In this document: positions 1-64,000 of the stretch, piece by piece
Numbering within the stretch: position 1 is the first letter of the stretch
Layout of the letters: the number at the start of each line of letters is the position of its first letter
Source: Flavitalea plasmicola
Lineage (GTDB): Bacteria; Bacteroidota; Bacteroidia; Chitinophagales; Chitinophagaceae
Direction: 5' to 3'
NCBI RefSeq assembly: GCF_030546645.1
Contig: NZ_JAUOTO010000004.1
Location: 868,001-932,000 of the forward strand
DNA length: 64,000 nt
Notes under the pieces: generated by a model
Told to the model about the DNA's origin: nothing
Database searches by the model: none
What the model saw: the letters and a program-made list of their open reading frames with translations, nothing else
Translations under genes and position numbers: made by a program

Positions 1-1161
1 CTGGTTGAGTATAAATCCTGCCAACGTATCAAACTCATGGTCTCCTTCATTCATCCATGTAGTCTTGTGGAAGCGGGTGAGGAAGTCGTAGAAAGGTATC
101 TGGGCATCCACCAGGAAGCTGCCGTCTTCCCGTGCGGTGATCTCATAATCCGGGATATCGGGCTGAGCGATGTCTCCAATGATGGCTTCCAGGATGTCGT
201 TCAATGTAATGAGCCCCTGCAGGCTGCCATATTCATCCACGATGAAGCAGCAGTGGATCCTGGACTGCTTGAATTTTTCCAGTACTACATATGCGGAATT
301 ATTCTCAGGGATGAAAAGGGCCGGGGTCATGATGTCCTTGAACAGGACAGAATCATCCGTCACGTAGAGGTCCTTGATCGACACGACACCTTTGATATTA
401 TCAATGGCTCCGTCACAGATGGGGTAGACGGAATGGGGTTCTTTGATGATCTTTTCCTTGATGGTCTCTTCATTTTCATTCAGGTCGAACCAAATGATAT
501 CGCTGCGGTGAGTCATGAGGGAGGTGATATTCCTATCGCCCAGGTGGAAGACACGTTCGATGATCTCCTGTTCCGCTTCTTCAATGGTGCCTTGTTCGGT
601 ACCTTCATGGATAATGGCCTTGATCTCGTCTTCTGTCACTGCGCTGTCCCGGGAAGGGGTAATGGGGAAAAACCTGAAAAAAAGATTGCTGGATGTATTC
701 AGCAGCCATACGATAGGATGCGTGACAAGAGACAGTATCCTTACGGGCCTGGCTACGAGCCGGGCGATCTGCTCTGCCCGCAGGAGCCCGATGCGTTTGG
801 GGATCAGCTCTCCAAATATGATGGACAGCAGCGTAACGGAGATAAGGATAAGCGCAGTGGAGATATTGGCTGCATAGGGCCGGAGATAGGAGATCTTTTC
901 CAGGTAGGGCTGGAGGTCGGCGGAAAATTTTTCCCCCGAGTAGAAGCCTACGAGGACGGCGACAAGCGTAATCCCGATCTGAGCGGTGGATAAGAAGAGT
1001 TCGGGGTTTTCCGCCAGTCTGAGTGCGGCTTTGGCTTTGTCGTCTCCCTTGTCCGCCAGTTGTTCCAGCCGGCTTTTTCGCGCTGACACCAGCGCGATCT
1101 CCGCCATGACGAACAATCCGTTCAATATGATCAGGAAAAACAGGATAAATATCTCAAGCAT
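1..1161 (-). CDS. Hemolysin/CorC-family membrane protein with CBS domains (partial)
   Basis: This is the N-terminal 387 codons of a CNNM/TlyC-type protein; the C-terminus lies beyond the left edge. Translation of the minus strand starts MLEIFILFFLIILNG and gives a DUF21-type membrane region (three or more hydrophobic segments, residues 1-150, including the conserved stretch FGELIPKRIGLL). A CBS pair follows at about 200-340, and a CorC_HlyC-type domain begins after it. Members act in the inner membrane and are linked to divalent-cation export; the substrate here is inferred. The ATG overlaps the last 8 nt of the PAP2 gene, so the two are translationally coupled. The gliding-motility homologue GldE is an alternative, but nothing gld-like is nearby. 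Confidence 0.85.
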   Translation of the reverse strand, partial: MLEIFILFFLIILNGLFVMAEIALVSARKSRLEQLADKGDDKAKAALRLAENPELFLSTAQIGITLVAVLVGFYSGEKFSADLQPYLEKISYLRPYAANISTALILISVTLLSIIFGELIPKRIGLLRAEQIARLVARPVRILSLVTHPIVWLLNTSSNLFFRFFPITPSRDSAVTEDEIKAIIHEGTEQGTIEEAEQEIIERVFHLGDRNITSLMTHRSDIIWFDLNENEETIKEKIIKEPHSVYPICDGAIDNIKGVVSIKDLYVTDDSVLFKDIMTPALFIPENNSAYVVLEKFKQSRIHCCFIVDEYGSLQGLITLNDILEAIIGDIAQPDIPDYEITAREDGSFLVDAQIPFYDFLTRFHKTTWMNEGDHEFDTLAGFILNQ

Positions 1162-1780
1162 GTTGATGATTATAGGGTTGTAAATTGAGGGGACCGGATT
1201 GCCACCGGAACAGACGGCTGGTGATGATTCCTATCAGGCTGCCCAGCAAAGCGCCTGCCGTCACGTCCACCGGAAAATGCACCCCTACATACACCTGTGC
1301 ATAAGCGACTAAAGCAGCCCAGATGAATACCGCCCCCCACCACCGGCCTGTGTGCCGCAAGGTGAGAAAAATGAACCATGCCATTGCAAAATGATTGCAG
1401 GCATGGGAAGATGTGAAGCTGGAGCTCTGCGGGCAGTAATGGACCAGGATACGTATATTGTCAGCCAATTCGGGATTATGACAGGGGCGTAGCCGGAAAA
1501 TGAAGCTTTTTACCAGGTTGCTGCTGACCTGGTCCCCGATGGCCACCGTCAGAACGAACATCAACGCCCACCGCCAGCCTTTTGCGCCGAAATTGAGGAT
1601 AATGAACACCAGGAGAAAAAGATAGATGGGCATCCAGAATTCCATTTCCCGCAGGAAAGGAAAGACAAGGTCACCGGCATGGCCTGCCCAGTCCTGGTTT
1701 ATTTTTGTGAAAAGCCAATGATCCGCCTGTACGATCTTTTGTATGAAGCCCGGATGACTGTTACTGTCAAGTAAAATCAT
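1154..1780 (-). CDS. PAP2-family phosphatase
   Basis: This 208-aa integral membrane phosphatase has the three PAP2 signature blocks in order: KSFIFRLRP (KxxxxxxRP), SSFTSSHACN (the PSGH-equivalent, with the catalytic His) and VYVGVHFPVD (SRxxxxxHxxxD-equivalent). Four to five hydrophobic segments surround them. Family members dephosphorylate lipid phosphates such as undecaprenyl pyrophosphate or phosphatidylglycerophosphate; the substrate cannot be read from sequence. It shares an 8-nt overlap with the downstream hemolysin-family gene and is divergent from the LTA-synthase-type gene, so an envelope role is likely. Confidence 0.88.
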   Translation of the reverse strand: MILLDSNSHPGFIQKIVQADHWLFTKINQDWAGHAGDLVFPFLREMEFWMPIYLFLLVFIILNFGAKGWRWALMFVLTVAIGDQVSSNLVKSFIFRLRPCHNPELADNIRILVHYCPQSSSFTSSHACNHFAMAWFIFLTLRHTGRWWGAVFIWAALVAYAQVYVGVHFPVDVTAGALLGSLIGIITSRLFRWQSGPLNLQPYNHQHA

Positions 1781-1800
1781 GGTTTCCTGAATAATTGCCC

Positions 1801-1808
1801 TAATTTTA
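1801..1808 (+). promoter_or_regulatory. Candidate -7 box TAATTTTA
   Basis: The sequence fits the Bacteroidota -7 consensus TAnnTTTG with one mismatch at the last base. It lies 34 nt before the ATG of the sulfatase-fold gene. No clear -33 element is seen. Confidence 0.35.
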
Positions 1809-1842
1809 CGCCCATTTAATAAAAAGATAACTCCGGAAAGTC

Positions 1843-3867
1843 ATGGGAACAAAGGCAGGAATAAAGATACCAAAATTGATCCGTTTGATTTTTGCGATGG
1901 GGATTATTTTTTTATTGATCATGAGCTTGTTGCGTCTTTTTCTCTTCATTTCTTTTAACAAACAGGGCCATTCTTTTTCGGATCTCCTGCCAGCCTTTGG
2001 GCTGGGGGTGCGTTTTGACCTGCGTTATGTGGGTATCCTTTGCGTCCTCCTGCTCATTACGGGAAGTTTTCCATTTTTACAACCTTTCAGGCGTCCGGCG
2101 GGCCGGAAATGGGCCATTTTCCTGATGGGGCTGGCTGGTTTCCTGGTCATATTCTTCTATTCGGTGGATTTTGCCCATTACAGCTATCTTTCACAAAGGC
2201 TGAATGCCAGTGTATTGAACTACCTGGCAGACACCCGCATCTCCGCCGGCATGATATGGCAGACTTATCCCGTGATCCGGATCCTGCTGCTGCTGCTGGC
2301 GGGTACCTGGCTGGTGGTGAAGGGTGCCAAATACGTCTACAACAGGATCCGCCGGCAGGAGGACCCTGTCCTGAAGACTTCCGTCCGCGTCACCTGGTTC
2401 ATCATTATCTTCCTTTTGCTGGGCCTTGCTATTTTCGGCAGGATCGGTCAATTCCCACTCCGGTGGAGCGATGCATTCAGCCTGGGCAACGATTACAAGG
2501 CGAATATCTCTCTCAATCCCTTTCAGTCCTTCTTCAGCGGGCTGAAATTCCGGCATGCTTCCTTTGACGAGGCTAAGGTGAAGAAAGCGTTGCCCCAACT
2601 GGCTCCTTTCTTTGGGTTCAACGATTTCACCGCAGCGCCTGCCGGCACCGATCCGCTGGCTTTTGCCGTTCGCAGGGTCATGCCTGCCAGGCCGGGTGGA
2701 CCGGCCACCCCTCCCAATGTGGTGGTGGTGATCTGTGAATCATTCAGCGGCTATAAGAGTTCCATGTGGGGCAATCCCCTGAACACGACCCCCTTCTTCA
2801 ACAGCATGTGTCAGCGGGGTATATTCTTTGATCATTGCTTTACGCCCAGCTATGGCACGGCCCGCGGCGTGTGGGCCACCATCACGGGCATTCCCGACGT
2901 GGCAATATCTACTTCCACTTCCAGCCGTAACCCTTCCGCCGTCGACCAACATACGATCATCAACGACTTTTCAGGCTACGATAAAATGTATTTCCTGGGC
3001 GGCAGCACGAGTTGGGCGAATATCCAGGGAATGCTCACCAACAATATAAAAGGACTGAAGATATATGAACAGGAAAATTTCAAAGCGCCGAAAGTGGACG
3101 TCTGGGGCATCAGCGATAAGAACCTTTTCCTGGAAGCCAATAATGTGTTGAAGCAAAGAGAGAAGCCATTCTTCGCCGTCATTCAGACGGCGGACAACCA
3201 CCGTCCCTATACTATCCCGGCTGAGGACAGGGCGGCATTCCACTCCATCACCGTATCGCAGGATTCATTGCAGAAATGCGGATTTGCGACAAACGATGAA
3301 ATGAATGCTTTTCGTTACACGGATTTCAGCTTCCGTACTTTTATAGAGGCGGCTGCCAAAGAAAAGTATTTTGACAATACGATCTTTCTGTTTGTGGGAG
3401 ACCATGGCATTCCCGGCGATGCGGGAACGATGTTTCCCAGGGCATGGACGGACCTCTGGCTTACCGCAGAGCATGTCCCGCTGCTGGTGTATTCCCCGAA
3501 GCTCCTTGCCCCCCGGCGGATTACGAAAGATTGCTCCCAACTGGATGTATTGCCGACGCTTGCAGGCCTTTGCCATATCTCCTATTTGAACACTACCCTG
3601 GGACGCGATCTGTTGGATAGCGCCCGCTATGAAGGGAAAGCCTTGTCCTTCATATTTAACCCCGACCAGGAATCCATCGGCGTGGTGCATAATGGGTATT
3701 TTTACCGGCTGCAGCTAAAAACAGGCAAGGAGGAAATGGTTTCTACGGTGAATAACGACCCTGTTCCGGACTCGGTGCTCAACGGTCCCCGGAAAAAAGA
3801 GCTGCGGCAATTGACAGAAGGCATCTATCAAACGGCGAAATATATGATATTAAGGAATAAAAAATAG
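1843..3867 (+). CDS. LTA synthase-family sulfatase-fold membrane protein
   Basis: This 674-aa protein has about five N-terminal transmembrane segments (residues 12-195) and a periplasmic alkaline-phosphatase/sulfatase-type domain from about 285 on. Visible metal/nucleophile blocks are VVVVICESFSGY near 290-302, GTARGVWATITG (the Thr is in the position of the LtaS nucleophile) and FVGDHGI. Family members transfer phosphoglycerol or phosphoethanolamine groups to envelope glycans or lipids. A Gram-negative Bacteroidota makes no classical teichoic acid, so the acceptor is unknown. It is transcribed divergently from the PAP2/hemolysin pair. Confidence 0.85.
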   Translation: MGTKAGIKIPKLIRLIFAMGIIFLLIMSLLRLFLFISFNKQGHSFSDLLPAFGLGVRFDLRYVGILCVLLLITGSFPFLQPFRRPAGRKWAIFLMGLAGFLVIFFYSVDFAHYSYLSQRLNASVLNYLADTRISAGMIWQTYPVIRILLLLLAGTWLVVKGAKYVYNRIRRQEDPVLKTSVRVTWFIIIFLLLGLAIFGRIGQFPLRWSDAFSLGNDYKANISLNPFQSFFSGLKFRHASFDEAKVKKALPQLAPFFGFNDFTAAPAGTDPLAFAVRRVMPARPGGPATPPNVVVVICESFSGYKSSMWGNPLNTTPFFNSMCQRGIFFDHCFTPSYGTARGVWATITGIPDVAISTSTSSRNPSAVDQHTIINDFSGYDKMYFLGGSTSWANIQGMLTNNIKGLKIYEQENFKAPKVDVWGISDKNLFLEANNVLKQREKPFFAVIQTADNHRPYTIPAEDRAAFHSITVSQDSLQKCGFATNDEMNAFRYTDFSFRTFIEAAAKEKYFDNTIFLFVGDHGIPGDAGTMFPRAWTDLWLTAEHVPLLVYSPKLLAPRRITKDCSQLDVLPTLAGLCHISYLNTTLGRDLLDSARYEGKALSFIFNPDQESIGVVHNGYFYRLQLKTGKEEMVSTVNNDPVPDSVLNGPRKKELRQLTEGIYQTAKYMILRNKK

Positions 3868-3998
3868 TATTTCCAGGCGTTTCTGGCATTTTACTTGCGG
3901 AATTGTAAAACCTGTGGTCCATTGAGAATACCCACAAAGTAGTAGTCTTTCCCCCTGTCAAAAACGTACTTTTACCTACATTCTTAAATATACTGATT

Positions 3999-5378
3999 GT
4001 GGCATTGATCAAGAGCATTTCCGGCATCAGAGGAACGATCGGAGGCAAGCCAGGCGATAGTTTGTCTCCCCTGGACATCGTCAAATTTGCCGCAGCATTC
4101 GGTAGCCGGATCCTCACACTTAACAAAGGGAAGAAGATCATTATTGGCCGTGACGGACGTATAAGCGGGGAAATGGTCAGCCAACTGGTGGTCAGCACTT
4201 TGCGGGGATTGGGCATGGATGTGCTTGACCTGGGGCTGTCCACCACTCCGACAGTCGAGCTGGCGGTGGTGGGGGAGCGGGCGGCAGGCGGCATCATTAT
4301 TACCGCCAGTCACAATCCAAAGGAATGGAATGCGCTGAAGCTGCTGAACAGTGCAGGAGAGTTCATCAGTGCCGAGGAGGGGGCAGCCGTCCTGGAAAAG
4401 GCAAAAAAGGACGATTTTAATTTTTCTACTGTCGACAGGCTGGGTGCATATGCCATCGATACTTCCTGGCTTCAGAAACACATCGACGCCATTGTCCGGC
4501 ATCCTTTGGTCGATGTCAAAAGCATTCAGCAAAAACAATACAAGGTGGTAGTGGATGTCATCAATTCCACGGGGGCGCTGTTCCTGCCGCCACTGCTGAA
4601 GGCGCTTGGAGTAAAGGAGGTCGTCCTGTTGAACGAGGAGATCAATGGCCGCTTTGCCCATAATCCGGAACCTTTGCCGGAAAATCTTGCCGGCCTGAGC
4701 GCCGCCGTGCAAAAATCGAAAGCGGACCTGGGGATCGCCGTGGACCCGGATGTAGACCGGCTTTGCTTTGTATGCGAGGATGGCAGCATGTTCGGAGAGG
4801 AATACACCCTGGTGGCCGTTGCGGATTATGTATTGGGAAAAAAGCCTGGAAATACGGTGAGCAACATGAGCAGCACCAAAGCTTTAAAGGAGATCACCCT
4901 GAAGCACGGAGGGCAGTATTATCCATCGGCAGTGGGAGAAGTAAATGTGGTCAATACCATGAAAGCCGTGGATGCCGTCATAGGGGGCGAAGGCAATGGA
5001 GGCATCATCGTACCGGACCTGCATTATGGCCGTGATGCGCTGATCGGCATCGGACTTTTTCTCAGCGCCCTGTCTTATCATAAGAATGGATTGCGTTCTT
5101 TCCGGACCCGCTACCCGGATTATTTCATTTCCAAGAATAAGATAGAGCTGCAAAAGGGCATCGATGTGTCAGCCATTTTCGACAAGATCAAAAAAAAATA
5201 CAAAAATCACCCCGTCAATACGGACGATGGGCTGAAGATCGAGTTCGACAACGATTGGGTACATCTTCGCACGTCTAATACCGAGCCCATCATCCGGATC
5301 TATGCCGAAAGCAATTTCGAAACAACGGCCAATAATATCGCTTCGCGGCTCATGAAGGACATTAAGGAATTTATATAG
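3999..5378 (+). CDS. glmM: Phosphoglucosamine mutase
   Basis: The 459-aa protein interconverts glucosamine-6-P and glucosamine-1-P for UDP-GlcNAc and hence peptidoglycan/LPS synthesis in the cytoplasm. The phospho-serine loop TASHNPKEWN carries Ser104, the metal loop DPDVDR has Asp249/251/253, the sugar loop GEGNGG follows, and the phosphate-binding end RTSNTEPIIRIY is intact. The N-terminus MALIKSISGIRGT matches the Bacteroidota GlmM form. The only fitting start is GTG, which gives the conserved N-terminus. A phosphomannomutase assignment is possible from fold alone but less likely. Confidence 0.9.
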   Translation: MALIKSISGIRGTIGGKPGDSLSPLDIVKFAAAFGSRILTLNKGKKIIIGRDGRISGEMVSQLVVSTLRGLGMDVLDLGLSTTPTVELAVVGERAAGGIIITASHNPKEWNALKLLNSAGEFISAEEGAAVLEKAKKDDFNFSTVDRLGAYAIDTSWLQKHIDAIVRHPLVDVKSIQQKQYKVVVDVINSTGALFLPPLLKALGVKEVVLLNEEINGRFAHNPEPLPENLAGLSAAVQKSKADLGIAVDPDVDRLCFVCEDGSMFGEEYTLVAVADYVLGKKPGNTVSNMSSTKALKEITLKHGGQYYPSAVGEVNVVNTMKAVDAVIGGEGNGGIIVPDLHYGRDALIGIGLFLSALSYHKNGLRSFRTRYPDYFISKNKIELQKGIDVSAIFDKIKKKYKNHPVNTDDGLKIEFDNDWVHLRTSNTEPIIRIYAESNFETTANNIASRLMKDIKEFI

Positions 5379-5401
5379 CAAAGAGGAGCTATATAAATTC
5401 C
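5366..5401. repeat. Perfect 14-bp inverted repeat across the glmM stop codon
   Basis: Arms GGAATTTATATAGC and GCTATATAAATTCC are separated by 8 nt. The left arm contains the glmM stop codon. No T-run follows, so it is not a canonical intrinsic terminator; a 3'-end stabilising hairpin is more likely. Confidence 0.8.
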
Positions 5402-5435
5402 GGCTACATGCTGCAAGCTGTCAGCTACAAGTCAG
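5402..5435. repeat. Short CTACAAG/CTGCAAG-type repeat tract
   Basis: This intergenic stretch holds degenerate copies of a CTACAAG/CTGCAAG unit. The same unit is tandemly repeated at 57445-57493 inside a coding gene. It looks like a small dispersed genomic repeat. Confidence 0.5.
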
Positions 5436-5506
5436 GATTTAAATAGGCGTTACTTGCCGCTCAAAAGTGTCATCCAGCCGACATAGTTCAGACCTGAAGA
5501 ATATTG

Positions 5507-5514
5507 TATCTTTA
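5507..5514 (+). promoter_or_regulatory. Candidate -7 box TATCTTTA
   Basis: One mismatch from TAnnTTTG, and only 8 nt before the ATG of the cysteine desulfurase gene. This predicts a nearly leaderless mRNA. Confidence 0.45.
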
Positions 5515-5522
5515 CGCCCGCT

Positions 5523-6650
5523 ATGGAAAGAATTTATTTCGACAATGCGGCGACGACACCCTTGGATCCCAAGGTGTTGGAGTCTATGATGCCCTATCTG
5601 ACAGAAAAGTTCGGTAATCCTTCCTCCATCTATTCCTATGGGCGCGAGTCCAGGCTGGCCATAGAAAATGCACGCAAGTCGGTGGCGAAGATACTCAACG
5701 CGCATCCGGCTGAGATCTTCTTTACTTCCGGCGGCACGGAAAGCTCCAATACTGCGATTTCGGCGGCTGTACGGGACCTGGGATGCACCCACATCATTAC
5801 TTCGCCTCTGGAACATCATGCCACCCTGCATACGGTGGAGCATCTCCATAAGACGGGCGAGGCTTCTGTCAGTTATGTGGAGCTCCTTCCCGATGGGCAT
5901 ATCGATCTGGAGGACCTGAAGCATAAGCTGGCAGGCAGTGCCGAAAAGACCATTGTGTCGCTGATGCATGCCAATAACGAGATCGGCAATATGCTGGACA
6001 TTCATGCGGTGGGAGAGCTATGCAAGCTGTATGGCGCCTATTTTCATTCCGACACCGTCCAGACGGTGGGACATTTCCCTTTCGACCTGCGGAATACTCC
6101 CGTTCATTTCGTCACGGGGGCAGGTCATAAGTTCCATGGCCCGAAGGGGGTGGGACTGTTGTATATAAATGAGAATGTCAAGATCAACCCTTTTATACAT
6201 GGCGGCAGCCAGGAACGAAACATGCGTGCCGGAACGGAAAACTTGTATGGCATCGTAGGTTTTGCAAGGGCGCTGGAGCTGGCTACGGCTGGTTTCGAGG
6301 AAGAGGGCGCCTACATCAAGGGCATTAAGGTGTATATGATGGAACAGCTGAAAAAGAACGTGAAAGGCATTGCTTTCAACGGGGATGCCCTTGGACGAAG
6401 CCTTTATACCGTGCTCAGCGTGTCGTTCCCAAAAACGGAGAAGTCTGAAATGCTGCTATTCAACCTGGACATCAATCATATTTGCGCCAGCGGGGGAAGC
6501 GCCTGCACCAGCGGGGCGGAACAGGGATCGCATGTGATAAGGGCGATCAACAACAATCCCAACCAGGTCACCGTAAGATTTTCCTTCAGCAAGCATAATA
6601 CCAAGGACGAAGTGGATTATTTGGTTGAAAAGCTGAAAGAGATGATCTGA
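5523..6650 (+). CDS. Cysteine desulfurase (NifS/IscS family)
   Basis: This 375-aa PLP enzyme abstracts sulfur from cysteine for Fe-S cluster or thio-cofactor synthesis. Visible elements are the N-terminal YFDNAATTPLDP, the PLP-binding lysine K203 in GAGHKFHGPKG, and the catalytic cysteine C328 in ASGGSACTSGAEQ. The length is usual for the family. No scaffold gene iscU or suf gene is adjacent, so the exact partner is open. The FGGY kinase gene follows after only 4 nt and is probably co-transcribed, although the functions are unrelated. Confidence 0.9.
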   Translation: MERIYFDNAATTPLDPKVLESMMPYLTEKFGNPSSIYSYGRESRLAIENARKSVAKILNAHPAEIFFTSGGTESSNTAISAAVRDLGCTHIITSPLEHHATLHTVEHLHKTGEASVSYVELLPDGHIDLEDLKHKLAGSAEKTIVSLMHANNEIGNMLDIHAVGELCKLYGAYFHSDTVQTVGHFPFDLRNTPVHFVTGAGHKFHGPKGVGLLYINENVKINPFIHGGSQERNMRAGTENLYGIVGFARALELATAGFEEEGAYIKGIKVYMMEQLKKNVKGIAFNGDALGRSLYTVLSVSFPKTEKSEMLLFNLDINHICASGGSACTSGAEQGSHVIRAINNNPNQVTVRFSFSKHNTKDEVDYLVEKLKEMI

Positions 6651-6654
6651 TCAT

Positions 6655-8118
6655 ATGTCTTTCATCATCGGTGTAGATATCGGCACGACCAATACTAAAG
6701 CTGTAGCATTCACAGATGGGGGAGAAGTTGTAGCCAATGCCGTTCATTCATATCCTGCTTTTACCGATGCCGACGGCGCTCATGAGCTCGATCCTTTACA
6801 ACTGCTGGAAGCGGTACTTACGGTGCTGAAGGAAGCGCTTGTACAAACGGATGGCAGGACGGGATTGGCGGGGGTCAGCTTCAGTTGCGCCATGCATAGT
6901 CTCATAGCCGTCGATAGCCGGGGGGAGCTTCTGACCCGCGCCATCACCTGGGCGGACCTGCGCAGCAAACCTTTCGCCGATGTGCTGAAAGCCAGTGAAG
7001 CCGGCCGGCGGATCTACCGGCAGACGGGAACGCCTATAGCACCTATGTCCCCTTTATGCAAGCTGTTATGGCTGAAGCAGCAACGGCCGGAGATCTTCAG
7101 GCGGGCGGCAAAATTCATTTCAATCAAAGAGTACATCTGGTGGCGATTGTTCGGTAAATACCAGGTGGACTACTCCATTGCCTCCGCCACCGGCTTGTTC
7201 GACATAAATCATTTCACCTGGTACCGGGAATCCCTTGAACTGGCTGGCATCCGGGAGGAGATGCTGTCGGAGCCTGTGCCTGCCGTACACCAGGAATCAG
7301 CGCTGTCAGTTGATCTTCATCTGCCTGGATTACCTGGGGGGCTGCCGTTCATTATCGGGGGAAGTGACGGCTGTCTTGCCAACCTGGGCAGCAACGCGGT
7401 GCAGCCGGGCGAAACGGCACTGACCATCGGCACCAGCGGCGCCCTTCGTATGAGCACCAGCGGTCCGAAATACGATCCGGTGGAAAGGATATTCCAGTAT
7501 ATACTCACTGATCAGCTGTATGTCTCCGGCGGCGCGATCAACAATGGAGGCGGCGCCGTGCAATGGTATGCCGGAAATTTCGGAGGAGGCCGGAGTGTAC
7601 AGGAGCTTACATCGGGAGCCGGGAATGTCGCGCCCGGATCTGACGGTCTGATCTTTCTTCCCTATTTGTTGGGCGAGCGGGCGCCTATCTGGAATGCGAA
7701 TGCAAGCGCGCTGTTCTTTGGTATCCGTTCAAGCCATGAACAGCGTCATTTTATGCGTGCAGTGCTGGAGGGCATCACCTACAGCCTTTACCAGGTGGGG
7801 ACTTCACTGGAAGAGACCATTGGTCCGATGAAGCATATCCACGCCAGCGGCGGGTTTACGCACAGCCGTACCTGGTTGCAAATAGTGGCTGATGTCTTTG
7901 GCAAGGAGGTCTTTACGACGAATGGGGCGGATGCTTCCGCCATTGGCGCCTGCATCATGGGATTTTATGCCAGGGGCATTATTCCCGATCTGGATAAGGC
8001 GTCAGGGTTGATACATGTGCGGGATAGGTATGTGCCGGACGAGGGGCGGCATGCGGCGTATCAAAAGGGCTATGGTCTGTTTACGGCGCTCTACGGTCGA
8101 TTGCAGGATCTGATGTAA
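6655..8118 (+). CDS. FGGY-family carbohydrate kinase (gluconokinase-like)
   Basis: The 487-aa protein begins with the ATP-binding phosphate-1 motif FIIGVDIGTTNTKAVAF. It has the two-lobed FGGY layout with TIGTSGALR near 260 and the C-terminal HASGGFTHSRTWLQ block. FGGY kinases phosphorylate sugars or polyols. The overall pattern resembles gluconokinase/xylulokinase subgroups, and gluconate is my best guess. No other pentose or gluconate pathway gene is adjacent. It starts 4 nt after the cysteine desulfurase stop. Confidence 0.8.
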   Translation: MSFIIGVDIGTTNTKAVAFTDGGEVVANAVHSYPAFTDADGAHELDPLQLLEAVLTVLKEALVQTDGRTGLAGVSFSCAMHSLIAVDSRGELLTRAITWADLRSKPFADVLKASEAGRRIYRQTGTPIAPMSPLCKLLWLKQQRPEIFRRAAKFISIKEYIWWRLFGKYQVDYSIASATGLFDINHFTWYRESLELAGIREEMLSEPVPAVHQESALSVDLHLPGLPGGLPFIIGGSDGCLANLGSNAVQPGETALTIGTSGALRMSTSGPKYDPVERIFQYILTDQLYVSGGAINNGGGAVQWYAGNFGGGRSVQELTSGAGNVAPGSDGLIFLPYLLGERAPIWNANASALFFGIRSSHEQRHFMRAVLEGITYSLYQVGTSLEETIGPMKHIHASGGFTHSRTWLQIVADVFGKEVFTTNGADASAIGACIMGFYARGIIPDLDKASGLIHVRDRYVPDEGRHAAYQKGYGLFTALYGRLQDLM

Positions 8119-8140
8119 GTCTCTCATAAAAAAATCTCAT

Positions 8141-8165
8141 AAAAAAAGCCCGCCGGATGGCGGGC
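8141..8165 (-). terminator. Intrinsic terminator for the AraC gene
   Basis: The stem GCCCGCC/GGCGGGC with loop GGAT is preceded by seven A on the plus strand, so on the minus strand it is followed by a T-run. It ends the minus-strand AraC gene between two converging genes. No T-run follows on the plus strand. Confidence 0.85.
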
Positions 8166-8180
8166 CTTGTACATGAACAT

Positions 8181-9170
8181 CTACTTGTGCTTTACGAGGT
8201 CCCTCGGCAGGATGCCGAATTCCTTTTTGAACGCCTTGGCAAAATGACTGAGATTGGAAAAGCCGATCTCGCTGCCGGCCTGCTTGATGCTGCATTGCCC
8301 GGTGATCAGCATTTCTTTTGCGCGTTGTAATCTGTTCTTATTGTAATAATCATACAGGGTATGACCGTACAGTTGTTTGAAAAGATTCTTCAGTTTGCTG
8401 GTGCTCATGAACACTTCATGAGCCAGCGACTCCAGGGAAGGGAAACCTTCCAGCTTGCTGCTGAGGATTTGTTCGATGTGCTGCATGCTTTCCAGGTCGT
8501 TCTTTTTGATGGCCCTGGGAAGGCTGGCCTGCTCCTGGCGCAGGAAAGAGGTCAGGAATTTCTCCACCAGGTGGATGATGCGTGACAGACGGCGTATCTG
8601 GCTTAACGGATCATTTTCCTTCATTTCGAACAACTCTTTCAACGTTTCCCGGTGAGGGAGGTTGACAAAATAGGGGTTTTCGGAAAGGCTGTTGGCTCTT
8701 GCAAAGGTTTCGAGCTTTTCCAACAGTTCGGCAGACAGATAGCGGGAAGCCAGGTCGTGTGTGGCAAAGATCACCAATCTTTTGATCTGGCTGCCGGCCG
8801 GTATCCTCAAATGCAGGGGATCGCGTGTATCTGAAAGGAAGATATCATTGCGAAGTGTCCCTTTATCTGCCATGATGGCCTGGTCGCCATTCAACCGGAC
8901 CTCTTTGTTTACTTCCACCTGGTTAAAGGAAAGGGAGAATCCTTTGGCGCCATCCGATTCCCGGTAAAGTTCCAGGTCGGATCTCAGCTTGAAATTCATA
9001 ACGGCATAGGAAAGCTGAGGGCTCATAGTGTGGGCCATGATCGTTCCTTCTCCTATGTGAGAGGGCAAAACTAACAGATGGTCTTTAACAGGAACGTGCA
9101 GCAGGGCTGCAAATTCTTCCAACCATTGTTCATAATTTTCCAGCTTGAATGAATGCATTACCATGTTCAC
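8181..9170 (-). CDS. AraC-family transcriptional regulator
   Basis: This 329-aa regulator has a poorly conserved N-terminal sensing domain and a C-terminal AraC double helix-turn-helix (about 230-329). Conserved blocks are SLESLAHEVFMSTSKLKNLF and the signature IGFSNLSHFAKAFKKEFG. The neighbouring AraC gene is a clear paralogue with matching architecture and near-identical signature. The effector and targets are unknown. Start alternatives exist at the third and fifth codons downstream (Met residues 3 and 5). Confidence 0.9.
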   Translation of the reverse strand: MNMVMHSFKLENYEQWLEEFAALLHVPVKDHLLVLPSHIGEGTIMAHTMSPQLSYAVMNFKLRSDLELYRESDGAKGFSLSFNQVEVNKEVRLNGDQAIMADKGTLRNDIFLSDTRDPLHLRIPAGSQIKRLVIFATHDLASRYLSAELLEKLETFARANSLSENPYFVNLPHRETLKELFEMKENDPLSQIRRLSRIIHLVEKFLTSFLRQEQASLPRAIKKNDLESMQHIEQILSSKLEGFPSLESLAHEVFMSTSKLKNLFKQLYGHTLYDYYNKNRLQRAKEMLITGQCSIKQAGSEIGFSNLSHFAKAFKKEFGILPRDLVKHK

Positions 9171-9369
9171 TATTTTTCGAGGTAAGTCTCGTGAAAAAAT
9201 TAAAATTCAGGCAGCTGTCGTGGTTTGAATGGATAGGGTAAGAGGAGTGCTATTATACGGCAAGAGGGCAAAATTACGACAAATCAGGGGCAAGAAATAC
9301 CTGCAATGAGCGCAATAATAGCTGTATACGCTATTTAACAAAATCTTATGTCACCGTATCAGAGTATTG

Positions 9370-10371
9370 TCACCGACCTTTCAGGATCTCTTTGGGAAGG
9401 ATACCGAACTCTTTTTTGAATGCCTTTGCAAAATTGCTCAAATTTGAAAAACCGATGTTCAATCCTACCTGTTTCACGCTGTACTTGCCTGTTTGCAACA
9501 TTTCCTTGGCTTTTTCCAGTCGGTTACGGTTATAAAACTCATATAGTTTCATTCCGTATATCTGTTTGAACTTGGTCTTTAGTTTGGTTGAGCTCATCAT
9601 CGCGGTCTTCGACAGCATGTCGATGGAAGGAAATTTGTCCAGTTTATTATTGCTGAGGATGCGTTCCACGTCTTTCAGGGCTTCCAGGTCTTTTTCTTTA
9701 TCTTTTTGTTTGAGCCCGCCGGTCTCTTTCAGCAGCGGCGCCTTGGTAAGGAAAGTGTGCAGGAATTTTTCGGCGAGCATGAGCACCCTGTTCTGCAGGA
9801 GGAGATGGGTGACGGGCGATTGAAAGTCGGCGGTGAAAATATCTTCCAGCAATTGTCTGTATTCGAAAGTGATGGGCTCCTTGTTGATATTGCGCAGACG
9901 ATTGTCTGCATATACCAATAGGTCCAGCAGGATATCTTTTTTTATGGCTCTGCCGACGAAAGAGGGGCTGAAGAAGATGCCTACGCGTTTCAGGCGGGAA
10001 TTCCTGGAATAAGTCACTTCCAGGTCGTAATTGGTGGAAGACAAAAAGATATTGCTTTGGTTGGGGCTTTTATCCGTGACGGAATTGTGCGGTTCGCGGA
10101 TCACAAAAAAATCGCTGACGGTGACCTGGTTAAAGAAAAGGCTTAGCCCGTATAAGGAAGATTTTTTACGCAGGAAGACAAGGTCGTCATTAAGCGAGAA
10201 GTTCATGATGACGTAGGATATATCGGAATTGATGTTGGCAGCCATAATATACCCTTCACCCATGGAGCGGGGGATCTGTATCTTTCCGGCTATGACTGGA
10301 AGCTTCAATATCTTGCCAAAGCCTCTGAGCCAACTACGGAAATCTCTCAACTGATAAACATATCTGATCAT
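9370..10371 (-). CDS. AraC-family transcriptional regulator (tandem paralogue)
   Basis: This 333-aa protein has the same layout as the AraC gene 200 bp downstream. Its C-terminal DNA-binding block contains SIDMLSKTAMMSSTKLKTKF and IGFSNLSNFAKAFKKEFG. The N-terminal halves align loosely, both containing an LSYAVMNF/SYVIMNF-type strand and an RxxxxFSxxF-type segment. The pair probably arose by local duplication and diverged in the sensing half. No adjacent structural gene on the same strand reveals the regulon. Confidence 0.9.
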   Translation of the reverse strand: MIRYVYQLRDFRSWLRGFGKILKLPVIAGKIQIPRSMGEGYIMAANINSDISYVIMNFSLNDDLVFLRKKSSLYGLSLFFNQVTVSDFFVIREPHNSVTDKSPNQSNIFLSSTNYDLEVTYSRNSRLKRVGIFFSPSFVGRAIKKDILLDLLVYADNRLRNINKEPITFEYRQLLEDIFTADFQSPVTHLLLQNRVLMLAEKFLHTFLTKAPLLKETGGLKQKDKEKDLEALKDVERILSNNKLDKFPSIDMLSKTAMMSSTKLKTKFKQIYGMKLYEFYNRNRLEKAKEMLQTGKYSVKQVGLNIGFSNLSNFAKAFKKEFGILPKEILKGR

Positions 10372-10611
10372 AGGACAATCGTTTAAGAAAGAAGGTTTAT
10401 TATCAGCAGATACAAAACTAATTTAACGAAATTATGTCATATTGCAATGACTCTTTTTCGATCTGACGGCAAGTGGGGCGGGTACGCCCGGCTAACGTAA
10501 ATTAACACACGAAACGCAATTGGGCGGTGCAGGGATGTTTTTTTGGGACAAGCGCGTGTCTCTGGCGGACAAAACGGGCTGAGGGATGGACGGAAAGAGG
10601 GCGCCGGAAGG

Positions 10612-13233
10612 TTATTTCAGGACGCTTTTTATCTCCTGCAGTTTCAGGAGGGCTTCCACGGGTGTCAGCCGGTTGATATCCATGCTTTCCAGCAGGCGCC
10701 GGATGGTTTCGAATGCTTCCGTATGCGCATCGAAGATGGACAGCTGCATCTTCGGTGCTGCCATGTCTCTGATCGTATCACCGACGGGGGAGTCTACGTG
10801 TTTGTTTTCCAGCTGGTGCAGGATCTCGTTGGCGCGTTGCAGCAGGGTTGCGGGCATGCCGGCCATCCTGGCTACGTGGATGCCAAAGCTGTGGGTGCTG
10901 CCACCCGGGGCCAGTTTGCGGAGAAAGATCACCCGGTTACCTACTTCTTTATTCGTGATGTGATAATTCCTTACGCGGGTCAGCTTGTTCTCCAGTTCAT
11001 TGAGCTCGTGGTAGTGGGTTGCAAAAAGTGTTTTAGGCAGATGCGGTGAGTTGTGCAGGTATTCCGCGATGCTCCAGGCAATGGAGATGCCGTCATAAGT
11101 AGATGTTCCCCGCCCGATCTCATCCAGCAGGACAAGGCTGCCGGGAGTGATGTTGTTGATGATGCTGGCCGTTTCGTTCATTTCTACCATGAAGGTGGAT
11201 TCACCTCCGCTGAGGTTGTCGGAGGCGCCTACCCGGGTGAAGATCTTGTCTGTCAGGGGGATCCTGGCCGAATCGCAGGGCACGAAGCTTCCCATGTGCG
11301 CCATCAGGGTGATCAGCGCGGTCTGCCGTAGTAAGGCGCTCTTGCCGCTCATATTCGGACCTGTGAGAATGATGATCTGCTGTGCATGAGGATCCAGGAG
11401 GAGGTCATTAGCGATGTAGGGTTCGCCGGCGGGTAAGTTCCTTTCGATGACGGGGTGACGGCTGCCTTTTAGCTCCATCTCATGCCCTGCGTGGAGGACT
11501 GGTTTTTTATAGTTGTATTGCAGCGCATTGCCGGCGAAACAAAGGAGGCAGTCCAGCTCGGCCAATACGTGGCCGTTCACCTGCATGGGTGCGATGCATT
11601 CCTGCAGGGCTGACACGAGCTGATCGTACAGGTCTGTTTCCAGTGCGAGGATCTTTTCCTCGGCGCCTGTGATCTGCTCTTCGTATTCTTTCAGTTCAGG
11701 AGTGATATAGCGCTCTGCGTTTGCCAGGGTTTGCTTCCGCATCCATTCACCCGGCACTTTATGCTTGTGGGTGTTGGTGACTTCCAGGTAGTAGCCGAAG
11801 ACATTATTGAATCCTATCTTCAGGGACGAAATGCCGGATCTTTCCGCCTCTTTCTGCTGCAGCTCAACCAGGTATTCCTTGCCGCCGGAGGCGATCTTCC
11901 GCAAGCGGTCCAGATCCTCGTGTATGCCGGGTCGTATGGTGTCGCCTTTTGCGGCAGCGACCGGAGGATTGTCCATGATCGTGGAAAAGATCCTTTCCAT
12001 GATGGGCTGACAGGGGGACAGCCGGGAAGCGAGCAGACGGACATGCTCATTGGGGAAGCCGGGGCCATCTTTTTTGATCTCGTCGATGTGTTGCAGGCCC
12101 CTCGCCAGCTGCAGCAGTTCCCGGGGATTGATCTTCTTCACGGGGATCTTGCTGACCAGCCTTTCTATATCGCCGCATTGTTGAATATGCCGGGACAGTT
12201 CACTGCGCAGGTCCGGGTCCTTAATAAAAAATTCGACGGCATCCAGACGTTCCTGGATACGGCTAGCATCCTTCAGCGGCATGAGGAGCCAACGTTTCAA
12301 CAGTCTGGCCCCCATGGGTGAAACCGTATGGTCCAGCACCTTGAGAAGGCTTAATCCCTGTTCGCGGCCCTCGCCGCTGCCCAGCAGCTCCAGGTTGCGG
12401 ATGGTGAATTTGTCCATCCACAGGTAGTCTTCCCTGTCTATGCGCTGTATCGAGCTGATGTGCTGAAGGTGGGGGTGTTCTGTGTCCTTCAGGTAATGGA
12501 GGACGGCGCCTGCCGCAATAATACCTTCCCGCATGTTGTCCACACCAAACCCTTTAAAGGAGTGGGTCTGGAAATGCCTGAGCAGGCTTTCCGATGCATA
12601 TCCTTCCTCGAAGATCCAGTCTTCCATGGTATAGGTGTATACCCGGGATCCGAACATCTCTTTAAAATGTTTCTGAAAATTGCGCTGGAAGATGACTTCG
12701 GCGGGGCGGAGGGTTTGCAGTAATTTATCTATATATTCCGTATTGCCTTCCGCCACGAAGAACTCTCCCGTACTGATGTCTAAAAAAGCGATGCCCAGGT
12801 CGTCCCTGGCGTCCGGCCACTCGGGGGGGAAATAGACACCGGCCAGGAAGTTGTTGCTGCTGCCTTCCAGCAGCTTGTCGTTGGTGGCGACACCGGGTGT
12901 CACCATTTCCGTGACGCCGCGTTTGACGATACCTTTGGCGGCTTTGGGGTCTTCCAATTGATCACATATGGCCACGCGATAGCCCGCCCGTACCAGCTTG
13001 TGGAGGTAGGTGTCCAGCGAGTGATGGGGGAAGCCGGCCAATTCAGAAGCGGAGGCGGCCCCATTGTTGCGTTTGGTAAGGGTGATACCCAGCACTTTGG
13101 AGGCGATGATAGCATCTCCGCCAAAGGTTTCGTAAAAATCGCCTACGCGGAATAAGAGCACGGCATCGGGGTATTTCTGTTTGATGGCCCGGTGCTGTTG
13201 CATGAGAGGAGTGTCTGCGCTGGATTTTGCCAT
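10612..13233 (-). CDS. mutS: DNA mismatch repair ATPase MutS
   Basis: The 873-aa protein recognises mismatches and recruits MutL. The N-terminal mismatch-binding domain contains the Phe-X-Glu motif in GDFYETFGGDA. The core and clamp domains follow, then the ATPase with Walker A GPNMSGKS, Walker B LLDEIGRGTS and the ATHYHEL switch. An in-frame TTG lies 9 nt upstream, but the ATG used here is preceded at 6 nt by a TATTTTTG -7 box and fits better. The length is normal for MutS1. Confidence 0.96.
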   Translation of the reverse strand: MAKSSADTPLMQQHRAIKQKYPDAVLLFRVGDFYETFGGDAIIASKVLGITLTKRNNGAASASELAGFPHHSLDTYLHKLVRAGYRVAICDQLEDPKAAKGIVKRGVTEMVTPGVATNDKLLEGSSNNFLAGVYFPPEWPDARDDLGIAFLDISTGEFFVAEGNTEYIDKLLQTLRPAEVIFQRNFQKHFKEMFGSRVYTYTMEDWIFEEGYASESLLRHFQTHSFKGFGVDNMREGIIAAGAVLHYLKDTEHPHLQHISSIQRIDREDYLWMDKFTIRNLELLGSGEGREQGLSLLKVLDHTVSPMGARLLKRWLLMPLKDASRIQERLDAVEFFIKDPDLRSELSRHIQQCGDIERLVSKIPVKKINPRELLQLARGLQHIDEIKKDGPGFPNEHVRLLASRLSPCQPIMERIFSTIMDNPPVAAAKGDTIRPGIHEDLDRLRKIASGGKEYLVELQQKEAERSGISSLKIGFNNVFGYYLEVTNTHKHKVPGEWMRKQTLANAERYITPELKEYEEQITGAEEKILALETDLYDQLVSALQECIAPMQVNGHVLAELDCLLCFAGNALQYNYKKPVLHAGHEMELKGSRHPVIERNLPAGEPYIANDLLLDPHAQQIIILTGPNMSGKSALLRQTALITLMAHMGSFVPCDSARIPLTDKIFTRVGASDNLSGGESTFMVEMNETASIINNITPGSLVLLDEIGRGTSTYDGISIAWSIAEYLHNSPHLPKTLFATHYHELNELENKLTRVRNYHITNKEVGNRVIFLRKLAPGGSTHSFGIHVARMAGMPATLLQRANEILHQLENKHVDSPVGDTIRDMAAPKMQLSIFDAHTEAFETIRRLLESMDINRLTPVEALLKLQEIKSVLK

Positions 13234-13239
13234 GGGGGG

Positions 13240-13247
13240 CAAAAATA
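13240..13247 (-). promoter_or_regulatory. -7 box TATTTTTG of mutS
   Basis: A full match to TAnnTTTG ends 6 nt before the mutS ATG. The predicted transcription start is therefore at or next to the start codon. A -33 motif at the usual distance is not clear. Confidence 0.55.
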
Positions 13248-13248
13248 A

Positions 13249-13280
13249 GAAAGCCTCAACAAATGGATGGTGAGGCTTTC
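13249..13280. repeat. Perfect 10-bp inverted repeat upstream of mutS
   Basis: Arms GAAAGCCTCA and TGAGGCTTTC flank a 12-nt loop. On the minus strand the stem is followed by TTATTTTT, so it resembles an intrinsic terminator or attenuator directly before the mutS ATG. It also covers the region upstream of the mutS -7 box and could be an operator. Confidence 0.75.
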
Positions 13281-13363
13281 GGTATGGGGATAAGTTGGTG
13301 GAAAGTAGGCAAAAAAGGCAAATAAAATCGGCCAGCGAAAGTATAAATGCATGAGCGGTAATT

Positions 13364-13371
13364 TACCTTTG
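13364..13371 (+). promoter_or_regulatory. -7 box TACCTTTG of the RNA methyltransferase gene
   Basis: A full match to TAnnTTTG lies 3 nt before the chosen ATG. It makes a start at the more upstream in-frame ATG (13351) unlikely, because that codon would precede the promoter. Confidence 0.55.
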
Positions 13372-13374
13372 CGC

Positions 13375-13905
13375 ATGCGCAAACTGGGTATGGATGAACT
13401 GGGCCGGTTGTCGGTGGATGAGTTCAGGCAGTCGGAGAAGATGCCGGTGGTGATAGTCCTGGACAATATCCGCAGCATGCACAATGTGGGCAGCGTATTC
13501 CGGACGGCGGATGCCTTTCTTATCCGGGGGATCTATCTCTGCGGGTATACGCCAAGGCCGCCACACAGGGATATCCACAAGACGGCGCTGGGAGCGACGG
13601 AGACCGTGGAATGGAAATATTTCCAGGACATCCGGGAGGCGCTGCAGCAGCTGAAGGAAGAAGGGTATAAGGTCTTTGCGGTGGAGCAGGTGGAGAGGAG
13701 CATCCCCCTGCAGGAGCTGACGGCCCAACATTCCGGGAAGACCGTTGTTGTATTCGGGAATGAGGTCAGCGGGGTGGGGGAAGAGGCTTTAAAGCTGTGT
13801 GATGGTAGTGTGGAGATCCCCCAGTGGGGCATGAAACATTCGCTAAATATTTCCATTGCCGCGGGTATTGTCCTGTGGGAATTGGCAAGAGCATATAAAC
13901 TATGA
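13375..13905 (+). CDS. SpoU/TrmH-family RNA 2'-O-methyltransferase
   Basis: This 176-aa SPOUT-fold enzyme methylates a ribose 2'-OH on tRNA or rRNA using SAM. The three SpoU motifs are visible: VVIVLDNIRSMHNVGSVFRT, VVVFGNEVSGVGEE and IPQWGMKHSLNISIAAGI. The last two form the trefoil-knot SAM site. The protein is short and lacks an L30e-like substrate-binding domain, as in TrmL/TrmH-like single-domain forms. The stop overlaps the next ATG by 4 nt (ATGA), coupling it to the prenyltransferase. The target nucleotide is not predictable here. Confidence 0.88.
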   Translation: MRKLGMDELGRLSVDEFRQSEKMPVVIVLDNIRSMHNVGSVFRTADAFLIRGIYLCGYTPRPPHRDIHKTALGATETVEWKYFQDIREALQQLKEEGYKVFAVEQVERSIPLQELTAQHSGKTVVVFGNEVSGVGEEALKLCDGSVEIPQWGMKHSLNISIAAGIVLWELARAYKL

Positions 13906-14879
13906 GTACAGTAAAGAATTATCTCAGCCTGATCCGTTTTTCACATACTATTTTCGCGATGCCATTTGCGATGATCGGGTTTTTTCTGGGGATAAGGTAT
14001 TTTAATGACATGACAGGCTTTTTTGCCGGAGGATTTGTCAGTACCGCTCCTGTTTCTGCGGCGAAAGAAATATTAAAATACATGCCCCATTCATTTGAGG
14101 ATGTGATGCTGAAGTTCCTGCTGGTAGTCGCTTGTATGATCTTTGCCCGCAGCGCCGCCATGGCCTTCAACCGCTGGCTGGACGTGAAATGGGATGCGCT
14201 CAATCCCCGCACGGCCATTCGTGAGATACCGGCAGGCATCATCTCGAAGAACAGCGCATTAAGATTCGTTATCGTCAATTGCCTGGCTTTTGTCGTTTGT
14301 ACCTGGTTCATCAATCCACTTTGTTTTGCTTTGTCTTTCGTAGCCCTGGCCGTAGTGCTGGGGTATAGCTATACCAAGCGTTTCACTCCTTTCTGTCATC
14401 TCGTGCTGGGCGTGGGCCTGTCGCTTGCTCCCATCGGCGCGTATCTTGCGGTGACGGGGCATTTCGATCTCCTGCCCCTGCTCTTTTCATTTGCCGTTAT
14501 TTTCTGGGTAAGCGGCTTCGATATCATCTATGCTTTGCAGGATGAGGAATTCGATCGCAAACAGAACTTATATTCCATGCCTTCATGGCTGGGAAAAGGC
14601 AAAGCGCTTCACGTCTCCGAGTTCCTCCATTTGCTGAGCACCCTTTGTGTGGCAGCCGCCGGACTCCACGGGCATTTCGGCTTATCCTACTGGCTGGGGG
14701 TAGCTGTATTCCTGGGCATGCTGATCTACCAGCACGCCATCGTCAAACCGAATGATCTCAGCCGGGTGAATCTTGCTTTCATGACCGCCAATGGCATCGC
14801 CAGTGTCGTTTTCGCGGTTTTTGTCATTTCAGACCTTTATTTGTCGGGAGGTCATGGATGGAATCTGAACCATCTATAA
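13902..14879 (+). CDS. UbiA-family prenyltransferase
   Basis: This 325-aa membrane protein has eight or nine hydrophobic helices and both Asp-rich Mg-diphosphate motifs of the UbiA superfamily: NRWLDVKWD in the first half and DEEFDRKQNLYS in the second. Such enzymes transfer an isoprenoid chain onto an aromatic ring. The 4-hydroxybenzoate/menaquinone-type branch is the likeliest, perhaps in the futalosine menaquinone route, but no quinone gene is adjacent. It is translationally coupled to the methyltransferase gene. Confidence 0.85.
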   Translation: MSTVKNYLSLIRFSHTIFAMPFAMIGFFLGIRYFNDMTGFFAGGFVSTAPVSAAKEILKYMPHSFEDVMLKFLLVVACMIFARSAAMAFNRWLDVKWDALNPRTAIREIPAGIISKNSALRFVIVNCLAFVVCTWFINPLCFALSFVALAVVLGYSYTKRFTPFCHLVLGVGLSLAPIGAYLAVTGHFDLLPLLFSFAVIFWVSGFDIIYALQDEEFDRKQNLYSMPSWLGKGKALHVSEFLHLLSTLCVAAAGLHGHFGLSYWLGVAVFLGMLIYQHAIVKPNDLSRVNLAFMTANGIASVVFAVFVISDLYLSGGHGWNLNHL

Positions 14880-14886
14880 AAACGTA

Positions 14887-14917
14887 TGCGCATAATATAG
14901 ATTTATGCGTATATTTG
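14887..14917 (+). promoter_or_regulatory. Promoter and palindromic operator of the VapBC-like pair
   Basis: An imperfect inverted repeat, TGCGCATAA / TTATGCGTA (8 of 9 matched, 7-nt spacer), directly abuts and overlaps a full -7 box TATATTTG (14910-14917). The arrangement fits autorepression by the RHH antitoxin; the operator role is inferred. Confidence 0.55.
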
Positions 14918-14941
14918 CATTTTTAAAGACATTCACACTTC

Positions 14942-15172
14942 ATGAAGGAGCGACTCAACCTTACCATAGACGCCGGGCTCGTCGAATCCATGAAAGCATA
15001 TGCTGCCGGCAAGAATATGAGCGTGTCGGAACTGGTGGAAAGCTATTTCCGGACCGTCACCAAACCCATGCCCCGGACGAATATCCTGGATATGGTGGAT
15101 CAACTGGAAACGCCGGCTTTTGACGTGCATGCGGACCTGAAGGACCAATACCATCGTCAAAATGGCGTTTAG
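14942..15172 (+). CDS. Ribbon-helix-helix antitoxin (DUF6364-like)
   Basis: This 76-aa protein starts MKERLNLTIDAGLVESMKAY, the strand-helix pattern of a ribbon-helix-helix DNA-binding antitoxin, followed by the second helix MSVSELVESYF. The C-terminal 30 residues are the probable toxin-neutralising tail. Its last 11 nt overlap the PIN-domain gene, the classical antitoxin-toxin order. It probably binds the palindrome just upstream and represses its own operon. Confidence 0.8.
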   Translation: MKERLNLTIDAGLVESMKAYAAGKNMSVSELVESYFRTVTKPMPRTNILDMVDQLETPAFDVHADLKDQYHRQNGV

Positions 15173-15581
15173 AATATTCCTCGACACGGACATTCTCCTG
15201 GATTTCACGCTCAAACGTGAGGCTTATGCGTCTGCCCGGCGGCTGATGGAATGGGCGATGAATGGCAGGGTACAGATCTTTATCACAACGAATGTTGTCA
15301 ATGTGACTGCATATTGGTTAACAAAAGCTTATGGAGCCGGGAAAGCCAAGGAGCTCCTGGCGGCCCTGCTGGCGGATATCCAGGTCATCGACATTGGTCA
15401 CGAGATCGCGGTCAATGCCCTGCACTCCCGGATAACGGATGTGGAGCAAGCATTGCAATATTACACTGCACTGCACCACAAGCTGGATTATTTCATCACC
15501 CGGGACAGCACCCTGGATAAGGCTGCGAGCGCTGTATTGCCGGTGTGCCGGCCCGAAGAATTTATAAAAAACAACAGTTAG
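15162..15581 (+). CDS. PIN-domain toxin (VapC-like)
   Basis: The 139-aa protein has the PIN-domain start FRIFLDTDILLDF, with acidic residues at D8, D10 and D14, and the C-terminal LDYFITRDSTLDKA block carrying the late Asp of the metal site. PIN toxins cleave tRNA or rRNA. It overlaps the antitoxin gene upstream and lies 1 nt before ruvX, so toxin and ruvX may be on one transcript. Whether the toxin is active cannot be read from sequence. Confidence 0.82.
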   Translation: MAFRIFLDTDILLDFTLKREAYASARRLMEWAMNGRVQIFITTNVVNVTAYWLTKAYGAGKAKELLAALLADIQVIDIGHEIAVNALHSRITDVEQALQYYTALHHKLDYFITRDSTLDKAASAVLPVCRPEEFIKNNS

Positions 15582-15582
15582 C

Positions 15583-15999
15583 ATGTCCCGTATCATGGCC
15601 ATCGATTATGGATTGAAGCGTACCGGTATAGCGGTGACGGACCCTCTGCAGATCATAGCCAGCGGGCTGACCACGGTGGAATCCCCCAGGCTGATCGCTT
15701 TCCTGAAAGACTATTTCAAAAAGGAAGTAGTGGAACTGCTGCTGGTAGGGTGGCCCACCAACTGGGACGACACTGATACCCATGGCACGCCCCTGGTACG
15801 CGAGCTGCTGTTGCGGCTGCAAAAGGAGTTCCCTGCCATACCTCTCCTCACTGTAGACGAACGATATACATCCAAAATGGCGTCGAGGGCCATGATCGAA
15901 ATGGGGATGAAGAAAAAACAGCGGCAGAACAAGGCATTGGTGGATGAAATTGCCGCCACCATCATGCTGCAGGAGTACCTGGGCAGGAGCGGCAGGTGA
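15583..15999 (+). CDS. ruvX: Holliday junction resolvase-like protein RuvX (YqgF)
   Basis: This 138-aa RNase H-fold protein has the diagnostic N-terminus RIMAIDYGLKRTGIAVTDP with the first catalytic Asp, VGWPTNWDDTDT in the middle, LTVDERYTSKMA, and the late Asp in KALVDEIAAT. YqgF proteins act in pre-16S rRNA 5' processing and have been proposed as junction resolvases. It follows the PIN toxin by 1 nt and its end lies 32 nt before the deformylase ATG. Confidence 0.9.
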   Translation: MSRIMAIDYGLKRTGIAVTDPLQIIASGLTTVESPRLIAFLKDYFKKEVVELLLVGWPTNWDDTDTHGTPLVRELLLRLQKEFPAIPLLTVDERYTSKMASRAMIEMGMKKKQRQNKALVDEIAATIMLQEYLGRSGR

Positions 16000-16015
16000 T
16001 TTATTATTTTTCTTT

Positions 16016-16023
16016 TAAATTTG
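16016..16023 (+). promoter_or_regulatory. -7 box TAAATTTG of the deformylase gene
   Basis: A full TAnnTTTG match lies 8 nt before the deformylase ATG and supports that start over an in-frame ATG 36 nt upstream. Confidence 0.5.
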
Positions 16024-16031
16024 CGTCCAAT

Positions 16032-16610
16032 ATGATTTTACCGATTGTAGCTTATGGCGATCCGATCCTGCGAACCGTAGGCAAAGACATTTCACCCGAT
16101 TATCCCGGACTGGCGAAGTTGATAGAGGATATGTGGGAGACGATGTACTACAGCAGCGGGGTAGGGCTCGCGGCTCCGCAGATAGGCCGTGATATCCGTC
16201 TTTTTGTAGTGGATTCTTCCCAGATCTTCGAGAACCTGGAGGAGGACGAAAAGGACAAGTACCCCGACGGGCCCGGCATCAAGCAGGTATTTATCAATGC
16301 GCATATTGTAAAGCTCAATGGTGAGGAATGGGCTTATAACGAAGGCTGCCTCAGCATTCCCAAGATACGGGAAGATATATTCAGACATGAAGAGGTGACC
16401 CTGGAATACGTGGACGAGCACTTCGAGTCCCATACGAAGACATTCAATGGCATCTCTGCCCGTATCATCCTGCATGAATACGACCATATCGAGGGCAAGC
16501 TCTTCATCGACTATCTGAAGCCGTTGAAGCGCAAGCTGTTGAAAGGCAAGTTGGACGACATTACGCGGGGGAAGGTCAGGGTGGACTATAAGATGAGCTT
16601 CCCTAAATAA
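16032..16610 (+). CDS. def: Peptide deformylase
   Basis: This 192-aa metalloenzyme removes the N-formyl group from nascent proteins. The three PDF motifs are intact: motif 1 GVGLAAPQIG, motif 2 EGCLSIP with the metal Cys, and motif 3 HEYDHIEGKLF with the HExxH-type metal site. The chosen start gives the canonical MILPIVAYGDPILR. Motif 3 varies slightly at the second position, with QExDH-like forms common elsewhere. It converges with the pseudouridine synthase gene 9 nt away. Confidence 0.95.
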   Translation: MILPIVAYGDPILRTVGKDISPDYPGLAKLIEDMWETMYYSSGVGLAAPQIGRDIRLFVVDSSQIFENLEEDEKDKYPDGPGIKQVFINAHIVKLNGEEWAYNEGCLSIPKIREDIFRHEEVTLEYVDEHFESHTKTFNGISARIILHEYDHIEGKLFIDYLKPLKRKLLKGKLDDITRGKVRVDYKMSFPK

Positions 16611-16619
16611 GCCGGCGTT

Positions 16620-17675
16620 TCACACAGGTCTGTGGGTGATATATCCCCTCCATTTTTCAATGAGCTGCTGCATATCGGCGGGCAGCTCGCTCTCGAATAG
16701 CATTTCTTTTCCGGTGCCGGGATGGACAAAGCCGATGGTCTTCGCGTGCAGGGCATGGCGGGGGCAGACGGCGAAACAGTTGTCCACAAATTGCCGGTAC
16801 TTACTAAACACCGTACCTTTTACGATCTTATCGCCTCCATAGGTGTCGTCGTTGAAAAGCGGGTGACCGATGTGCTGCATATGTACCCGGATCTGGTGAG
16901 TGCGGCCCGTTTCGAGCACACATTGTACCAGGGTGGTGTAACCGAATCTTTCCAATACTTTATAATGGGTGATGGCTTCTTTGCCATGTTCGCCTTCGGG
17001 GTAGGCGTCAAAGAGCTTGCGAAAGCGCTGGTGCCTGCCTACATGGGCGACGATGGTGCCTTCTTCCTCGGCCAGGTCACCCCAGACAAGGGCCATGTAC
17101 TGACGTTTGACCGTGTGGTCGAAGAACTGTTTGGCCATGCTGCGGACTGCCCGCTCCGTTTTGGCCAGGACCATCAGCCCGCTGGTGTTCTTGTCGATGC
17201 GGTGAACCAGGCCAAAGCGGGGGAGGTTGTTCTCGTTGATGGCATGGTTCTTTTGCTGCAGGTACCAGGCTACGCCATTGATCAGGGTGCCGGAATAATT
17301 GCCGCTGGCGGGGTGCACCACCAGGCCTGGCGGTTTGTTGATGATCATAATTTCCTCATCCTCATAACGGATGTTCAGCGGCATTTCTTCCGGAATGATC
17401 TCTTCGCCGTGCACTTCCTTATCGGAATAGACGACGATCTCGTCCAATGGCCTGATCTTATAATTGGGCTGCACCTGCTTATTATTGACCAGGACCATGC
17501 CGTTCTCCAGGCCTTTCTGGATCTTGTTGCGGGAGGCGTTCTCTATGCGCTGGACCAGGAATTTGTCAATGCGCATGGGTTCCTGTCCCTTGTCTACTTT
17601 CAGGTTCATTCGTTCGTACAGCTCTTCCGATCCGTCCGATGGCGTAGTTTCTTCCAGTTCCTGTTCTCCCGTCAT
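16620..17675 (-). CDS. rluD: RluD-family pseudouridine synthase
   Basis: The 351-aa enzyme isomerises uridine in 23S rRNA. An N-terminal S4 RNA-binding domain (about 33-90, RIDKFLVQRIENASR) precedes the synthase domain. The catalytic Asp lies in LVHRIDKNTSGLMVLAKT. The C-terminal GRTHQIRVHMQHIGHPL block is also conserved. An N-terminal acidic extension of about 25 residues precedes S4. It diverges from lipB, and each gene has its own -7 box close to the ATG. RluC or RluA specificity cannot be excluded. Confidence 0.9.
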   Translation of the reverse strand: MTGEQELEETTPSDGSEELYERMNLKVDKGQEPMRIDKFLVQRIENASRNKIQKGLENGMVLVNNKQVQPNYKIRPLDEIVVYSDKEVHGEEIIPEEMPLNIRYEDEEIMIINKPPGLVVHPASGNYSGTLINGVAWYLQQKNHAINENNLPRFGLVHRIDKNTSGLMVLAKTERAVRSMAKQFFDHTVKRQYMALVWGDLAEEEGTIVAHVGRHQRFRKLFDAYPEGEHGKEAITHYKVLERFGYTTLVQCVLETGRTHQIRVHMQHIGHPLFNDDTYGGDKIVKGTVFSKYRQFVDNCFAVCPRHALHAKTIGFVHPGTGKEMLFESELPADMQQLIEKWRGYITHRPV

Positions 17676-17679
17676 GGCG

Positions 17680-17687
17680 CAAAGGTA
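17680..17687 (-). promoter_or_regulatory. -7 box TACCTTTG of the pseudouridine synthase gene
   Basis: A full TAnnTTTG match lies 4 nt before the ATG (spacer CGCC), suggesting a leaderless transcript. Confidence 0.55.
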
Positions 17688-17707
17688 CCTATTCCCCGGG
17701 GAAATCG

Positions 17708-17715
17708 TAACTTTA
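17708..17715 (+). promoter_or_regulatory. -7 box TAACTTTA of lipB
   Basis: One mismatch from TAnnTTTG, 4 nt before the lipB ATG and divergent from the pseudouridine synthase box. Confidence 0.45.
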
Positions 17716-17719
17716 CCAC

Positions 17720-18460
17720 ATGCAAGAAGTGCTGTTCAGGGACCTGGGGAAAGTGGAATATAAGCAGGTATGGGACTACCAGGAGTCGCTCCTGCAGGAA
17801 AATGTCCGGATCAAAACGGAAGCCAAACGGCTGGCGGAAAGCGTGGCTGCCGGGGAGATCCCTGACGGGGAAGGGCCTTTCACGGCCAATTACCTGCTCT
17901 TTGTGGAGCATCCCCCTGTGTATACCCTGGGAAAGAGCGGCCATATGGAAAATGTGCTGATCGATGAAGACCGCATGCATCAAAAAGGAATCCAGTTCTT
18001 TCGGACGAACCGTGGCGGTGATATCACCTTTCACGGGCCGGGTCAGATCGTTGGCTATCCCATCCTTGACCTGGAAAGGTTCTATACGGATATCGGCAGG
18101 TACCTGCGCAACCTGGAAGAGGTCATCATACTTACCATGAGGACCTATGGTCTGCAGGGCGACCGGTCGCCGGGAGAGACCGGCGTGTGGCTGGATCCGG
18201 GTGTGAAAGGGCGGGAACGTAAGATATGCGCGATCGGCGTCCGGTGCAGCCGGTGGATCACCATGCATGGATTTGCTTTCAATGTAAGCACCGACCTGGA
18301 TTATTTCGGCAACATCGTGCCTTGCGGCATACAGGATAAGCAGGTGACCTCCTTGGAAAAAGAGCTGGGGCGATCCGTCCCCCTTGAAGCCGTGAAACAC
18401 GAGGTCCGGCGCCGGTTTGAGGAGGTCTTTGACGTGGCGCTCAGAACTCTTTCGGAATAA
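17720..18460 (+). CDS. lipB: Octanoyltransferase LipB
   Basis: The 246-aa enzyme transfers octanoyl from ACP to lipoyl domains in lipoate synthesis. Signature blocks are RGGDITFHGPGQIVGYPI, the catalytic lysine in KICAIGVRCSRW and the catalytic Cys in VPCGI. Residues 1-60 form a longer, charged N-terminal region, as in Bacteroidota LipB. The 3' end overlaps by 20 nt the convergent gene for a secreted protein. Confidence 0.93.
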   Translation: MQEVLFRDLGKVEYKQVWDYQESLLQENVRIKTEAKRLAESVAAGEIPDGEGPFTANYLLFVEHPPVYTLGKSGHMENVLIDEDRMHQKGIQFFRTNRGGDITFHGPGQIVGYPILDLERFYTDIGRYLRNLEEVIILTMRTYGLQGDRSPGETGVWLDPGVKGRERKICAIGVRCSRWITMHGFAFNVSTDLDYFGNIVPCGIQDKQVTSLEKELGRSVPLEAVKHEVRRRFEEVFDVALRTLSE

Positions 18461-19373
18461 AAAACCTGTTCTTTTCCTTTAACTGACCGTCCTCATAGAG
18501 CTCGAACCTGAACCATCCCGCGTGGAGGAAGTTACTTTTATCCAGGATGAGGGAAGGGGCTTTGATAGCGGATATTTCAAACAACAATTTATTTTCTTCG
18601 TCAAAGAATTTGACGGCATAGTGTTTCTTCGCTGCGTCGGGCAGTGCGACCTGAATATTGCCATATTTGCCCGTGAACACATAGGAAGAGGCGCGGTAGA
18701 TTTCTTTGGGTACGAAAGGGCGGATCAGCAGGCTGTCGCCATCGATGAAGATAAGCGTATCCTTGGTTTTGGTGAGCAGGGAATCCCTGAATGCGCGGAT
18801 CCTGTTGCCGGGGATCTGTGTCAGCACCGTCTCCCCCTTTTTGATATATACAGTCTTTTGCACTTCTATTTCGCGTAATCCGCCCTGGATGCTGGAAGGG
18901 CTTTTGATCTGCGGTGTCCCTTTTACATGCTGCGGGTCCAGGAACATCACCCGCTGATGATCTGTTCTTGCCAGGATGGCATCGGACTCGTCCGTGTCGT
19001 CCTGCGTGGTATTCGGGGCAACGCCTGTATTCGTCTGTGGTTTTTTAGCGGCTGTGAAAAGGTATTTGCCCTCTTCCAGGACGATGAACAGGCGGTAATA
19101 GAAATTGGGATGGATGGCTTTCAGGTCCATGGCGCCATTCTCGGGCAGATGCGGGTCCGGAACGGTCAGGAGGGTGGTGAAATTTCTTAGGCTGTCGGAG
19201 GAACGCTGTATGCTTATCTGGGAGACCTTGGGATAGCGGTTATGCCAGCTGACAAGGATCTTTCCGGGACCCCTGGCTGTAACGGAGAACCTGGGAAGCG
19301 TATCCTGCGCACTGGCGCTCAATGAAAAAAAAAGGATGAAAGAAAAGGCCAGCGTCCTGAGCATAACAGGCAT
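18441..19373 (-). CDS. Secreted protein of unknown function
   Basis: This 310-aa protein has a signal peptide (LAFSFILFFSLSASAQ) with cleavage probably after AQ. The first mature segment (about 25-100) has a beta-sandwich, fibronectin-III-like pattern (GKILVSWHNRYPKVSQISIQ). A linker rich in T/D/P follows, and a C-terminal beta-rich domain. I do not recognise a family with a known activity. Its 3' end overlaps lipB by 20 nt on the opposite strand. A start three codons downstream is equally possible. Confidence 0.75.
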   Translation of the reverse strand: MPVMLRTLAFSFILFFSLSASAQDTLPRFSVTARGPGKILVSWHNRYPKVSQISIQRSSDSLRNFTTLLTVPDPHLPENGAMDLKAIHPNFYYRLFIVLEEGKYLFTAAKKPQTNTGVAPNTTQDDTDESDAILARTDHQRVMFLDPQHVKGTPQIKSPSSIQGGLREIEVQKTVYIKKGETVLTQIPGNRIRAFRDSLLTKTKDTLIFIDGDSLLIRPFVPKEIYRASSYVFTGKYGNIQVALPDAAKKHYAVKFFDEENKLLFEISAIKAPSLILDKSNFLHAGWFRFELYEDGQLKEKNRFFIPKEF

Positions 19374-19409
19374 AACGAATTTATTGATAAGATGTTTTAT
19401 ATTCCAGAC

Positions 19410-20273
19410 CTAAAAATACAATAATCCCGGCGGTAAACCCCTGTTGCCTTGTAAACCACCACTATGAATGACTAATAAACGTGAATCAGGCGGAAAATGA
19501 TCTTTGCGGACCATATCCAGTGTAGCGTAAAACAATTTACCGGTGTAGACAAAATCCGACGGTATGCCGGTGGTCCTGTAAAAATGATTCATGAATTCCA
19601 GCAATTCCGGTGTGTGGCGGGCGTAACCTCCAAAATGATAAGGAGGCGCCAGCGCGGAGATGCCTATGACCTCCTGGCTGGTGCTTGCTGCCGCGGACAA
19701 TCCTTTGAAGGTAGTGCCTGTGCCTACCGCGCACAGGATATGTGAATAAGGGCTGCTATCTATTTCCCTTAGGATGTCCATGCTACCTTTGATACCTGGC
19801 TCACCGGCGCCGCCTTCAGGGATAATGACGGCGCCAGGATAGCGCGTGGAGAGGCCGGCAAGGAATATAGGGTCGTCTTTCTGCCTGTAAGCTGTCCGTG
19901 TGATAAATTCCAGCCGCATACCATATGCTGCAGCAGCGGACAGGGTGGCTGATAGCCTTGCCGGCTTTTCGCCTCTGATGATACCCGTAGCGGACAAACC
20001 GGCTTCCCTGGCAGCGAAGGCGGACGCGATGATATGATTCGACCAGGCGCCGCCGAATGTAATGAGATGGCTGCCTCCACCGGCTGCGGCGATGCGCAGC
20101 CATTCTTTCAGCTTGAACCATTTATTCCCGGAAATGACAGGATGTATCAGGTCCAGGCGGAGGACGTCCATGCTGACATGATGTTGTGCCAGTTCAGGTA
20201 ATTCGACGGTCTGGATAGATAATGGATAATTAAATGTCGGTTTCATTAAATTATCCATTAATAAATTGTCCAT
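19410..20273 (-). CDS. PLP-dependent ACC deaminase / D-cysteine desulfhydrase family enzyme
   Basis: This protein of up to 287 aa has fold-type II PLP features: the lysine in VISGNKWFKLKEW, then ITFGGAWSNHIIASAFAARE, and the Gly-rich PLP phosphate loop AVGTGTTFKGL. Homologues act on D-cysteine or 1-aminocyclopropane-1-carboxylate. Which substrate is used here is not decidable, but D-cysteine desulfhydrase is commoner in such bacteria. Three in-frame ATGs (20273, 20258, 20246) lie in a hairpin-forming stretch, so the start is uncertain; 20246 gives MKPTFNYPLSIQ. Confidence 0.85.
   Translation of the reverse strand: MDNLLMDNLMKPTFNYPLSIQTVELPELAQHHVSMDVLRLDLIHPVISGNKWFKLKEWLRIAAAGGGSHLITFGGAWSNHIIASAFAAREAGLSATGIIRGEKPARLSATLSAAAAYGMRLEFITRTAYRQKDDPIFLAGLSTRYPGAVIIPEGGAGEPGIKGSMDILREIDSSPYSHILCAVGTGTTFKGLSAAASTSQEVIGISALAPPYHFGGYARHTPELLEFMNHFYRTTGIPSDFVYTGKLFYATLDMVRKDHFPPDSRLLVIHSGGLQGNRGLPPGLLYF
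20220..20260 (-). repeat. 17-bp inverted repeat over the desulfhydrase start region
   Basis: Arms at 20220-20236 and 20244-20260 pair at 16 of 17 positions with a 7-nt loop. In the mRNA the stem would sequester two of three candidate ATGs, suggesting translational control. Confidence 0.7.
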
Positions 20274-20323
20274 ACTCTATGAGTAATTTTTTATTTTCGT
20301 GCATTAAATTAAAAATACGATAA

Positions 20324-21220
20324 ATGCAACCAACACTTTTGATCTTAGCGGCCGGCATGGCATCAAGGTACGGCAGTATGAAGCAAATTCAGGGTTTTGG
20401 GCCCAATGGTGAAACTATCATGGATTATTCTATTTATGATGCTGTTCGCGCGGGGTTTAAGAAAGTAGTGTTCATTATACGCAAAGACTTTGCCGAAGAT
20501 TTTAAAAATATATTCGAGCCTAAGTGGAAAGACAAGGTGGCTCTCGACTATGTGTTCCAGGACCTGCATGCCTATACCGGGAGCTTCCAGGTGCCAGCCG
20601 AGCGTACAAAGCCCTGGGGAACGGCCCATGCCGTCCTTTGTGCCCAGGAAGTGGTGCACGAGCCTTTTGCCGTCATCAATGCGGATGATTTCTACGGCCG
20701 GGATGCATTTGAAAAGGCATATGCCTTTTTGACAAAGGATGTCAATGACAAGCTGTATTCCATCATCGGCTATGAGCTGGCGAAGACCTTGTCCGACAAT
20801 GGGACGGTGAGCAGGGGCGTTTGCCAGGTGGATGGCGGGGGCAACCTGGTCTCCATTGCCGAGCGTACGAAGATCTACCAGGATGGCGACAAGATCACGT
20901 ATGAGGAGGGGGATAAGAAGTTCGAAGTTCCTTTCGATTCAAAGGTGTCCATGAACTTCTGGTGTTTTGCGCCTTCGGTGTTCCCGTATATCACCAAGCT
21001 TTTTGCGGAATTCCTGAAAGAGCAGGGAACGAATCCCAAGGCTGAGTTCTTTATTCCCATCATCGGGGACAAGTTCATCCAGGATGGGAAGGGAGCTATC
21101 AAAGTGATCCCGACGGATGCGCAATGGTTCGGTGTGACGTACAAGGAAGATGCGCCTGATGTCCAGGCAAGTCTGAACAAGCTGATCGCAAAAGGGGAAT
21201 ATCCCAACAAGATCTACTAA
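20324..21220 (+). CDS. Sugar-phosphate nucleotidyltransferase
   Basis: The 298-aa protein has the NTP-transferase start LILAAGMASRYGSMKQI (the GxGxR-type nucleotide loop in variant form), the conserved VINADDFYG metal-binding Asp block and a C-terminal WFGVTYKEDAP strand. It belongs to a Bacteroidota NDP-sugar pyrophosphorylase-like family with no left-handed beta-helix domain. The sugar and nucleotide are unknown. It stands alone between a divergent gene and a bidirectional terminator. Confidence 0.82.
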   Translation: MQPTLLILAAGMASRYGSMKQIQGFGPNGETIMDYSIYDAVRAGFKKVVFIIRKDFAEDFKNIFEPKWKDKVALDYVFQDLHAYTGSFQVPAERTKPWGTAHAVLCAQEVVHEPFAVINADDFYGRDAFEKAYAFLTKDVNDKLYSIIGYELAKTLSDNGTVSRGVCQVDGGGNLVSIAERTKIYQDGDKITYEEGDKKFEVPFDSKVSMNFWCFAPSVFPYITKLFAEFLKEQGTNPKAEFFIPIIGDKFIQDGKGAIKVIPTDAQWFGVTYKEDAPDVQASLNKLIAKGEYPNKIY

Positions 21221-21225
21221 TCATC

Positions 21226-21254
21226 AAAAAGGCGGGTATACCCCGCCTTTTTTT
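21226..21254. terminator. Bidirectional intrinsic terminator
   Basis: The stem GGCGGG/CCCGCC is flanked by five A on the left and seven T on the right, so it works for both converging genes. Confidence 0.9.
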
Positions 21255-22338
21255 ATTGCTTCACTATAAAGATACAATCCTGTATTCGCTGGACCTGGTG
21301 TTCCCTGTCCAGTCCCTTTATCGCTGAGGTCAGTGGGATGTGTATACGGCTAAGCGTGCTGTCGTTCCTCATGAGGTTCAGCGTATGTAAAATATTCTTG
21401 CTGCGGATGGCAAAGACGAATCCTTGCGCATCATGCTGGCTGCTCCGTATAATACCTACTACATCCCCGTCTTTATTGAGAACAGGTGCGCCGCTGTTGC
21501 CGGGGTTAGCCGGGACCGTGATCTGGCAGGTGACCGTATCGCCATCATAACCTGTTTTGGCGCTCATGTAGCCCTTGCCATAAACGATCTCATTACGGGG
21601 ATAGCCCATGGTAAAGATCTCTTCACCCAGCTCCATGCCCGTCTTGCTGATGCCGTAGGGGATAGGAGAAGCTTTGAAGGTGCTGTCCTCTATTTTCAGA
21701 ACGGCCAGGTCCGTCGTGTCATTTCGGTACACCAGCCGGGCTTTGTATTCACCCAGGCTATTCTGTACTTCTATGCGGCCCGTACCCTTCACTACGTGGG
21801 AGTTGGTGACCAGGTAACCTCTGGCATCTATGAGAAAGCCCGTGCCACCGGTGGTGAAGATGGCCCGTGAAGTTTCCGCGATCACCGTATTATTGCTATC
21901 GAGCTTGATGGCAACCTTATTCAGCCGGCTTTCCTGGACGGACAGGCGTCTGCCCAATAATTCAACCTGGGCACTGTTCAGTTTTGGCGAGAAGTAAGAG
22001 ATAACGCTGCTGATGAAAAGCGCCGTCACCCCTGCAATGCTGGCTGCCACCCAGACGACCCTTTTGTATTTTTTCCAGAGGACCACCACCTTTGCAGGGC
22101 GTTCTTCACGGATCTCGCCTGTGGCGGAAAGTGCCTCATGGATCTCGCTGAGACGGGACTTCAGCTCTTTCGTCTCGCCATATTGGTTCATCTGGTTGAG
22201 GAAGATCGTATGCTCCACTACCATCTGATCGACGCCGGGATTGGACTTCCGCAGCTGTTCGAAATACACACGCTCCTCAGGCAGCATTTCGCCCCGGATG
22301 TATCTTTCGATGGTTTCTAATATGGTTGTCTCTTGCAT
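21253..22338 (-). CDS. Membrane-anchored trypsin-like serine protease with anti-sigma-like N-terminus
   Basis: This 361-aa protein combines a cytoplasmic N-terminal segment (1-92) rich in charged helices, reading ETIERYIRGEMLPEERVYFE like the zinc-less anti-sigma/FecR cytoplasmic regions, with one TM helix (about 94-114) and a periplasmic chymotrypsin-fold domain. The triad is intact: His181 in VTNSHVV, Asp210 in NDTTDLAVL and Ser282 in PANPGNSGAP. There is no PDZ domain. The ECF sigma gene ends 8 nt upstream, so the pair probably forms a signalling unit. HtrA/DegP-like assignment by fold only. Confidence 0.82.
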   Translation of the reverse strand: MQETTILETIERYIRGEMLPEERVYFEQLRKSNPGVDQMVVEHTIFLNQMNQYGETKELKSRLSEIHEALSATGEIREERPAKVVVLWKKYKRVVWVAASIAGVTALFISSVISYFSPKLNSAQVELLGRRLSVQESRLNKVAIKLDSNNTVIAETSRAIFTTGGTGFLIDARGYLVTNSHVVKGTGRIEVQNSLGEYKARLVYRNDTTDLAVLKIEDSTFKASPIPYGISKTGMELGEEIFTMGYPRNEIVYGKGYMSAKTGYDGDTVTCQITVPANPGNSGAPVLNKDGDVVGIIRSSQHDAQGFVFAIRSKNILHTLNLMRNDSTLSRIHIPLTSAIKGLDREHQVQRIQDCIFIVKQ

Positions 22339-22346
22339 AACGCTGC

Positions 22347-22904
22347 TTATTTTTTATACTGGCTAAATAATTTCTTCAATCGCATCAGGCACTTATACTT
22401 CTGATTTTTAGCATTATCGGCATTGGTATACCCGAAGCTGCCGGCTATTTCCACCATGCTTTTCTTCTGGAGATAATAAGCTTCCAGGAGACTTTTACAG
22501 GGCTCGCCCAGGTTTTTCATCGATCTTTCCATCACCTGGAAGTCAAGGTCTTTTTGTTCGTGCAGTTCCAGGTCTTCTTCTACGGGTACGGTCTCTTCCA
22601 ACTTCTCAACTTCAGGAGAGATTCGTTGCTGCTGGCTGAGGCGTTTGAGCCACAGGCGGCGGCATACGGAATAGAGGTAGGTCTTTATAAGGCAATTCAG
22701 TTCAAAGGAGCCGGACTTCACTTTCTCGAACAACACGATCATGGCTTCCTGGAATATATCCCTTGCATCGTCGGGAGAACCATTGTTATTCAGGATCAGG
22801 GATTGCACCATATTATAATGCTGTTTATAAATGGTTTCGATGGCTTTTCGATCGTTTAGAGCCAGTCCCTGGAGTAATTGCTGTTCGTTGTTTGCGGTCC
22901 TCAC
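22347..22904 (-). CDS. ECF-type RNA polymerase sigma factor
   Basis: This 185-aa sigma-70 family protein has region 2 (DDARDIFQEAMIVLFEKV, the -10 recognising helix block) at about 38-95 and region 4 HTH (KSLLEAYYLQKKSMVEIAGSFG) at about 137-175, with a Glu/Val-rich linker between. No region 1 or 3 is present, which marks it as ECF. It is co-directional and 8 nt from the protease, which is likely its membrane regulator. Confidence 0.9.
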   Translation of the reverse strand: MRTANNEQQLLQGLALNDRKAIETIYKQHYNMVQSLILNNNGSPDDARDIFQEAMIVLFEKVKSGSFELNCLIKTYLYSVCRRLWLKRLSQQQRISPEVEKLEETVPVEEDLELHEQKDLDFQVMERSMKNLGEPCKSLLEAYYLQKKSMVEIAGSFGYTNADNAKNQKYKCLMRLKKLFSQYKK

Positions 22905-23110
22905 GCTGATGCTATATTTAATACCGAAATGTAGGATTTGTAACCCAAGATAGGGACAAAAAAAGTAAAATAAGTCAGTTGTAGTATCAATCCGTGATTT
23001 TTACGCATGCTGAAAAATAATATATAAAAAACACTGAAAAACGGGGGTTACTTTTTGATCCTATAGGTATTAACTGGAAACCATTCAATTAACAAACAAA
23101 AAGTCTCAAC

Positions 23111-23296
23111 ATGAAAAAGTTCTTTTTCGTATTAGCAATCGGCGCTTTCGCAGCATGTAACAACAGCTCCAGCACAGAAACTAAAACTGATTCTACAGTT
23201 GTTAAGGATTCCGTTACTAAATCTGTTGACACCGTTAAGCACGATTCTACTACGGTTATCAAGGATACCGTTAAGAAGGATACCACCAAGAAATAA
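23111..23296 (+). CDS. Small Ser/Thr/Lys/Asp-rich lipoprotein
   Basis: This 61-aa protein starts MKKFFFVLAIGAFAAC, a lipoprotein signal with Cys16 as the lipidated residue. The mature 46 residues are almost only S, T, K, D and V in quasi-repeats (DSTVVKDSVTK, DSTTVIKDTVKKD). The composition suggests an extended, charged surface tether; no domain is recognised. Its stop lies 4 nt before a conserved RNA-like element with a terminator hairpin. Confidence 0.7.
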   Translation: MKKFFFVLAIGAFAACNNSSSTETKTDSTVVKDSVTKSVDTVKHDSTTVIKDTVKKDTTKK

Positions 23297-23300
23297 GCTT

Positions 23301-23363
23301 TTTTTCATATGGCAAACAATCGTTAGAGGCCGTCCCGTTCACGGGATGGCCTTTTTCTTTTTG
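23301..23363 (+). terminator. Conserved 3' element with intrinsic terminator (copy 1)
   Basis: A T-run and CATAT precede the block GGCAARCAATCGTTAGAGG (R = A here), followed by the stem GGCCGTCCCG/CGGGATGGCC (loop TTCA) and TTTTTCTTTTT. A second copy at 59505-59566 on the minus strand keeps the block and T-tract but has a different stem sequence with mostly compensatory changes. Confidence 0.85.
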
Positions 23364-23368
23364 GTTAG

Positions 23369-24607
23369 TTAAGACTTTTTTCGGGCCGTGGGCCTGTGGC
23401 CGACGTTGGGGAGGAGCCCGGTGAGCAATCCTAATAAGGGCAGGTAAGCGCAGAGATGGAACACGTAGCTGATGCTGGTGCGATCCGCCAGCTTACCCAA
23501 CACGGCGGCGCCGATGCCGCCCATTCCAAAAGCCAGTCCGAAGAACAATCCCGCGATCATCCCCACTTTTCCCGGCACCAGCTCCTGCGCATAGACCAGG
23601 ATGGCTGAGAAGGCCGAAGCGAGTATTACCCCGATAAATACAGTGAGCACACTGGTCCAGAAAAGGTTGGCATAGGGGAGCAACAGCGTGAAAGGCGCCA
23701 CGCCCAGGATGGAGAACCAGATGACATATTTCCGGCCGATGCGGTCGCCGATGGGCCCTCCGATGAGAGTTCCGGCTGCAACGGAAAAAAGGAAGATGAA
23801 CAGGTGCATCTGCGAACTCTGGACAGATACGTGGAACTTATCCATCAGGAAGAAAGTGTAATAGCTCGACATGCTGGCCATGTAGAAATATTTGGAGAAG
23901 ATCAGCACCAGCAGGATGGCCAGGGCAAAAGCTACTTTTCTCCTGTTAAGCGCGGGATGGATATCCCCGGCAGTGCTTTGTTTCTTTTTGCGAAGGGTGA
24001 TGTTCCGACTGTACCAGCTGCCGGTGCGCAGCAGCACGGCGATAGCGAGGAGGGCGGCCAGCGAGAACCACAATATCCGCGACTGCCCATATGGAGCAAT
24101 GATCTGTGCAGCCAACAGGGGCCCCAGGGAGCTGCCTGCGTTGCCACCCACCTGGAAGAGGGATTGTGCCATACCTGTCCGACCTCCGGAAGCCATATGC
24201 GCCAGGCGTGAAGCTTCGGGGTGAAAGATGGAAGAGCCTATGCCCACCAGGCATACGGCTACCAGCACCAGGTGAAAACTGGCGGCCTGCGACAACAATA
24301 CCAAACCCATCAATGTAAAACACATGCCGATGGCCAGCGAATAGGGCTGTGGTTTCCTATCCGTATATAGTCCTACGAATGGCTGGAGTAACGAGGCTGT
24401 CAGCTGAAAGCAGAAGGTGACAAGTCCCAACTGCCCGAAATCCAGGTGAAGGGATTTTTTCAGCAAAGGGTAAGTGGAAGGGATTAGGGATTGCATGGTG
24501 TCGTTCAGCAGATGCGAAACGCTGATGGCTACCAGGATGGGAAAGACGGTCTTTTGTGCGATGTCTTTGGAGACGGCGATGGGTTGACCTGCAAGTGTGT
24601 CGGACAT
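23369..24607 (-). CDS. MFS transporter, fosmidomycin-resistance (Fsr) type
   Basis: This 412-aa inner-membrane protein has twelve predicted helices. Its N-terminal half has the Fsr-like blocks SHLLNDTMQSLIPSTYPLL and GIGSSIFHPEASRLAHMAS, with the MFS motif A-type loop DRKPQP after TM2 and a second DRIGRK loop after TM8. Family members export small drugs such as fosmidomycin; the physiological substrate is unknown. A GntR regulator gene lies 10 nt upstream on the same strand and likely controls it. Confidence 0.85.
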   Translation of the reverse strand: MSDTLAGQPIAVSKDIAQKTVFPILVAISVSHLLNDTMQSLIPSTYPLLKKSLHLDFGQLGLVTFCFQLTASLLQPFVGLYTDRKPQPYSLAIGMCFTLMGLVLLSQAASFHLVLVAVCLVGIGSSIFHPEASRLAHMASGGRTGMAQSLFQVGGNAGSSLGPLLAAQIIAPYGQSRILWFSLAALLAIAVLLRTGSWYSRNITLRKKKQSTAGDIHPALNRRKVAFALAILLVLIFSKYFYMASMSSYYTFFLMDKFHVSVQSSQMHLFIFLFSVAAGTLIGGPIGDRIGRKYVIWFSILGVAPFTLLLPYANLFWTSVLTVFIGVILASAFSAILVYAQELVPGKVGMIAGLFFGLAFGMGGIGAAVLGKLADRTSISYVFHLCAYLPLLGLLTGLLPNVGHRPTARKKS

Positions 24608-24617
24608 GTTGAACTTT

Positions 24618-25286
24618 TTAGTGTGCTACGATCTTTGACGACCAGTACCAGGCTTTTTCAGCGTCCTGGTCGATGATGCTTTGTAACAGTGATTCGTGTA
24701 ATTGCTGCGTACGGATAAATGCGCCGGTATCCTGATGCAGCTGGCGGAAATGCAGGGTCAGGTGCTCTGCAAATGCCCTGTACAGGTCCGCCAGGATGTC
24801 GTTGCGACTGGCGGCTGCAATAGCTATATGGAATTGTATATCGGCATGGATGGTTTCTTCCGTATCGCCCGCCTTTGCGGCAGCATCTCTTTTCTTCAAC
24901 AGGGCTTTCATTTTTTCGATATCTTTCTTACTGCGGTGAAGCGCCGCCTTCTCTGCGATTTTCATTTCCAATAGCTGCCTTACCTCGTCGAGATCGTGCG
25001 CAGCGGCTCTTTTCAGCCGTTGGGACAGCGGTTCCGAGATGCCTTTCTGCTCTTCCACGAATGTCCCCGAGCCCTGCCGGACGCAAACCATCCCCGTATT
25101 TGCCAGTATGCGGATGGCTTCCCTGATGGTAGAGCGGCCCACGCCGAATTGTTCCATCAGCTCGGGCTCTGAAGGCAATTTTTCACCCGGCTGGTATTCG
25201 CCCAGGGATAGCTGCTGCTGCAGCTTGCTGACAACGGCGTCCGCCAGGGAATGGCGCTGTAAAAGTTGGTTTTTTGTAGCCATCAT
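24618..25286 (-). CDS. FadR/GntR-family transcriptional regulator (FCD domain)
   Basis: The 222-aa protein has an N-terminal winged HTH (about 12-75: LGEYQPGEKLPSEPELMEQF, VGRSTIREAIRIL) and a C-terminal all-helical FCD ligand domain (about 90-220) with the metal-site region HADIQFHIAIAAAS. The reading frame stays open for about 90 codons upstream, but homology begins only at this ATG (MMATKNQLLQ), which has a TACTTTTG box 15 nt before it. It is followed after 10 nt by the MFS gene, so it probably regulates the exporter. Confidence 0.88.
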   Translation of the reverse strand: MMATKNQLLQRHSLADAVVSKLQQQLSLGEYQPGEKLPSEPELMEQFGVGRSTIREAIRILANTGMVCVRQGSGTFVEEQKGISEPLSQRLKRAAAHDLDEVRQLLEMKIAEKAALHRSKKDIEKMKALLKKRDAAAKAGDTEETIHADIQFHIAIAAASRNDILADLYRAFAEHLTLHFRQLHQDTGAFIRTQQLHESLLQSIIDQDAEKAWYWSSKIVAH

Positions 25287-25301
25287 ATCATCTGATGACT
25301 T

Positions 25302-25309
25302 CAAAAGTA
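25302..25309 (-). promoter_or_regulatory. -7 box TACTTTTG of the GntR/MFS operon
   Basis: A full match to TAnnTTTG, 15 nt before the first ATG, supporting the chosen start. Confidence 0.5.
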
Positions 25310-25334
25310 GGGATTTTTTTCCATATCTTCCCGC

Positions 25335-25886
25335 ATGCGAAAGAATTCTTCCATTTGGATCCTGCTGCTGACCGTCGGCGTTGTTTTTCTGATCATCGGC
25401 GTGCTGGCATTCACGCGGCCCCTGAACAGCTATGTAAAGCTTGCTAAGTATACGGGCGCCGGCCTTCTTCTGAATGGGATGCTCCTGCAGACAGTGATCG
25501 TCGCCAATAAGAAATATCCACGCGAGAACAGCTGGATGCAGGCCGAGAGCATTCTTCATTTTCTGTTTGCGCTGGTACTATTGTTCAATCCCCTGCTGTC
25601 ATTTATACTTTTGCCTTATCTCATCGGGATCTGGATCCTGCTGGTGGGGATATTAAAGACGTTGGCGGCGCTGTATCTGCGCCGTGTCGTTCGTGGATGG
25701 AAGTTCATTCTGCTGGTGGGTATCCTTTCCATTATTTTCGGGGCGGGGCTTTTATCCTTTCCGTTTGCCAGGGCCGAAGGCATCACGCTCCTCATTGGGG
25801 CTTTCGCTTCCATCATGGGAGTCCTTTACATACTGGATGCCTTTTATTACAGGAAGAAGGAGGATACGCTGGATATGATGCTGTAA
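25335..25886 (+). CDS. DUF308/HdeD-like membrane protein
   Basis: This 183-aa protein has six regularly spaced hydrophobic helices of DUF308 (HdeD) type, beginning with ILLLTVGVVFLIIGVLAF. HdeD is associated with acid stress in enterics, but the molecular function is not established. It is divergent from the GntR gene with a 48-bp spacer, so the regulator could also control it. Confidence 0.7.
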   Translation: MRKNSSIWILLLTVGVVFLIIGVLAFTRPLNSYVKLAKYTGAGLLLNGMLLQTVIVANKKYPRENSWMQAESILHFLFALVLLFNPLLSFILLPYLIGIWILLVGILKTLAALYLRRVVRGWKFILLVGILSIIFGAGLLSFPFARAEGITLLIGAFASIMGVLYILDAFYYRKKEDTLDMML

Positions 25887-25893
25887 GGCCCTG

Positions 25894-25921
25894 ATCCGCC
25901 AGCAGGCGGATACTAAATTTG
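25894..25921 (+). promoter_or_regulatory. Palindrome plus -7 box before the DUF6340-like gene
   Basis: The inverted repeat ATCCGCC/GGCGGAT (loop AGCA) ends 2 nt before a full -7 box TAAATTTG (25914-25921), placing it over the promoter spacer. It has no T-run, so an operator or a small dispersed palindrome is likelier than a terminator. Confidence 0.45.
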
Positions 25922-25964
25922 CGGTAAATTCGTTCTAATAAGGCTAATCTCCAACGTCTTATAT

Positions 25965-27014
25965 ATGAAGAACCCCATTGCCTTCTTTTGCATCATCGCG
26001 GCCTGTTATTCCTGCAGCTCCACGAACTTAATGTCCCTCAATGCACCGCAACCTGCTGCTGTAAGCCTTCCGCCGAATATCAAGGCGGTGGCCGTTGTCA
26101 ACAGGACAAGGGCGGCAGATGAGAATAAGGCCGTCGACGTCTTGCATAAGGTCGTTTCCCTGGAGAGCGGCACCCTCCAGGCTGAAGGAGCCAGGGCCAG
26201 CATGTCCGGCCTGGCTGACGAACTGATGAAAAACAACCGTTTTTCGGCCGTCAGGCCGTTGAATGACCTCGATCTCAGGTCGTTTGGAGCAGGTGTATTC
26301 CCGTCTGCTTTGCCGTGGGATACGGTGGAAAGAATATGCAGGGAAAGCAATACGGACGTGCTTTTCTCATTGGAGCTTTTCGATACGGAATCAAAGGTAA
26401 GCTATGGCGCCGCCCCCACCACCTTGAAGAGTATCGTAGGAAATATCCCGGCCATTCAGCAACAGATAAGCATGAACACCATGGTAAAGACAGGCTGGAG
26501 GATCTATGACCCCGCCGGCCGGAATATCCTGGATGAATTTGTTCTTTCAAAGAACCTCGTTTTTTCCGGTAGTAGCGTAAACCCCATGGCTGCGGCATCC
26601 GCGATCATCGGCCGTAAAGAGGCGGTTATCAGGGTCGGCAATGAAGCCGGACAAGCTTACGCTTACCGCATCGTACCCTATTCCATGCGCGTGTCGAGAT
26701 ATTATTATGTCAGGGGTAATGCTAATTTCACTGTTGCCACGCGCATGGCCAGGACCGGCAACTGGGATGGCGCCGCCAGGCTCTGGCAGCAGGAAACATC
26801 AAATGGCAGCAGAAAAATAGCCGGAAGGGCTTGTTATAACATGGCCATCATCAGCGAGATCAACGGCGACATCGCGGGGGCAATGCAATGGGCGCAAAAG
26901 GCGTATGAGGCCTTCAGCAATCGCCTGGCGCTGAGCTACCTGCAAGTGCTTAAGAACAGGGAGGCCGACAATGCCATACTGAGATCGCAGAGCGAAGTGT
27001 CCGCTGCGCCCTGA
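25965..27014 (+). CDS. Lipoprotein, DUF6340-like
   Basis: The 349-aa protein has a lipoprotein signal ending IIAACYSC with Cys15 or Cys17 lipidated. The mature part starts SSTNLMSLNAPQPAAVSLPPNIKAVAVVNRT, which resembles the Bacteroidota DUF6340 family. The C-terminal 100 residues look like two TPR-type helical hairpins (ATRMARTGNWDGAARLWQQE, GRACYNMAIISEINGDIAGA). The function is unknown; a periplasmic scaffold role is only a guess. Confidence 0.65.
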   Translation: MKNPIAFFCIIAACYSCSSTNLMSLNAPQPAAVSLPPNIKAVAVVNRTRAADENKAVDVLHKVVSLESGTLQAEGARASMSGLADELMKNNRFSAVRPLNDLDLRSFGAGVFPSALPWDTVERICRESNTDVLFSLELFDTESKVSYGAAPTTLKSIVGNIPAIQQQISMNTMVKTGWRIYDPAGRNILDEFVLSKNLVFSGSSVNPMAAASAIIGRKEAVIRVGNEAGQAYAYRIVPYSMRVSRYYYVRGNANFTVATRMARTGNWDGAARLWQQETSNGSRKIAGRACYNMAIISEINGDIAGAMQWAQKAYEAFSNRLALSYLQVLKNREADNAILRSQSEVSAAP

Positions 27015-27032
27015 AGTGCTCAAACGGGATGC

Positions 27033-27503
27033 TCACTTTCCTAACCCATCCCTATATTCATAATACAACGTATGGAAGATCTCCGACACGTATGATTCTC
27101 CCTTAGCAAGCTGGCAATAGGTCTTACGGATCTCTTCGATGGATTCAAATCTGTGAACGTACGCATCGATGCCCGTCGTCGCCATATGCCCGATGATCGC
27201 CGGGTCATAAGCGCTGGAATAAATCATTATTTTCGGCTCTCCGAATTTTTTTTTCAGCTCGGCTACCGCCTGCTGTAAATTCCCAGGAAAGCCGTCCTGC
27301 AACGATCCTGCGATCACCAGGTCAAACCGGGTATTGGTGAAGGTCAACGATGAAAGCGCTGAAAAGAGATTATCGGAATATTCCACTATTACGGAGGAAT
27401 CGATAGTGCGCAAGATCTCCCGGAACGCCAGAGGAATGATGGGAAGATCGTCAATGACCAGAATGCGGTCAGGAAATCCGGGCTTATGGTTCAATACTGA
27501 CAT
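27033..27503 (-). CDS. Receiver-domain protein lacking the phospho-acceptor Asp
   Basis: The 156-aa protein has a CheY-like receiver core. The acidic pair is present in ILVIDDLPIIPLA, but the strand-3 block reads FDLVIAGSLQDG, with Gly where the phosphorylated Asp should be. The strand-4 Ser is present in IMIYSSAYDP, and the strand-5 Lys position reads VHRFES. No output domain follows. It is probably a phosphorylation-independent pseudo-receiver. No histidine kinase is adjacent. Confidence 0.7.
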   Translation of the reverse strand: MSVLNHKPGFPDRILVIDDLPIIPLAFREILRTIDSSVIVEYSDNLFSALSSLTFTNTRFDLVIAGSLQDGFPGNLQQAVAELKKKFGEPKIMIYSSAYDPAIIGHMATTGIDAYVHRFESIEEIRKTYCQLAKGESYVSEIFHTLYYEYRDGLGK

Positions 27504-27665
27504 GAGAGGCGAGGTATAAGGGTAATGCGGTTACATGGTTGTTCCCGGGCCCGGGACACTTGCAAAGGTATTAAAAATTGCCTTGTTGCCTGATCTTCTT
27601 TTCCAACGGGAAGAGATTGTCAATCAAGTAATCGATATTTGCCGTTCATTTCAAAATACTCTATT

Positions 27666-28655
27666 ATGCGTGTAGCAATCAATGGAATGGGTCGTATCGG
27701 GCGGCTTCTGGGCCGCAGGCTCATCGATCTGCGGGGTTTGGAGCTGGTGGCCGTGAACGATATCATGGACACCGATAACCTGGCTTATCTTTTCCGTTAT
27801 GATTCCGTGTATGGTACTTTGCCGTCGCCTGTCCTGCACCGGGATGGCAAGTTCATCGTCGGTACTAAAGAGATGGCTGTTTTCCGCCAGGCAGATCCCT
27901 CGCGTCTACCCTGGAAGGACCTGGGGGTCGATGTTGTATTGGAGTGCTCGGGAAAGTTCTCCCATGGCGAAGGGGTCAACCTGCACCTGGAGGCGGGCGC
28001 CAGGAAAGTGCTTTTGTCGACTACGGGGACTTCTGATATTCCCCTCCTGATCTATGGGTTTAACCAGCATTTGCTGACGGCCGACAGCCTGGTGATCTCA
28101 CCTGGAGGATGTATGACCAATTGTTCCACTCATATCCTTTATCTGCTGAACTCCATCGGCATCACATCTGCTCACCTTAACATCCTGCATTCCTATACTT
28201 CCCGCCAGGAGCTGGTGGATGCTCCGCATAAACAGTTCCGCAGGGGCAGGGCGGCTGCGGAGTCCATTATCCCAGTCGAGATCGACCTGGCCGTCAGCCT
28301 GGAGCGGCTGATGCCGCCTTTGCAGGGAAAGATCGCTGCCGTATCGACCCGGGTGCCTGTTGCCAATGGCGCTATGGCGGATCTCACGGTTCAGATGCAG
28401 CGGCCGGTGACTGCGCGGGAGATCAATTCCCTCTTCAGCAAGGCTGCGCAACAGGAGTATAAAGGTATCCTGGAGTACAGCGAAGAGCCGCTGGTATCGC
28501 TGGATATCAAAGGCAATACGCATTCCTGCCTGATCGACGGCACCCTCACTTCCGTAGTAGGGAACCATCTCAAACTGGTGGCCTGGTTTGACAATGAATA
28601 CGGCTATACCAGCCGGATGATCGACTGGCTATTCTATTGGAAGAAATTTTTATAG
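27666..28655 (+). CDS. Divergent glyceraldehyde-3-phosphate dehydrogenase-like protein
   Basis: The 329-aa protein starts MRVAINGMGRIGRLLGRRL (NAD-binding Rossmann motif) with the NAD-type Asp in NDIMDTDNLAYLF. The active site reads SPGGCMTNCSTH instead of the usual SNASCTTNCLAP, but the catalytic Cys and the C-x-x-x-C spacing remain. HSYTSRQELVDAPHKQFRRG and WFDNEYGYTSRM are conserved. It is probably a secondary GAPDH or an erythrose-4-phosphate-type paralogue. An in-frame TTG 27 nt upstream is not preferred. Confidence 0.8.
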   Translation: MRVAINGMGRIGRLLGRRLIDLRGLELVAVNDIMDTDNLAYLFRYDSVYGTLPSPVLHRDGKFIVGTKEMAVFRQADPSRLPWKDLGVDVVLECSGKFSHGEGVNLHLEAGARKVLLSTTGTSDIPLLIYGFNQHLLTADSLVISPGGCMTNCSTHILYLLNSIGITSAHLNILHSYTSRQELVDAPHKQFRRGRAAAESIIPVEIDLAVSLERLMPPLQGKIAAVSTRVPVANGAMADLTVQMQRPVTAREINSLFSKAAQQEYKGILEYSEEPLVSLDIKGNTHSCLIDGTLTSVVGNHLKLVAWFDNEYGYTSRMIDWLFYWKKFL

Positions 28656-28706
28656 CGGCGGGAAATTTGGCCCGATTTTTAACCACAACCGAACAACGCC
28701 TATATT

Positions 28707-29903
28707 ATGACAATGGTTTTCCGCCGGCTGGCTTCTGTAGATGCATTCAGGGCCATTACCATGCTGCTGATGGTCTTTGTAAATGACCTGGTTTCCGTGC
28801 AAGGGGTGCCCGCATGGCTGGAACATGCCGGCGAGATGGAGGACAGGATGGGGTTGGCCGACGTCGTATTTCCTGCCTTTCTTTTTATAGTGGGCCTTTC
28901 CATTCCCTTTGCCATTGCCAACAGGACGGCCAAGGGCTATTCACCCAAAAGCACGCTGATCCACGTCCTCTACCGGAGCCTGGCTCTCCTGGTGATGGGC
29001 ATTTATAATGTCAACTATGAGAATTTTGTCAGGGAAGGGGCGATCATTCCAAAATATTGGTGGTTGTTGCTGGCGACCATCGCCTTTTTCCTTGTATGGC
29101 TGGATTATCCCCGGGAGATGAGCGTGACGCGAAAGCGCTCGTTGCAGGGAACAGGTATCCTGCTGCTGGTTGTTCTTGCGCTTGCTTACAAAGGAGAGGA
29201 TAATGGACACACCATCTGGCTGCGGACCCATTGGTATGGGATCCTGGGGCTCATCGGATGGTGCTATCTCATATGCGCCTGTCTTTGCCTTTGGACGCGG
29301 GGCCGGCAGCCTGTGCTCTGGATATCTTTCTTCTTTTTTATAGGACTGTGCATTGCCGACAAGGCGGGCTTGTTGCTTGTACTAAAACCAATGCGGAATT
29401 TTTTCTGGATCGTGGGCAGCGGGTCTCTGCCTGCCTTGACGATGGGCGGCGTCCTGGCGGCCATCATCTATCGCAAAGGCGTCGATAGGGGTAAACCAGT
29501 CCCGAGCCTGCTGATCCTGCTCCTTTTTGCCGTATTGACGGCTGCCGCAGGGTTTGCGCTGAGGCCCTTCTGGGGCATCTCCAAGATCCGTTCGACGCCC
29601 TCCTGGATACTGCTCTCCATGGGCATCAGCCTGGCGACTTTTGCTTTCATGGCCTATGTCATGGACCTGAAGGGCCTGCGGAACTGGTATAAGGTGATAA
29701 GGCCTGCAGGCACCAGCACCCTGACCTGTTATCTATTGCCCAATATCCACTTCGCGGTCTATCATCTGATAGGGGAAAAGTGGCGGCTGCCTGCCAATCT
29801 GCGTACGGATGGCATGGGCATCGTCAAATGCATGCTCTATGCATTCTTCATTGTTCTCCTGACGGGTGTATTGGAGCGGAAAAGGTTCCGGCTGTCTATT
29901 TGA
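28707..29903 (+). CDS. DUF5009/HGSNAT-like acyltransferase-type membrane protein
   Basis: This 398-aa protein has about ten hydrophobic helices. Its start, RRLASVDAFRAITMLLMVFVND, is typical of the DUF5009 / heparan-alpha-glucosaminide N-acetyltransferase-like family (COG4299). Family members may transacetylate glycans across the membrane. The last 8 nt overlap the convergent GH3 gene, fitting the carbohydrate neighbourhood. The acceptor is unknown. Confidence 0.75.
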   Translation: MTMVFRRLASVDAFRAITMLLMVFVNDLVSVQGVPAWLEHAGEMEDRMGLADVVFPAFLFIVGLSIPFAIANRTAKGYSPKSTLIHVLYRSLALLVMGIYNVNYENFVREGAIIPKYWWLLLATIAFFLVWLDYPREMSVTRKRSLQGTGILLLVVLALAYKGEDNGHTIWLRTHWYGILGLIGWCYLICACLCLWTRGRQPVLWISFFFFIGLCIADKAGLLLVLKPMRNFFWIVGSGSLPALTMGGVLAAIIYRKGVDRGKPVPSLLILLLFAVLTAAAGFALRPFWGISKIRSTPSWILLSMGISLATFAFMAYVMDLKGLRNWYKVIRPAGTSTLTCYLLPNIHFAVYHLIGEKWRLPANLRTDGMGIVKCMLYAFFIVLLTGVLERKRFRLSI

Positions 29904-32070
29904 CGGTGAAGGACGCCTGCAGCTTTTCATCCCGTGAATGACTACCCAGGACCACTTTATATTTTCCCGGATAGAGTTTCCATTTCCTGCTGGCCAGATC
30001 CCATTTCTGCAGGTCATTGACGGGAATGGAAAGGGTAAGCTTCTTACCATTGCCATGCGGGATGGACAGCCGGTGAAATCCTTTTAACTCTTTCACAGGC
30101 ATCCGGTCGGAGGACGGATATTCGATATAGGCTTGTACGACCTCATCCCCGTCCATCGCCCCTTCATTCTTTACTTCTATCATGCAGCTGATGGTGTCTT
30201 TCACGGAGTAAGCGCCGTTCAACTGCCGCTGCCAATTATAGCTAAAAGACGTATAGCTGAGCCCATAGCCAAAAGGGTATTGGACGGGACCATTATAATA
30301 ACGATAGGTCCTGCCTTTCATCCCATAGTCGGTGTAGGACGGAAGATCGTTAAAGCTCCGGTAGAAGGTCACGGGAAGGTGCCCGGAAGGGGAAAGTTTG
30401 CCAAACAGGATGTCAGCCAATGCATTGCCTCCCTGTTCACCCGGATACCATGCCAGAATAATCGCATCCACGTAAGGTTCGATGGATGTGAGGTCCACGG
30501 CGCTGCCTGCAGTAATGACGGCGATCAGGGGCTTGTTACGGATGCTTTTGCGCAGGGCTTTGATGTAGGCGATATGCGCTGCGGGGAGATCGAGGTCCAC
30601 CTTGTCGCCGCCATGAGGGGCGAGGAAGGCATCCCCTTCTTCACCTTCCATCACCGGAGTGAGACCTATAACGGCGATGGTCAGGTCGGCATTGGAGGCC
30701 GCCCAGGTACCACCGAAATGGGTGGTGTCCTTATAATCGCTGCCCTGGTCGTATTCTATACGGACGCCGGCTCCTACAGCGGCGGTAATTCCTTCCACGA
30801 AGCTGACCATATGCGAAGCGACGCCATGATAGTTACCGGAAAGCGCATCGAAAGAATAGGCGTTGGGTCCTGCGATCATGATGGAATGATATTTATCCAT
30901 GGATAAGGGGAGGATGGCCTTTTCATTTTTCAGCAACACCATGCTTTCCTGTGCAAGGGTTCTGGCAAGAGCGGTATGAGGAGCGTTATGAATGCTGTCC
31001 GCGCCATAGGAATGATAAGGGTCATTCGCTTTATCATCAAAGAATCCAAGCTTCATCTGGGTGCGTAACAAAGGCGCGAGTGCGGAGTCGAGATCGGCGT
31101 GCGTCAGCAAACCCTGGCGGACGGCCTGCAGCGCATCTTTTTGCAGGACATTGGAGCAGTCCAGGTTCACGCCTGCCTTGATGGCGGCTGCGGCAGTAGC
31201 CACGGGGCCATCGAGGACCTTATGGCTTTTGAAGATATCTTCCAGGGCTCCGCAGTCCGTCACTACATGGCCTTTGAACTTCCACTCATCTTTCAGTATG
31301 CGGTGCAGGAGGGTAGGACCCGTGCAGCAGGGTTCGCCATTTACACGGTTGTATGCGCACATGATGGATTCCACGCGGGCGTCCACCAATTTTTTAAATG
31401 CGTAGAGATAGGTCTCCCGGAGATCTTTTTCATCGACGATAGCGTTGAACGTGTGGCGGTTGGCTTCGGGCCCGCTGTGCACGGCAAAATGTTTGGCGCA
31501 CGCCGATGCTTTTAAATAGGGGCTTTCATCGCCTTGTATGCCCCTGATAAAAGCCACTCCCATTGTGGCTGTCAGGAATGGGTCTTCTCCATAGGTCTCC
31601 TGGCCCCGTCCCCACCGTGGATCGCGAAAGATATTGATATTGGGGGACCAGAAAGTCAATCCCATGTATTGTTCAGGCCGGCCGACGCCTGCTGAGAGGT
31701 TGTACTTGGCTCTTGCCTCGGTGGAAATGTAACCTCCTGCCTGCCGCAGCAGCTGATCATCGAAAGTGGCGGCCATTCCGATGGCCTGGGGGAACATCGT
31801 TGCTTCCCCGGCCCTGGCGACGCCATGGAGCGCTTCATTCCACCAGTTATAGGCAGGAATGGAGAGGCGGTCCACCGCCTCGCTGCGATACCCCAGTAAA
31901 GAAACTTTTTCAGAGTCGGTCAATTGCCGAAGCAGGTCGTTCACCCTTACGGCCATGGGCTGGGAGGGGTCGCGGAACGAGGATGTCTTTTGAGCGGCGG
32001 CCGGAACGGAGCCTATAAGCCAGGCGGCTATCAGCAGCCTGTACGGAAGGGAGAAGATACGAGCGTTCAT
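29896..32070 (-). CDS. Glycoside hydrolase family 3 (beta-xylosidase/glucosidase)
   Basis: This protein of about 724 aa has a signal peptide (MNARIFSLPYRLLIAAWLI...AQ). The GH3 N-terminal TIM barrel carries the nucleophile Asp in GHVVTDCGALEDIF, then come the C-terminal alpha/beta domain and a fibronectin-III-like domain at the end (VQAYIEYPSSDRMPVKELKG). The SIPAYNWWNEALHGVARAG block is typical of the xylosidase-like branch. It is probably periplasmic. Upstream in the same direction lies the T9SS protein gene. The start at 32070 is chosen because the signal peptide begins there. Confidence 0.88.
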   Translation of the reverse strand: MNARIFSLPYRLLIAAWLIGSVPAAAQKTSSFRDPSQPMAVRVNDLLRQLTDSEKVSLLGYRSEAVDRLSIPAYNWWNEALHGVARAGEATMFPQAIGMAATFDDQLLRQAGGYISTEARAKYNLSAGVGRPEQYMGLTFWSPNINIFRDPRWGRGQETYGEDPFLTATMGVAFIRGIQGDESPYLKASACAKHFAVHSGPEANRHTFNAIVDEKDLRETYLYAFKKLVDARVESIMCAYNRVNGEPCCTGPTLLHRILKDEWKFKGHVVTDCGALEDIFKSHKVLDGPVATAAAAIKAGVNLDCSNVLQKDALQAVRQGLLTHADLDSALAPLLRTQMKLGFFDDKANDPYHSYGADSIHNAPHTALARTLAQESMVLLKNEKAILPLSMDKYHSIMIAGPNAYSFDALSGNYHGVASHMVSFVEGITAAVGAGVRIEYDQGSDYKDTTHFGGTWAASNADLTIAVIGLTPVMEGEEGDAFLAPHGGDKVDLDLPAAHIAYIKALRKSIRNKPLIAVITAGSAVDLTSIEPYVDAIILAWYPGEQGGNALADILFGKLSPSGHLPVTFYRSFNDLPSYTDYGMKGRTYRYYNGPVQYPFGYGLSYTSFSYNWQRQLNGAYSVKDTISCMIEVKNEGAMDGDEVVQAYIEYPSSDRMPVKELKGFHRLSIPHGNGKKLTLSIPVNDLQKWDLASRKWKLYPGKYKVVLGSHSRDEKLQASFTVK

Positions 32071-32142
32071 GGTAGTAATTTCGACTTGACTTTCGACGGC
32101 CAAGTTCGTTCAATTTCATGAACCGAACGCTATATCCGGACG

Positions 32143-34032
32143 CTATTTTAAAAAAGACGATGTTTTATTCTCCGCGCCAGCCTTTGCCTGTATAAAGTAA
32201 AGTCCGGGAGGGTAATGACTGACATCGATCGTTACCGGATTGCTGCCTTGCGACAGCGGATATTGCCGCTGGAACAGCAGCTTGCCCTGCCTGTCTACGA
32301 TGCGCACCATCGTTGTACGGGCTTCCGGAAGCGAGATGTCCAGCTGCAGTTGGCCACCCACGATGGGATTGGACCTCAGCCGCAGGAATGTATTGGATGC
32401 TCCTGTAATAAGGATCGATCTCACCGGGCTGAAGCTCATATGACCTTGCTGGCCGGTGGCCCGGATGCGATAATACCAGGTACCGGGGCCTGGCTGTTCA
32501 TGGTAAGAACAGGCAGCTGCATTTGTTGACTGCCTGCCAGGCAGGCTGCCGACGGGCGTAAAGTCGATGGAATTGGAGGATCGTTCTATATCCCACCGGA
32601 TAATGTTGTCTTCATTGGCCATGGTCCATTGCAGGATGGCTGTCTGCTGCTGCGTCATGGCTTTAAAGTCCTGCCAGTCCATTCCAAGGACGACTGACGA
32701 GCCCGGCTTGGTAATAATGGTGAAGACAGCATTATTGGGTAGCATTACGCCGTTGAATACGACCAGGTTGCCCGAAAGGGAGGTGGCCTCGAAGAAGCCT
32801 TGCTGTCCAGTATTGAAATTGCCATCCCCATCCTGATCTATGACCAGCCAATAATTGGCGGCAGTGCTGCCTCCGGAGAGGCTGAGCCCTGTCTTATCAA
32901 AAGTCAATTTGACGCCTCCTACCGATCCGGTGTTCTGGGCCTTCCAGGTGCGGGTAAGCCGCCGGGAGGTGATGGCATTGGAGGGACCGATAGCAGCTGT
33001 AATGGTCTGTTCACTGAGGCTGCCCAGGTCCGAGCCGATCATCAGGAATTGCTGATTGGAAAGAGTGCCGATGGCTGTCAGGACCAGGTTGCCTTTGCCG
33101 GATAGTCCTGTGCCGGCACCTGATCCGGTGTTCATGCTATTGGATACGTTTTGGGCGAGGCCTGATCCAGGGTCGGCGCCGATGCCGAAGATATTATTCT
33201 GGTAGGTCGATTTGCCTGTCCAGAAAGTTACGCCTGTAGAAGACACGTAGTTCACAAGGCTGCCGGGTGTACCCAGCGAGATACCATATTTCAGCGCCAG
33301 GTAAGATTCCACCCTGTTCCTGTTGGCGGCATTATTCTGGCTGTACAGGATGATCTCGGCGATATCGCCTATCAGGTATTTGCCGTCCGCAGTGCTTCGT
33401 TCGCCTATCTGCGGCTTGATGCCTGTCATGGCGGTGGCGCGGGCGGTGAATCCCCCGTAAAGCATACCTATCCGGGCATCTACTCCGTTGCGGGTGAACA
33501 CGTTTCCCACGCCGCTGGCAGTGAGGAGATTGACGGTGTCGTCGGGCGGCGCGGCCGTGTATACGAAGCCGATAGAGTCTGTTCCCATGCCGGAGTAACA
33601 ATAGCCCGTGGCGCCTTCCGTCCCGCTGCGGAAAAAGTAACGGGCGGCATCATTGACGGCCGTGCCGCTGGTCAAGGGGGAGATTACAGTCCCTCTTTCT
33701 GAATTGGGCGCACCATTGTATATGACTACGGCCGTACATTCCGACCAGTCGATGTTGGTATTGCCTGTCAGTTTGGTGGATCCGGCAAAACGGACTACCG
33801 GGTGAAAATTGACGACGTTCGTTACAGTGGTGGGTGTGCCTGAAATAGAGAAAGTATTGACGTTCTTTTCGTCCTTCCATTGGGTAAGCGTGCCGCCTGC
33901 TGTGGGAAGCGCTGCATCGGCCTTCATCCACAGGCTGAGATTTGTACTTATTCCTCCGGGGCTTTGTGCGGAAGAGTCGGAGGATAAACTGACAAGGGCG
34001 ACAACGATCAGAATAGGGTAGTTCCTGGTCAT
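32143..34032 (-). CDS. Type IX-secreted surface protein with C-terminal sorting domain
   Basis: The 629-aa protein has a signal peptide (MTRNYPILIVVALVSLSS..AQ) and an N-terminal LamG/concanavalin-like region with the repeated Bacteroidota motif VESYLALKYGISLGTPG. A Thr/Ser-rich middle follows. The last 80 residues (SNPIVGGQLQLDI...YPPGLYFIQAKAG) form a T9SS type A sorting domain, so the protein is exported across the outer membrane. The function is unknown; a surface binding or adhesion role is likely given the neighbouring glycan genes. Confidence 0.82.
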   Translation of the reverse strand: MTRNYPILIVVALVSLSSDSSAQSPGGISTNLSLWMKADAALPTAGGTLTQWKDEKNVNTFSISGTPTTVTNVVNFHPVVRFAGSTKLTGNTNIDWSECTAVVIYNGAPNSERGTVISPLTSGTAVNDAARYFFRSGTEGATGYCYSGMGTDSIGFVYTAAPPDDTVNLLTASGVGNVFTRNGVDARIGMLYGGFTARATAMTGIKPQIGERSTADGKYLIGDIAEIILYSQNNAANRNRVESYLALKYGISLGTPGSLVNYVSSTGVTFWTGKSTYQNNIFGIGADPGSGLAQNVSNSMNTGSGAGTGLSGKGNLVLTAIGTLSNQQFLMIGSDLGSLSEQTITAAIGPSNAITSRRLTRTWKAQNTGSVGGVKLTFDKTGLSLSGGSTAANYWLVIDQDGDGNFNTGQQGFFEATSLSGNLVVFNGVMLPNNAVFTIITKPGSSVVLGMDWQDFKAMTQQQTAILQWTMANEDNIIRWDIERSSNSIDFTPVGSLPGRQSTNAAACSYHEQPGPGTWYYRIRATGQQGHMSFSPVRSILITGASNTFLRLRSNPIVGGQLQLDISLPEARTTMVRIVDRQGKLLFQRQYPLSQGSNPVTIDVSHYPPGLYFIQAKAGAENKTSSFLK

Positions 34033-34159
34033 GTCATAGGGTTTGGATCGCCTACAAATTATAGCGTCCTTCTTTTAAAGCGAAGGTTTTGGGGATTAAT
34101 TGACGTGCCCTAAGGGTAAACTCAGGCGGCCGGGTAATGGTCCACCCATCTTTGTCGTC

Positions 34160-36037
34160 CTATCGCGGGGCTGTCCAGCTATTATTGGTCACGTCCGCAT
34201 CCACATAGATACCACCTTTCAATTCCAGCGACCGGATCTTTTTTCCGGAAGCCGGTGCAACGGTGATCTGCGTCATTTTTTCATTGTTGCTCCATGTCGC
34301 AGCGGTCAGGTGCTGTTTGTCGCTGCTGCCATCCGCATAATGGATCACCATGTCGAAAGGAATCGCAAATCCGCCGATGTTATTGATAAGGACATTGTTC
34401 CCTTCCACTTTGTCGATCGCGAGGTCGATGTAGTTATTGGTGAAGAACCAGTTGTTCCAGAACCAATTCAAATTCTTCCCCGCGACATTGTTGAATGTAT
34501 AGAAGAAATCCCAGGGAGTCGGGTGCCTGCCATGCCAGCGGGCCATGTATTCATGAAGGCATTTTCTGAACAGATCGTCACCCAACATGTCTTTCATGGC
34601 CAGGTAGGCAAGGGAAGGCTTGCCGTAGGCGTTGTTGCCGTAAGCGACATCCTTCAGGACATTGGCTGGTGTGATAATGGGCAGATCCTCCTCCTGTGAA
34701 GGATCGTAGATATAATTGTTGACGCGGAACTGCCTGTAAAAGTTTTCGGCTTTTTCGACGCCCAGGTCTGCCCTGCCGATGAGCAGCTCGAAGGTAGTAG
34801 CCCATCCTTCGTCCATAAATGCGTACCGGGCTTCATTGATACCCATATAGAAAGGGAACCAGGTATGCGCGATCTCATGTTCTGCGACAAACCGGGAAAA
34901 GATGGGATCCTCAGTGGTATTGTCATTCACCATCATAGGGTATTCCATATCCGCATAGCCCTGGAAGATAGTGGTTTTTGGAAAGGGGTAAGGGATACCC
35001 GGCCAGTTATGGGACAGCCAATCCAGGGAATGACGGCCGAATTCCACCATTTGATGAAAATCCTCCGCCGTGTCATTGTAGGCGGACTGTACACTGGCCC
35101 TGCGTTTGGTGGCGTCATCGACCACCACGCTGGAGGCGTCCCAGACAAAGTGGTTGCTGAGACCAACCGTCACGTCGGTGATATCGTCTGCTGTCCATTT
35201 CCAGGCGTTGACGGCATTGGGGGTGGTGACCCGATGTTTGAGGAGATCCTCTTTCGTGGCGATGTGCAGGATATCATCGGTGGACATGGAGGCCGCCAGT
35301 TTTTTTGCGCAGGCGGGTGTGAGGACGGCCTCCGCATTTTGCAGCGTCCCCGTTGCCCAGACTATATAGTCCTTCGGTACATTGACAGTAAGGTGATAGT
35401 CATTGAAATCATTATAGAATTCCTGCTGGTCGGTGAAATCCAGTCTGTCCCATCCATTATAGTCGTCGTATACGGCTACGCGAGGATAGAAATAGGCAAG
35501 GAAAAAGGTGGTGGAATCGATCATCCCCTCCCGGTTGCTTTCCAGCGATATTTCGTAATGCCAATCGAAGGACAGCTGGACGGAGTCATGCGGAGCGACA
35601 GGTCTGTCCAGACGAAAAGCTTTCCAGGTTGCGCCAGCTCCTTTGGCGGGGAAGGGCCTGGAGCGCCCGTTTTCGGAAAATGCGTCGATCTCAGTCCCGT
35701 TGGTGAGATATTCGGGGCTAGCTACGCCATACCGGACCGCTCCCGGACGATGGATGTTCAGGATAAGCCTGATGACGGGGGATTGTATAGTATCCGGGCT
35801 GTTGTTGATATAGGTGATCTGTTCGGTACCCCGGATGGTCCGGTCGGGGGGCGCTGCGTTGATAACGATGTTATACCGGCCTTTGTTCTGCCAGTAATTC
35901 GGCCCGGGCCGACCGTCCGGGGAGCGGGTGCCTCTTTTATAAGCATCCTGGATATTGCGGGGGGTATAAAGGGTTTGGCTGAGCAGTATTGGTTGCGCGA
36001 AGGCCAGCGCGAGGCAGCAAAATATGAATTTGATCAT
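34160..36037 (-). CDS. M1-family metallopeptidase
   Basis: The 625-aa protein has a signal peptide (MIKFIFCCLALAFAQPILLS). The gluzincin zinc site is HEIAH at 387-391 with the third ligand Glu410 in FMDEGWATTFE, and an ADMEYPM exopeptidase block lies 22 residues before it. The N-terminal beta-sandwich (about 40-230) is typical of M1. It is probably a periplasmic aminopeptidase. The reading frame is open 31 codons further, but the chosen Met starts the signal peptide. It lies among glycan genes with no obvious functional link. Confidence 0.88.
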   Translation of the reverse strand: MIKFIFCCLALAFAQPILLSQTLYTPRNIQDAYKRGTRSPDGRPGPNYWQNKGRYNIVINAAPPDRTIRGTEQITYINNSPDTIQSPVIRLILNIHRPGAVRYGVASPEYLTNGTEIDAFSENGRSRPFPAKGAGATWKAFRLDRPVAPHDSVQLSFDWHYEISLESNREGMIDSTTFFLAYFYPRVAVYDDYNGWDRLDFTDQQEFYNDFNDYHLTVNVPKDYIVWATGTLQNAEAVLTPACAKKLAASMSTDDILHIATKEDLLKHRVTTPNAVNAWKWTADDITDVTVGLSNHFVWDASSVVVDDATKRRASVQSAYNDTAEDFHQMVEFGRHSLDWLSHNWPGIPYPFPKTTIFQGYADMEYPMMVNDNTTEDPIFSRFVAEHEIAHTWFPFYMGINEARYAFMDEGWATTFELLIGRADLGVEKAENFYRQFRVNNYIYDPSQEEDLPIITPANVLKDVAYGNNAYGKPSLAYLAMKDMLGDDLFRKCLHEYMARWHGRHPTPWDFFYTFNNVAGKNLNWFWNNWFFTNNYIDLAIDKVEGNNVLINNIGGFAIPFDMVIHYADGSSDKQHLTAATWSNNEKMTQITVAPASGKKIRSLELKGGIYVDADVTNNSWTAPR

Positions 36038-36211
36038 GCGGGCAAGGTAGAAAAAAATTATGAACGGCATTCGCCGTTCATAATTTTGCCAGCAGCAATC
36101 GTTTTGAATGGGGTTTCTCGCCGGACGCAAGGATCTCCCTTTATAAATTTACGGAAACTGTACTATTTTCCAATATGCTTTCTTAGGGCGGCCCGCTGTA
36201 TCTGGTCATGA

Positions 36212-36784
36212 CTATAGAAAACTGAAACTCATGGCATATCTGATGAACCGGCTTGCATTTTCATTGTTGATGTTATAAAGAAGAATGGTAGCCTTGCCTC
36301 TTTTGATGAGCCAGGTAGATCGGTTGGGGTCAAAAGGATTGCCATCCATATCCAGCTGATCCCGGTGGTTCAGTGTATTTAATTTGTAGAGCAGCAGCCG
36401 TTCCGTTTCGCGCTTGTCCATGATGCGGTAAGATGTATCATGGAAATTTTCACCGTAGGGGTCCAGGTGCACAAATACCACTTGTTTTTCAGGATAGAGG
36501 AAGCCGAAAGCGTCAAAACCGGAAGTATAGGTGCACAGGAGGCCGGCGGGTAATTTAATCCTGAATAAAAGAGGGCGGATGAATTCATTGTCGGACCTCG
36601 GGATCATATTGGTATTGAACAGATAGACTACAGAATCCTGGTAGTACATGGTGGAGTCGAAGTGAAAAGAGGGTGAAATGGGAGTTCGTGTTGTAAGGGC
36701 CAGATTGTTTTGGCCTTGACAAAGACCGAAGGATAGGATATGACATGAAAGGATGATAAAGGTAATTTTAATTTTCGTGGGCAT
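36212..36784 (-). CDS. Secreted protein of unknown function
   Basis: The 190-aa protein has a signal-like start (MPTKIKITFIILSCHILSFG..GQ) and a beta-rich body with no recognisable domain. An alternative start lies 27 nt upstream. Its start overlaps the 3' end of the upstream gene by 17 nt, so both are translated from one mRNA, and they may work together. Confidence 0.65.
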   Translation of the reverse strand: MPTKIKITFIILSCHILSFGLCQGQNNLALTTRTPISPSFHFDSTMYYQDSVVYLFNTNMIPRSDNEFIRPLLFRIKLPAGLLCTYTSGFDAFGFLYPEKQVVFVHLDPYGENFHDTSYRIMDKRETERLLLYKLNTLNHRDQLDMDGNPFDPNRSTWLIKRGKATILLYNINNENASRFIRYAMSFSFL

Positions 36785-37535
36785 GTAGTCGAACGAATGT
36801 TGTAAAATCACTGAAGTATTGTTTAAAGATGGTTCCTTTCTGATTATAAAAGACGATCACCCGCGTGTATATGAACTTCTCTTCTGAACTGCCTGATCCG
36901 AATGGAACGCTGGTACTATTCCCGGTGCTTAGATTGGGAAGTTTTTTTCTTTCAAAGGACAATATCACACTTGCCTGTCTCCGGCCCCGGAAATTGATGG
37001 CCAGCCTGTCGGTGTCGGAAGGATCTGGCTTAAAATATGGGATCACGTCTCCTGCAAGGCTGTCCCCATGCGTATGTACATCGTAAGCGGGTTCGTCGCC
37101 TTTTATGGAATCCAGGTCCACCCGTACCTTCCGGTTGGCAATGCTGTCGATGCGATCCTTTAAGCCCTGCACAATGATGGACACTTTCCCTTTTTTTCCT
37201 ACAAAGAACTGGTGTTCGTACCCTCCGCTGGCTATTGCAAGGTCAAAAGCGTGGTTCATGGCCCCGAGGACCTCTTCCGTCGGGTAATCAATGACCTGCA
37301 GGTCCCTGATCGCCTGCAAAAAATCCTTCGAATTCGTGTCGGGCACAAGTACGATCATTTTTTTGGAGCGATCTCCTCCAGGGAGAACTTTCGTTATTCC
37401 GCTTATACTTGTATAAGTTATCTGAATTTCTTGTTTCGCAGTTTCATTTTTTTGAGCATACAGGGCGTACGACAGTAAGGAAAACTGCACAGACAGGATG
37501 CCCAGGCAAGCAATAGGACGTAACATATAGGACAA
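36768..37535 (-). CDS. Secreted protein with JAMM-like metal motif
   Basis: The 255-aa protein has a signal peptide (about 1-27, ending ALYAQ). A possible JAB/MPN metalloprotease site is visible: Glu107 in GGYEHQFFVG, His154 and His156 in YDVHTHG, and Ser173/Asp176 in PDPSDTD. The His-to-Asp spacing is longer than in classical JAMM enzymes, so I call it a candidate only. The gene overlaps the next one. Without structural support a metal-binding beta protein is the alternative. Confidence 0.55.
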   Translation of the reverse strand: MSYMLRPIACLGILSVQFSLLSYALYAQKNETAKQEIQITYTSISGITKVLPGGDRSKKMIVLVPDTNSKDFLQAIRDLQVIDYPTEEVLGAMNHAFDLAIASGGYEHQFFVGKKGKVSIIVQGLKDRIDSIANRKVRVDLDSIKGDEPAYDVHTHGDSLAGDVIPYFKPDPSDTDRLAINFRGRRQASVILSFERKKLPNLSTGNSTSVPFGSGSSEEKFIYTRVIVFYNQKGTIFKQYFSDFTTFVRLHAHEN

Positions 37536-37603
37536 GGTTGTTGTAAGGTCCGTTGGGTCCGGGCAATTGCTTTCTGCGGCGGGTCAGCCGCGGGAGCGGA
37601 ATA

Positions 37604-40417
37604 TCAACGAGCCTTAAAACGGGATTCCGGGGGGCCGAGGTAACTGGATCTCATACCTCCTGCATCGACTACGATCTTTTGTAACACCACACCGGGATCC
37701 ACCAGCCAATATTTCAGTACATGCTTGCCGGGTCGGAGGAGCGCATGCTGTGATGATGAAATAAAGGTATTATTTGCTACGGAGATCTCCCAACTTTTGC
37801 CGGTGGAATTTTTCGCCAGGTCGATCACCTGTGCGGGCTGATCATCAAAAGAGAGGGCATATCGCAGTCCTTTCCCACTGAAATTCAAAGTAGGAGAAAA
37901 ATATGCATGAACGTTGTATTGACCTGAGTCAAGGAGATACACCGCATACTCCAATCTGGGGCTATTGCCCTCAGGGGTTTGGGCTGGAGCAGTGACGGGC
38001 ATGGCCTGCATGCCTGACAGCGTGCGACCCAGTCCCGGTATTCGCTGCCATTTAACTGCAGTTTGCACGGAGCGGGTGTAATGTTCCGCTTCCATGGAAA
38101 CATAGCCGTCGCCTTCCAGGAAACAGCCGTTGGCAGCCGCATTAAGGGGGTGTTTGTTGATGATGGCTGTCACTGTCACTTTTTCGCCGCCAGGGCCGGT
38201 GATGTGGATAGGGATGTGATGTGTACCGGGAGGGGCTTTTCCCCAGTCAACGGTGATCAGTAAGCGATTGTGCATAGGGGTAGCCTGTGCAATGTTTGTC
38301 TTTAGCCAGTCGGCGCCGGGAAGGATAGTATAGGTGGGTGGTGCTGAGTATACGTCAATATAGTGTCCGGGGGCTCCATATTGGTCGAAAGCGGGCAGTG
38401 CCGCAGGCATCGAGTCGCGGGGCCAGCTGCCGGAAGATCCCTCGATGGATACGCCCCATGGGCGAATGTCGGAAGGGGAAAGCCGGACAACATCGGGCAT
38501 CTTGTTGACGGGAGGTTGTTGCCAATAAGTATAGCCGATGTGGGTCTGGTCCATCATATGCCGCCATTTTCCGCCGGCCAGCGTGTCATTGTAATAGTTG
38601 GAAATTAGGGAATCCCTGGTATACAGGGCCAAAGCTCTTTCGGCCAGCGTATTGGTCTCTGCTCTACCCTGGGCTGCATAGAGGTGGTTGAGGGCGACGG
38701 TGAAATAAAGCTCGTTCAGGTTGGCGCAGGCTTTCACGGGGTGGAGCACGAGCTGGTAATAGGCGTCCCGGGCTGCGGCCGGGAGCAGGGAATAGATGGA
38801 ATCGGCTTTGCGGGCCAGGGAGTTGTAGTCTGTGACTACGCGTAATGCTTCATTGTAATTCAGTAAGCTATAAGTATCCGGCGCCAACAGCTCGGGTTTG
38901 CGCCGACCATTGTAGAAAGCATATTGTTTCAGGATGAATGCAATGTCTTCGGAGAATTTGCGTCCGAATTGAGCATTCGTCCAATGGCGAACATACGCAT
39001 CCAGGCTGTCAGCCGGCCATTTATCCGGGTTCCAGGCATAGTCGAGGAAGAAAGTGATGGGTAGCTCCAGGGGTTTGATATCTCCCACGTTGACGATCCA
39101 GATATGATCGACGCCATATTCCTTCGTCAGGTGCATCTGTTCCCAGACGCGTGGAAGCGGGTTTGTGTTGAGCCATTTGTAATTACGGGGATCGCCCACA
39201 TAGTCGAAATGATAGTACATGCCGTAACCGCCGCTGCGCGCTTTGTCCGGCAGGGCGGGCAACTTGCGGACATTGCCCCAATTATCATCGCACAGCAGCA
39301 GCGTCACATCGTCCGGTACGCGCATGCCTTTGTCATAGTAATCCTGCACCTCTTTGTATAGCGCCCAGGATTGCGGAACGGACTCAGGCGCCCGGCCTGT
39401 GACCTCGCGAATGATCCTGCGTTGCGTGTTGACGATCTTTTCCAGCAGGGCAATATTGCTGCCTTCCGTCATGGGCATATCACCATCGCCACGCATGCCA
39501 ATGGACACGATGCTTTCGTGATCGCCCATATGCTGAATGCCTTTCCGCCAGAATGAATCCAAGGTGGCGGCATTGGTCTCGTAATTCCAGTGACCGGAGC
39601 CATAACGCTTCCACTCCTGCTGGGCACGCATCATCGGTTCGTGATGAGATGTCCCCATGACGATGCCATATTTATCCGCCAGGACGGGATTTAGGGTGTC
39701 ATCATCATTAAATGCATTGCCCCACATGGCCGGCCAGAGGTAATTGGCTTTCATGCGTAGCAGCAGCTCAAACACTTTCTCATAAAAAAGGTGATTGAAG
39801 CCGCCGAACTTTTCTTTTGTCCAGCCGGACAGGCTGGGCGCTTCATCATTGATGAAAAAGCCGCGGTATTTTACCGCGGGATGCTGACAGGTCTGCGCGT
39901 CTTTCCGGAAATAGATCACTTTTTGGGGTGGGACGGGGACATCGGCCCACCAATACCAGGGCGATACGCCCATCTGTTTTGACAGCTCGAAGACCCCATA
40001 GGCTGTTCCCCGGCGGTCACTGCCCGCAATCACCAGGGCCTGGCCGACCCCTTTGACAGGGTGGGGAATGACGCGCAGGGCGAAGGCTTCCCATTTTCCC
40101 CGGAGACTGTCGCCGGCAATACGGGCCACGGAAGGGCTGCCGTCATGACTGCCTATGATGATAAGGTTTGCGGCGTCCGGAGGTATCCGGTGAAGGATCA
40201 CCGGCAGGCGACCTGTTACCCGTTGAATATCCTGCCGGAGAAAGATGGCTGCCTGGCGTACCAGCCAATGGTCGTTGCTGTCGACATAAATGGCAGTGGC
40301 GCCTGCGGGTGAGACGATCGGAAAGGCGGCGGCATCTGCGCGATGGAGGACCATGTCCTGTGCAGGGGCTTGCTGCGTGCAGCCGATGGTAAGCAGTATA
40401 AGGAGTAAATTCTTCAT
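37604..40417 (-). CDS. GH115 alpha-glucuronidase
   Basis: The 937-aa protein has a lipoprotein-type signal (LLLILLTIGCTQQ). Its core matches glycoside hydrolase family 115: GVSPWYWWADVPVPP, KYRGFFINDEAPSLSGW, MKANYLWPAMWGNAFNDDD and SIGMRGDGDMPM. GH115 enzymes remove (4-O-methyl-)glucuronic acid from internal xylose residues of glucuronoxylan. The C-terminal domain is a beta-sandwich. The gene follows the SDR after 10 nt in the LacI-led operon. The start chosen skips 12 upstream codons. Confidence 0.88.
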   Translation of the reverse strand: MKNLLLILLTIGCTQQAPAQDMVLHRADAAAFPIVSPAGATAIYVDSNDHWLVRQAAIFLRQDIQRVTGRLPVILHRIPPDAANLIIIGSHDGSPSVARIAGDSLRGKWEAFALRVIPHPVKGVGQALVIAGSDRRGTAYGVFELSKQMGVSPWYWWADVPVPPQKVIYFRKDAQTCQHPAVKYRGFFINDEAPSLSGWTKEKFGGFNHLFYEKVFELLLRMKANYLWPAMWGNAFNDDDTLNPVLADKYGIVMGTSHHEPMMRAQQEWKRYGSGHWNYETNAATLDSFWRKGIQHMGDHESIVSIGMRGDGDMPMTEGSNIALLEKIVNTQRRIIREVTGRAPESVPQSWALYKEVQDYYDKGMRVPDDVTLLLCDDNWGNVRKLPALPDKARSGGYGMYYHFDYVGDPRNYKWLNTNPLPRVWEQMHLTKEYGVDHIWIVNVGDIKPLELPITFFLDYAWNPDKWPADSLDAYVRHWTNAQFGRKFSEDIAFILKQYAFYNGRRKPELLAPDTYSLLNYNEALRVVTDYNSLARKADSIYSLLPAAARDAYYQLVLHPVKACANLNELYFTVALNHLYAAQGRAETNTLAERALALYTRDSLISNYYNDTLAGGKWRHMMDQTHIGYTYWQQPPVNKMPDVVRLSPSDIRPWGVSIEGSSGSWPRDSMPAALPAFDQYGAPGHYIDVYSAPPTYTILPGADWLKTNIAQATPMHNRLLITVDWGKAPPGTHHIPIHITGPGGEKVTVTAIINKHPLNAAANGCFLEGDGYVSMEAEHYTRSVQTAVKWQRIPGLGRTLSGMQAMPVTAPAQTPEGNSPRLEYAVYLLDSGQYNVHAYFSPTLNFSGKGLRYALSFDDQPAQVIDLAKNSTGKSWEISVANNTFISSSQHALLRPGKHVLKYWLVDPGVVLQKIVVDAGGMRSSYLGPPESRFKAR

Positions 40418-40427
40418 ATGATGATCG

Positions 40428-41180
40428 TTAAAAGCCGATGGAGTTACCTCCATCGACGGGGAGCACGACGCCTGTCACGTATTTCGCTCCTTCAGAGACA
40501 AGGTAAAGGGCGGCTTCGCCTATGTCGGCAGGGGCACCCAACCGGCCCATGGGCGTCCGGGACATGACCTTTTGTTTTCGTTCGGCATCTCCGTTCAGCG
40601 CTTTCTCCGACATATCTGTTGCGATGAATCCGGGCGCAATACAGTTGACGCGGATACCTTTGGGGGCAAGCTCTACGGCCATGGCCTTCGTCATCCCTTC
40701 GATGGCGGATTTGGAAGCGCTATAGGCGATAACTTTCGGTATGCCATATTGTGCGGCCATGGAGCTTATGTTGATGATGACGCCATTGCCGGCTGCCACC
40801 ATGGATCTCACCACTTCCCGGGAGAGGGCGAATACCACCGACACATTGGTATGGAGTATACGTTGGAATTCCAGGTCGCTGACGTCTGTGAGCTCTTTTT
40901 TCTGATTGATGCCCGCATTATTCACCAGGATGTCGATCCGGCCGAATCGGGTGATTATCTGCTGTATGAGGCCGGGAAGGGCTGCGAGATCGTCCAGGTC
41001 CTGGCAGACGGGGTGGCACAGCGGACCCAGGTCCGCGCCGGCAGCGTTCAATTTTTCCTGATTGCGGCCAATGATCACCGTTGTAATATCGTGCGATACG
41101 AAATTTTCAGCGATGGCCAGGCCGATGCCACCACCTCCTCCGGTGACGATCGCTACTTTGTTTGGACTGGCAGTTTGCAT
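40428..41180 (-). CDS. SDR-family oxidoreductase (possible fructuronate/mannonate oxidoreductase)
   Basis: This 250-aa short-chain dehydrogenase has the TGxxxGIG cofactor loop (IVTGGGGGIG), NNAG, and the catalytic Tyr/Lys in AYSASKSAIEG. The sequence alone resembles FabG-like or glucose-dehydrogenase-like SDRs. Its position between LacI and GH115, with uxuA nearby, makes a D-fructuronate to D-mannonate reductase role plausible by context; this is inference. It starts 23 nt after the LacI stop. Confidence 0.75.
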   Translation of the reverse strand: MQTASPNKVAIVTGGGGGIGLAIAENFVSHDITTVIIGRNQEKLNAAGADLGPLCHPVCQDLDDLAALPGLIQQIITRFGRIDILVNNAGINQKKELTDVSDLEFQRILHTNVSVVFALSREVVRSMVAAGNGVIINISSMAAQYGIPKVIAYSASKSAIEGMTKAMAVELAPKGIRVNCIAPGFIATDMSEKALNGDAERKQKVMSRTPMGRLGAPADIGEAALYLVSEGAKYVTGVVLPVDGGNSIGF

Positions 41181-41203
41181 GGTTTATCTTTTAGGGTATG
41201 TTC

Positions 41204-42232
41204 TCAACGGTTGCGCCCGGAAGATTCCCGGACGATGAGCTCAGATCGTAAAATAATAGTATTGGTCACGTTGATACTGGAGGCGCCATTGAGATGATTG
41301 ATCAGGTTGCGTGCCGCCACCTGTCCCATTTCATAGCCTGGGTAATTGATGGTAGTGAGATTCGGTTCCACGACGGTGGATACAGGGTCATTGTTAAAGC
41401 CTACGAAGGCAATGTCCTCCGGAATGCGTATGCCGCCCTGTTTAAGGGCTACCATGCATCCTACGGCGCAGTTGTCATTGGCGACAAATACCGCGTCGGG
41501 GAGGGGATCCATCTGGCGGATGACGGCTGCTGCCTCCACACCCGCTTCCTGGCTCAGGTTGCTCAGCAAAACATAATCTTCCCTGAACCTGATCTTCTGA
41601 TCCTTCAGTGCTTCTTTATATCCTTCCAGCCTGTGGATATATACATTCCTCTTCGGTGTGGCGGTGATGTATACGATGCGCCGGCGTCCCTGGCTGATGA
41701 GATGCGTGGTGGCTTCGTAAGCCGCCCTCTTATTATTAATAAGTATGCTGAGGCAATTTTCGTGTTCCTCGACACGATCGAAAAACACCAGGGGAATATT
41801 CTTCTTTATGAAGGCGTCGAAATGGTTAATGGAGTCGGTGTCATAGGCAAGGGAAACCAGCAATCCGTCTACCCGGGAATTAAACATGGTCTTGGCGCTG
41901 GCCATCTCTTTCCGGGCCGACTCGGAGGATTGGCTGATGATCAGGTTGTATCCATCGCTATTGGCTACGCTTTCAATGCCGGCGATGACGGCGGCCATAA
42001 AATAACTATTGAGGCGGGGAACGATGACCCCGATGGTATTGGTGCGCTGTGTACGGAGGTTCCTTGCGAAATTATTAGAGCGATAGCCCATTTTCTCTGC
42101 CAGGTCCGCAATCTTTTTCCGGGTCTTCTTGCTGACGACCGGATCGTCTTTCAGGGCGCGGCTAACGGTGGCAATAGAAATATTCAGCTTTCGGGCCAGG
42201 TCGTATATGGTAATCTCTTTGGGTGTAGACAT
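41204..42232 (-). CDS. LacI-family transcriptional regulator
   Basis: The 342-aa protein has the N-terminal LacI HTH and hinge (TIYDLARKLNISIATVSRAL, then KMGYRSNNFARNLRTQRTN) and a periplasmic-binding-like effector domain. It precedes the SDR and GH115 genes. A palindrome matching LacI operators sits between it and the divergent esterase gene, with a weaker copy over its own start codon, suggesting autoregulation. The inducer is probably a uronic acid or xylan-derived sugar. Confidence 0.9.
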   Translation of the reverse strand: MSTPKEITIYDLARKLNISIATVSRALKDDPVVSKKTRKKIADLAEKMGYRSNNFARNLRTQRTNTIGVIVPRLNSYFMAAVIAGIESVANSDGYNLIISQSSESARKEMASAKTMFNSRVDGLLVSLAYDTDSINHFDAFIKKNIPLVFFDRVEEHENCLSILINNKRAAYEATTHLISQGRRRIVYITATPKRNVYIHRLEGYKEALKDQKIRFREDYVLLSNLSQEAGVEAAAVIRQMDPLPDAVFVANDNCAVGCMVALKQGGIRIPEDIAFVGFNNDPVSTVVEPNLTTINYPGYEMGQVAARNLINHLNGASSINVTNTIILRSELIVRESSGRNR

Positions 42233-42246
42233 ACAATCGCTTACAT
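42231..42246. promoter_or_regulatory. Secondary LacI operator over the lacI start
   Basis: The 16-bp site ATACAATCGCTTACAT matches the main operator core at 13 of 16 positions and overlaps the lacI start codon. It would give autoregulation. Confidence 0.5.
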
Positions 42247-42254
42247 GCTGAAAG

Positions 42255-42262
42255 TAAAGGTA
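42255..42262 (-). promoter_or_regulatory. -7 box TACCTTTA of lacI
   Basis: One mismatch from TAnnTTTG, 22 nt before the lacI ATG. The secondary operator lies just downstream of the predicted start site. Confidence 0.4.
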
Positions 42263-42284
42263 AATTAAGCAAAATTATACATGA

Positions 42285-42306
42285 AAAATGTAATCGGTTA
42301 CATTTT
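42285..42306. promoter_or_regulatory. Main LacI-type operator palindrome
   Basis: Nine-base perfect arms AAAATGTAA and TTACATTTT flank a TCGG core with the CG centre typical of LacI-family operators. It lies 15 bp before the candidate -7 box of the esterase gene, over its -33 region, so repression of that arm is expected. Confidence 0.75.
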
Positions 42307-42320
42307 CTCGAAATAATTCC

Positions 42321-42328
42321 TACATTTA
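42321..42328 (+). promoter_or_regulatory. -7 box TACATTTA of the esterase-fusion gene
   Basis: One mismatch from TAnnTTTG; predicts a leader of about 130 nt. It lies directly downstream of the main operator. Confidence 0.4.
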
Positions 42329-42461
42329 TCTCGCGGGCCATTGCCCGGGAGACCGGGTAGGGTTGACTATTAACCAAAACCGACCCAAGGCATGACCATA
42401 ATGAAGAAGATGATCTTTCCTATTCAAAAGGTGAAACTATATAATAGCAAGAAGTCGAGTG

Positions 42462-45400
42462 ATGAAAGCAATAAATTATGCCCGGATCTTTTATACGGCA
42501 GGTATGTCGTTTTTCGCGTCGCTGTGCATTCTTACGTCTTTTGCCCAAGTGCGTCTCCCCCGTCTTATCAGCGATGGCATGGTCCTGCAGCGGGACAGCA
42601 AGGTGCTTATCTGGGGATGGGCGGCTCCCGGCGAAAAAGTGACTGTGCATTTCGATGGCCATTCGTCTTCGGCCGTCGCGGGCGGCGATGGAAAATGGAC
42701 TGTGGAGCTGGCGCCCATGTCTGCCGGCGGTCCCTATGACATGCGCATCGACGCATCTGATGAGGTACTGGTCAAGGACATACTTATAGGAGACGTGTGG
42801 TTGTGTTCCGGTCAATCGAATATGGAGTTGCCCATGGAAAGGGTAAAAGAAAAATATGCCGATGAAATAGCGCGGTCCGCCAATCCAATGATCAGGCAAT
42901 TCGCGCCCCGCATGCAGTACGACTTCAGCAGGCCGCGGGAAGACTTTCAGGCAGGTGGCTGGCAGTCTGCAACGCCGGCGACAGTGCTTGCCTTTTCCGC
43001 CGTGGGTTATTTTTTCGCCAAAGAACTTTATGAAAGATACCATATACCCATTGGCCTGATAAAGGCCCCGGTGGGAGGATCGCCTGCCGAGGCCTGGCTG
43101 AGTGAAGAGGCCCTGCAGCAATTCCCCGATCACTTAGCCGTTGCGGCCAAGTATAAAGACCCTTCTTATGCCGAAAGCATCCACCGGAAGGAGGACTCCG
43201 TCAATAAAGCCTGGTACCAGCGCATAGCGCAGCAGGATGCCGGACTGCATGATGTAAAGTCCTGGTCCGACCCTGCCTATGATGCGACTGAATGGCGGGA
43301 GATGGACATACCCGGCTTCTGGTCCGACCAGGGCCTACCCCAGGTCAACGGCGTGGTGTGGTTCCGGAAAGATATCGAGGTGCCTGAGCAGCTGACGGGG
43401 CGATCTGTGAAGCTGATGCTGGGGCGTATTGTCGACCTGGACTCGGTGTATGTGAATGGCGTATTCGTAGGGACCACCGGGTATCAGTATCCGCCCAGAA
43501 GATATGAGATACCCGCCGGAATACTGAAGCCCGGCAGGAATACCCTTGTCATAAGAGTGATCAACAGCGCCGGCCAGGGCGGCTTTATCACCGATAAGCC
43601 CTATTGGATGGGACTGGAAGGCAACCGCATCGACCTGCGGGGAAAATGGCGTTACAAGCTGGGCGCCACGGCCACACCGCTGCCATCCACCACTTTCTTT
43701 CAATATAAGCCCCTGGGATTATTCAATGGTATGATCGCTCCGCTGCTGCATACTGCCGTCAAGGGGGTCATATGGTACCAGGGTGAGTCGAATGCCGGCA
43801 GGGCCTGGGAGTACCGGAGTTTATTCAGCGCTATGATCGCCGATTGGCGTTGGCACTGGAGAGCAGACGACCTGCCATTCCTCTATGTACAGCTGGCCAA
43901 TTTTATGGAGGCAAAAGCACAGCCTTCCGAAAGTGACTGGGCGGCCTTGCGCGAAGCACAGCTGCAGACGCTGGTCGTCCCACGAACAGGCATGGCCGTG
44001 GCGACGGATGTCGGAGAGTGGAACGATCTTCATCCGCTGGATAAATATGATGTCGGCAAACGGCTTGCTTTGGCGGCCCGCGCGATAGCTTATGGGGAGA
44101 AGGGGCTGGTGTACAGTGGTCCGCTGTATAGTTCGATGCGCAGGGAGGGTAACGCCATACGGATAAGGTTTACATCCATCGGCAGCGGGCTGACGGCCAA
44201 AGGGGGCGGCGCGCTGAAAGGCTTTGCCATAGCCGGCCCTGACAAACATTTTGTATGGGCCCATGCCATGATCGAGGGCGCCGACGTGGTGGTGCAGAGC
44301 GGGCAGGTGAGCGATCCGGTGGCAGTGCGCTATGCCTGGGCCGACAATCCGGAAGGCGCGAACCTATATAACAAGGAAGGCCTTCCAGCTTCTCCTTTCC
44401 GCACGGATACGATTGGACCCGTTGTTCCCCCCGTGCGCCTGACGGCTGAGCAGGACCATCGTCGTATGATGCAGTTGCTCCATATCGATTCTCTCCGTCC
44501 GGGACCTTCCGGCAATCCGCAGGCAACCAATGCCGCCAACGTCGATGAGTCAAAGGCCAGTCCCTATGTCAGCCTGCCGGACCCGCTGGTACTGAACAAT
44601 GGGAAGAAGGTAACAACTTCAGCCAGGTGGTGGGGGCAGCGACGTCCTGAGATCGTGGAAGATTTCGACAGGGAGGTTTATGGACGTATGCCGGCGGGTA
44701 TTCCTGCGGTGCGATGGGAGATCGTGAGCGCCGCACAGGAGAAGGTGGGAGATTTTTCCGTCATAACAAAGAAATTATCGGGCCATGTGGACAACAGCAG
44801 CTATCCGGCCGTCACCGTGAACATCGAACTTACCCTGACAACGCCGGCCAATGCCCCGGGGCCGGTGCCAGTGATCATGGAATTCGGCTTTCGATGGCCG
44901 GCTGGCATGCGGCCGCCCGATCCACCTTCGGGTCCTCAGGCTCCGGCCTGGCAGGAACAGGTGCTGGCAAAAGGCTGGGGCTATGCAATTATCTATCCCA
45001 CCAGCATACAAGCCGACAACGGAGCTGGACTGACGGAAGGTATTATCGGACTGGTAAATAAGGGGCAGCCCCGCAAGCCTGATGATTGGGGCGCCTTGAA
45101 AGCCTGGGCCTGGGGCGCCAGCCGTGCGCTGGATTATTTCGGGACAGACCCTGCCGTGGACGCAAAACAGGTAGCCATTGAAGGGCTTTCCCGTTATGGA
45201 AAAGCTGCTATTGTCGCCATGGCCTATGAGCCACGCCTGGCGATTGCCTTTGTAGGTTCTTCCGGCGAAGGCGGCGTCAAGATCCATCGACGACATTTTG
45301 GCGAGCAGGTGGAGAACGTTGCCTCATCCGCCGAATACCATTGGATGGCTGGTAATTTCCTGAAATATGCGGGACCGCTTACTCCCAACGACCTGCCCGT

Positions 45401-45743
45401 GGATGCCCACGAGCTTGTGGCGCTCTGCGCTCCCCGGCCAGTGTTTATCAGCTCGGGTTCCCCCCAGGTGGAAGGCAACTGGGTAGACGCGAGAGGCATG
45501 TTCCTTGGAGGCGTATATGCCGGACCTGTTTACAGGCTGCTGGGAAAAAAGGACCTTGGCACGACGGAGTTCCCTCCCATGGAGACGGCACTCACCGGCG
45601 GAGAGATAGCCTTCCGCCAGCATAGCGGAGGACATACCACTGGTCCGAACTGGCCGGCATTCCTGCAATTTGCCGGTCGCTATTTTAAGACCCCGAAGGA
45701 TCACAGCGGAGCGAAAGGCGCTAACGCAGTATTGGCAAAGTGA
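42462..45743 (+). CDS. Sialate O-acetylesterase / CE15 glucuronoyl esterase fusion
   Basis: This 1093-aa secreted protein joins two esterase modules. Residues about 30-640 are a SASA/SGNH acetylesterase with Ser119 in [12 protein letters not shown] and the late Asp/His in [11 protein letters not shown]. Residues about 690-1090 are a CE15 glucuronoyl esterase with nucleophile Ser910 in [10 protein letters not shown] and the His region [14 protein letters not shown]15 splits the ester between lignin and glucuronoxylan. The fusion would deacetylate and de-esterify the same polymer. An in-frame GTG one codon upstream is possible. Confidence 0.87.
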
Positions 45744-45783
45744 GCCGCAGGCCCTATTTTTACGTCTTAAACATTCAACAGCA

Positions 45784-46971
45784 ATGGAAAGGAATTCGTT
45801 AATGGAAGAGACGATGAGATGGTTTGGCCCCAATGACCCGGTAAGCCTGTGGGATATACGCCAGGCCGGCTGTACAGGTGTAGTCACGGCGCTTCATCAT
45901 ATCCCTGTTGGGGAAGTATGGCCGATGGAGGAGATCCAAAAAAGAAAAGATGAGATCGAAAAGGCCGGCATGCGCTGGACGGTGATCGAAAGTCTTCCGG
46001 TGCATGAGGACATCAAGAAGCACACCGGCAATTTTCAGCAATATATTAAAAACTACCAGGAGAGTCTCCGCAATGTGGCCCGCTGTGGCCTGGAAGTCGT
46101 CACATACAATTTCATGCCCATCCTCGACTGGATGCGGACGGAGATCGCGTATGAAATGCCCGACAGGAGCAAAGCCCTTCGCTTTGAGAAATCCGCCTTC
46201 ATTGCTTTCGATTTGTTCATCCTGAAAAGACCGGGTGCAGAAAGGGACTATACGAAAGAAGAGATAGAAAAAGCCCGCGTCCGTCACTCCAGGATGAATG
46301 ATGAAGAAAAAGAAACATTATATCGCAACGCTTTGCTTGGTCTGCCGGGTAGTGAAGAACGCTTCACAGAAGAGCAGATCCTTGCGGCATTGCGTACTTA
46401 CGAAGGCATTGACGCGCATAAGCTGAAACAGCATCTTTTTTATTTCCTGCAACAGGTGGTGCCGGTGGCAGCCGCGGAAGGGCTCAAGATGGCCATTCAC
46501 CCTGACGATCCTCCCTTTCCGATCCTGGGTCTGCCGCGCATTGTCAGTACTGAGCAGGATGCCCGGGAATTACTGGACAGCGCGCCTTCCCCTGCCAACG
46601 GGCTTTGTTTCTGCACCGGCTCGTATGGGGTAAGGGCGGATAATGATCTTCCCGGCATGGTCCGCCGGCTGGGAGAACACATTCATTTCATCCACCTGCG
46701 CAGCACCAAAAGGGATGAGGAGGGGAATTTCTTTGAGGCCGATCATTTGGGCGGTGATGTGGACATGGTGGCTGTCATCGGTGAATTGCTGAAAGTACAG
46801 GCAAAGCGGGGCATTTCGCTTCCGATGCGACCTGACCATGGACACCAGATGCTGGATGATCTGAAAAAGAAAACCTACCCGGGTTATAGCGCCATAGGAA
46901 GACTGAGAGGGCTGGCCGAATTAAGAGGTATTCAATGGGGTATCCGGGGAGTAGGGGGAATAAAATCTTAA
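45784..46971 (+). CDS. uxuA: Mannonate dehydratase
   Basis: The 395-aa TIM-barrel enzyme dehydrates D-mannonate to 2-keto-3-deoxygluconate in hexuronate catabolism. Signature blocks are [15 protein letters not shown] near the N-terminus, the metal-site [25 protein letters not shown] and the C-terminal [10 protein letters not shown]. The length fits UxuA exactly with the chosen ATG; the frame is open upstream into the esterase gene. It follows the esterase after 40 nt and is likely co-transcribed. Confidence 0.94.
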
Positions 46972-46994
46972 ATTGCCGGAGAAAACGATCCATT

Positions 46995-48380
46995 ATGTTC
47001 GACAAGCAGATCTATATAGCGCGCAGGCAGAAGCTAAAGCAACAGCTGGGCAAAGGTCTTATTCTGTTGTTGGGAAATGAGGAAAGCAGCATGAACTATA
47101 AGGACAACTGGTATCATTTCCGCCAGGATAGCAGCTTCCTTTATTTTTTCGGCCTGGATAAGCCCGGGCTTGCCGCTGTCATCGATATCGATGGGGACAG
47201 GGACATCCTCTTTGGAAGAGAGCTTACCCTGGACGAGATCGTCTGGATGGGACCGCAGGCTTCCATTGCCGACCAGGCGGCACAAGTGGGCATCACGGAT
47301 GTGGAGCCTCCTGTATCGCTGGCCAGTGTATTACAGAAGGCCCGGTCTTCGGGCCACACGATCCATTTCCTGCCTCCTTACAGGCCCGAAAATATCCAGA
47401 AGCTCAGCGGGTGGCTGGGACTTCCTCCGGCGGGAGTAAAGGAACATGCTTCTGTGCCGCTGATCAAAGCCGTCGTGGCCCAGCGCAGCATCAAGTCTTC
47501 CGAGGAGGTGCAACAGATAGAGCAGGCAGTGGATCTCACAGCGGCTATGCACCTGGCAGCCATCAAAGGCGCAAAAGATGGCATGACCGAGGCGCAGCTG
47601 GCCGGTGTCCTGCAAGGCATCGCCATTGGCGGCGGCGGTAATCTCTCTTTCCCTACGATCCTCACGGTGCACGGACAGGTACTGCATAATCATTACAGCA
47701 CTACTGTGATGCATGAGGGGCAGATGGCTTTATGTGACGCGGGGGCGGAGAATGCGATGCACTACGCGGGCGATATGACCCGCACATTCCCTGTAGGGAA
47801 AAAGTTCACTGCGGTTCAAAAGGAGATGTACGAAATAGTGCTGAGCGCACAGGAAGCTGCGATCGCGGCCCTGAAGCCCGGCGTATTGTTCCGGGACGTG
47901 CATTTCATCGCCTGCGAAAAGCTGGTGGAAGGTCTGAAAGCTGCGGGTGTTATGAAAGGGGATGTAAAAGAGGCGGTAGCCGCAGGCGCCCATACCATGG
48001 TCTTCCAATGTGGGCTGGGGCATATGATGGGGTTGGATGTGCATGATATGGAGGATCTCGGTGAACCTTACGTAGGATATACGGAGGATCTAAAGAAGAG
48101 CACGGAGTTCGGCCTGAAGTCTTTGCGTCTGGGGCGTGCGCTGGAGCCGGGATTCGTGGTCACCATCGAGCCCGGTCTTTATTTCATTCCCGAGCTGATG
48201 GATCTGCGCAGGTCGGAAGGTAAGTTCTTCGATTTTATCAATTACGATAAACTGGAGGCTTTCCGGGCTTTTGGCGGCATTCGGATAGAGGAGGATCTGC
48301 TGATCACGGCCGATGGCAGCAGGTTGCTGGGAAAGCCGTTGATCAAGAGGGCGGAAGAGATCGAGGCGGCAAGAGGGTGA
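46995..48380 (+). CDS. Xaa-Pro aminopeptidase (M24B)
   Basis: The 461-aa cytoplasmic metallopeptidase has an N-terminal creatinase-like domain (to about 170) and a pita-bread domain. The dinuclear metal ligands are visible as Asp in DAGAENAMHYAGDMT, His in GLGHMMGLDVHDM, Glu in VTIEPGLYF and Glu in GGIRIEEDLL. It removes residues before proline. It starts 23 nt after uxuA but has no obvious metabolic link. Confidence 0.92.
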   Translation: MFDKQIYIARRQKLKQQLGKGLILLLGNEESSMNYKDNWYHFRQDSSFLYFFGLDKPGLAAVIDIDGDRDILFGRELTLDEIVWMGPQASIADQAAQVGITDVEPPVSLASVLQKARSSGHTIHFLPPYRPENIQKLSGWLGLPPAGVKEHASVPLIKAVVAQRSIKSSEEVQQIEQAVDLTAAMHLAAIKGAKDGMTEAQLAGVLQGIAIGGGGNLSFPTILTVHGQVLHNHYSTTVMHEGQMALCDAGAENAMHYAGDMTRTFPVGKKFTAVQKEMYEIVLSAQEAAIAALKPGVLFRDVHFIACEKLVEGLKAAGVMKGDVKEAVAAGAHTMVFQCGLGHMMGLDVHDMEDLGEPYVGYTEDLKKSTEFGLKSLRLGRALEPGFVVTIEPGLYFIPELMDLRRSEGKFFDFINYDKLEAFRAFGGIRIEEDLLITADGSRLLGKPLIKRAEEIEAARG

Positions 48381-48416
48381 AATTAGTTTCAGTATTATTA
48401 AACCACATCGAAAAAT

Positions 48417-48830
48417 ATGCGCAAGAATACCCGTCGTAAATTCCTGAGTACCGCCGCTGCCCTTGGCGCCGGCACGGCCGCTGCCGCGCTGCCATTCACT
48501 GCACAGGCTGCCGCCGCCAAAACGCCTCTGGCCCATCATGTTTTCTTCACGCTGAAGGATCCTTCCTCCAAAGAAGACAGGGACAAGCTGGTAGAGGGGG
48601 TAAAAACCCTTAAAGGTATTCCCACTGTAAAAGAGATCCATGTCGGTATCCTTGCAGACACGGAAAAACGCGATGTGGTCGACACGAGCTGGCAGGTGTC
48701 CGAACTGATGTTCTTCACCGACCTGGCTGGTCAGGCCACGTATCAGAATCATCCCATCCACCTGGATTTTATAAAGAACTATAGCCACTTATGGGCTAAA
48801 GTGGTGGTGTACGACGCCATGGAAGTATAG
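48417..48830 (+). CDS. Dabb-family protein with a Tat-type signal
   Basis: This 137-aa protein has a twin-arginine signal (NTRRKFLSTAAALGAG..AQA) and a stress-responsive alpha/beta barrel (Dabb) domain in residues 38-135, beginning LAHHVFFTLKDPSSKEDRDKL. Dabb domains form dimeric ferredoxin-like barrels with varied, mostly unknown functions. Tat export implies a folded or cofactor-bearing protein in the periplasm. The gene ends 1 nt from the convergent nucleotidyltransferase gene. Confidence 0.82.
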   Translation: MRKNTRRKFLSTAAALGAGTAAAALPFTAQAAAAKTPLAHHVFFTLKDPSSKEDRDKLVEGVKTLKGIPTVKEIHVGILADTEKRDVVDTSWQVSELMFFTDLAGQATYQNHPIHLDFIKNYSHLWAKVVVYDAMEV

Positions 48831-48831
48831 C

Positions 48832-49422
48832 TCAGTCGCTCTCGAAAAGCCGGTCGTAATCCTCCGGCCAGTCTACATCCTCCAGGACGCTGGAAGTGGG
48901 CATCTCCACCTGGTAGCAATTATCCGCATGGTTATGGAGGATGCTTTTGCATCCTTCGGGACCGGGGTGTTCCAGGATAGCTTGCCGCCAGGCAGCCGAG
49001 AAGGTGACGGGGTTGCCTGTCTGGTTGTCATAGACAGGCTGAATGATACAGGCAATATCCCGTTTGTGTTCCTTTTCGAAAGCATTTTTCAACAGTCTGT
49101 ATTCTTCGGGCCTGATGAGCGCCATATCCGAAAGGCAGATCATATAGCCATCGCCACCCGCTGCGGTTACCCCCGCTTGTATAGAGCTGGTCATGCCTTT
49201 GTCATACCCTGGATTATATACCAGCTGCACGTGCAAACCCTTTAAAGCCCCCTCGATCTGTTCGGCATCATGTCCTGTCACTACTATGACAGGACCGACC
49301 TTCGCGGAGAGTATATTTTCTACCACATAGGCCAGGAGTGGTCTGCCTCTATAAGGCAGCAATAGCTTGTTCTTACCCATTCTGCGGGAGGAGCCCGCAG
49401 CTAATACGATGGCGGTGAGCAT
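48832..49422 (-). CDS. MobA-like NTP transferase (molybdenum cofactor cytidylyl/guanylyltransferase family)
   Basis: The 196-aa protein has the nucleotide loop IVLAAGSSRRMGKNKLLLPY, the metal-site CLSDMALIRPEEY and the NQTGNPVTFSAAW block of MocA/MobA-type transferases. It probably attaches CMP or GMP to molybdopterin. No other molybdenum gene is near, so a different small-nucleotide substrate is possible. Confidence 0.78.
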   Translation of the reverse strand: MLTAIVLAAGSSRRMGKNKLLLPYRGRPLLAYVVENILSAKVGPVIVVTGHDAEQIEGALKGLHVQLVYNPGYDKGMTSSIQAGVTAAGGDGYMICLSDMALIRPEEYRLLKNAFEKEHKRDIACIIQPVYDNQTGNPVTFSAAWRQAILEHPGPEGCKSILHNHADNCYQVEMPTSSVLEDVDWPEDYDRLFESD

Positions 49423-49425
49423 GTC

Positions 49426-49433
49426 TAAAATTA
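49426..49433 (-). promoter_or_regulatory. -7 box TAATTTTA of the MobA-like gene
   Basis: One mismatch from TAnnTTTG, 3 nt before the ATG. Confidence 0.4.
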
Positions 49434-49463
49434 CGGCTAAAATGCATTATCTTGGAATAACAT

Positions 49464-50129
49464 ATGAAAAAGCTCGCTTTCCTGCTATTTGCATTGACGA
49501 TCTCCGCCAGTCTGCCGGCGCAACAGCAGCCGCCTTTCCGGGATGAGATAGACGCCTTTAAAAAGACTGATAGCCTGAACCCGCCTCCCGCGCATCCCAT
49601 CGTTTTTACAGGCAGCTCATCTTTTCGCAAATGGACAGGGGTCCGGGAGGCCTTCCCGGGCTATCCTATTATCAACAGGGGATTTGGCGGATCCAATTTT
49701 CCGGATGTCGTCCGTTATGCGTCAGATGTTATTTTTAAATATAATCCCCGGCAAATAGTGCTTTATTGCGGTGATAACGACCTGGCGTCTAACGACTCGG
49801 TAACGGCCCAGGTGGTGTTCCGCCGTTTTACCGGATTATTCCATCTCATCCGCAGCCGGCTGCCGAACGTGGATATATTATATGTCTCCATTAAGCCCAG
49901 CCCCAGCCGGGAGAAACTAATGCCGCGTATGGAAGCCGCCAACAAGCTTATCCGTGAATTTATCCACCAACAAAAGCATGCGGCATTTGTCGATGTGTAC
50001 CACCCGATGCTCACATCTGAAGGGCGGCCGATGGATGATATATTCGAAAGCGACAAGCTCCACATGAATGCAAAAGGGTATGATATCTGGCAGAAAATTA
50101 TCCTGCCTTATCTCGATAAACCTGAATAA
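49464..50129 (+). CDS. SGNH/GDSL-type hydrolase, secreted
   Basis: The 221-aa protein has a signal peptide (MKKLAFLLFALTISASLPAQ) and SGNH blocks: Ser in VFTGSSSFRKW (the GDS variant), Gly in NRGFGGSNFPDV, Asn in YCGDNDLAS and Asp/His in SDKLHMNAKGYD. Such enzymes hydrolyse acyl esters; the substrate is unknown. Confidence 0.85.
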   Translation: MKKLAFLLFALTISASLPAQQQPPFRDEIDAFKKTDSLNPPPAHPIVFTGSSSFRKWTGVREAFPGYPIINRGFGGSNFPDVVRYASDVIFKYNPRQIVLYCGDNDLASNDSVTAQVVFRRFTGLFHLIRSRLPNVDILYVSIKPSPSREKLMPRMEAANKLIREFIHQQKHAAFVDVYHPMLTSEGRPMDDIFESDKLHMNAKGYDIWQKIILPYLDKPE

Positions 50130-50247
50130 GCAGATCTACTTAAATGATGGCCGGGCAATATTAAGTTTTTGTAATCTCTGCGCTAACTTATTGTAACTTC
50201 TCACAGGCATTGATATTCCGTATTGAGCTTACGGTGAAATTTGCGCC

Positions 50248-51348
50248 ATGCTGAAGGACGTAAAGTTTCGCCCAAAGAAAATTCTCTTTACGATAGGTTC
50301 CCCCAACCAGGCAAGCCAGATGCATCAGATAGCATCCCTGTTGCCGGAATACGACTGCTACTTCAGCCAGTTATACAGCAAGCATCCCATCGTCAAATGG
50401 TGTAAGAAGAAAGGCTTCCTTGAAAACACGATCCTCTCAGGTGAATTTAAAAGAAAGGGAGATGCCTACCTGCAACGGCATCGTTTACGCAATGATTACG
50501 CCCGCGGGATCTACGGGCATGAATATGACATGGCTGTTCTATGCACGGACTTGCTGGTCGCCAAAGAGTTGCGCCGTTTGAAAACAGTTTGGGTACAGGA
50601 AGGCATGACGGACCCTGTTACGCCTCTTGCTAAGTGGACGCATCGCCTGGGACTTCCATCCTGGTCTGCCATGAACACGGCTTTCAACGGATGCAGCAAT
50701 ATCTGTGATATTTACTGCGCGGCCAGCGCGGGGTACAAAGCGCAATTCAGCCGGTGGGGTACTGAAGCTGCCAGGATCTTTGTTACGGGCATACCGAATT
50801 ACGATCATGCAGCGGTCCACCTTGACAACGATTTTCCGCATCATAACTATGTGATGGTGGCTACATCGGACATCCGTGAATGCTTTAACAAGGATGACCG
50901 GCCGGGCTTCATCCGCCGATGCGTGGAGATCGCCGCCGGCAGACCTTTACTTTTCAAGCTGCATCCTAATGAGCTAAAGGAACGCGCCATTGCCGAGATC
51001 CGTCAATATGCTCCTGCCGGCGCAATGATCTTCACGGAAGGTAATACGGATCATATGATCGCCAACTGCGATGAGCTGATCACCCAGTACTCCACAGTGG
51101 TGTACACGGGTATCGCCCTAGGTAAAAAGGTACATTCCTATTTTGATGTGGAGAAGCTAAGGCAGCTGGCCCCCATCCAGAATGGCGGCGGCTCGGCGGC
51201 AAGTATAGCGGACCTGTGCCGGCGATATATCGAGTTCAAAGGCACCCGGGAAGACTTTTTGGCCAGGACCACTATTCATCAACATACAAACAGTAGCCAT
51301 GAACGACTGCGGGAAAAAGATCGTCACTATTATTCAAACCAGGCGTGA
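50248..51348 (+). CDS. GT-B-like glycosyltransferase or epimerase-fold protein
   Basis: The 366-aa protein resembles CDP-glycerol/capsule transferase and UDP-GlcNAc-2-epimerase-like folds, with the conserved LLFKLHPNELKERAI and a C-terminal TQYSTVVYTGIALGKKV helix. No signal peptide is seen. It heads the run of sugar-pathway genes, and its last 50 nt overlap the next gene, so I infer it transfers or modifies the product sugar. The exact activity is unknown. Confidence 0.6.
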   Translation: MLKDVKFRPKKILFTIGSPNQASQMHQIASLLPEYDCYFSQLYSKHPIVKWCKKKGFLENTILSGEFKRKGDAYLQRHRLRNDYARGIYGHEYDMAVLCTDLLVAKELRRLKTVWVQEGMTDPVTPLAKWTHRLGLPSWSAMNTAFNGCSNICDIYCAASAGYKAQFSRWGTEAARIFVTGIPNYDHAAVHLDNDFPHHNYVMVATSDIRECFNKDDRPGFIRRCVEIAAGRPLLFKLHPNELKERAIAEIRQYAPAGAMIFTEGNTDHMIANCDELITQYSTVVYTGIALGKKVHSYFDVEKLRQLAPIQNGGGSAASIADLCRRYIEFKGTREDFLARTTIHQHTNSSHERLREKDRHYYSNQA

Positions 51349-52978
51349 GTCCACCCGGCTGCCTGACAAAGCGCTGATGCCTCTTGCAGGCAAACCATTA
51401 TTTGTCCAGCAGGTGCGCAGGATACAGGCTGCAAACCTGGCAGGAACGGTGGTTGTAGCGACAACGCCCTCACAGGCCGACGACAGCATTGTGGAAATAT
51501 GCAGGCAGGAAGGTATCGAATGTTTCCGGGGGCATGCTGCCGACCTGCTGGACAGGCATTACCGGGCGGCGTGCCACTATGAGGCTGATGTTGTGCTGAA
51601 GATCCCCAGCGATTGTCCCCTGATAGATCCTGCGATCGTCGACCAGGTGATCGCCTACTATCTGCATCATGAGCATGAATATGACTATGTCAGCAATCTG
51701 CATCCGGCCACCTGGCCTGATGGTAATGACGTGGAGGTCATGTCGCTGGAGGTCCTGAAAAAAGCCCATGCCCATGCGACCCTGCTGATGGAAAGGGAGC
51801 ACACCACTCCGTATATCTGGGAAAGACCGGAGCAGTTCCGCATTGGCAATGTGGTGATGGAGGGAGGATTGAATTATTCCATGACGCACCGGTGGACGAT
51901 TGATTACCAGGCGGACTACCAGTTTATACAGGCTGTGTATGAGCAGCTGTACCCGTCGGATCCATTGTTTGGAGTCCGGGAGATCCTGGAGCTACTGGAG
52001 AGGAGGCCGGATATTTATCGGATCAATGCATCCCTGGCAGGCGTCAATTGGTATCGACATCACCTGGATGAACTAAAAACCATATCTCCGGGCGAGACCA
52101 GAAACCCCTCCGTGACAAATTCCAAGCTCCAGCGACTGCAGTCCATTGCTCTGCGTGTCAGGGAGCATATCATACGCATGTCCGCCGGCGGCGGATGTTT
52201 TATCGGCGCTTCGCTTTCCTGCGTCGAATTAATGGTCTACCTCTACTCGGAATTTCTCCGCCATGGACCCAAAGGCGGATCGGACCCTCACAGGGATTAT
52301 CTTTTCTTATCCAAAGGTCATGATGTGCCCGCCCTTTACGGCACTTTTGTGGAGTTGGGCCTCCTGGATCCAGGCCGGCTTGATAATCATCTATCTACCA
52401 CTGATAGCATTTATTGGCATCCCAACAGGGCCATTCCCGGCGTAGAGTTTCATTCCGGCTCCCTCGGGCATCTTCCGGCCGTGGCGGCCGGCGTGGCGCT
52501 GGACTGCAGGCTGCGGGGCGCGGACAACCGGGTCATCGTCATTACAGGCGACGGCGAGCTGAATGAAGGCAGTGTCTGGGAAACCATATTAGTCGCCGAT
52601 GCGCAAAAGCTGGATAACCTCACCCTTGTAGTGGACCGCAACCAATTCCAGGCGAATATCCGGACGGAAGAGCTGGTGCCGCTGGAACCATTGGCGGACA
52701 AGTTCAGGGCATTTGGATGCCGTGTTCGCCGTATTGACGGACATGATTTTTTGCAATTAGAGGAAGCATTCCGGGAGCTGCCGGTTGCCGATGGCACCGG
52801 TGGTATGAATGTCATCATCGCCGATACGGTAAGAGGGAAGGGGCTGCCCAGCATCGAGGCCAGGGCCGACCGTTGGTTCTGTGCATTCACGGCACCGGAA
52901 ATAGAGCAGCTGTTGCAGGAATTACACGGCCTTAAAGAAGAAATACTTATAACATCGGAAAGCCTGGTCGTACGTTGA
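51299..52978 (+). CDS. Cytidylyltransferase fused to transketolase N-terminal half
   Basis: The 559-aa protein has two parts. Residues about 6-250 are a SpsF/NeuA-like nucleotidyltransferase (TIIQTRRESTRLPDKALMPL, LKIPSDCPLID). Residues about 275-555 are a transketolase N subunit (LSKGHDVPALYGTF, the TPP-binding GDGELNEGSVWE, VDRNQFQ). The C subunit is the next gene. The frame is continuous through both modules. This fusion implies that the ketol-transfer step and the CMP activation belong to one sugar pathway. Confidence 0.82.
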   Translation: MNDCGKKIVTIIQTRRESTRLPDKALMPLAGKPLFVQQVRRIQAANLAGTVVVATTPSQADDSIVEICRQEGIECFRGHAADLLDRHYRAACHYEADVVLKIPSDCPLIDPAIVDQVIAYYLHHEHEYDYVSNLHPATWPDGNDVEVMSLEVLKKAHAHATLLMEREHTTPYIWERPEQFRIGNVVMEGGLNYSMTHRWTIDYQADYQFIQAVYEQLYPSDPLFGVREILELLERRPDIYRINASLAGVNWYRHHLDELKTISPGETRNPSVTNSKLQRLQSIALRVREHIIRMSAGGGCFIGASLSCVELMVYLYSEFLRHGPKGGSDPHRDYLFLSKGHDVPALYGTFVELGLLDPGRLDNHLSTTDSIYWHPNRAIPGVEFHSGSLGHLPAVAAGVALDCRLRGADNRVIVITGDGELNEGSVWETILVADAQKLDNLTLVVDRNQFQANIRTEELVPLEPLADKFRAFGCRVRRIDGHDFLQLEEAFRELPVADGTGGMNVIIADTVRGKGLPSIEARADRWFCAFTAPEIEQLLQELHGLKEEILITSESLVVR

Positions 52979-52991
52979 AAAAATAAAAATT

Positions 52992-53903
52992 ATGACTTAC
53001 GAAGAGTTGTTGATAGAGACAGCCCTGGCGGATGAGCGTATCATCGTCATGACGGCGGAGAACAGGGCCCTGGTCCGGAATGTGCCGAAGGCATTGGGCC
53101 ACCGCTTTGTGGATACGGGCATCACGGAGCAAACCCTTGTCGGCATGGCAGCCGGTCTTGCTTTAAGAGGACGTATTCCCATCATACACGCGCTGGCGCC
53201 TTTTCTCACCATGCGGGCCTTTGAATTCATCCGAACGGATGTCGGGATCGCTCATTTACCTGTGAAGCTCAGCGGCTATATCCCCGGCCTGCTGTCTGAC
53301 GGTAATGGACCCACGCACCAATCCATCGAGGATGTAGCCATCATGCGCGGGATACCGGGTATGGAAGTATATTGTCCTGCTGACGAGGATGACCTGGTGA
53401 GGTCGCTGCCGGCCATCTGGTCTTCGGATGCCCCGGCCTATGTCCGGGTGAATCACAAAAAAGGCGAGTATACTCACCGGCCTTTTGAAAGAGGTAAGGC
53501 GGAAGTGGTTACAGAAGGCACGGATATCACCATATTGGTATATGGGTTCTTATTCGAGAATGCTTTAAGGGCTCAGCGAATCCTGCAGCGGGAGGGGCTG
53601 TCGGTGGGACTGCTGAACATGCGCTCACTAAAGCCCGTAGATGAAGCTGCCATCGTGCGCGCGGCCAAAAGGTCGCGGATGCTGGTGACCATCGAAGACC
53701 ACCTGTTGACAGGGGGGCTATATTCCATCGTAGCTGAAGTCCTGCTGAGAGCCGGTGTTACGGTACGCACCTTACCGATGGCTTTTGAAGAACGTTGGTT
53801 CAAACCCGGTTTGCTGACGGGGGTGTTGGAGACCGAAGGGCTCACGCCGGAGAAAATTGCCGGAAAGATATTTACATCATCCAATCTGTTATATGCCGAA
53901 TAA
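52992..53903 (+). CDS. Transketolase C-terminal half
   Basis: The 303-aa protein carries the Pyr domain, with the catalytic Glu in FVDTGITEQTLVGMAAGLAL, and the C-terminal regulatory domain (VYGFLFENALRAQRIL, VTIEDHLLTGGLYSIV). It completes the TPP enzyme with the N half encoded 14 nt upstream. It may use a special sugar rather than central pentose phosphates, given the context. Confidence 0.88.
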   Translation: MTYEELLIETALADERIIVMTAENRALVRNVPKALGHRFVDTGITEQTLVGMAAGLALRGRIPIIHALAPFLTMRAFEFIRTDVGIAHLPVKLSGYIPGLLSDGNGPTHQSIEDVAIMRGIPGMEVYCPADEDDLVRSLPAIWSSDAPAYVRVNHKKGEYTHRPFERGKAEVVTEGTDITILVYGFLFENALRAQRILQREGLSVGLLNMRSLKPVDEAAIVRAAKRSRMLVTIEDHLLTGGLYSIVAEVLLRAGVTVRTLPMAFEERWFKPGLLTGVLETEGLTPEKIAGKIFTSSNLLYAE

Positions 53904-55230
53904 AGTTGCTTTCAATGAAGCGTACCCCGTCGTAACGGGGTCGGATGGCCTGTACGAGCGTGCATTGCCGATCATGACGCCCGTCACCCAGACGCTGGCC
54001 AAAGGTCCCGGACAATATATCAACGGTGTGGCGCCGAAATACCTGAAAAGGGGGAAAGGCGCCCGCGTATGGGATGTGGATGGAAATGAGTTCCTGGATT
54101 ATAATATGGCGATTGGTCCCTTGTCGCTGGGTTACTGCTATCCCCGCGTAGATGAGGCCATCATTGCCCAGCTGAAAGATGGGATCACATTTTCCATGAT
54201 GCATGAGCTGGAAGTCGTGCTGGCGGAATTGATCCATGACATCATTCCCAATGCGGAAGCGATCCGGATCAGCAAGACAGGCGCGGATGTCACCAGCGCT
54301 GCCGTTCGTGTCGCCAGGGCTTTCACCGGCAGGAAGAAAGTGCTTTGCTGCGGCTATCATGGATGGCATGACTGGTATATCTCCGTCACGAGCCGCAGTA
54401 GCGGGATACCTCAAGAGGTCAGGGACCTGACCTCGACCTTCGGCTACAATGATATCGACTCTGTAAAAAATGCGTTGGATGAGGATACTGCCTGTGTGAT
54501 CCTGGAGCCGTTTGTGTTCGAGGCGCCGCGGCATAATTTCTTACAGGAGCTAAAGGACCTATGTGAGGCTAACGGGACCTTACTCATATTTGACGAAATG
54601 TGGACCGGCTTTCGCATCGCCCTGGGTGGTGCGCAGGAATTCTTCGGTGTGACACCTGACCTGGCCTGCTATTCCAAGGCATTTGCCAATGGGATGCCTA
54701 TTTCATTGCTGACAGGGAGGAAAGAGGTCATGGACCTGTTCAAAGAGGAGGTCTTTTTCTTCACCACTTTTGGGGGGGAAGCTTTGTCATTGGCTGCGGC
54801 AGTGGCTACGATACAGGAGATGAAGGAGAAGAATGTCGCCGCGTACCTGGCGGAGAAAGGCAAAAGGATAAAGGACGGCTATAATATGCTGGCAGCCGAG
54901 CTGGGCATCGCACATTACACAGGGTGTACGGGATATGATTGCAGGTCCCTGGTGAGCTTCGATGCTGTTGCGGGCAATCCCCTGGAGCTCAAATCTTTTG
55001 TTCAGCAGGAGATGCTCAGGCGCGGTGTTCTATGGTCTGGGTTTCACAATATGAGCTTTAGCCATACGGATGAGGAGGTGAATTACACGCTGGCAGCCTA
55101 CAGGGAAGTCCTTGGCTTGCTGAAAGAGGCAGTGACCCGCCAGGAGGTGGCATCCTTGCTGCGGGGAGCGCCTATCGAACCGGTGTTTCGTAAGGTCAGC
55201 AATTTCAATACAAAGCCTGTGACAAAATAA
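53893..55230 (+). CDS. Class III aminotransferase (glutamate-1-semialdehyde aminomutase-like)
   Basis: The 445-aa PLP enzyme has DVDGNEFLDYNMAIGPLSLG near the N-terminus, the cofactor-site LLIFDEMWTGFRIA and the PLP lysine in CYSKAFANGMPISLLTG. Homologues in surface-polysaccharide loci aminate sugar carbonyls. The ATG overlaps the transketolase stop by 11 nt. True HemL is unlikely because of the locus. Confidence 0.85.
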   Translation: MPNKVAFNEAYPVVTGSDGLYERALPIMTPVTQTLAKGPGQYINGVAPKYLKRGKGARVWDVDGNEFLDYNMAIGPLSLGYCYPRVDEAIIAQLKDGITFSMMHELEVVLAELIHDIIPNAEAIRISKTGADVTSAAVRVARAFTGRKKVLCCGYHGWHDWYISVTSRSSGIPQEVRDLTSTFGYNDIDSVKNALDEDTACVILEPFVFEAPRHNFLQELKDLCEANGTLLIFDEMWTGFRIALGGAQEFFGVTPDLACYSKAFANGMPISLLTGRKEVMDLFKEEVFFFTTFGGEALSLAAAVATIQEMKEKNVAAYLAEKGKRIKDGYNMLAAELGIAHYTGCTGYDCRSLVSFDAVAGNPLELKSFVQQEMLRRGVLWSGFHNMSFSHTDEEVNYTLAAYREVLGLLKEAVTRQEVASLLRGAPIEPVFRKVSNFNTKPVTK

Positions 55231-55235
55231 GAAAT

Positions 55236-56039
55236 ATGGAACTTTTCTCACTATCCGGCAAAATAGCAGTGGTCACAGGGGCCTGTGGCCTACTGGGCAA
55301 GAGTCATTGTGAAGCGCTGGCAGAAGCAGGCGCGCTGGTGGTGGCAGCAGACCTGGAGGAAGGGCGATGTGTCCGGGTTGCGGAGGAACTGGGGGGACAG
55401 CATATGGGGTTAGGGGTAGACGTGACGGATATTAACTCTTTGCAGGGAGCCAGGGAACGTATCGTAAGCAGGTATGGACGCATCGATGTGCTGGTCAACA
55501 ATGCAGCCATCAATGACAAGTTTGAAGATCCCGTCCTGGGCGCCAGGCAATCTATGTTCGAGCACTATCCCCTGGAGATGTGGAACAGGAGCTGGCAGGT
55601 GAATGTCAGCGGGGTATTCCTGTGCAGCCAGATCCTGGGAGGGGTTATGGCGGAACAGGGGTCGGGCAGCATCATTAATATTTCATCTACTTACGGTGTC
55701 GTGGCACCGGACCAGCGCATCTACCGTAATGAGGCCGGAGAGCAGACATTTTACAAGTCGCCTGCCTACCCTGTGACGAAGTCGGCTGTGATCGGCTTTA
55801 CCAGGTTCCTGGCTGCTTATTGGGGACATCGTGGGGTGCGGGTCAATACGTTATCGCCAGGTGGGGTAGAGAATAGCCAGGATGCATTTTTCGTAGGCAA
55901 TTATTCCAGCAAGACGCTGCTGGGCCGGATGGCGACCCCGGTGGACTATAAGGGCGCCATCGTTTTTCTGGCCGGGGATGCTTCTGCCTATATGACTGGA
56001 GGCAACCTGATAGTGGATGGTGGCTGGACGGCTATTTGA
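55236..56039 (+). CDS. SDR-family oxidoreductase
   Basis: The 267-aa protein has the cofactor loop VVTGACGLLG, VNNAAIN and the Tyr/Lys pair in SPAYPVTKSAVIG. It lies 5 nt after the aminotransferase. An oxidation or reduction step of the sugar precursor is inferred from context. Confidence 0.85.
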   Translation: MELFSLSGKIAVVTGACGLLGKSHCEALAEAGALVVAADLEEGRCVRVAEELGGQHMGLGVDVTDINSLQGARERIVSRYGRIDVLVNNAAINDKFEDPVLGARQSMFEHYPLEMWNRSWQVNVSGVFLCSQILGGVMAEQGSGSIINISSTYGVVAPDQRIYRNEAGEQTFYKSPAYPVTKSAVIGFTRFLAAYWGHRGVRVNTLSPGGVENSQDAFFVGNYSSKTLLGRMATPVDYKGAIVFLAGDASAYMTGGNLIVDGGWTAI

Positions 56040-56069
56040 TAAGGCGCTGACTACCTAAAAATATAATGC

Positions 56070-56570
56070 ATGAGTGAAGATCAACTTAAGGTATCCGCAG
56101 CACGGATAAAGCTTCTGCTGACGGATGTCGACGGCGTATTGACAGACAACGGCGTGTACTATTCGGAGAATGGCGAAGCGATGAAGCGGTTTTCCATCCG
56201 CGACGGAATGGGCGTTGAACGCCTTCGTAAGCTGGCAGGCATCGACACGGGGATCATCACCGGAGAGACCTCTCCTTCGGTGGTTCGCCGGGCAGAGAAG
56301 CTCCAGATCCGGGAATTGCATCTGGGTATCAGGAACAAGCTGGACAGGGTTACGGAGATCATGCAACGTCTTCAGCTGCAGTGGCAGGAGATCGCCTATA
56401 TCGGAGATGATGTCAATGACCTGGAAGTGATGGAAAAAGCCGGTTTGACGGCCTGTCCTGCCGACGCAATGCCCCAGGTGAGCGAAATAGTGCGCTACCA
56501 TTGCCGGAACGAGGGTGGCTATGGCGCTTTCAGGGAATTCGCCGAATGGTTGATAGAACTTAAAAAATAA
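56070..56570 (+). CDS. KdsC-like HAD phosphatase
   Basis: The 166-aa HAD hydrolase has the nucleophile/acid pair in LLLTDVDGVLTDNGVYY, the Thr motif TGIITGETS, and late metal Asps in YIGDDVNDLEVM. It matches 3-deoxy-octulosonate-8-phosphate phosphatase and nonulosonate-9-phosphate phosphatases. Its place just before the NeuB-like gene suggests the condensing step gives a phosphorylated product. Confidence 0.88.
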   Translation: MSEDQLKVSAARIKLLLTDVDGVLTDNGVYYSENGEAMKRFSIRDGMGVERLRKLAGIDTGIITGETSPSVVRRAEKLQIRELHLGIRNKLDRVTEIMQRLQLQWQEIAYIGDDVNDLEVMEKAGLTACPADAMPQVSEIVRYHCRNEGGYGAFREFAEWLIELKK

Positions 56571-56575
56571 AGAAT

Positions 56576-57502
56576 ATGAACACTTTTCATGTGAGCAGCA
56601 AAAGAAGTATTGGCGCCGGCCAGCCTGTGTACATCATTGCTGAAATAGGGATCAACCACAATGGGTCCCTGGACATTGCGAAGCGACTGATCGACGAAGC
56701 CGTACAGGCAGGAGCCGATGCCGTTAAGTTCCAGAAGCGGACGCCTGAGCTTTGCACGCCCAGGGATCAGTGGCACCTGGAAAGGGATACGCCCTGGGGA
56801 AGAATGAGCTATATCAATTACAGACATATGATCGAGCTGGGATTCGATGAGTACGGAGCCATCGATTCGTATTGTAAGGAGAAGGGGATCGATTGGTTCG
56901 TATCCTGCTGGGACGAGGCTGCCGTCGACTTTATGGAACAATTCGATCCCGGGGTTTACAAGTTTGCCTCTGCCTGCCTTACCGATCACGACCTGATAGC
57001 AAGGGTCAAACGCACAGGCCGACCCTATATCCTTTCCACCGGCATGTCCACGATGAGTGAGATCACAGCAGCTGTTGACAAGTTCGGGACGGACAATCTC
57101 ATGGTGGCTCATTCCACGTCAGCGTATCCCTGTCCGCCGCAGGAGCTGAATCTCCGGATGGTACAGACCTTGATGGACCTGTATCCGGATACACCTGTAG
57201 GTTATTCCGGGCATGAGACGGGGCTGGCGACGACCGTAGCGGCCGTGGCATTGGGCGCTTGTTTTGTAGAAAGACATTTCACGCTCGACAGGGCCATGTG
57301 GGGGTCCGACCATGCAGCCTCCGTGGAACCGCAGGGCATGCAAAAGCTGGTACGGGACATACGTGATGTGGAGCTGGCACTGGGCGATGGCATCAAGCGC
57401 GTATACGAAAGTGAGCTGGGCGCTATGAAACGGCTGAGAAGAAGCAACAAGCTACAAGCTACAAGCGGGAAGCTACAAGCTGCAAGCTACAAGGAGAGGT
57501 GA
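56576..57502 (+). CDS. NeuB-family nonulosonate synthase lacking the SAF domain
   Basis: The 308-aa protein has the NeuB TIM barrel: AEIGINHNGSLDIAKRLI, DAVKFQKRTPE, STGMSTMSEI, HSTSAYPCPPQELN and ERHFTLDRAMWGSDHAAS. NeuB enzymes condense PEP with an aldose. The usual C-terminal SAF/antifreeze-like domain (about 60 residues) is absent. The last 20 or so residues (LQATSGKLQAASYKER) come from a CTACAAG repeat tract. Truncation by the repeat is likely. Confidence 0.85.
   Translation: MNTFHVSSKRSIGAGQPVYIIAEIGINHNGSLDIAKRLIDEAVQAGADAVKFQKRTPELCTPRDQWHLERDTPWGRMSYINYRHMIELGFDEYGAIDSYCKEKGIDWFVSCWDEAAVDFMEQFDPGVYKFASACLTDHDLIARVKRTGRPYILSTGMSTMSEITAAVDKFGTDNLMVAHSTSAYPCPPQELNLRMVQTLMDLYPDTPVGYSGHETGLATTVAAVALGACFVERHFTLDRAMWGSDHAASVEPQGMQKLVRDIRDVELALGDGIKRVYESELGAMKRLRRSNKLQATSGKLQAASYKER
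57445..57493. repeat. CTACAAG-type tandem repeat at the NeuB-like 3' end
   Basis: Five or six near-exact AAGCTAC/AAGCTGC units run through the last codons of the synthase. The same unit appears at 5402-5435 between genes. Confidence 0.75.
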
Positions 57503-57505
57503 TCT

Positions 57506-58459
57506 ATGCAGCATATCGTTTATTATACGACCACGGTCCTGCTGATAAGCGTAGGCGTCTTTCTCTGGCTGGAGAGAAAGATACCCTATACCAAGGGACT
57601 ACCCTTGTTCCGGGATGGTTTTTGGGTGGACCTGGTCTGGTATACGCTGATCCAAAGCTATTTTTTAAAGATCCTGATCTTCGACTATATCATTATTCCT
57701 ATAGACAAAGCCTGGCACCTGTCCTCCATGCATCTCGTGGCCTCCTGGCCCCTGGCGCTGCAGGTGCTGTTCTTTTTAGTGGTGCACGACTTTTATATCT
57801 ATTGGTTCCACCGATGGCAACATCATTCCAGGATACTCTGGCGTACCCATGAAGCGCATCATTCCAACAAAGCCGTGGATTGGCTGGCGGGCACCCGGAG
57901 CCACGCTTTGGAAATATTGATCAATCAAACGGTGGAGTTTGCCCCCATCGTCCTGCTGGGCGCCAACCCGTTGATCGTCCCTATTAAAGCGTTGCTGGAT
58001 GCCGTCTGGGGAATGTATATCCACTCCAATATAAATGTGCGCAGCGGCAGATGGCAGTGTATCATCAATGGACCCGAGATGCATCAGTGGCATCATGCCA
58101 ATGACAAAAGAGTGTTCTATGCCAACTTCTCTACCAAGCTGGCCCTTTGGGATTGGTTGTTCGGCACCGCCTTTTTGCCTAATGAGGAGAAGCCGGGCGA
58201 GTATGGACTGTATTATGATTATCCGAAAGATTATTTCCTTCAGCACCTGTTTGCCGTCAAGCGAATGGATGAGGGGAAGCTGGCGGAAAAGTACCGGTGG
58301 TTCCGGGCCTATCATGGTTTTAGAGGAAGGCTGCTGCAACGGATGAAAACTAAAAACATATTTCATGGCCTGGATATACCTGGTGATCGCATCCCTGTTC
58401 GAGATCTGCTGGACATTTTGCCTGAAGTTCATGAGCGTGCAGAAGCTAAGGACCATTAG
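57506..58459 (+). CDS. Fatty acid hydroxylase / sterol desaturase family membrane protein
   Basis: The 317-aa protein has four or more hydrophobic helices and the diiron His clusters HDFYIYWFHRWQHH, THEAHH and HQWHH. The family oxidises lipids or other alkyl groups. The last 32 codons overlap the next gene by 95 nt. Its role in the surrounding sugar locus is not clear. Confidence 0.85.
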   Translation: MQHIVYYTTTVLLISVGVFLWLERKIPYTKGLPLFRDGFWVDLVWYTLIQSYFLKILIFDYIIIPIDKAWHLSSMHLVASWPLALQVLFFLVVHDFYIYWFHRWQHHSRILWRTHEAHHSNKAVDWLAGTRSHALEILINQTVEFAPIVLLGANPLIVPIKALLDAVWGMYIHSNINVRSGRWQCIINGPEMHQWHHANDKRVFYANFSTKLALWDWLFGTAFLPNEEKPGEYGLYYDYPKDYFLQHLFAVKRMDEGKLAEKYRWFRAYHGFRGRLLQRMKTKNIFHGLDIPGDRIPVRDLLDILPEVHERAEAKDH

Positions 58460-58730
58460 CTGGGGAGCCTTCTTTTCCCGACGCGAACATTGGGAGATCC
58501 TGCTGCCATTTGCCGGTTATGTCGTCTTTGGGGTAGGGAATATCATCTTTTTCTCGATGTCCATGAAGCAAATCTCTGCTACTACGGCGCTTGCCGCCTG
58601 GATGGGGCTCACCCTGATAGGCACCAGGCTGGCGGAAATCTATTTCTTCAAGCAGCCTTCCAATCTTTATCAATTCCTGTACATGGGTCTCATTTTGGTG
58701 GGTATTATCGGTCTGAAACAGACCGATTAG
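58365..58730 (+). CDS. SMR-type small membrane transporter
   Basis: The 121-aa protein has four hydrophobic helices and the SMR start MAWIYLVIASLFEICWTFCL, with the membrane Glu at position 13 conserved as in EmrE-like proteins. A longer loop (SWGAFFSRREHWEI) sits after TM1. It overlaps the hydroxylase gene by 95 nt in another frame. It may export a drug or, like ArnE/F types, flip a lipid-linked sugar. Confidence 0.8.
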   Translation: MAWIYLVIASLFEICWTFCLKFMSVQKLRTISWGAFFSRREHWEILLPFAGYVVFGVGNIIFFSMSMKQISATTALAAWMGLTLIGTRLAEIYFFKQPSNLYQFLYMGLILVGIIGLKQTD

Positions 58731-58899
58731 AATGGTACAGGCTCTTTTTTTGGAAAGATTATCCCATTCTGGGACGGATGTCCCCGCCCATGCCAGAAAT
58801 TTTGTACTGATAATCAATATATTAAGAAATGGTATGCCAATTGAATTATCCTTGTCGTCCGTAACCAGTAACACTAATCAGTACACAAATAACGAAACT

Positions 58900-59367
58900 A
58901 TGAACACGCAAACAGCCCAGGAAACACAAGCACAGATGCTGAGGAATAAGATGATAGAATTGCAGAGCGCTTTATTTTTTAATGACAGCTCTTCTATCGT
59001 TAAGCTGCCCACGCATGTTATTTCCGAAATTGAGATCGATGAGGAAGAGCAGATCTGGTTTGTGATCCCTAAGCCCGTGCAGCATATTGACGCATTTGAT
59101 AAAGAGATACCGGCGAAGCTGGATTTTTTCAAGAAAGGAATGGAATTCTTTGTGAAGGTTTCCGGAACGGCCTATATCATTACTGACCGTGAGGAGATCG
59201 AATATCATCCTACTTTGACTGCAGAGATGAAGGAGAGAATGAAAGGAGAACGTGTGATAGCCATGAAGGTGAGGATGCAGGATGCCGAGCTGATAGACAA
59301 TTCGCCCAAGCCCGCGAAGAACTGGTTCCAGGCCAGCAGGAGTCAACTGTCAAGCTGGTTCTTCTAA
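58900..59367 (+). CDS. Pyridoxamine-5'-phosphate-oxidase-like split-barrel protein
   Basis: The 155-aa protein resembles general stress protein 26-type split barrels (IEIDEEEQIWFVIPKPVQHI, FFVKVSGTAYIITDREEI). No catalytic residues can be confirmed. The frame is open further upstream, but the Met at MNTQTAQETQ is the likely start, because upstream residues are not protein-like. A strong terminator follows. Confidence 0.6.
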   Translation: MNTQTAQETQAQMLRNKMIELQSALFFNDSSSIVKLPTHVISEIEIDEEEQIWFVIPKPVQHIDAFDKEIPAKLDFFKKGMEFFVKVSGTAYIITDREEIEYHPTLTAEMKERMKGERVIAMKVRMQDAELIDNSPKPAKNWFQASRSQLSSWFF

Positions 59368-59434
59368 AGGCCTGATAACGCATACCCCGATACCCTGACC
59401 CTTAGAGCATACTGCGCGTGTTACATATAGGAAG

Positions 59435-59471
59435 CTGAGTCCGCGATTTGGTCGCGGATTTTCAGTTTTTA
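59435..59471 (+). terminator. Intrinsic terminator after the split-barrel gene
   Basis: The stem TCCGCGA/TCGCGGA with loop TTTGG is extended by CTGA/TCAG and followed by TTTTT. Confidence 0.88.
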
Positions 59472-59504
59472 TACGTGTCGGAAGAAAGTAAACGGGGAAG
59501 GGCT

Positions 59505-59602
59505 AAAAAGAAAAAGGTCCACTGTAGAAACAGCCGACCTCTAACGATTGCTTGCCATATGAAAAATCTTTATATCGAACTTCTGATATTATCTCTTTTG
59601 AT
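59505..59602 (-). ncRNA. Candidate small RNA with conserved 3' element (copy 2)
   Basis: On the minus strand a full TATATTTG box is followed by about 100 nt ending in the same block as at 23.3 kb, GGCAARCAATCGTTAGAGG (R = G here), a stem GGTCGGCTGT/ACAGTGGACC and TTTTTCTTTTT. The region has no gene on this strand, so a stand-alone transcript is likely. The 5' end is estimated from the box. Function unknown. Confidence 0.6.
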
Positions 59603-59606
59603 GACA

Positions 59607-59614
59607 CAAATATA
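59607..59614 (-). promoter_or_regulatory. -7 box TATATTTG of the candidate small RNA
   Basis: A full match to TAnnTTTG on the minus strand. No -33 motif stands out at the normal distance. Confidence 0.5.
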
Positions 59615-59872
59615 GGGCGGTTTTTTCGGTGGAGAAATACAACTTAGTGGTAATTCTATTATGCCAAAAGCAAGGGGGCAATACTGAAATCCTTACTGAT
59701 ACTGCATTTGCGAAAAAAAACCACATGATGCCCAATGGATTTTAGTCCAGTAAAAACAGAATACTAATTAATTTGGTAAATTTTACTTAATAATTTAGTA
59801 ATTCGTTGGAATTTGCTTATTTTGTAGCTTTCTTATCCATTTCCAATTCTTAACTTTTAAAAAATCTCCGTT
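59615..59872. other. AT-rich intergenic region upstream of the NTF2-like gene
   Basis: No gene or RNA structure is recognised here. It presumably holds the promoter for the NTF2-like gene; short AT-rich runs make a single -7 choice unsafe. Confidence 0.5.
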
Positions 59873-60256
59873 ATGGCAACACAAGCAGCCGTGATGACCA
59901 CGCAGGACATCGCCAATCGCCTTTATGAGCTTTGCAAAGCTGGCCAATACGAACAGGCCCAGGTGGAACTTTATGCCGATGATGCGCTTAGCATCGAGCC
60001 CGTCGGCACGCCTGGCCCTCAGTCGGTGAAAGGGCGCGATGAGATCATCAAAAAAGGCGAACAGTTCAGGGACTCTATCGAAACACTGCATAGCGCAGGT
60101 GCTTCCGAGCCCATTGTGGCAGGGAATCATTTCGCTCTTACTATTACAGTCGACGCTGACTTTAAAGGAATGGGAAGGAACCTGATGGAAGAAGTAGCGG
60201 TCTATGAAGTAAAGGATGGAAAGGTGGTCAAGGAACAGTTCTTCTATTCCATGTAA
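59873..60256 (+). CDS. SnoaL/NTF2-like protein
   Basis: The 127-aa protein has the cone-shaped NTF2 fold pattern: N-terminal helices (DIANRLYELCKAGQYEQAQ), ELYADDALSIEP, and strands ending VYEVKDGKVVKEQFFYSM. Homologues are small ligand-binding proteins or isomerases. It is a single gene with a strong terminator. Confidence 0.85.
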   Translation: MATQAAVMTTQDIANRLYELCKAGQYEQAQVELYADDALSIEPVGTPGPQSVKGRDEIIKKGEQFRDSIETLHSAGASEPIVAGNHFALTITVDADFKGMGRNLMEEVAVYEVKDGKVVKEQFFYSM

Positions 60257-60304
60257 CTTTCAGCGAATTCCGCTTGCCGAACTTAAAAACGATCCGTAAA
60301 CAGA

Positions 60305-60336
60305 GAGGCCGCATCGAATGATGCGGCCTCTTTTTC
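60305..60336 (+). terminator. Intrinsic terminator after the NTF2-like gene
   Basis: An 11-bp perfect stem GAGGCCGCATC/GATGCGGCCTC with loop GAAT is followed by TTTTTC. Confidence 0.92.
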
Positions 60337-60462
60337 TTATAGGTTAAAATCCGTCTACAATAAGTTAAAAACGAAAAAGCGCCCAGGTTAATTAACTGCT
60401 ACATTTACTTTGCCGGCCACACCATACATTATTTGTCCCGGCCCACTGTTCGTCACAATCAG

Positions 60463-60493
60463 TCAAACATGAGAATTAGTGTTTGATTTTTTT
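60463..60493 (+). promoter_or_regulatory. Terminator-like hairpin in the susC leader
   Basis: The arms TCAAACA/TGTTTGA (10-nt loop) are followed by seven T. The stem is weak, so an attenuator or weak terminator is possible. Confidence 0.4.
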
Positions 60494-60504
60494 ATGACCA
60501 CACA

Positions 60505-60529
60505 TATAAATGTCATTAAGACATTTATA
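60505..60529. repeat. Perfect 10-bp palindrome upstream of susC
   Basis: Arms TATAAATGTC and GACATTTATA flank a 5-nt ATTAA spacer, about 100 nt before the susC ATG. A regulator binding site is likely. The rest of 60337-60629 shows no gene. Confidence 0.7.
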
Positions 60530-60629
60530 ATTTATTATTTGCCATAATGAAAATAAGATCATTGCATAACTGGCTTTCCTTCCTGCATTTTCCGCTAACC
60601 CATTTCATTAAACAATTCAAAACAACAGT

Positions 60630-63600
60630 ATGAGAAAAGTAAGACTACTGCTATTGGGCTTGCTCACCACCTGCTGCATCCATGTCATGGGGCAGTCGGT
60701 GACTATTACGGGTAAGGTGATCGACAGCATAGGTCACGGACTTCCCGGCGCCTCCGTGCGCGTAAAGAATACATCCACCGGCACCAGCACGGGCAATGAC
60801 GGCTCCTTTTCATTGAGCGCAAGCCCGGGCGCCATCCTGAGCGTCAGCGCCATTGGTTTCAGGACGCAGGAAATTCCTGTGGGGAATGGGCATTTCCTGG
60901 AAATACGCCTGCTGGCCGTCCCCCACGCCATGGAAGAGGTAGTGGTAACGGCCCTGGGCGTCAAACGGGAGAAAAGAAACCTCACGTTCAGCAGCCAGGA
61001 AGTAAAGGGTGACGAATTAGTAAGGGCCAAGGAGCCAAGCCTGGTGAATGCTATGGCCGGCAAAGTAGCCGGAGTACAGATCACCAGCTCTTCCGGCACG
61101 CCCGGCGCCTCTTCCAGGATCGTCATCAGGGGCGCTTCCTCGCCTACAGGTGATAATCAGGCTTTATTCGTGGTGGATGGCGTACCCATCAATAATGATG
61201 AGACTGGCAACATCGGCGGTGGCGCAGCAGGGGCCGGCGTCAGCAGGATAGTGGACATAGACCCCGCTGTCATTGAAAATATAAATGTGCTGAAAGGCGC
61301 TGCAGCCACTGCTTTATACGGGTCTGCGGGCGCCAGGGGCGTAGTGCTCATCACCACCAAGGCCGGGGGCATCGATAGGAAGCCTGTCATTTCCCTTTCT
61401 TCTGACTTATCCTTTGATAAAGGGCTGTTCCCTCAAAGGCAGTGGAAGTATGGACAGGGTTCCGGCGGGAAGTTTTTAAACGGAGAGACGTCGGCCCAGA
61501 AGACCAGCATGTCGTGGGGACCTCTCATGGACACCCTGAAGATCAACGGCGTGAAGGCGCCTACGTACAATCCTTACAGCTCTTTCTTCCGTACCGGCGT
61601 CACCACCAATAGCACTGCAAGCGTATCCGGAGGCGGAAATAATTCCGGGTATTATATGTCCTACTCTTACCTGGATCAGAAGGGTATCGTGCCAGTGAAC
61701 GAGTTGAAAAGGCATTCGTTTTTCTTCAAGTATAATGCAAGGGTTGGGCAAAAGCTGAACACCACCTTTCAGATCGGATACAGCAATTCGGTGCAGGACA
61801 GGCTGCCGGAAGGGCAAAGCAACGGACCTTTGTATGTCTTGCTGGTGCAGCCGATCTCCTGGAACCCTTATCCCATTCTGAACCCTGATGGCAGCCAGCG
61901 GCTGTACAGGAATTCCCGGAATCCACCCTTATGGGACCTGGACAATGTAAAGAATGTTTCGCAGGTGAATCGTTTTATCCCCGTGTTCACCGCCAGCTAT
62001 ACTCCGGCCTCCTGGCTGACCGTTACGGAAAGGGTGGGAGCTGATATCTATTTAGAGCAGGACAAGTATACAGAGTCTCCCAGTCCCGCCATCAGCCTGA
62101 AGGGACAGGTCCTGGACCAGAACATCAATTTCAGGCAATTCAACCATGACCTCATCGTCAGTGCTGTGAAAGACTTTGGAAAGTTCCATGTCAACCTGCT
62201 GATAGGTAACAACCTGCTTTCTTCTTATAACCAATCCGTCAATATCAAAGGGGTGGGGATCACAGTGGATAATTTTAATAATGTTTCCGCTACCAGCTCT
62301 ATTTCGGCAACGGAAGCGCATTACCAGACAAGGAAGGTCGGTTTCTATTCCCAGGCCAATATCGAATATAACCGTTTTCTCGTGCTTTCATTAACGGGAA
62401 GGCTTGATGGCAGTTCGGTCCTGGCCAGCAACAAGCAATTCTATCCTTATGGTTCGGCTGCCGCCGGCTTTATCTTTTCGGAGCTATTACCAGACCAGCT
62501 GCGGTCGGCCATTAGCTTTGCCAAGGTCCGGATCTCCTATGCTACTGTAGGTAACGAAGGTATCGGCGCTTACTCGTTGCTGACTCCTTTTACGAACCAG
62601 TACCGGAATGGCAACGCATTTCCATTTCAGGGCCAGTCCGGTTTTTTGCTATCATCCACCCTGGGCAACCCTACCTTGCAGAACGAGCGGCTTAATGAAA
62701 TTGAAGGGGGGCTGGAAGCTAAGTTCCTGGACAACCGAATAGGTTTTGAAGGCTCTTACTTCTACAGGAAGACAAATCATGGTATCATTCCCGGCGTATC
62801 GATTTCAGCCGCCACGGGGTATAACGGAACGGCAGTGAATACAGCCTCCATACAAAACAAGGGCCTCGAGCTTTTGTTTACGGCTACCCCCGTAAGAACA
62901 AGGGATCTCAGTTGGGACCTAACGCTCAACTTTACCCGTATACGCAATAAGGTCCTGGCATTGTATCCCGGTCTGGATCAGCTGGGCAGGGTGATCGTAG
63001 GTCAGCCTTTTAACGTGTTCTATGGCCCCAGGTACCTGCGGGATTCGGCATCGGGACAATTGATGATCGATGCGAACGGGAAGCCTGTGGTGGACGACAA
63101 GCAAGGCGTCGTAGGCGATCCGAACCCGGACTGGCTGGCGGGTATTACCAATAACGTCCGTTACAAACGCTTTTCTCTTAGTTTCTTCTTCGATTATAAG
63201 AAAGGCGGCGATGTAGCCAATGAAGTGGAAGGACTGGCCTTTTTCTACGGCACGGCGAAAGTCACGGAGAACAGGCAACCGCTGATCATCAAGGGCATCA
63301 GTATCGTCGACCATAAGCCCAACCAGGTGGCTGTCGACGCCCAGGCTTATTACACCACCCGGCAATACGAGTCCTCCATCCAGGATGGCACTTATTTAAA
63401 GCTGCGGAACGTGACACTGACCTATGACATCCATCCGTCCGTACTGGGAAAGACGCCTGTGAAGGCAGCCAGTTTATCGGTGTCCGGCCGGAATTTGTGG
63501 ATCTACAGCCCGCATTTTACGGGGGCCGATCCCGAAGTTGGATCGTATGGGTCCGGGAATGGCGTGCAAGGGATCTACTCCTTCTCCACGCCCACCACGC

Positions 63601-63635
63601 GCAGCTTTAACGTCACTCTCAAATGCAGCTTTTAA
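60630..63635 (+). CDS. SusC/RagA-family TonB-linked outer membrane protein
   Basis: This 1001-aa outer-membrane transporter has a signal peptide (to about 21, VMGQ), a carboxypeptidase-regulatory-like N-terminal domain (SVTITGKVIDSIGHGLPGAS), a TonB plug (FSSQEVKGDELVRAKEPSL, ALFVVDGVPINN) and a 22-stranded barrel ending in Phe (NVTLKCSF). It imports glycans or other large nutrients with the SusD partner encoded just downstream. The substrate is unknown. No hybrid sensor or SARP is present in the window. Confidence 0.94.
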   Translation: MRKVRLLLLGLLTTCCIHVMGQSVTITGKVIDSIGHGLPGASVRVKNTSTGTSTGNDGSFSLSASPGAILSVSAIGFRTQEIPVGNGHFLEIRLLAVPHAMEEVVVTALGVKREKRNLTFSSQEVKGDELVRAKEPSLVNAMAGKVAGVQITSSSGTPGASSRIVIRGASSPTGDNQALFVVDGVPINNDETGNIGGGAAGAGVSRIVDIDPAVIENINVLKGAAATALYGSAGARGVVLITTKAGGIDRKPVISLSSDLSFDKGLFPQRQWKYGQGSGGKFLNGETSAQKTSMSWGPLMDTLKINGVKAPTYNPYSSFFRTGVTTNSTASVSGGGNNSGYYMSYSYLDQKGIVPVNELKRHSFFFKYNARVGQKLNTTFQIGYSNSVQDRLPEGQSNGPLYVLLVQPISWNPYPILNPDGSQRLYRNSRNPPLWDLDNVKNVSQVNRFIPVFTASYTPASWLTVTERVGADIYLEQDKYTESPSPAISLKGQVLDQNINFRQFNHDLIVSAVKDFGKFHVNLLIGNNLLSSYNQSVNIKGVGITVDNFNNVSATSSISATEAHYQTRKVGFYSQANIEYNRFLVLSLTGRLDGSSVLASNKQFYPYGSAAAGFIFSELLPDQLRSAISFAKVRISYATVGNEGIGAYSLLTPFTNQYRNGNAFPFQGQSGFLLSSTLGNPTLQNERLNEIEGGLEAKFLDNRIGFEGSYFYRKTNHGIIPGVSISAATGYNGTAVNTASIQNKGLELLFTATPVRTRDLSWDLTLNFTRIRNKVLALYPGLDQLGRVIVGQPFNVFYGPRYLRDSASGQLMIDANGKPVVDDKQGVVGDPNPDWLAGITNNVRYKRFSLSFFFDYKKGGDVANEVEGLAFFYGTAKVTENRQPLIIKGISIVDHKPNQVAVDAQAYYTTRQYESSIQDGTYLKLRNVTLTYDIHPSVLGKTPVKAASLSVSGRNLWIYSPHFTGADPEVGSYGSGNGVQGIYSFSTPTTRSFNVTLKCSF

Positions 63636-63645
63636 ATCAAAAGAA

Positions 63646-64000
63646 ATGAAAAAAGCAATCCTTCTGCTCATCACCATAGCCCTCTTCACCGGGGGATGTA
63701 AAAAATACCTGGACGTCAATAAGGATCCCAACAACCCATTGGATGTCCAGGAAGACCTGATACTGTCTCCATTGGAGACCTATGTATCGGATTTCGTTTA
63801 TGCAGGTTTCTCACCGGGACAAGGTCCCATCATCCTCCAGTATTTTGGCCAGGTGATCGCACCGAACCAGCTCAATCCCGGACTTTGGAGCTACCAGATG
63901 TTCAATGCGGATATGGACGGCGATTGGAATAATTTTTATGTAGTCTGTCTCAACAACATGAAGATCCTGCACGACAAGGGCATCCGTAACGACAAACCGA
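63646..64000 (+). CDS. SusD/RagB-family lipoprotein (partial)
   Basis: The first 118 codons of a SusD-like protein: lipoprotein signal with Cys19 (LLLITIALFTGGC) followed by KKYLDVNKDPNNPLD, which is the standard SusD N-terminus. It starts 10 nt after susC. The protein is cut off by the right edge. Confidence 0.93.
   Translation, partial: MKKAILLLITIALFTGGCKKYLDVNKDPNNPLDVQEDLILSPLETYVSDFVYAGFSPGQGPIILQYFGQVIAPNQLNPGLWSYQMFNADMDGDWNNFYVVCLNNMKILHDKGIRNDKP

Follow-up and report, generated by a model that had tools for sequence, protein, structure and literature searches.

Gene content of the cassette

We analysed a window of 64,000 nucleotides from Flavitalea plasmicola, in which nine open reading frames lie on the forward strand between positions 50248 and 58730. 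The first of these (50248..51348) encodes GT, a 366-residue protein with a GT-B glycosyltransferase fold, which is proposed to be a CMP-ulosonate transferase. The second frame (51299..52978) encodes 559 residues in which an SpsF-like cytidylyltransferase (CTP, residues ~1–260, CTP_transf_3, PF02348) is fused to the N-terminal half of a transketolase (TKN, residues ~270–559, Transketolase_N, PF00456). The C-terminal half (TKC, 52992..53903) matches Transket_pyr (PF02779) and Transketolase_C (PF02780), which completes the three transketolase domains. The next genes encode a class III aminotransferase resembling GSA aminomutase (AT3, 53893..55230, Aminotran_3, PF00202), an SDR oxidoreductase with a proposed role in alcohol oxidation (55236..56039, PF13561), a KdsC-type HAD phosphatase (56070..56570, TIGR01670) and a NeuB-family ulosonate(-phosphate) synthase that lacks the SAF domain (56576..57502, PF03102). 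The last two encode an FA_hydroxylase-family diiron membrane oxidase (FAH, 57506..58459, PF04116) and an SMR transporter, a possible flippase (58365..58730, PF00893).

A sequence-only reading had listed these nine genes in this order on one strand. The open frames agree with it; eight of the nine labels are backed by Pfam or NCBIfam and the GT-B label by the fold of an AlphaFold model. Its spacing of up to 46 nt was nearly right, the exception being the final overlap, between FAH and SMR, which measures 95 nt. The GT and CTP frames overlap by 50 nt, a gap of 13 nt separates the fused frame from TKC, and the TKC/AT3 overlap is 11 nt with the ATG at 53893 as the AT3 start, or 47 nt with the listed TTG at 53857. 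The gaps AT3–SDR, SDR–KdsC, KdsC–NeuB and NeuB–FAH are 5, 30, 5 and 3 nt. Promoter-like sites show no excess above the chance level. Terminator-like sites number 13 versus 8.1 ± 3.3, and a plausible one lies at 59437–59461.

Conservation of the cassette

The cassette-type cytidylyltransferase is found in 46 of 296 Bacteroidota genomes sampled. A gene-neighbourhood search, as the sequence-only reading had proposed, gave 57 loci from other genomes, selected because four or more of GT, CTP, AT3, SDR and NeuB occur in each, and gene order is almost fixed across them. AT3 and SDR are present in all 57 selected loci, GT in 56, FAH in 52 and SMR in 17; the partial loci L053 and L056 contain GT-CTP-TKN-TKC-AT3 with NeuB absent. 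Since most core genes recur in nearly the same order in 57 loci from other genomes, their grouping goes beyond chance, and this comparison gives good support to the view that they would form one pathway. The cassette is an undescribed, widely conserved gene set in bacteria; no description of it appears among the listed results of the literature searched, which covers long result lists in part and few subscription papers.

The synthase and the phosphatase

The window NeuB matches PF03102 with 258.6 bits (gathering cut-off 22.1). It scores well below the cut-offs of the models for the Neu5Ac synthase NnaB (TIGR03569, 257.8 bits, cut-off 399.65) and for PseI (TIGR03586, 214 bits, cut-off 340.25). 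The sequence-only reading had named a second intact synthase elsewhere in the genome as an objection to itself; none was found, and this NeuB is the sole one of its genome.

The tail that follows the GSDHAAS motif is 59 residues long in the window NeuB and 41–68 residues in all 115 related loci, which is too short for an SAF/antifreeze domain; in three NeuBs carrying this domain the tail has 97–98 residues. The final neuB codons fall in a 7-bp repeat tract, but truncation by this tract is ruled out, as the relatives stop at about the same place. With no room for the domain in 115 of 115 relatives, its absence is ancestral and not a result of damage. The active site was compared with the residue list for Neisseria meningitidis NeuB in an excerpt of PMC6795526. 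Seven of the ten alignable residues are kept (Glu25, Gln55, Lys129, Tyr186, Ser213, His215 and Glu234), three are exchanged (Thr110 to Ser, Phe112 to Trp, Asn184 to Ser), and Asn74, Phe288 and Arg314 are unalignable or lie outside. According to the same excerpt, Arg314 of the SAF domain positions the N-acetyl group of ManNAc, so loss of the domain fits a substrate that has no N-acetyl group.

Streptomyces NeuBs about 65% identical to the window protein adjoin a single frame holding cytidylyltransferase and KdsC segments, and in the NeuB tree they form a nested neighbour of the clade that holds the window protein (93, not starred). Kdn occurs in the teichulosonic acid of Streptomyces walls (PMC11481543, in part). 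These relatives make mannose 6-phosphate the most likely candidate substrate of the window NeuB.

The window KdsC scores 151.6 bits against TIGR01670, above the cut-off of 106.95, and 166.5 bits against the Kdn-9-phosphate phosphatase model NF058599, below the cut-off of 180. KdsC proteins from cassette-free genomes score alike on the latter (G111, 166.5; G273, 159.3), so the score does not single out Kdn, and an identification of Kdn from it was dropped as non-diagnostic. Seven loci pass the NF058599 cut-off. In three of these (L182–L184) NeuB has an SAF-length tail, in three (L185–L187) the tail is short, and the seventh is a 3.3-kb contig without NeuB; the NeuBs beside the three strongest matches are among those with SAF-length tails. 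Because the passing loci are split in this way, SAF loss is no mark of Kdn either.

KdsC and NeuB are fused as a single open frame in six loci, which indicates that they act in sequence. The sequence-only reading had put dephosphorylation after NeuB, and this order of steps is well supported by the comparison. All 25 chosen genomes, the window's own among them, have a KdsA above the cut-off and a WaaA apart from the cassette, which rules out the cassette as a Kdo replacement.

The aminotransferase, the oxidoreductase and their counterparts in Chlorobiaceae

AT3 scores 373 bits against NF004856 (cut-off 486). In the Kdo8N pathway of Shewanella oneidensis the ulosonic acid is oxidised and then aminated after its synthesis, by KdnB and KdnA. 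The window has no DegT-type KdnA or iron-dependent alcohol dehydrogenase (Fe-ADH) KdnB in its cassette, where the aminotransferase is of class III and the oxidoreductase is an SDR. In Chlorobiaceae these two places are occupied by a KdnA-like DegT protein and an Fe-ADH. Each of the 25 Chlorobiaceae genomes examined carries this NeuB and this GT, and all six GT loci read have the order flippase-GT-cytidylyltransferase-FeADH-DegT, in which the cytidylyltransferase is a different one from that of the cassette. The DegT protein of L235, the one searched, is nearest to KdnA (5k8b, 277 bits; next match 161). NeuB-KdsC is unlinked from the GT-locus genes in this family.

There are six loci (L053, L056, L069, L047, L051 and L046) in which a flippase-like gene lies just upstream of the cassette GT, its product 26–38% identical to the Chlorobiaceae flippase, and the partial-cassette loci L053, L056 and L069 have the same AMP-ligase nearby. 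From the flippase-like gene by GT and the common AMP-ligase, the cassette and the Chlorobiaceae set look descended from one GT locus. That Chlorobiaceae combine this NeuB and this GT with KdnA/KdnB-like genes suggests that the amine is added once the phosphate has been removed; these KdnA/KdnB-like genes could, however, act on Kdo instead of the NeuB product.

The split transketolase

In Escherichia coli transketolase R358, H461 and D469 are residues of the sugar-phosphate pocket. None of the three has an equivalent in any of 30 cassette TKCs, which have Asn at the D469 place. Among 17 control TKCs nine keep all three residues and eight do not, and none has Asn at that place. The transketolase pair mostly lies between CTP and AT3 where it is present, and is missing from 13 of the 57 loci; its loss or gain on the NeuB tree takes at least six changes, three of them forced. 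Five Chlorobiaceae genomes searched gave only transketolase stretches of 29–36% identity. No AT3 or SDR alignment column splits loci with the pair from those without it (the best AT3 column reaches 0.76 of 1, a Val/Ile exchange), and the transketolase product was dropped on this ground as a substrate for AT3. The pair is accessory to the pathway proposed below, and its role is left outside that scheme.

Transfer, activation and the lipid question

Searches of Pfam and NCBIfam up to E 0.01 gave no match for GT, and its GT-B fold comes from an AlphaFold model with a mean pLDDT of 86.5. This fold resembles UDP-GlcNAc 2-epimerase (Z 18.1), and a NeuC-like epimerase supplying the aldose was considered. 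The window protein has no match to the epimerase family (PF02350) up to E 0.01 and its relatives fall below the cut-off. SGGxQEE is the signature of UDP-GlcNAc 2-epimerase and NeuC; GT has YSTVVY where the epimerase of the same genome has SGGIQEE, in a weak alignment (probability 59). GT thus resembles an epimerase in fold but not in sequence signature, and this candidate was rejected. CMP-sialyl- and Kdo-transferases do not occur among the 50 structure matches listed, an absence that excludes nothing.

The cytidylyltransferase and TKN share a single frame only in L072 among 120 fetched loci and are separate genes elsewhere. Relatives of CTP and AT3 are fused to each other in the pseudaminic-type loci L203 and L207, each of which has a second cytidylyltransferase; these relatives are ~38–39% (CTP) and 31–32% (AT3) identical.

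The sole NCBIfam match of FAH is the OlsE model NF052566, below its cut-off (103.6 bits against 475), and SMR matches SugE and ArnE weakly, both below cut-off. OlsF adjoins FAH in six of the 57 loci. Six of 11 genomes with an OlsF above cut-off carry the cassette compared with 40 of 281 others (Fisher p 0.003, shared ancestry ignored); a search of the window's genome at E 1e-60 finds no OlsF. A survey of the printed flank clusters that recur in at least four of the 57 loci, most of them read by eye, includes OlsF, phosphoesterases, electron-transport genes and regulators. No Wzx/Wzy-type genes were recognised in these clusters, and a polysaccharide-locus context was set aside. Taken with the OlsE-like FAH, neighbours such as OlsF and the flippase-like genes suggest a membrane lipid as the putative acceptor. 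In about six loci the genes at positions -4 to -8 include a cluster that looks like heptosyltransferases, and from such flank genes there may be a link to LPS.

A proposed pathway

The cassette very probably builds an unusual sialic-acid-like amino sugar that is placed on the cell surface. We tentatively propose, at rather below an even chance for the scheme as a whole, that a Kdn-type acid is made, aminated after condensation, activated with CMP and attached to an envelope acceptor. The SAF-less NeuB would condense PEP with the 6-phosphate of an aldose that is not acetylated, for which mannose is the likeliest candidate, to give Kdn 9-phosphate, from which KdsC would remove the phosphate. SDR would then oxidise a hydroxyl, plausibly the freed C9-OH, and AT3 would place an amine there to give, for example, 9-amino-9-deoxy-Kdn, much as KdnB and KdnA make 8-amino-Kdo. 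The SpsF-like domain would form the CMP-sugar, and the GT-B transferase would pass the sugar to an acceptor in the envelope. A membrane lipid is a likelier acceptor than a polysaccharide; FAH could modify this lipid and SMR could flip it. Substrates, aminated position and lipid acceptor are all ones that we infer. The scheme is weakened by AT3 being of class III and not a DegT protein as KdnA is, and by having no role for the transketolase.

The sequence-only reading had placed transketolase, AT3 and SDR first, building an amino-aldose phosphate that NeuB would condense with PEP before KdsC and the cytidylyltransferase act. The AHBA/rifamycin route, which has a split transketolase and an aminotransferase, is comparable; where the pair is present it usually lies between CTP and AT3, which fits such an order, and the altered pocket of a transketolase kept for this pathway suggests that its substrate is a special one. 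We nevertheless think this order unlikely, given the patchy presence of the pair on the NeuB tree, the distant transketolases of Chlorobiaceae, the AT3 and SDR columns that do not follow the pair, and the similar Streptomyces NeuBs with no transketolase, AT3 or SDR alongside. Of that earlier interpretation an uncharacterised ulosonic-acid pathway stands, with a NeuB under the Neu5Ac and Pse cut-offs, a Kdo route that has its own KdsA and WaaA, and no description among the listed results of the literature searched; assembly of the amino-aldose phosphate before condensation has become doubtful in view of the KdnA/KdnB-like partners and the 13 loci lacking the pair. The transketolase might instead add a two-carbon ketol to an SDR-made aldehyde on the free nonulosonate, with AT3 aminating the new ketone, so that the lipid head would be an eleven-carbon amino-ulosonic acid, a size that sialic acids are not known to have. 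A pocket without phosphate-binding residues fits an unphosphorylated acceptor, but the lack of an AT3 column separating loci by transketolase presence weakens the idea, and we rate it as highly improbable.

It is also conceivable, though improbable, that the product of NeuB-KdsC is plain Kdn and that a second, separate activated amino compound comes from CTP, AT3, SDR and transketolase, both being placed on one surface molecule. The fused pair beside a second cytidylyltransferase in L203 and L207 shows that CTP and AT3 relatives can have a task apart from the main ulosonate, and both the unlinked NeuB-KdsC of Chlorobiaceae and the NeuB-free loci L053 and L056 are compatible with two products. 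Such a division would leave the cassette with no ulosonate-activating enzyme, however; among the 57 selected loci 56 combine GT with NeuB, as does every Chlorobiaceae genome tested, and the L203/L207 relatives are only distantly similar. The cassette might also be a version of one of the established routes to Neu5Ac, pseudaminic acid, legionaminic acid or Kdo, which draw on the same enzyme superfamilies, yet this is very unlikely: the NnaB and PseI scores, the missing room for an SAF domain, the absence of an NDP-sugar dehydratase from the nine genes and the separate KdsA and WaaA all speak against it.

Comparison with known systems

The proposed pathway resembles the Kdo8N pathway in oxidation and then amination after synthesis, and the Chlorobiaceae version shares its KdnA-like aminotransferase and Fe-ADH; the window differs in its class III aminotransferase and SDR, in NeuB taking the place of KdsA, and in the extra transketolase, FAH and SMR. 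The Kdn pathway of Bacteroides thetaiotaomicron (BT1714 and a Kdn-9-phosphate phosphatase) and Prymnesium parvum likewise has a NeuB-type synthase acting on mannose 6-phosphate, a phosphatase (in B. thetaiotaomicron) and a CMP synthetase, but the excerpt of PMC6200933 describing it names no aminotransferase, SDR or transketolase. The Streptomyces teichulosonic acid cluster SCO4873–SCO4882 (excerpts of PMC11481543 and PMC13011467), a candidate equivalent of the fetched Streptomyces loci, shares the SAF-less NeuB and has Kdn in its polymer; these loci hold only NeuB and the KdsC-containing frame of the cassette genes, and the product is a wall polymer. Chlorobium limicola has an aminoglycosphingolipid (cited in PMC11762602) and Emiliania huxleyi a Kdn-linked sphingolipid (PMC6200933), so that a sphingolipid with an amino sugar in Chlorobiaceae and a lipid bearing Kdn each have a precedent. 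The passages concerned assign genes to neither, and the link between cassette and lipid is our suggestion.

If the proposed pathway is correct, many Bacteroidota and Ignavibacteriota, and Chlorobiaceae in another form, would produce a sialic-acid-like sugar that is aminated and so far undescribed, possibly in the form of a membrane glycolipid, and the NeuB family concerned would be ancestrally SAF-less. Since the scheme says which enzymes act ahead of condensation and which follow it, purified enzymes can put the pathway to a direct test. The cassette would also provide candidate genes for the aminoglycosphingolipid that has long been known from green sulfur bacteria, and a bacterial parallel to the algal Kdn sphingolipid.

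Organisation and distribution of the cassette

The sequence-only reading had described nine frames on the + strand at 50248-58730. They are present, separated by gaps of 3-30 nt or overlapping by 11-95 nt, and Pfam and NCBIfam searches bore out the domain labels of their products. The first protein matched no family in a profile search with a limit of E 0.01; AlphaFold confidently predicts a GT-B fold for it (pLDDT 86.5). By fold it is closest to UDP-GlcNAc 2-epimerases and NeuC (Z 18.1, rmsd 3.6, 284 aligned), and further matches include MGD1 (Z 15.2), TagF (14.8) and MurG (14.7). In a weak alignment YSTVVY stands at the place of SGGIQEE in the genome's own 2-epimerase, we therefore call the protein a glycosyltransferase (GT).

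Using the 559-aa cytidylyltransferase-transketolase fusion as query, a cytidylyltransferase (CTP) match of at least 49% identity was found in 46 of 296 Bacteroidota genomes. Forty stretches were fetched around the best fusion-protein matches; NeuB lies beside other cassette genes in 35 of them and not in five (L053, L056, L069-L071). A NeuB-alignment scan of named genomes gave 583 loci, and the best 80 come from Hymenobacter, Mucilaginibacter, Taibaiella, Aquirufa, Saprospiraceae and many Streptomyces, and also from Ignavibacteria, Chlorobiaceae and one MAG each of Byssovorax and Anaerolineae.

Genes were counted in the 57 of these 120 loci with at least four of GT, CTP, class III aminotransferase (AT3), SDR and NeuB, the other 63 being excluded. 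GT is present in 56 and CTP, AT3, SDR and NeuB in all 57, counts that are high partly because the loci were chosen for holding these genes. The transketolase halves (TKN and TKC) occur in 44 each, KdsC in 47, the diiron membrane oxidase (FAH) in 52 and the SMR transporter in 17. The order GT-CTP-(TKN-TKC)-AT3-SDR-(KdsC)-NeuB-(FAH)-(SMR) is found in 51 loci. Exceptions are L046 (KdsC upstream), L085 (NeuB-FAH-SMR inverted) and L073 (without GT); L036, L037 and L119 each have two domains in a shared or overlapping frame, which makes the order listed for them arbitrary.

In the NeuB tree the ten Streptomyces rows form one clade within a set that also contains the window (93, not starred). Beside the Streptomyces NeuB lies a frame that combines segments of a cytidylyltransferase and of KdsC. 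PMC11481543 places Kdn in Streptomyces walls, and PMC13011467 names the Streptomyces gene cluster SCO4873-SCO4882, for which these NeuB loci are likely candidates.

Upstream of the cassette, at 42459-46971, a 1094-aa sialate O-acetylesterase-type-like frame is followed by a mannonate-dehydratase-like frame (both read by eye). These genes probably serve uronate use and would then be unrelated to the cassette.

The NeuB synthase and KdsC

No second NeuB was found in the window's genome, the cassette copy being the sole one. It has 59 residues behind the catalytic GSDxAAS-like motif. This tail measures 41-68 residues in all 115 relatives and 97-98 residues in three NeuBs with a SAF-like tail (L182-L184), which makes loss of the SAF domain ancestral. 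Of the N. meningitidis NeuB active-site residues given in PMC6795526, Glu25, Gln55, Lys129, Tyr186, Ser213, His215 and Glu234 are kept, and Thr110, Phe112 and Asn184 are changed. In the N. meningitidis enzyme the N-acetyl group is held in place by Arg314, a residue of the SAF domain (PMC6795526), so a SAF-less NeuB plausibly takes a sugar without N-acetyl.

In a tree of 89 NeuB rows the 82 cassette-type rows separate from the seven others; short tails occur in four of these seven as well. Seven loci exceed the Kdn-phosphatase cut-off; their NeuBs are of SAF length in three, short in three and missing in one (a short contig), a mixture that argues against a simple rule that SAF-less means Kdn. 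KdsC and NeuB form a single frame in L036, L082, L084, L098, L099 and L103, which places the KdsC step directly after NeuB.

The cassette KdsC is the sole KdsC-family match in the window's genome at E 1e-30, and nine listed genomes of its family have none at this threshold; KdsA and WaaA are present in the window's genome and in the three of those nine that were checked. At 57442-57499, 7-bp units (AAGCTAC-like) make up the last NeuB codons. An 18-base unit pair from this tract has 20 genome matches vs 0 for a reversed control; the tract is a dispersed element. A change in its length would shift the NeuB frame behind the catalytic domain.

The transketolase

The transketolase is absent from 13 of the 57 loci, and its distribution on the NeuB tree requires six changes or more, of which three are forced. 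An Arg and a His expected to bind sugar phosphate are lost in 30 of 30 cassette TKCs, all of which have Asn at the place of Asp469 (roles and numbering as in E. coli transketolase). Among 17 control TKCs all three pocket residues are kept in nine and not in eight, and none has the Asn. No AT3 or SDR alignment column separates loci with transketolase from those without, so its product probably does not alter what AT3 sees.

Loci L220-L225, from genomes without the cassette transketolase, encode a fused enzyme of this kind, about 658 aa long, which has AGPGKSHQ where split transketolases have GEDGATHQ; that of L220 scores below the NCBIfam transketolase cut-offs. In L211 (G219:C61) a transketolase-N-like stretch lies inside an open frame given as 24,709 aa, which exceeds the fetched end.

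A Chlorobiaceae counterpart and the proposed order of steps

Cassette-type NeuB (63-69% identity) and GT (43-47%) were found in all 25 tested genomes of the group holding Chlorobaculum (f17), of which the sample contains more. Chlorobaculum was placed in f17 because a transketolase-like match in G036 coincides in its coordinates with the one in G297, to which locus L087 belongs. KdsC adjoins NeuB in five of five named Chlorobiaceae loci. The cassette cytidylyltransferase and transketolase were not found in five named Chlorobiaceae genomes, only relatives of 29-38% identity. For AT3, the closest relatives across these 25 genomes reach 34-37% identity and may represent GSA aminomutase, a housekeeping enzyme.

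In six of six loci read, the Chlorobiaceae GT region runs flippase-like membrane protein, GT, cytidylyltransferase, Fe-ADH and DegT aminotransferase, families assigned in L235 and partly in L237. An AMP-ligase lies nearby on the opposite strand, about 8 kb away in L237. The best solved relative of the L235 DegT protein is KdnA (5k8b, 277 bits; next 161), an 8-amino-3,8-dideoxy-D-manno-octulosonate transaminase. A flippase-like gene 26-38% identical to the Chlorobiaceae one is found just upstream of the cassette GT in L046, L047, L051, L053, L056 and L069, and the same AMP-ligase (57-62%) also lies nearby in L053, L056 and L069, partial cassettes with no NeuB alongside. With these two genes common to both sets, one ancestral GT locus seems to have swapped its modification enzymes: the cytidylyltransferase, oxidoreductase and aminotransferase each seem exchanged for an unrelated or distant type.

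KdnB and then KdnA oxidise and aminate a finished ulosonic acid. SDR and AT3 would fill these roles in the cassette, an equivalence which the Chlorobiaceae swap supports by analogy, although the KdnA/KdnB-like pair there might act on Kdo instead. As C9 would carry phosphate until KdsC acts, terminal amination could not come earlier. We therefore prefer a Kdn-type ulosonate that would be oxidised and aminated after condensation. Alternatively, CTP and AT3 may serve a second, separate compound. Distant relatives of the two are fused at L203:7014-9101 and L207:7723-9747, which supports their joint action; these loci are of pseudaminic type (labelled by eye) and contain a second cytidylyltransferase, as the alternative would have it.

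The acceptor

For the Kdn-type product we favour a membrane lipid as acceptor, as a preference and not a result. No Wzx/Wzy polysaccharide locus was recognised among the recurrent cassette neighbours. OlsF, a bifunctional ornithine lipid synthase, is encoded directly 3' of the cassette FAH or SMR on the same strand in six of the 57 loci (L038, L041, L049, L055, L062, L130), both with and without transketolase. The L062 protein reaches 718 bits, above the cut-off of 620, and OlsF exceeds the cut-off in G031, G051, G066 and G236, the genomes carrying four of the six loci; it is a split copy below the cut-off in G116, and split or partial in L049. Six other loci have a calcineurin-like phosphoesterase downstream. 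FAH is similar to OlsE and scores below the OlsE cut-off. No OlsF was found in the window's genome at E 1e-60, and five of the 11 genomes with an over-cut-off OlsF have no cassette.

The aminoglycosphingolipid of Chlorobium limicola reportedly contains neuraminic acid. This lipid, as cited in a passage of PMC11762602, and the Kdn-linked sphingolipid of Emiliania huxleyi, as cited in a passage of PMC6200933, are precedents for the proposed acceptor.

No description of this gene set was found in the open-access literature searched. The enzyme kinds are each already known; what is new for ulosonic-acid biosynthesis is their combination, the SAF-less synthase family and the parallel set in Chlorobiaceae.

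Follow-up and report, generated by a model that had tools for sequence, protein, structure and literature searches.

The cassette and its fused frame

The window, by which we mean the whole 64,000-nucleotide stretch of Flavitalea plasmicola DNA that was analysed, contains a cassette whose genes all lie on the same strand, either slightly overlapping or separated by short gaps. Within it, a cytidylyltransferase-type domain (CMP domain) and a transketolase N-subunit (TK-N) share one open reading frame, and the following features were assigned:

50248-51348 (+), GT-B-fold protein, candidate CMP-ulosonate transferase (or 2-epimerase-like), from an AF2 model and structural matches; overlaps the start of the fusion by 50 nt
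51299-52978 (+), fusion ORF of 559 residues, CMP-sugar synthetase-like domain plus TK-N, from the ORF listing and Pfam
51299-52066 (+), CTP_transf_3 (SpsF/KdsB-like) cytidylyltransferase domain; Pfam match over residues 10-215, PDB 6oew match over residues 7-241
52067-52186 (+), junction region, DELKTISPGETRNPS followed by VTNSKLQRLQ..., a low-confidence linker, from the junction comparison, pLDDT and a single-base test
52112-52114 (+), in-frame GTG (the start of GTGA), possible internal start, aligned with the start codon of the relatives' separate TK-N genes
52112-52978 (+), TK-N domain; ThDP motif GDGELNEG...DRN intact, GHP histidine replaced by Phe (F30 of TK-N, F301 of the fusion) and second histidine by Trp (W255, W526 of the fusion)
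52992-53903 (+), transketolase C-subunit (TK-C) partner, Transket_pyr plus Transketolase_C (Pfam); catalytic Glu E46 kept, substrate and phosphate residues replaced
53890-55230 (+), class III PLP aminotransferase (PRK06209/GSA-aminomutase-like), from a profile search
55236-56039 (+), SDR oxidoreductase, from a profile search
56070-56570 (+), KdsC/KDN-9-P-phosphatase-type HAD phosphatase; NF058599 at 166 bits (cut-off 180), TIGR01670 at 151.6 bits (cut-off 107)
56576-57502 (+), NeuB-type PEP-condensing synthase without a detectable SAF domain, from Pfam and profile searches
57506-58459 (+), fatty-acid-hydroxylase superfamily membrane protein (Pfam/NCBIfam), cassette-linked in Bacteroidota
58365-58730 (+), SMR-family small transporter, cassette-linked in Bacteroidota

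In the assembled sequence, the frame at 51299-52978 runs for 559 codons without a stop. The original prediction had read it as one frame joining the two enzymes and had proposed a Pfam-type domain search, which indeed recovered both: CTP_transf_3 at residues 10-215 (E 1.5e-23; 84.2 bits against a gathering cut-off of 22.6) and Transketolase_N at residues 301-542 (E 2.2e-18), E-values that exclude a chance match. The motifs TRRESTRLPDKAL and GDGELNEGSVWE lie where that prediction had placed them, and the CMP domain carries the nucleotide-binding motif RRESTRLPDK. The closest solved structures were the cytidylyltransferase 6oew for the first half and the split-chain transketolase 6yak for the second. 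As had also been proposed, the TK C-subunit is the next gene; TK-N and TK-C are thus found on separate polypeptides, the architecture of split-chain transketolases, with the TK-N of the window additionally fused to another enzyme. For the sugar specificity of the CMP domain, all NCBIfam equivalogs scored far under their cut-offs (KdsB 31.6 vs 155.2 bits; PseF 21 vs 205.7).

Among the neighbouring genes is that of the NeuB-type synthase, besides which no other NeuB relative was found in the genome. The catalytic domain of the synthase was recognised at 258.6 bits, while the protein scored under the cut-offs of both the NeuB and the PseI equivalogs; it is 308 residues long, its TIGR03569 match stops at position 279 of 329 and no SAF domain was detected at E-values up to 1. 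The match of the phosphatase to the KDN-9-P model suggests that the NeuB product would be phosphorylated. The protein encoded upstream of the fusion matched no Pfam family at E 0.001. Its AF2 model (pLDDT 86.7) has a GT-B fold, with VIA-align Z scores of 14-18 to GT-B proteins, and matched UDP-GlcNAc 2-epimerase/NeuC, TagF and the polysialyltransferase 5wc6; the motifs FKLHPNE and ITQYST are conserved. Across its family, Epimerase_2 was found weakly in 22/22 members and Glyphos_transf in 13/22 with the better best E-value, and epimerase folds lead the structural ranking. On these models the assignment is ambiguous, and the protein could be either a CMP/CDP transferase or an epimerase relative.

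Distribution of the cassette

When named genomes were searched with the TK-N family, 80 loci were recovered, among them loci of Puia dinghuensis, Chitinophaga, Hymenobacter, Mucilaginibacter, Flectobacillus and Chloroflexota-type MAGs, in which the cassette genes recur in the same order. The conserved set comprises the GT-B protein, the CMP transferase, TK-N, TK-C, the class III aminotransferase, the SDR, the KdsC-type phosphatase and the NeuB without SAF, usually together with the hydroxylase and the SMR transporter; no additional conserved gene family was found around the 80 loci. The cassette ranges over several Bacteroidota families, Chloroflexota and the methanotroph Methylomagnum, the Chloroflexota-type loci being without the hydroxylase and SMR genes. 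In Methylomagnum ishizawai, the core cassette lies on the 274-kb plasmid pRS11DPr1 (11168-20672), with NeuB before the phosphatase; after it come lplT and two acyltransferases, one of the GNAT type and one for lysophospholipids. This setting suggests horizontal transfer and a link to lipids.

Three genomes (G038, G059 and G227) have the pathway genes distributed among several contigs, and all those tested (TK-N, TK-C, aminotransferase, SDR, NeuB and CMP transferase) are nevertheless present. Because the genes are retained although scattered, they appear to form one pathway regardless of linkage, and we consider this strong evidence for a single pathway. No NCBIfam equivalog reached its cut-off for the core enzymes of the cassette. 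A description of the cassette was not found in the open-access literature searched, an absence that is weak evidence as most subscription papers fall outside that scope.

Many Hymenobacter loci (for example L053-L057) are without a HAD phosphatase next to NeuB; the phosphatase may be encoded elsewhere in these genomes, or the NeuB substrate may differ.

The junction between the two domains

Open frames near 600 residues were scored as fusions only after inspection for stops, and several matches turned out to cross a single one. Judged by its relatives, the window belongs to Puia (Chitinophagaceae). Among about 100 related loci examined, the CMP and TK-N domains are joined without a stop only in the window and in G031 and G023, two Puia genomes that are fused in their own assemblies. 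The expectation that other genomes would share the architecture was therefore borne out weakly, by these two further genomes of the genus, but the architecture is not conserved, as nearly all of the roughly 100 loci have separate genes. Further fusions were found in 0/16 additional cassette-bearing genomes from a class-wide sample of 295 and in 0/8 from a family-wide sample of 396, which ruled out a conserved architecture.

Within the genus, the junctions show every intermediate state. The genes are separate and in different frames in the closest relatives of the window (G006 and G013), they overlap by the four nucleotides ATGA in G029 and G032, and they share a frame with exactly one TAA between them in G003, G008, G011 and G016 (loci L022-L025). 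The GTG at 52112 of the window aligns with the TK-N starts of G013 and G006 (VTNSKLQRLQ vs MTNTTLSDLQ and MINTKLVELQ, respectively). The linkers of G031 and G023 differ from that of the window, and neither has an in-frame ATG or GTG where TK-N begins. At L022-L025, a single substitution or readthrough at the lone TAA would yield a fusion protein.

By a fewest-changes count on the concatenated tree, it takes three changes to account for the fused state, so that the fusion would have originated at least three times. Forcing all three fused rows into one clade was rejected by the AU test (p-AU 1.3e-8), which ruled out a single ancestral fusion; many independent splits from a fused ancestor are the less parsimonious alternative. 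Since the CMP and TK-N genes are ordinarily adjacent, loss of the intervening stop is the simplest origin of a fusion. The explanation we favour, with slightly better than even confidence, is that adjacent genes of the conserved cassette, for a CMP-ulosonate synthetase and a ThDP-enzyme N-subunit, recently fused in the Puia lineage when a short stop/start junction was lost, both enzymes belonging to a putative amino-ulosonic acid pathway.

An assembly artefact would produce the same picture if the genes were in reality two, overlapping by the 4-nt stop/start GTGA, and one spurious base (or two missing ones) had fused them. Indeed, wherever in the linker one base is deleted, the CMP frame then stops at the TGA within GTGA (52112-52115), which coincides exactly with the aligned start of TK-N. 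As removing a single base thereby restores a classical operon overlap, of the kind carried as ATGA by the relatives G032 and G029, the fused frame of the window rests on one base of the assembly, and the linker contains the homopolymers AAAAA and CCCC. However, G006 has the AAAAA run at the same length of five, the genome of the window is 100% complete in 19 contigs, the neighbouring genes are all intact, and two genomes of the genus are fused in their own assemblies with different linkers. Judging from those two fusions and from the intact neighbourhood, fusion is at least tolerated, and we regard an artefact as unlikely.

The original prediction had further taken the fusion as a sign of substrate channelling or co-regulation between the first and last pathway steps. 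The two genes do belong to a common pathway and three origins might hint at selection, but we consider this reading highly improbable: the genes are unfused in nearly all related loci, the fusion arose, by our count, at least three times, the pathway genes are dispersed in the three genomes described above, and the putative TK product lies several steps away from the CMP substrate. Moreover, in the AlphaFold model of the fusion, pLDDT falls under 50 for residues 251-261 and 269-272 and pTM is 0.53; the model thus predicts a disordered linker and no fixed mutual arrangement of the two domains. As assembled, the fusion is real; it is rare and recent, and probably without functional meaning. The fused TK-N would still pair with TK-C, and the CMP domain would work independently on a flexible tether, in which case the fusion would mainly fix the stoichiometry. 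By itself the fusion matters little, as adjacent operon genes fuse easily and the CMP/TK-N pair tolerates joining.

A transketolase relative with a rebuilt active site and its putative pathway

The cassette matters more than the fusion, as it is widely conserved and contains a transketolase relative with a rebuilt active site. We surveyed 76 TK-N and 72 TK-C cassette sequences (HMMER, MAFFT alignments), taking H30 and H263 of yeast transketolase to be the catalytic-site histidines, D477 the acceptor Asp, and R359, S386, H469 and R528 the phosphate-binding residues. The ThDP/metal motif GDGE..N is kept in all 76 TK-N and the catalytic Glu of the pyrimidine domain in all 72 TK-C; the SKGH and WHP histidines are likewise retained. 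The GHP histidine is replaced by Phe, with a Cys directly before it, and the second histidine by Trp (76/76 each), and the acceptor Asp has become Asn (72/72). At the phosphate site, the His is Ile or Val and the Ser position is Arg (both 72/72), the residues listed at the R528 column do not include Arg, and TK-C starts after the R359 position; where human TK and 6yaj have their phosphate-binding positions, cassette TK-C carries other residues. New invariant residues lie near the TK-N active site (Y101, W102, H120, R176, F256 and C257, as well as H114 in 75/76).

Split TKs outside the cassette, including the paralogue in the window's own genome, keep the histidines. The split-chain TK of Carboxydothermus hydrogenoformans (PDB 6yak/6yaj) resembles the cassette enzymes in its separate N and C subunits, its ThDP motifs and its fold family, but it keeps the GHP and WH histidines, the Asp of GEDG and the TH/GR phosphate residues, all of which are replaced in the cassette family. 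In the tree, the cassette TK-N form a clade (support 100/100, stem 2.26) that tentatively groups with Streptomyces TKs (support 96/92, long branch included). Within the collection searched, these azinomycin/vazabitide-type TKs (AziC5/C6 and Streptomyces homologues) are the nearest TK-N that do not belong to the cassette (42-46% identity), and they share with it the GSLGH and DRN.xQ features. Both kinds are encoded beside an aminotransferase, which in the Streptomyces loci is accompanied by LysW/LysX/ArgC-like genes, the setting of the azinomycin/vazabitide amino-acid pathway. In the azinomycin pathway, the AziC5/C6 TK adds two carbons to glutamate semialdehyde, and transamination follows (PMC9570651). 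In contrast to the cassette, no NeuB or CMP enzyme is encoded alongside these TKs that use glutamate semialdehyde. As the Streptomyces TKs keep the first and third histidines and the cassette TKs do not, the Streptomyces-type reaction may not carry over.

This analogue also bears on the roles that the original prediction gave the two fused domains. Their membership in one pathway together with NeuB, the phosphatase, the SDR and the aminotransferase is upheld, but their placement as the first and last steps found no support. In AziC5/C6, among the nearest analogues that have been characterised, the TK takes an aldehyde that has already been formed, immediately ahead of an aminotransferase.

The cassette probably encodes a CMP-activated amino-ulosonic acid pathway that is apparently undescribed in the sources searched. 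Tentatively, and with somewhat less than even confidence, we propose that in this pathway the ThDP enzyme, with its histidines changed to Phe and Trp and its phosphate site removed, builds part of the carbon chain by a reaction new for transketolases. The TK would move a two-carbon ketol unit onto a non-canonical aldehyde, after which the class III aminotransferase would aminate the new ketone and the SDR adjust the oxidation state. NeuB would then join the amino-aldose to PEP, the KdsC-type phosphatase would take off the terminal phosphate, and the CMP domain would activate the resulting amino-ulosonic acid for transfer by the GT-B protein, possibly to a membrane lipid; such an acceptor is hinted at by the linked hydroxylase and SMR genes and, in Methylomagnum, by the acyltransferases. 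The order, substrates and acceptor in this scheme are putative. If it is true, the scheme would add a further way of building the carbon chain of ulosonic acids, as well as a ThDP enzyme whose active site is altered.

Alternatively, instead of transferring a ketol unit, the TK-like pair might catalyse a different ThDP reaction, such as a DXS-like decarboxylative carboligation of a 2-oxoacid. This would agree with the finding that in all members other residues stand in place of both catalytic histidines, of the acceptor Asp and of those at the phosphate site, and TK-C gave similar E-values for dxs (8e-45) and transketolase (1.4e-42). We nonetheless find it doubtful, as split transketolases (6yak) are the closest to TK-N, the tree places TK-N with Streptomyces TKs of the type that transfers ketol units, and the SKGH and WHP histidines and the catalytic Glu are kept.

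Ketol transfer within an amino-ulosonic acid pathway, the reading we prefer, can be compared with the known nonulosonic and ulosonic pathways (NeuB/LegI/PseI; KDN via KDN-9-P), which likewise cluster NeuB, a KdsC/KDN-9-P-type phosphatase and CTP_transf_3. The cassette differs from them in its NeuB without SAF and in the TK pair, class III aminotransferase and SDR that replace the usual NDP-hexose enzymes. In a different nonulosonate locus, on the Solidesulfovibrio carbinolicus plasmid pDCAR1 (1540-7769), a NeuB family member, two cytidylyltransferases (one of them PseF), FabG and a split TK also occur together, but this TK keeps SGHPGG and falls outside the cassette clade, and the gene set differs (PseB, PseF and methyltransferases).

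Elsewhere in the window, a 1094-residue ORF at 42459-45743 combines a SASA sialate-acetylesterase region, a GH2 sugar-binding domain and a glucuronoyl-esterase-type domain, a second multi-enzyme fusion in the window.
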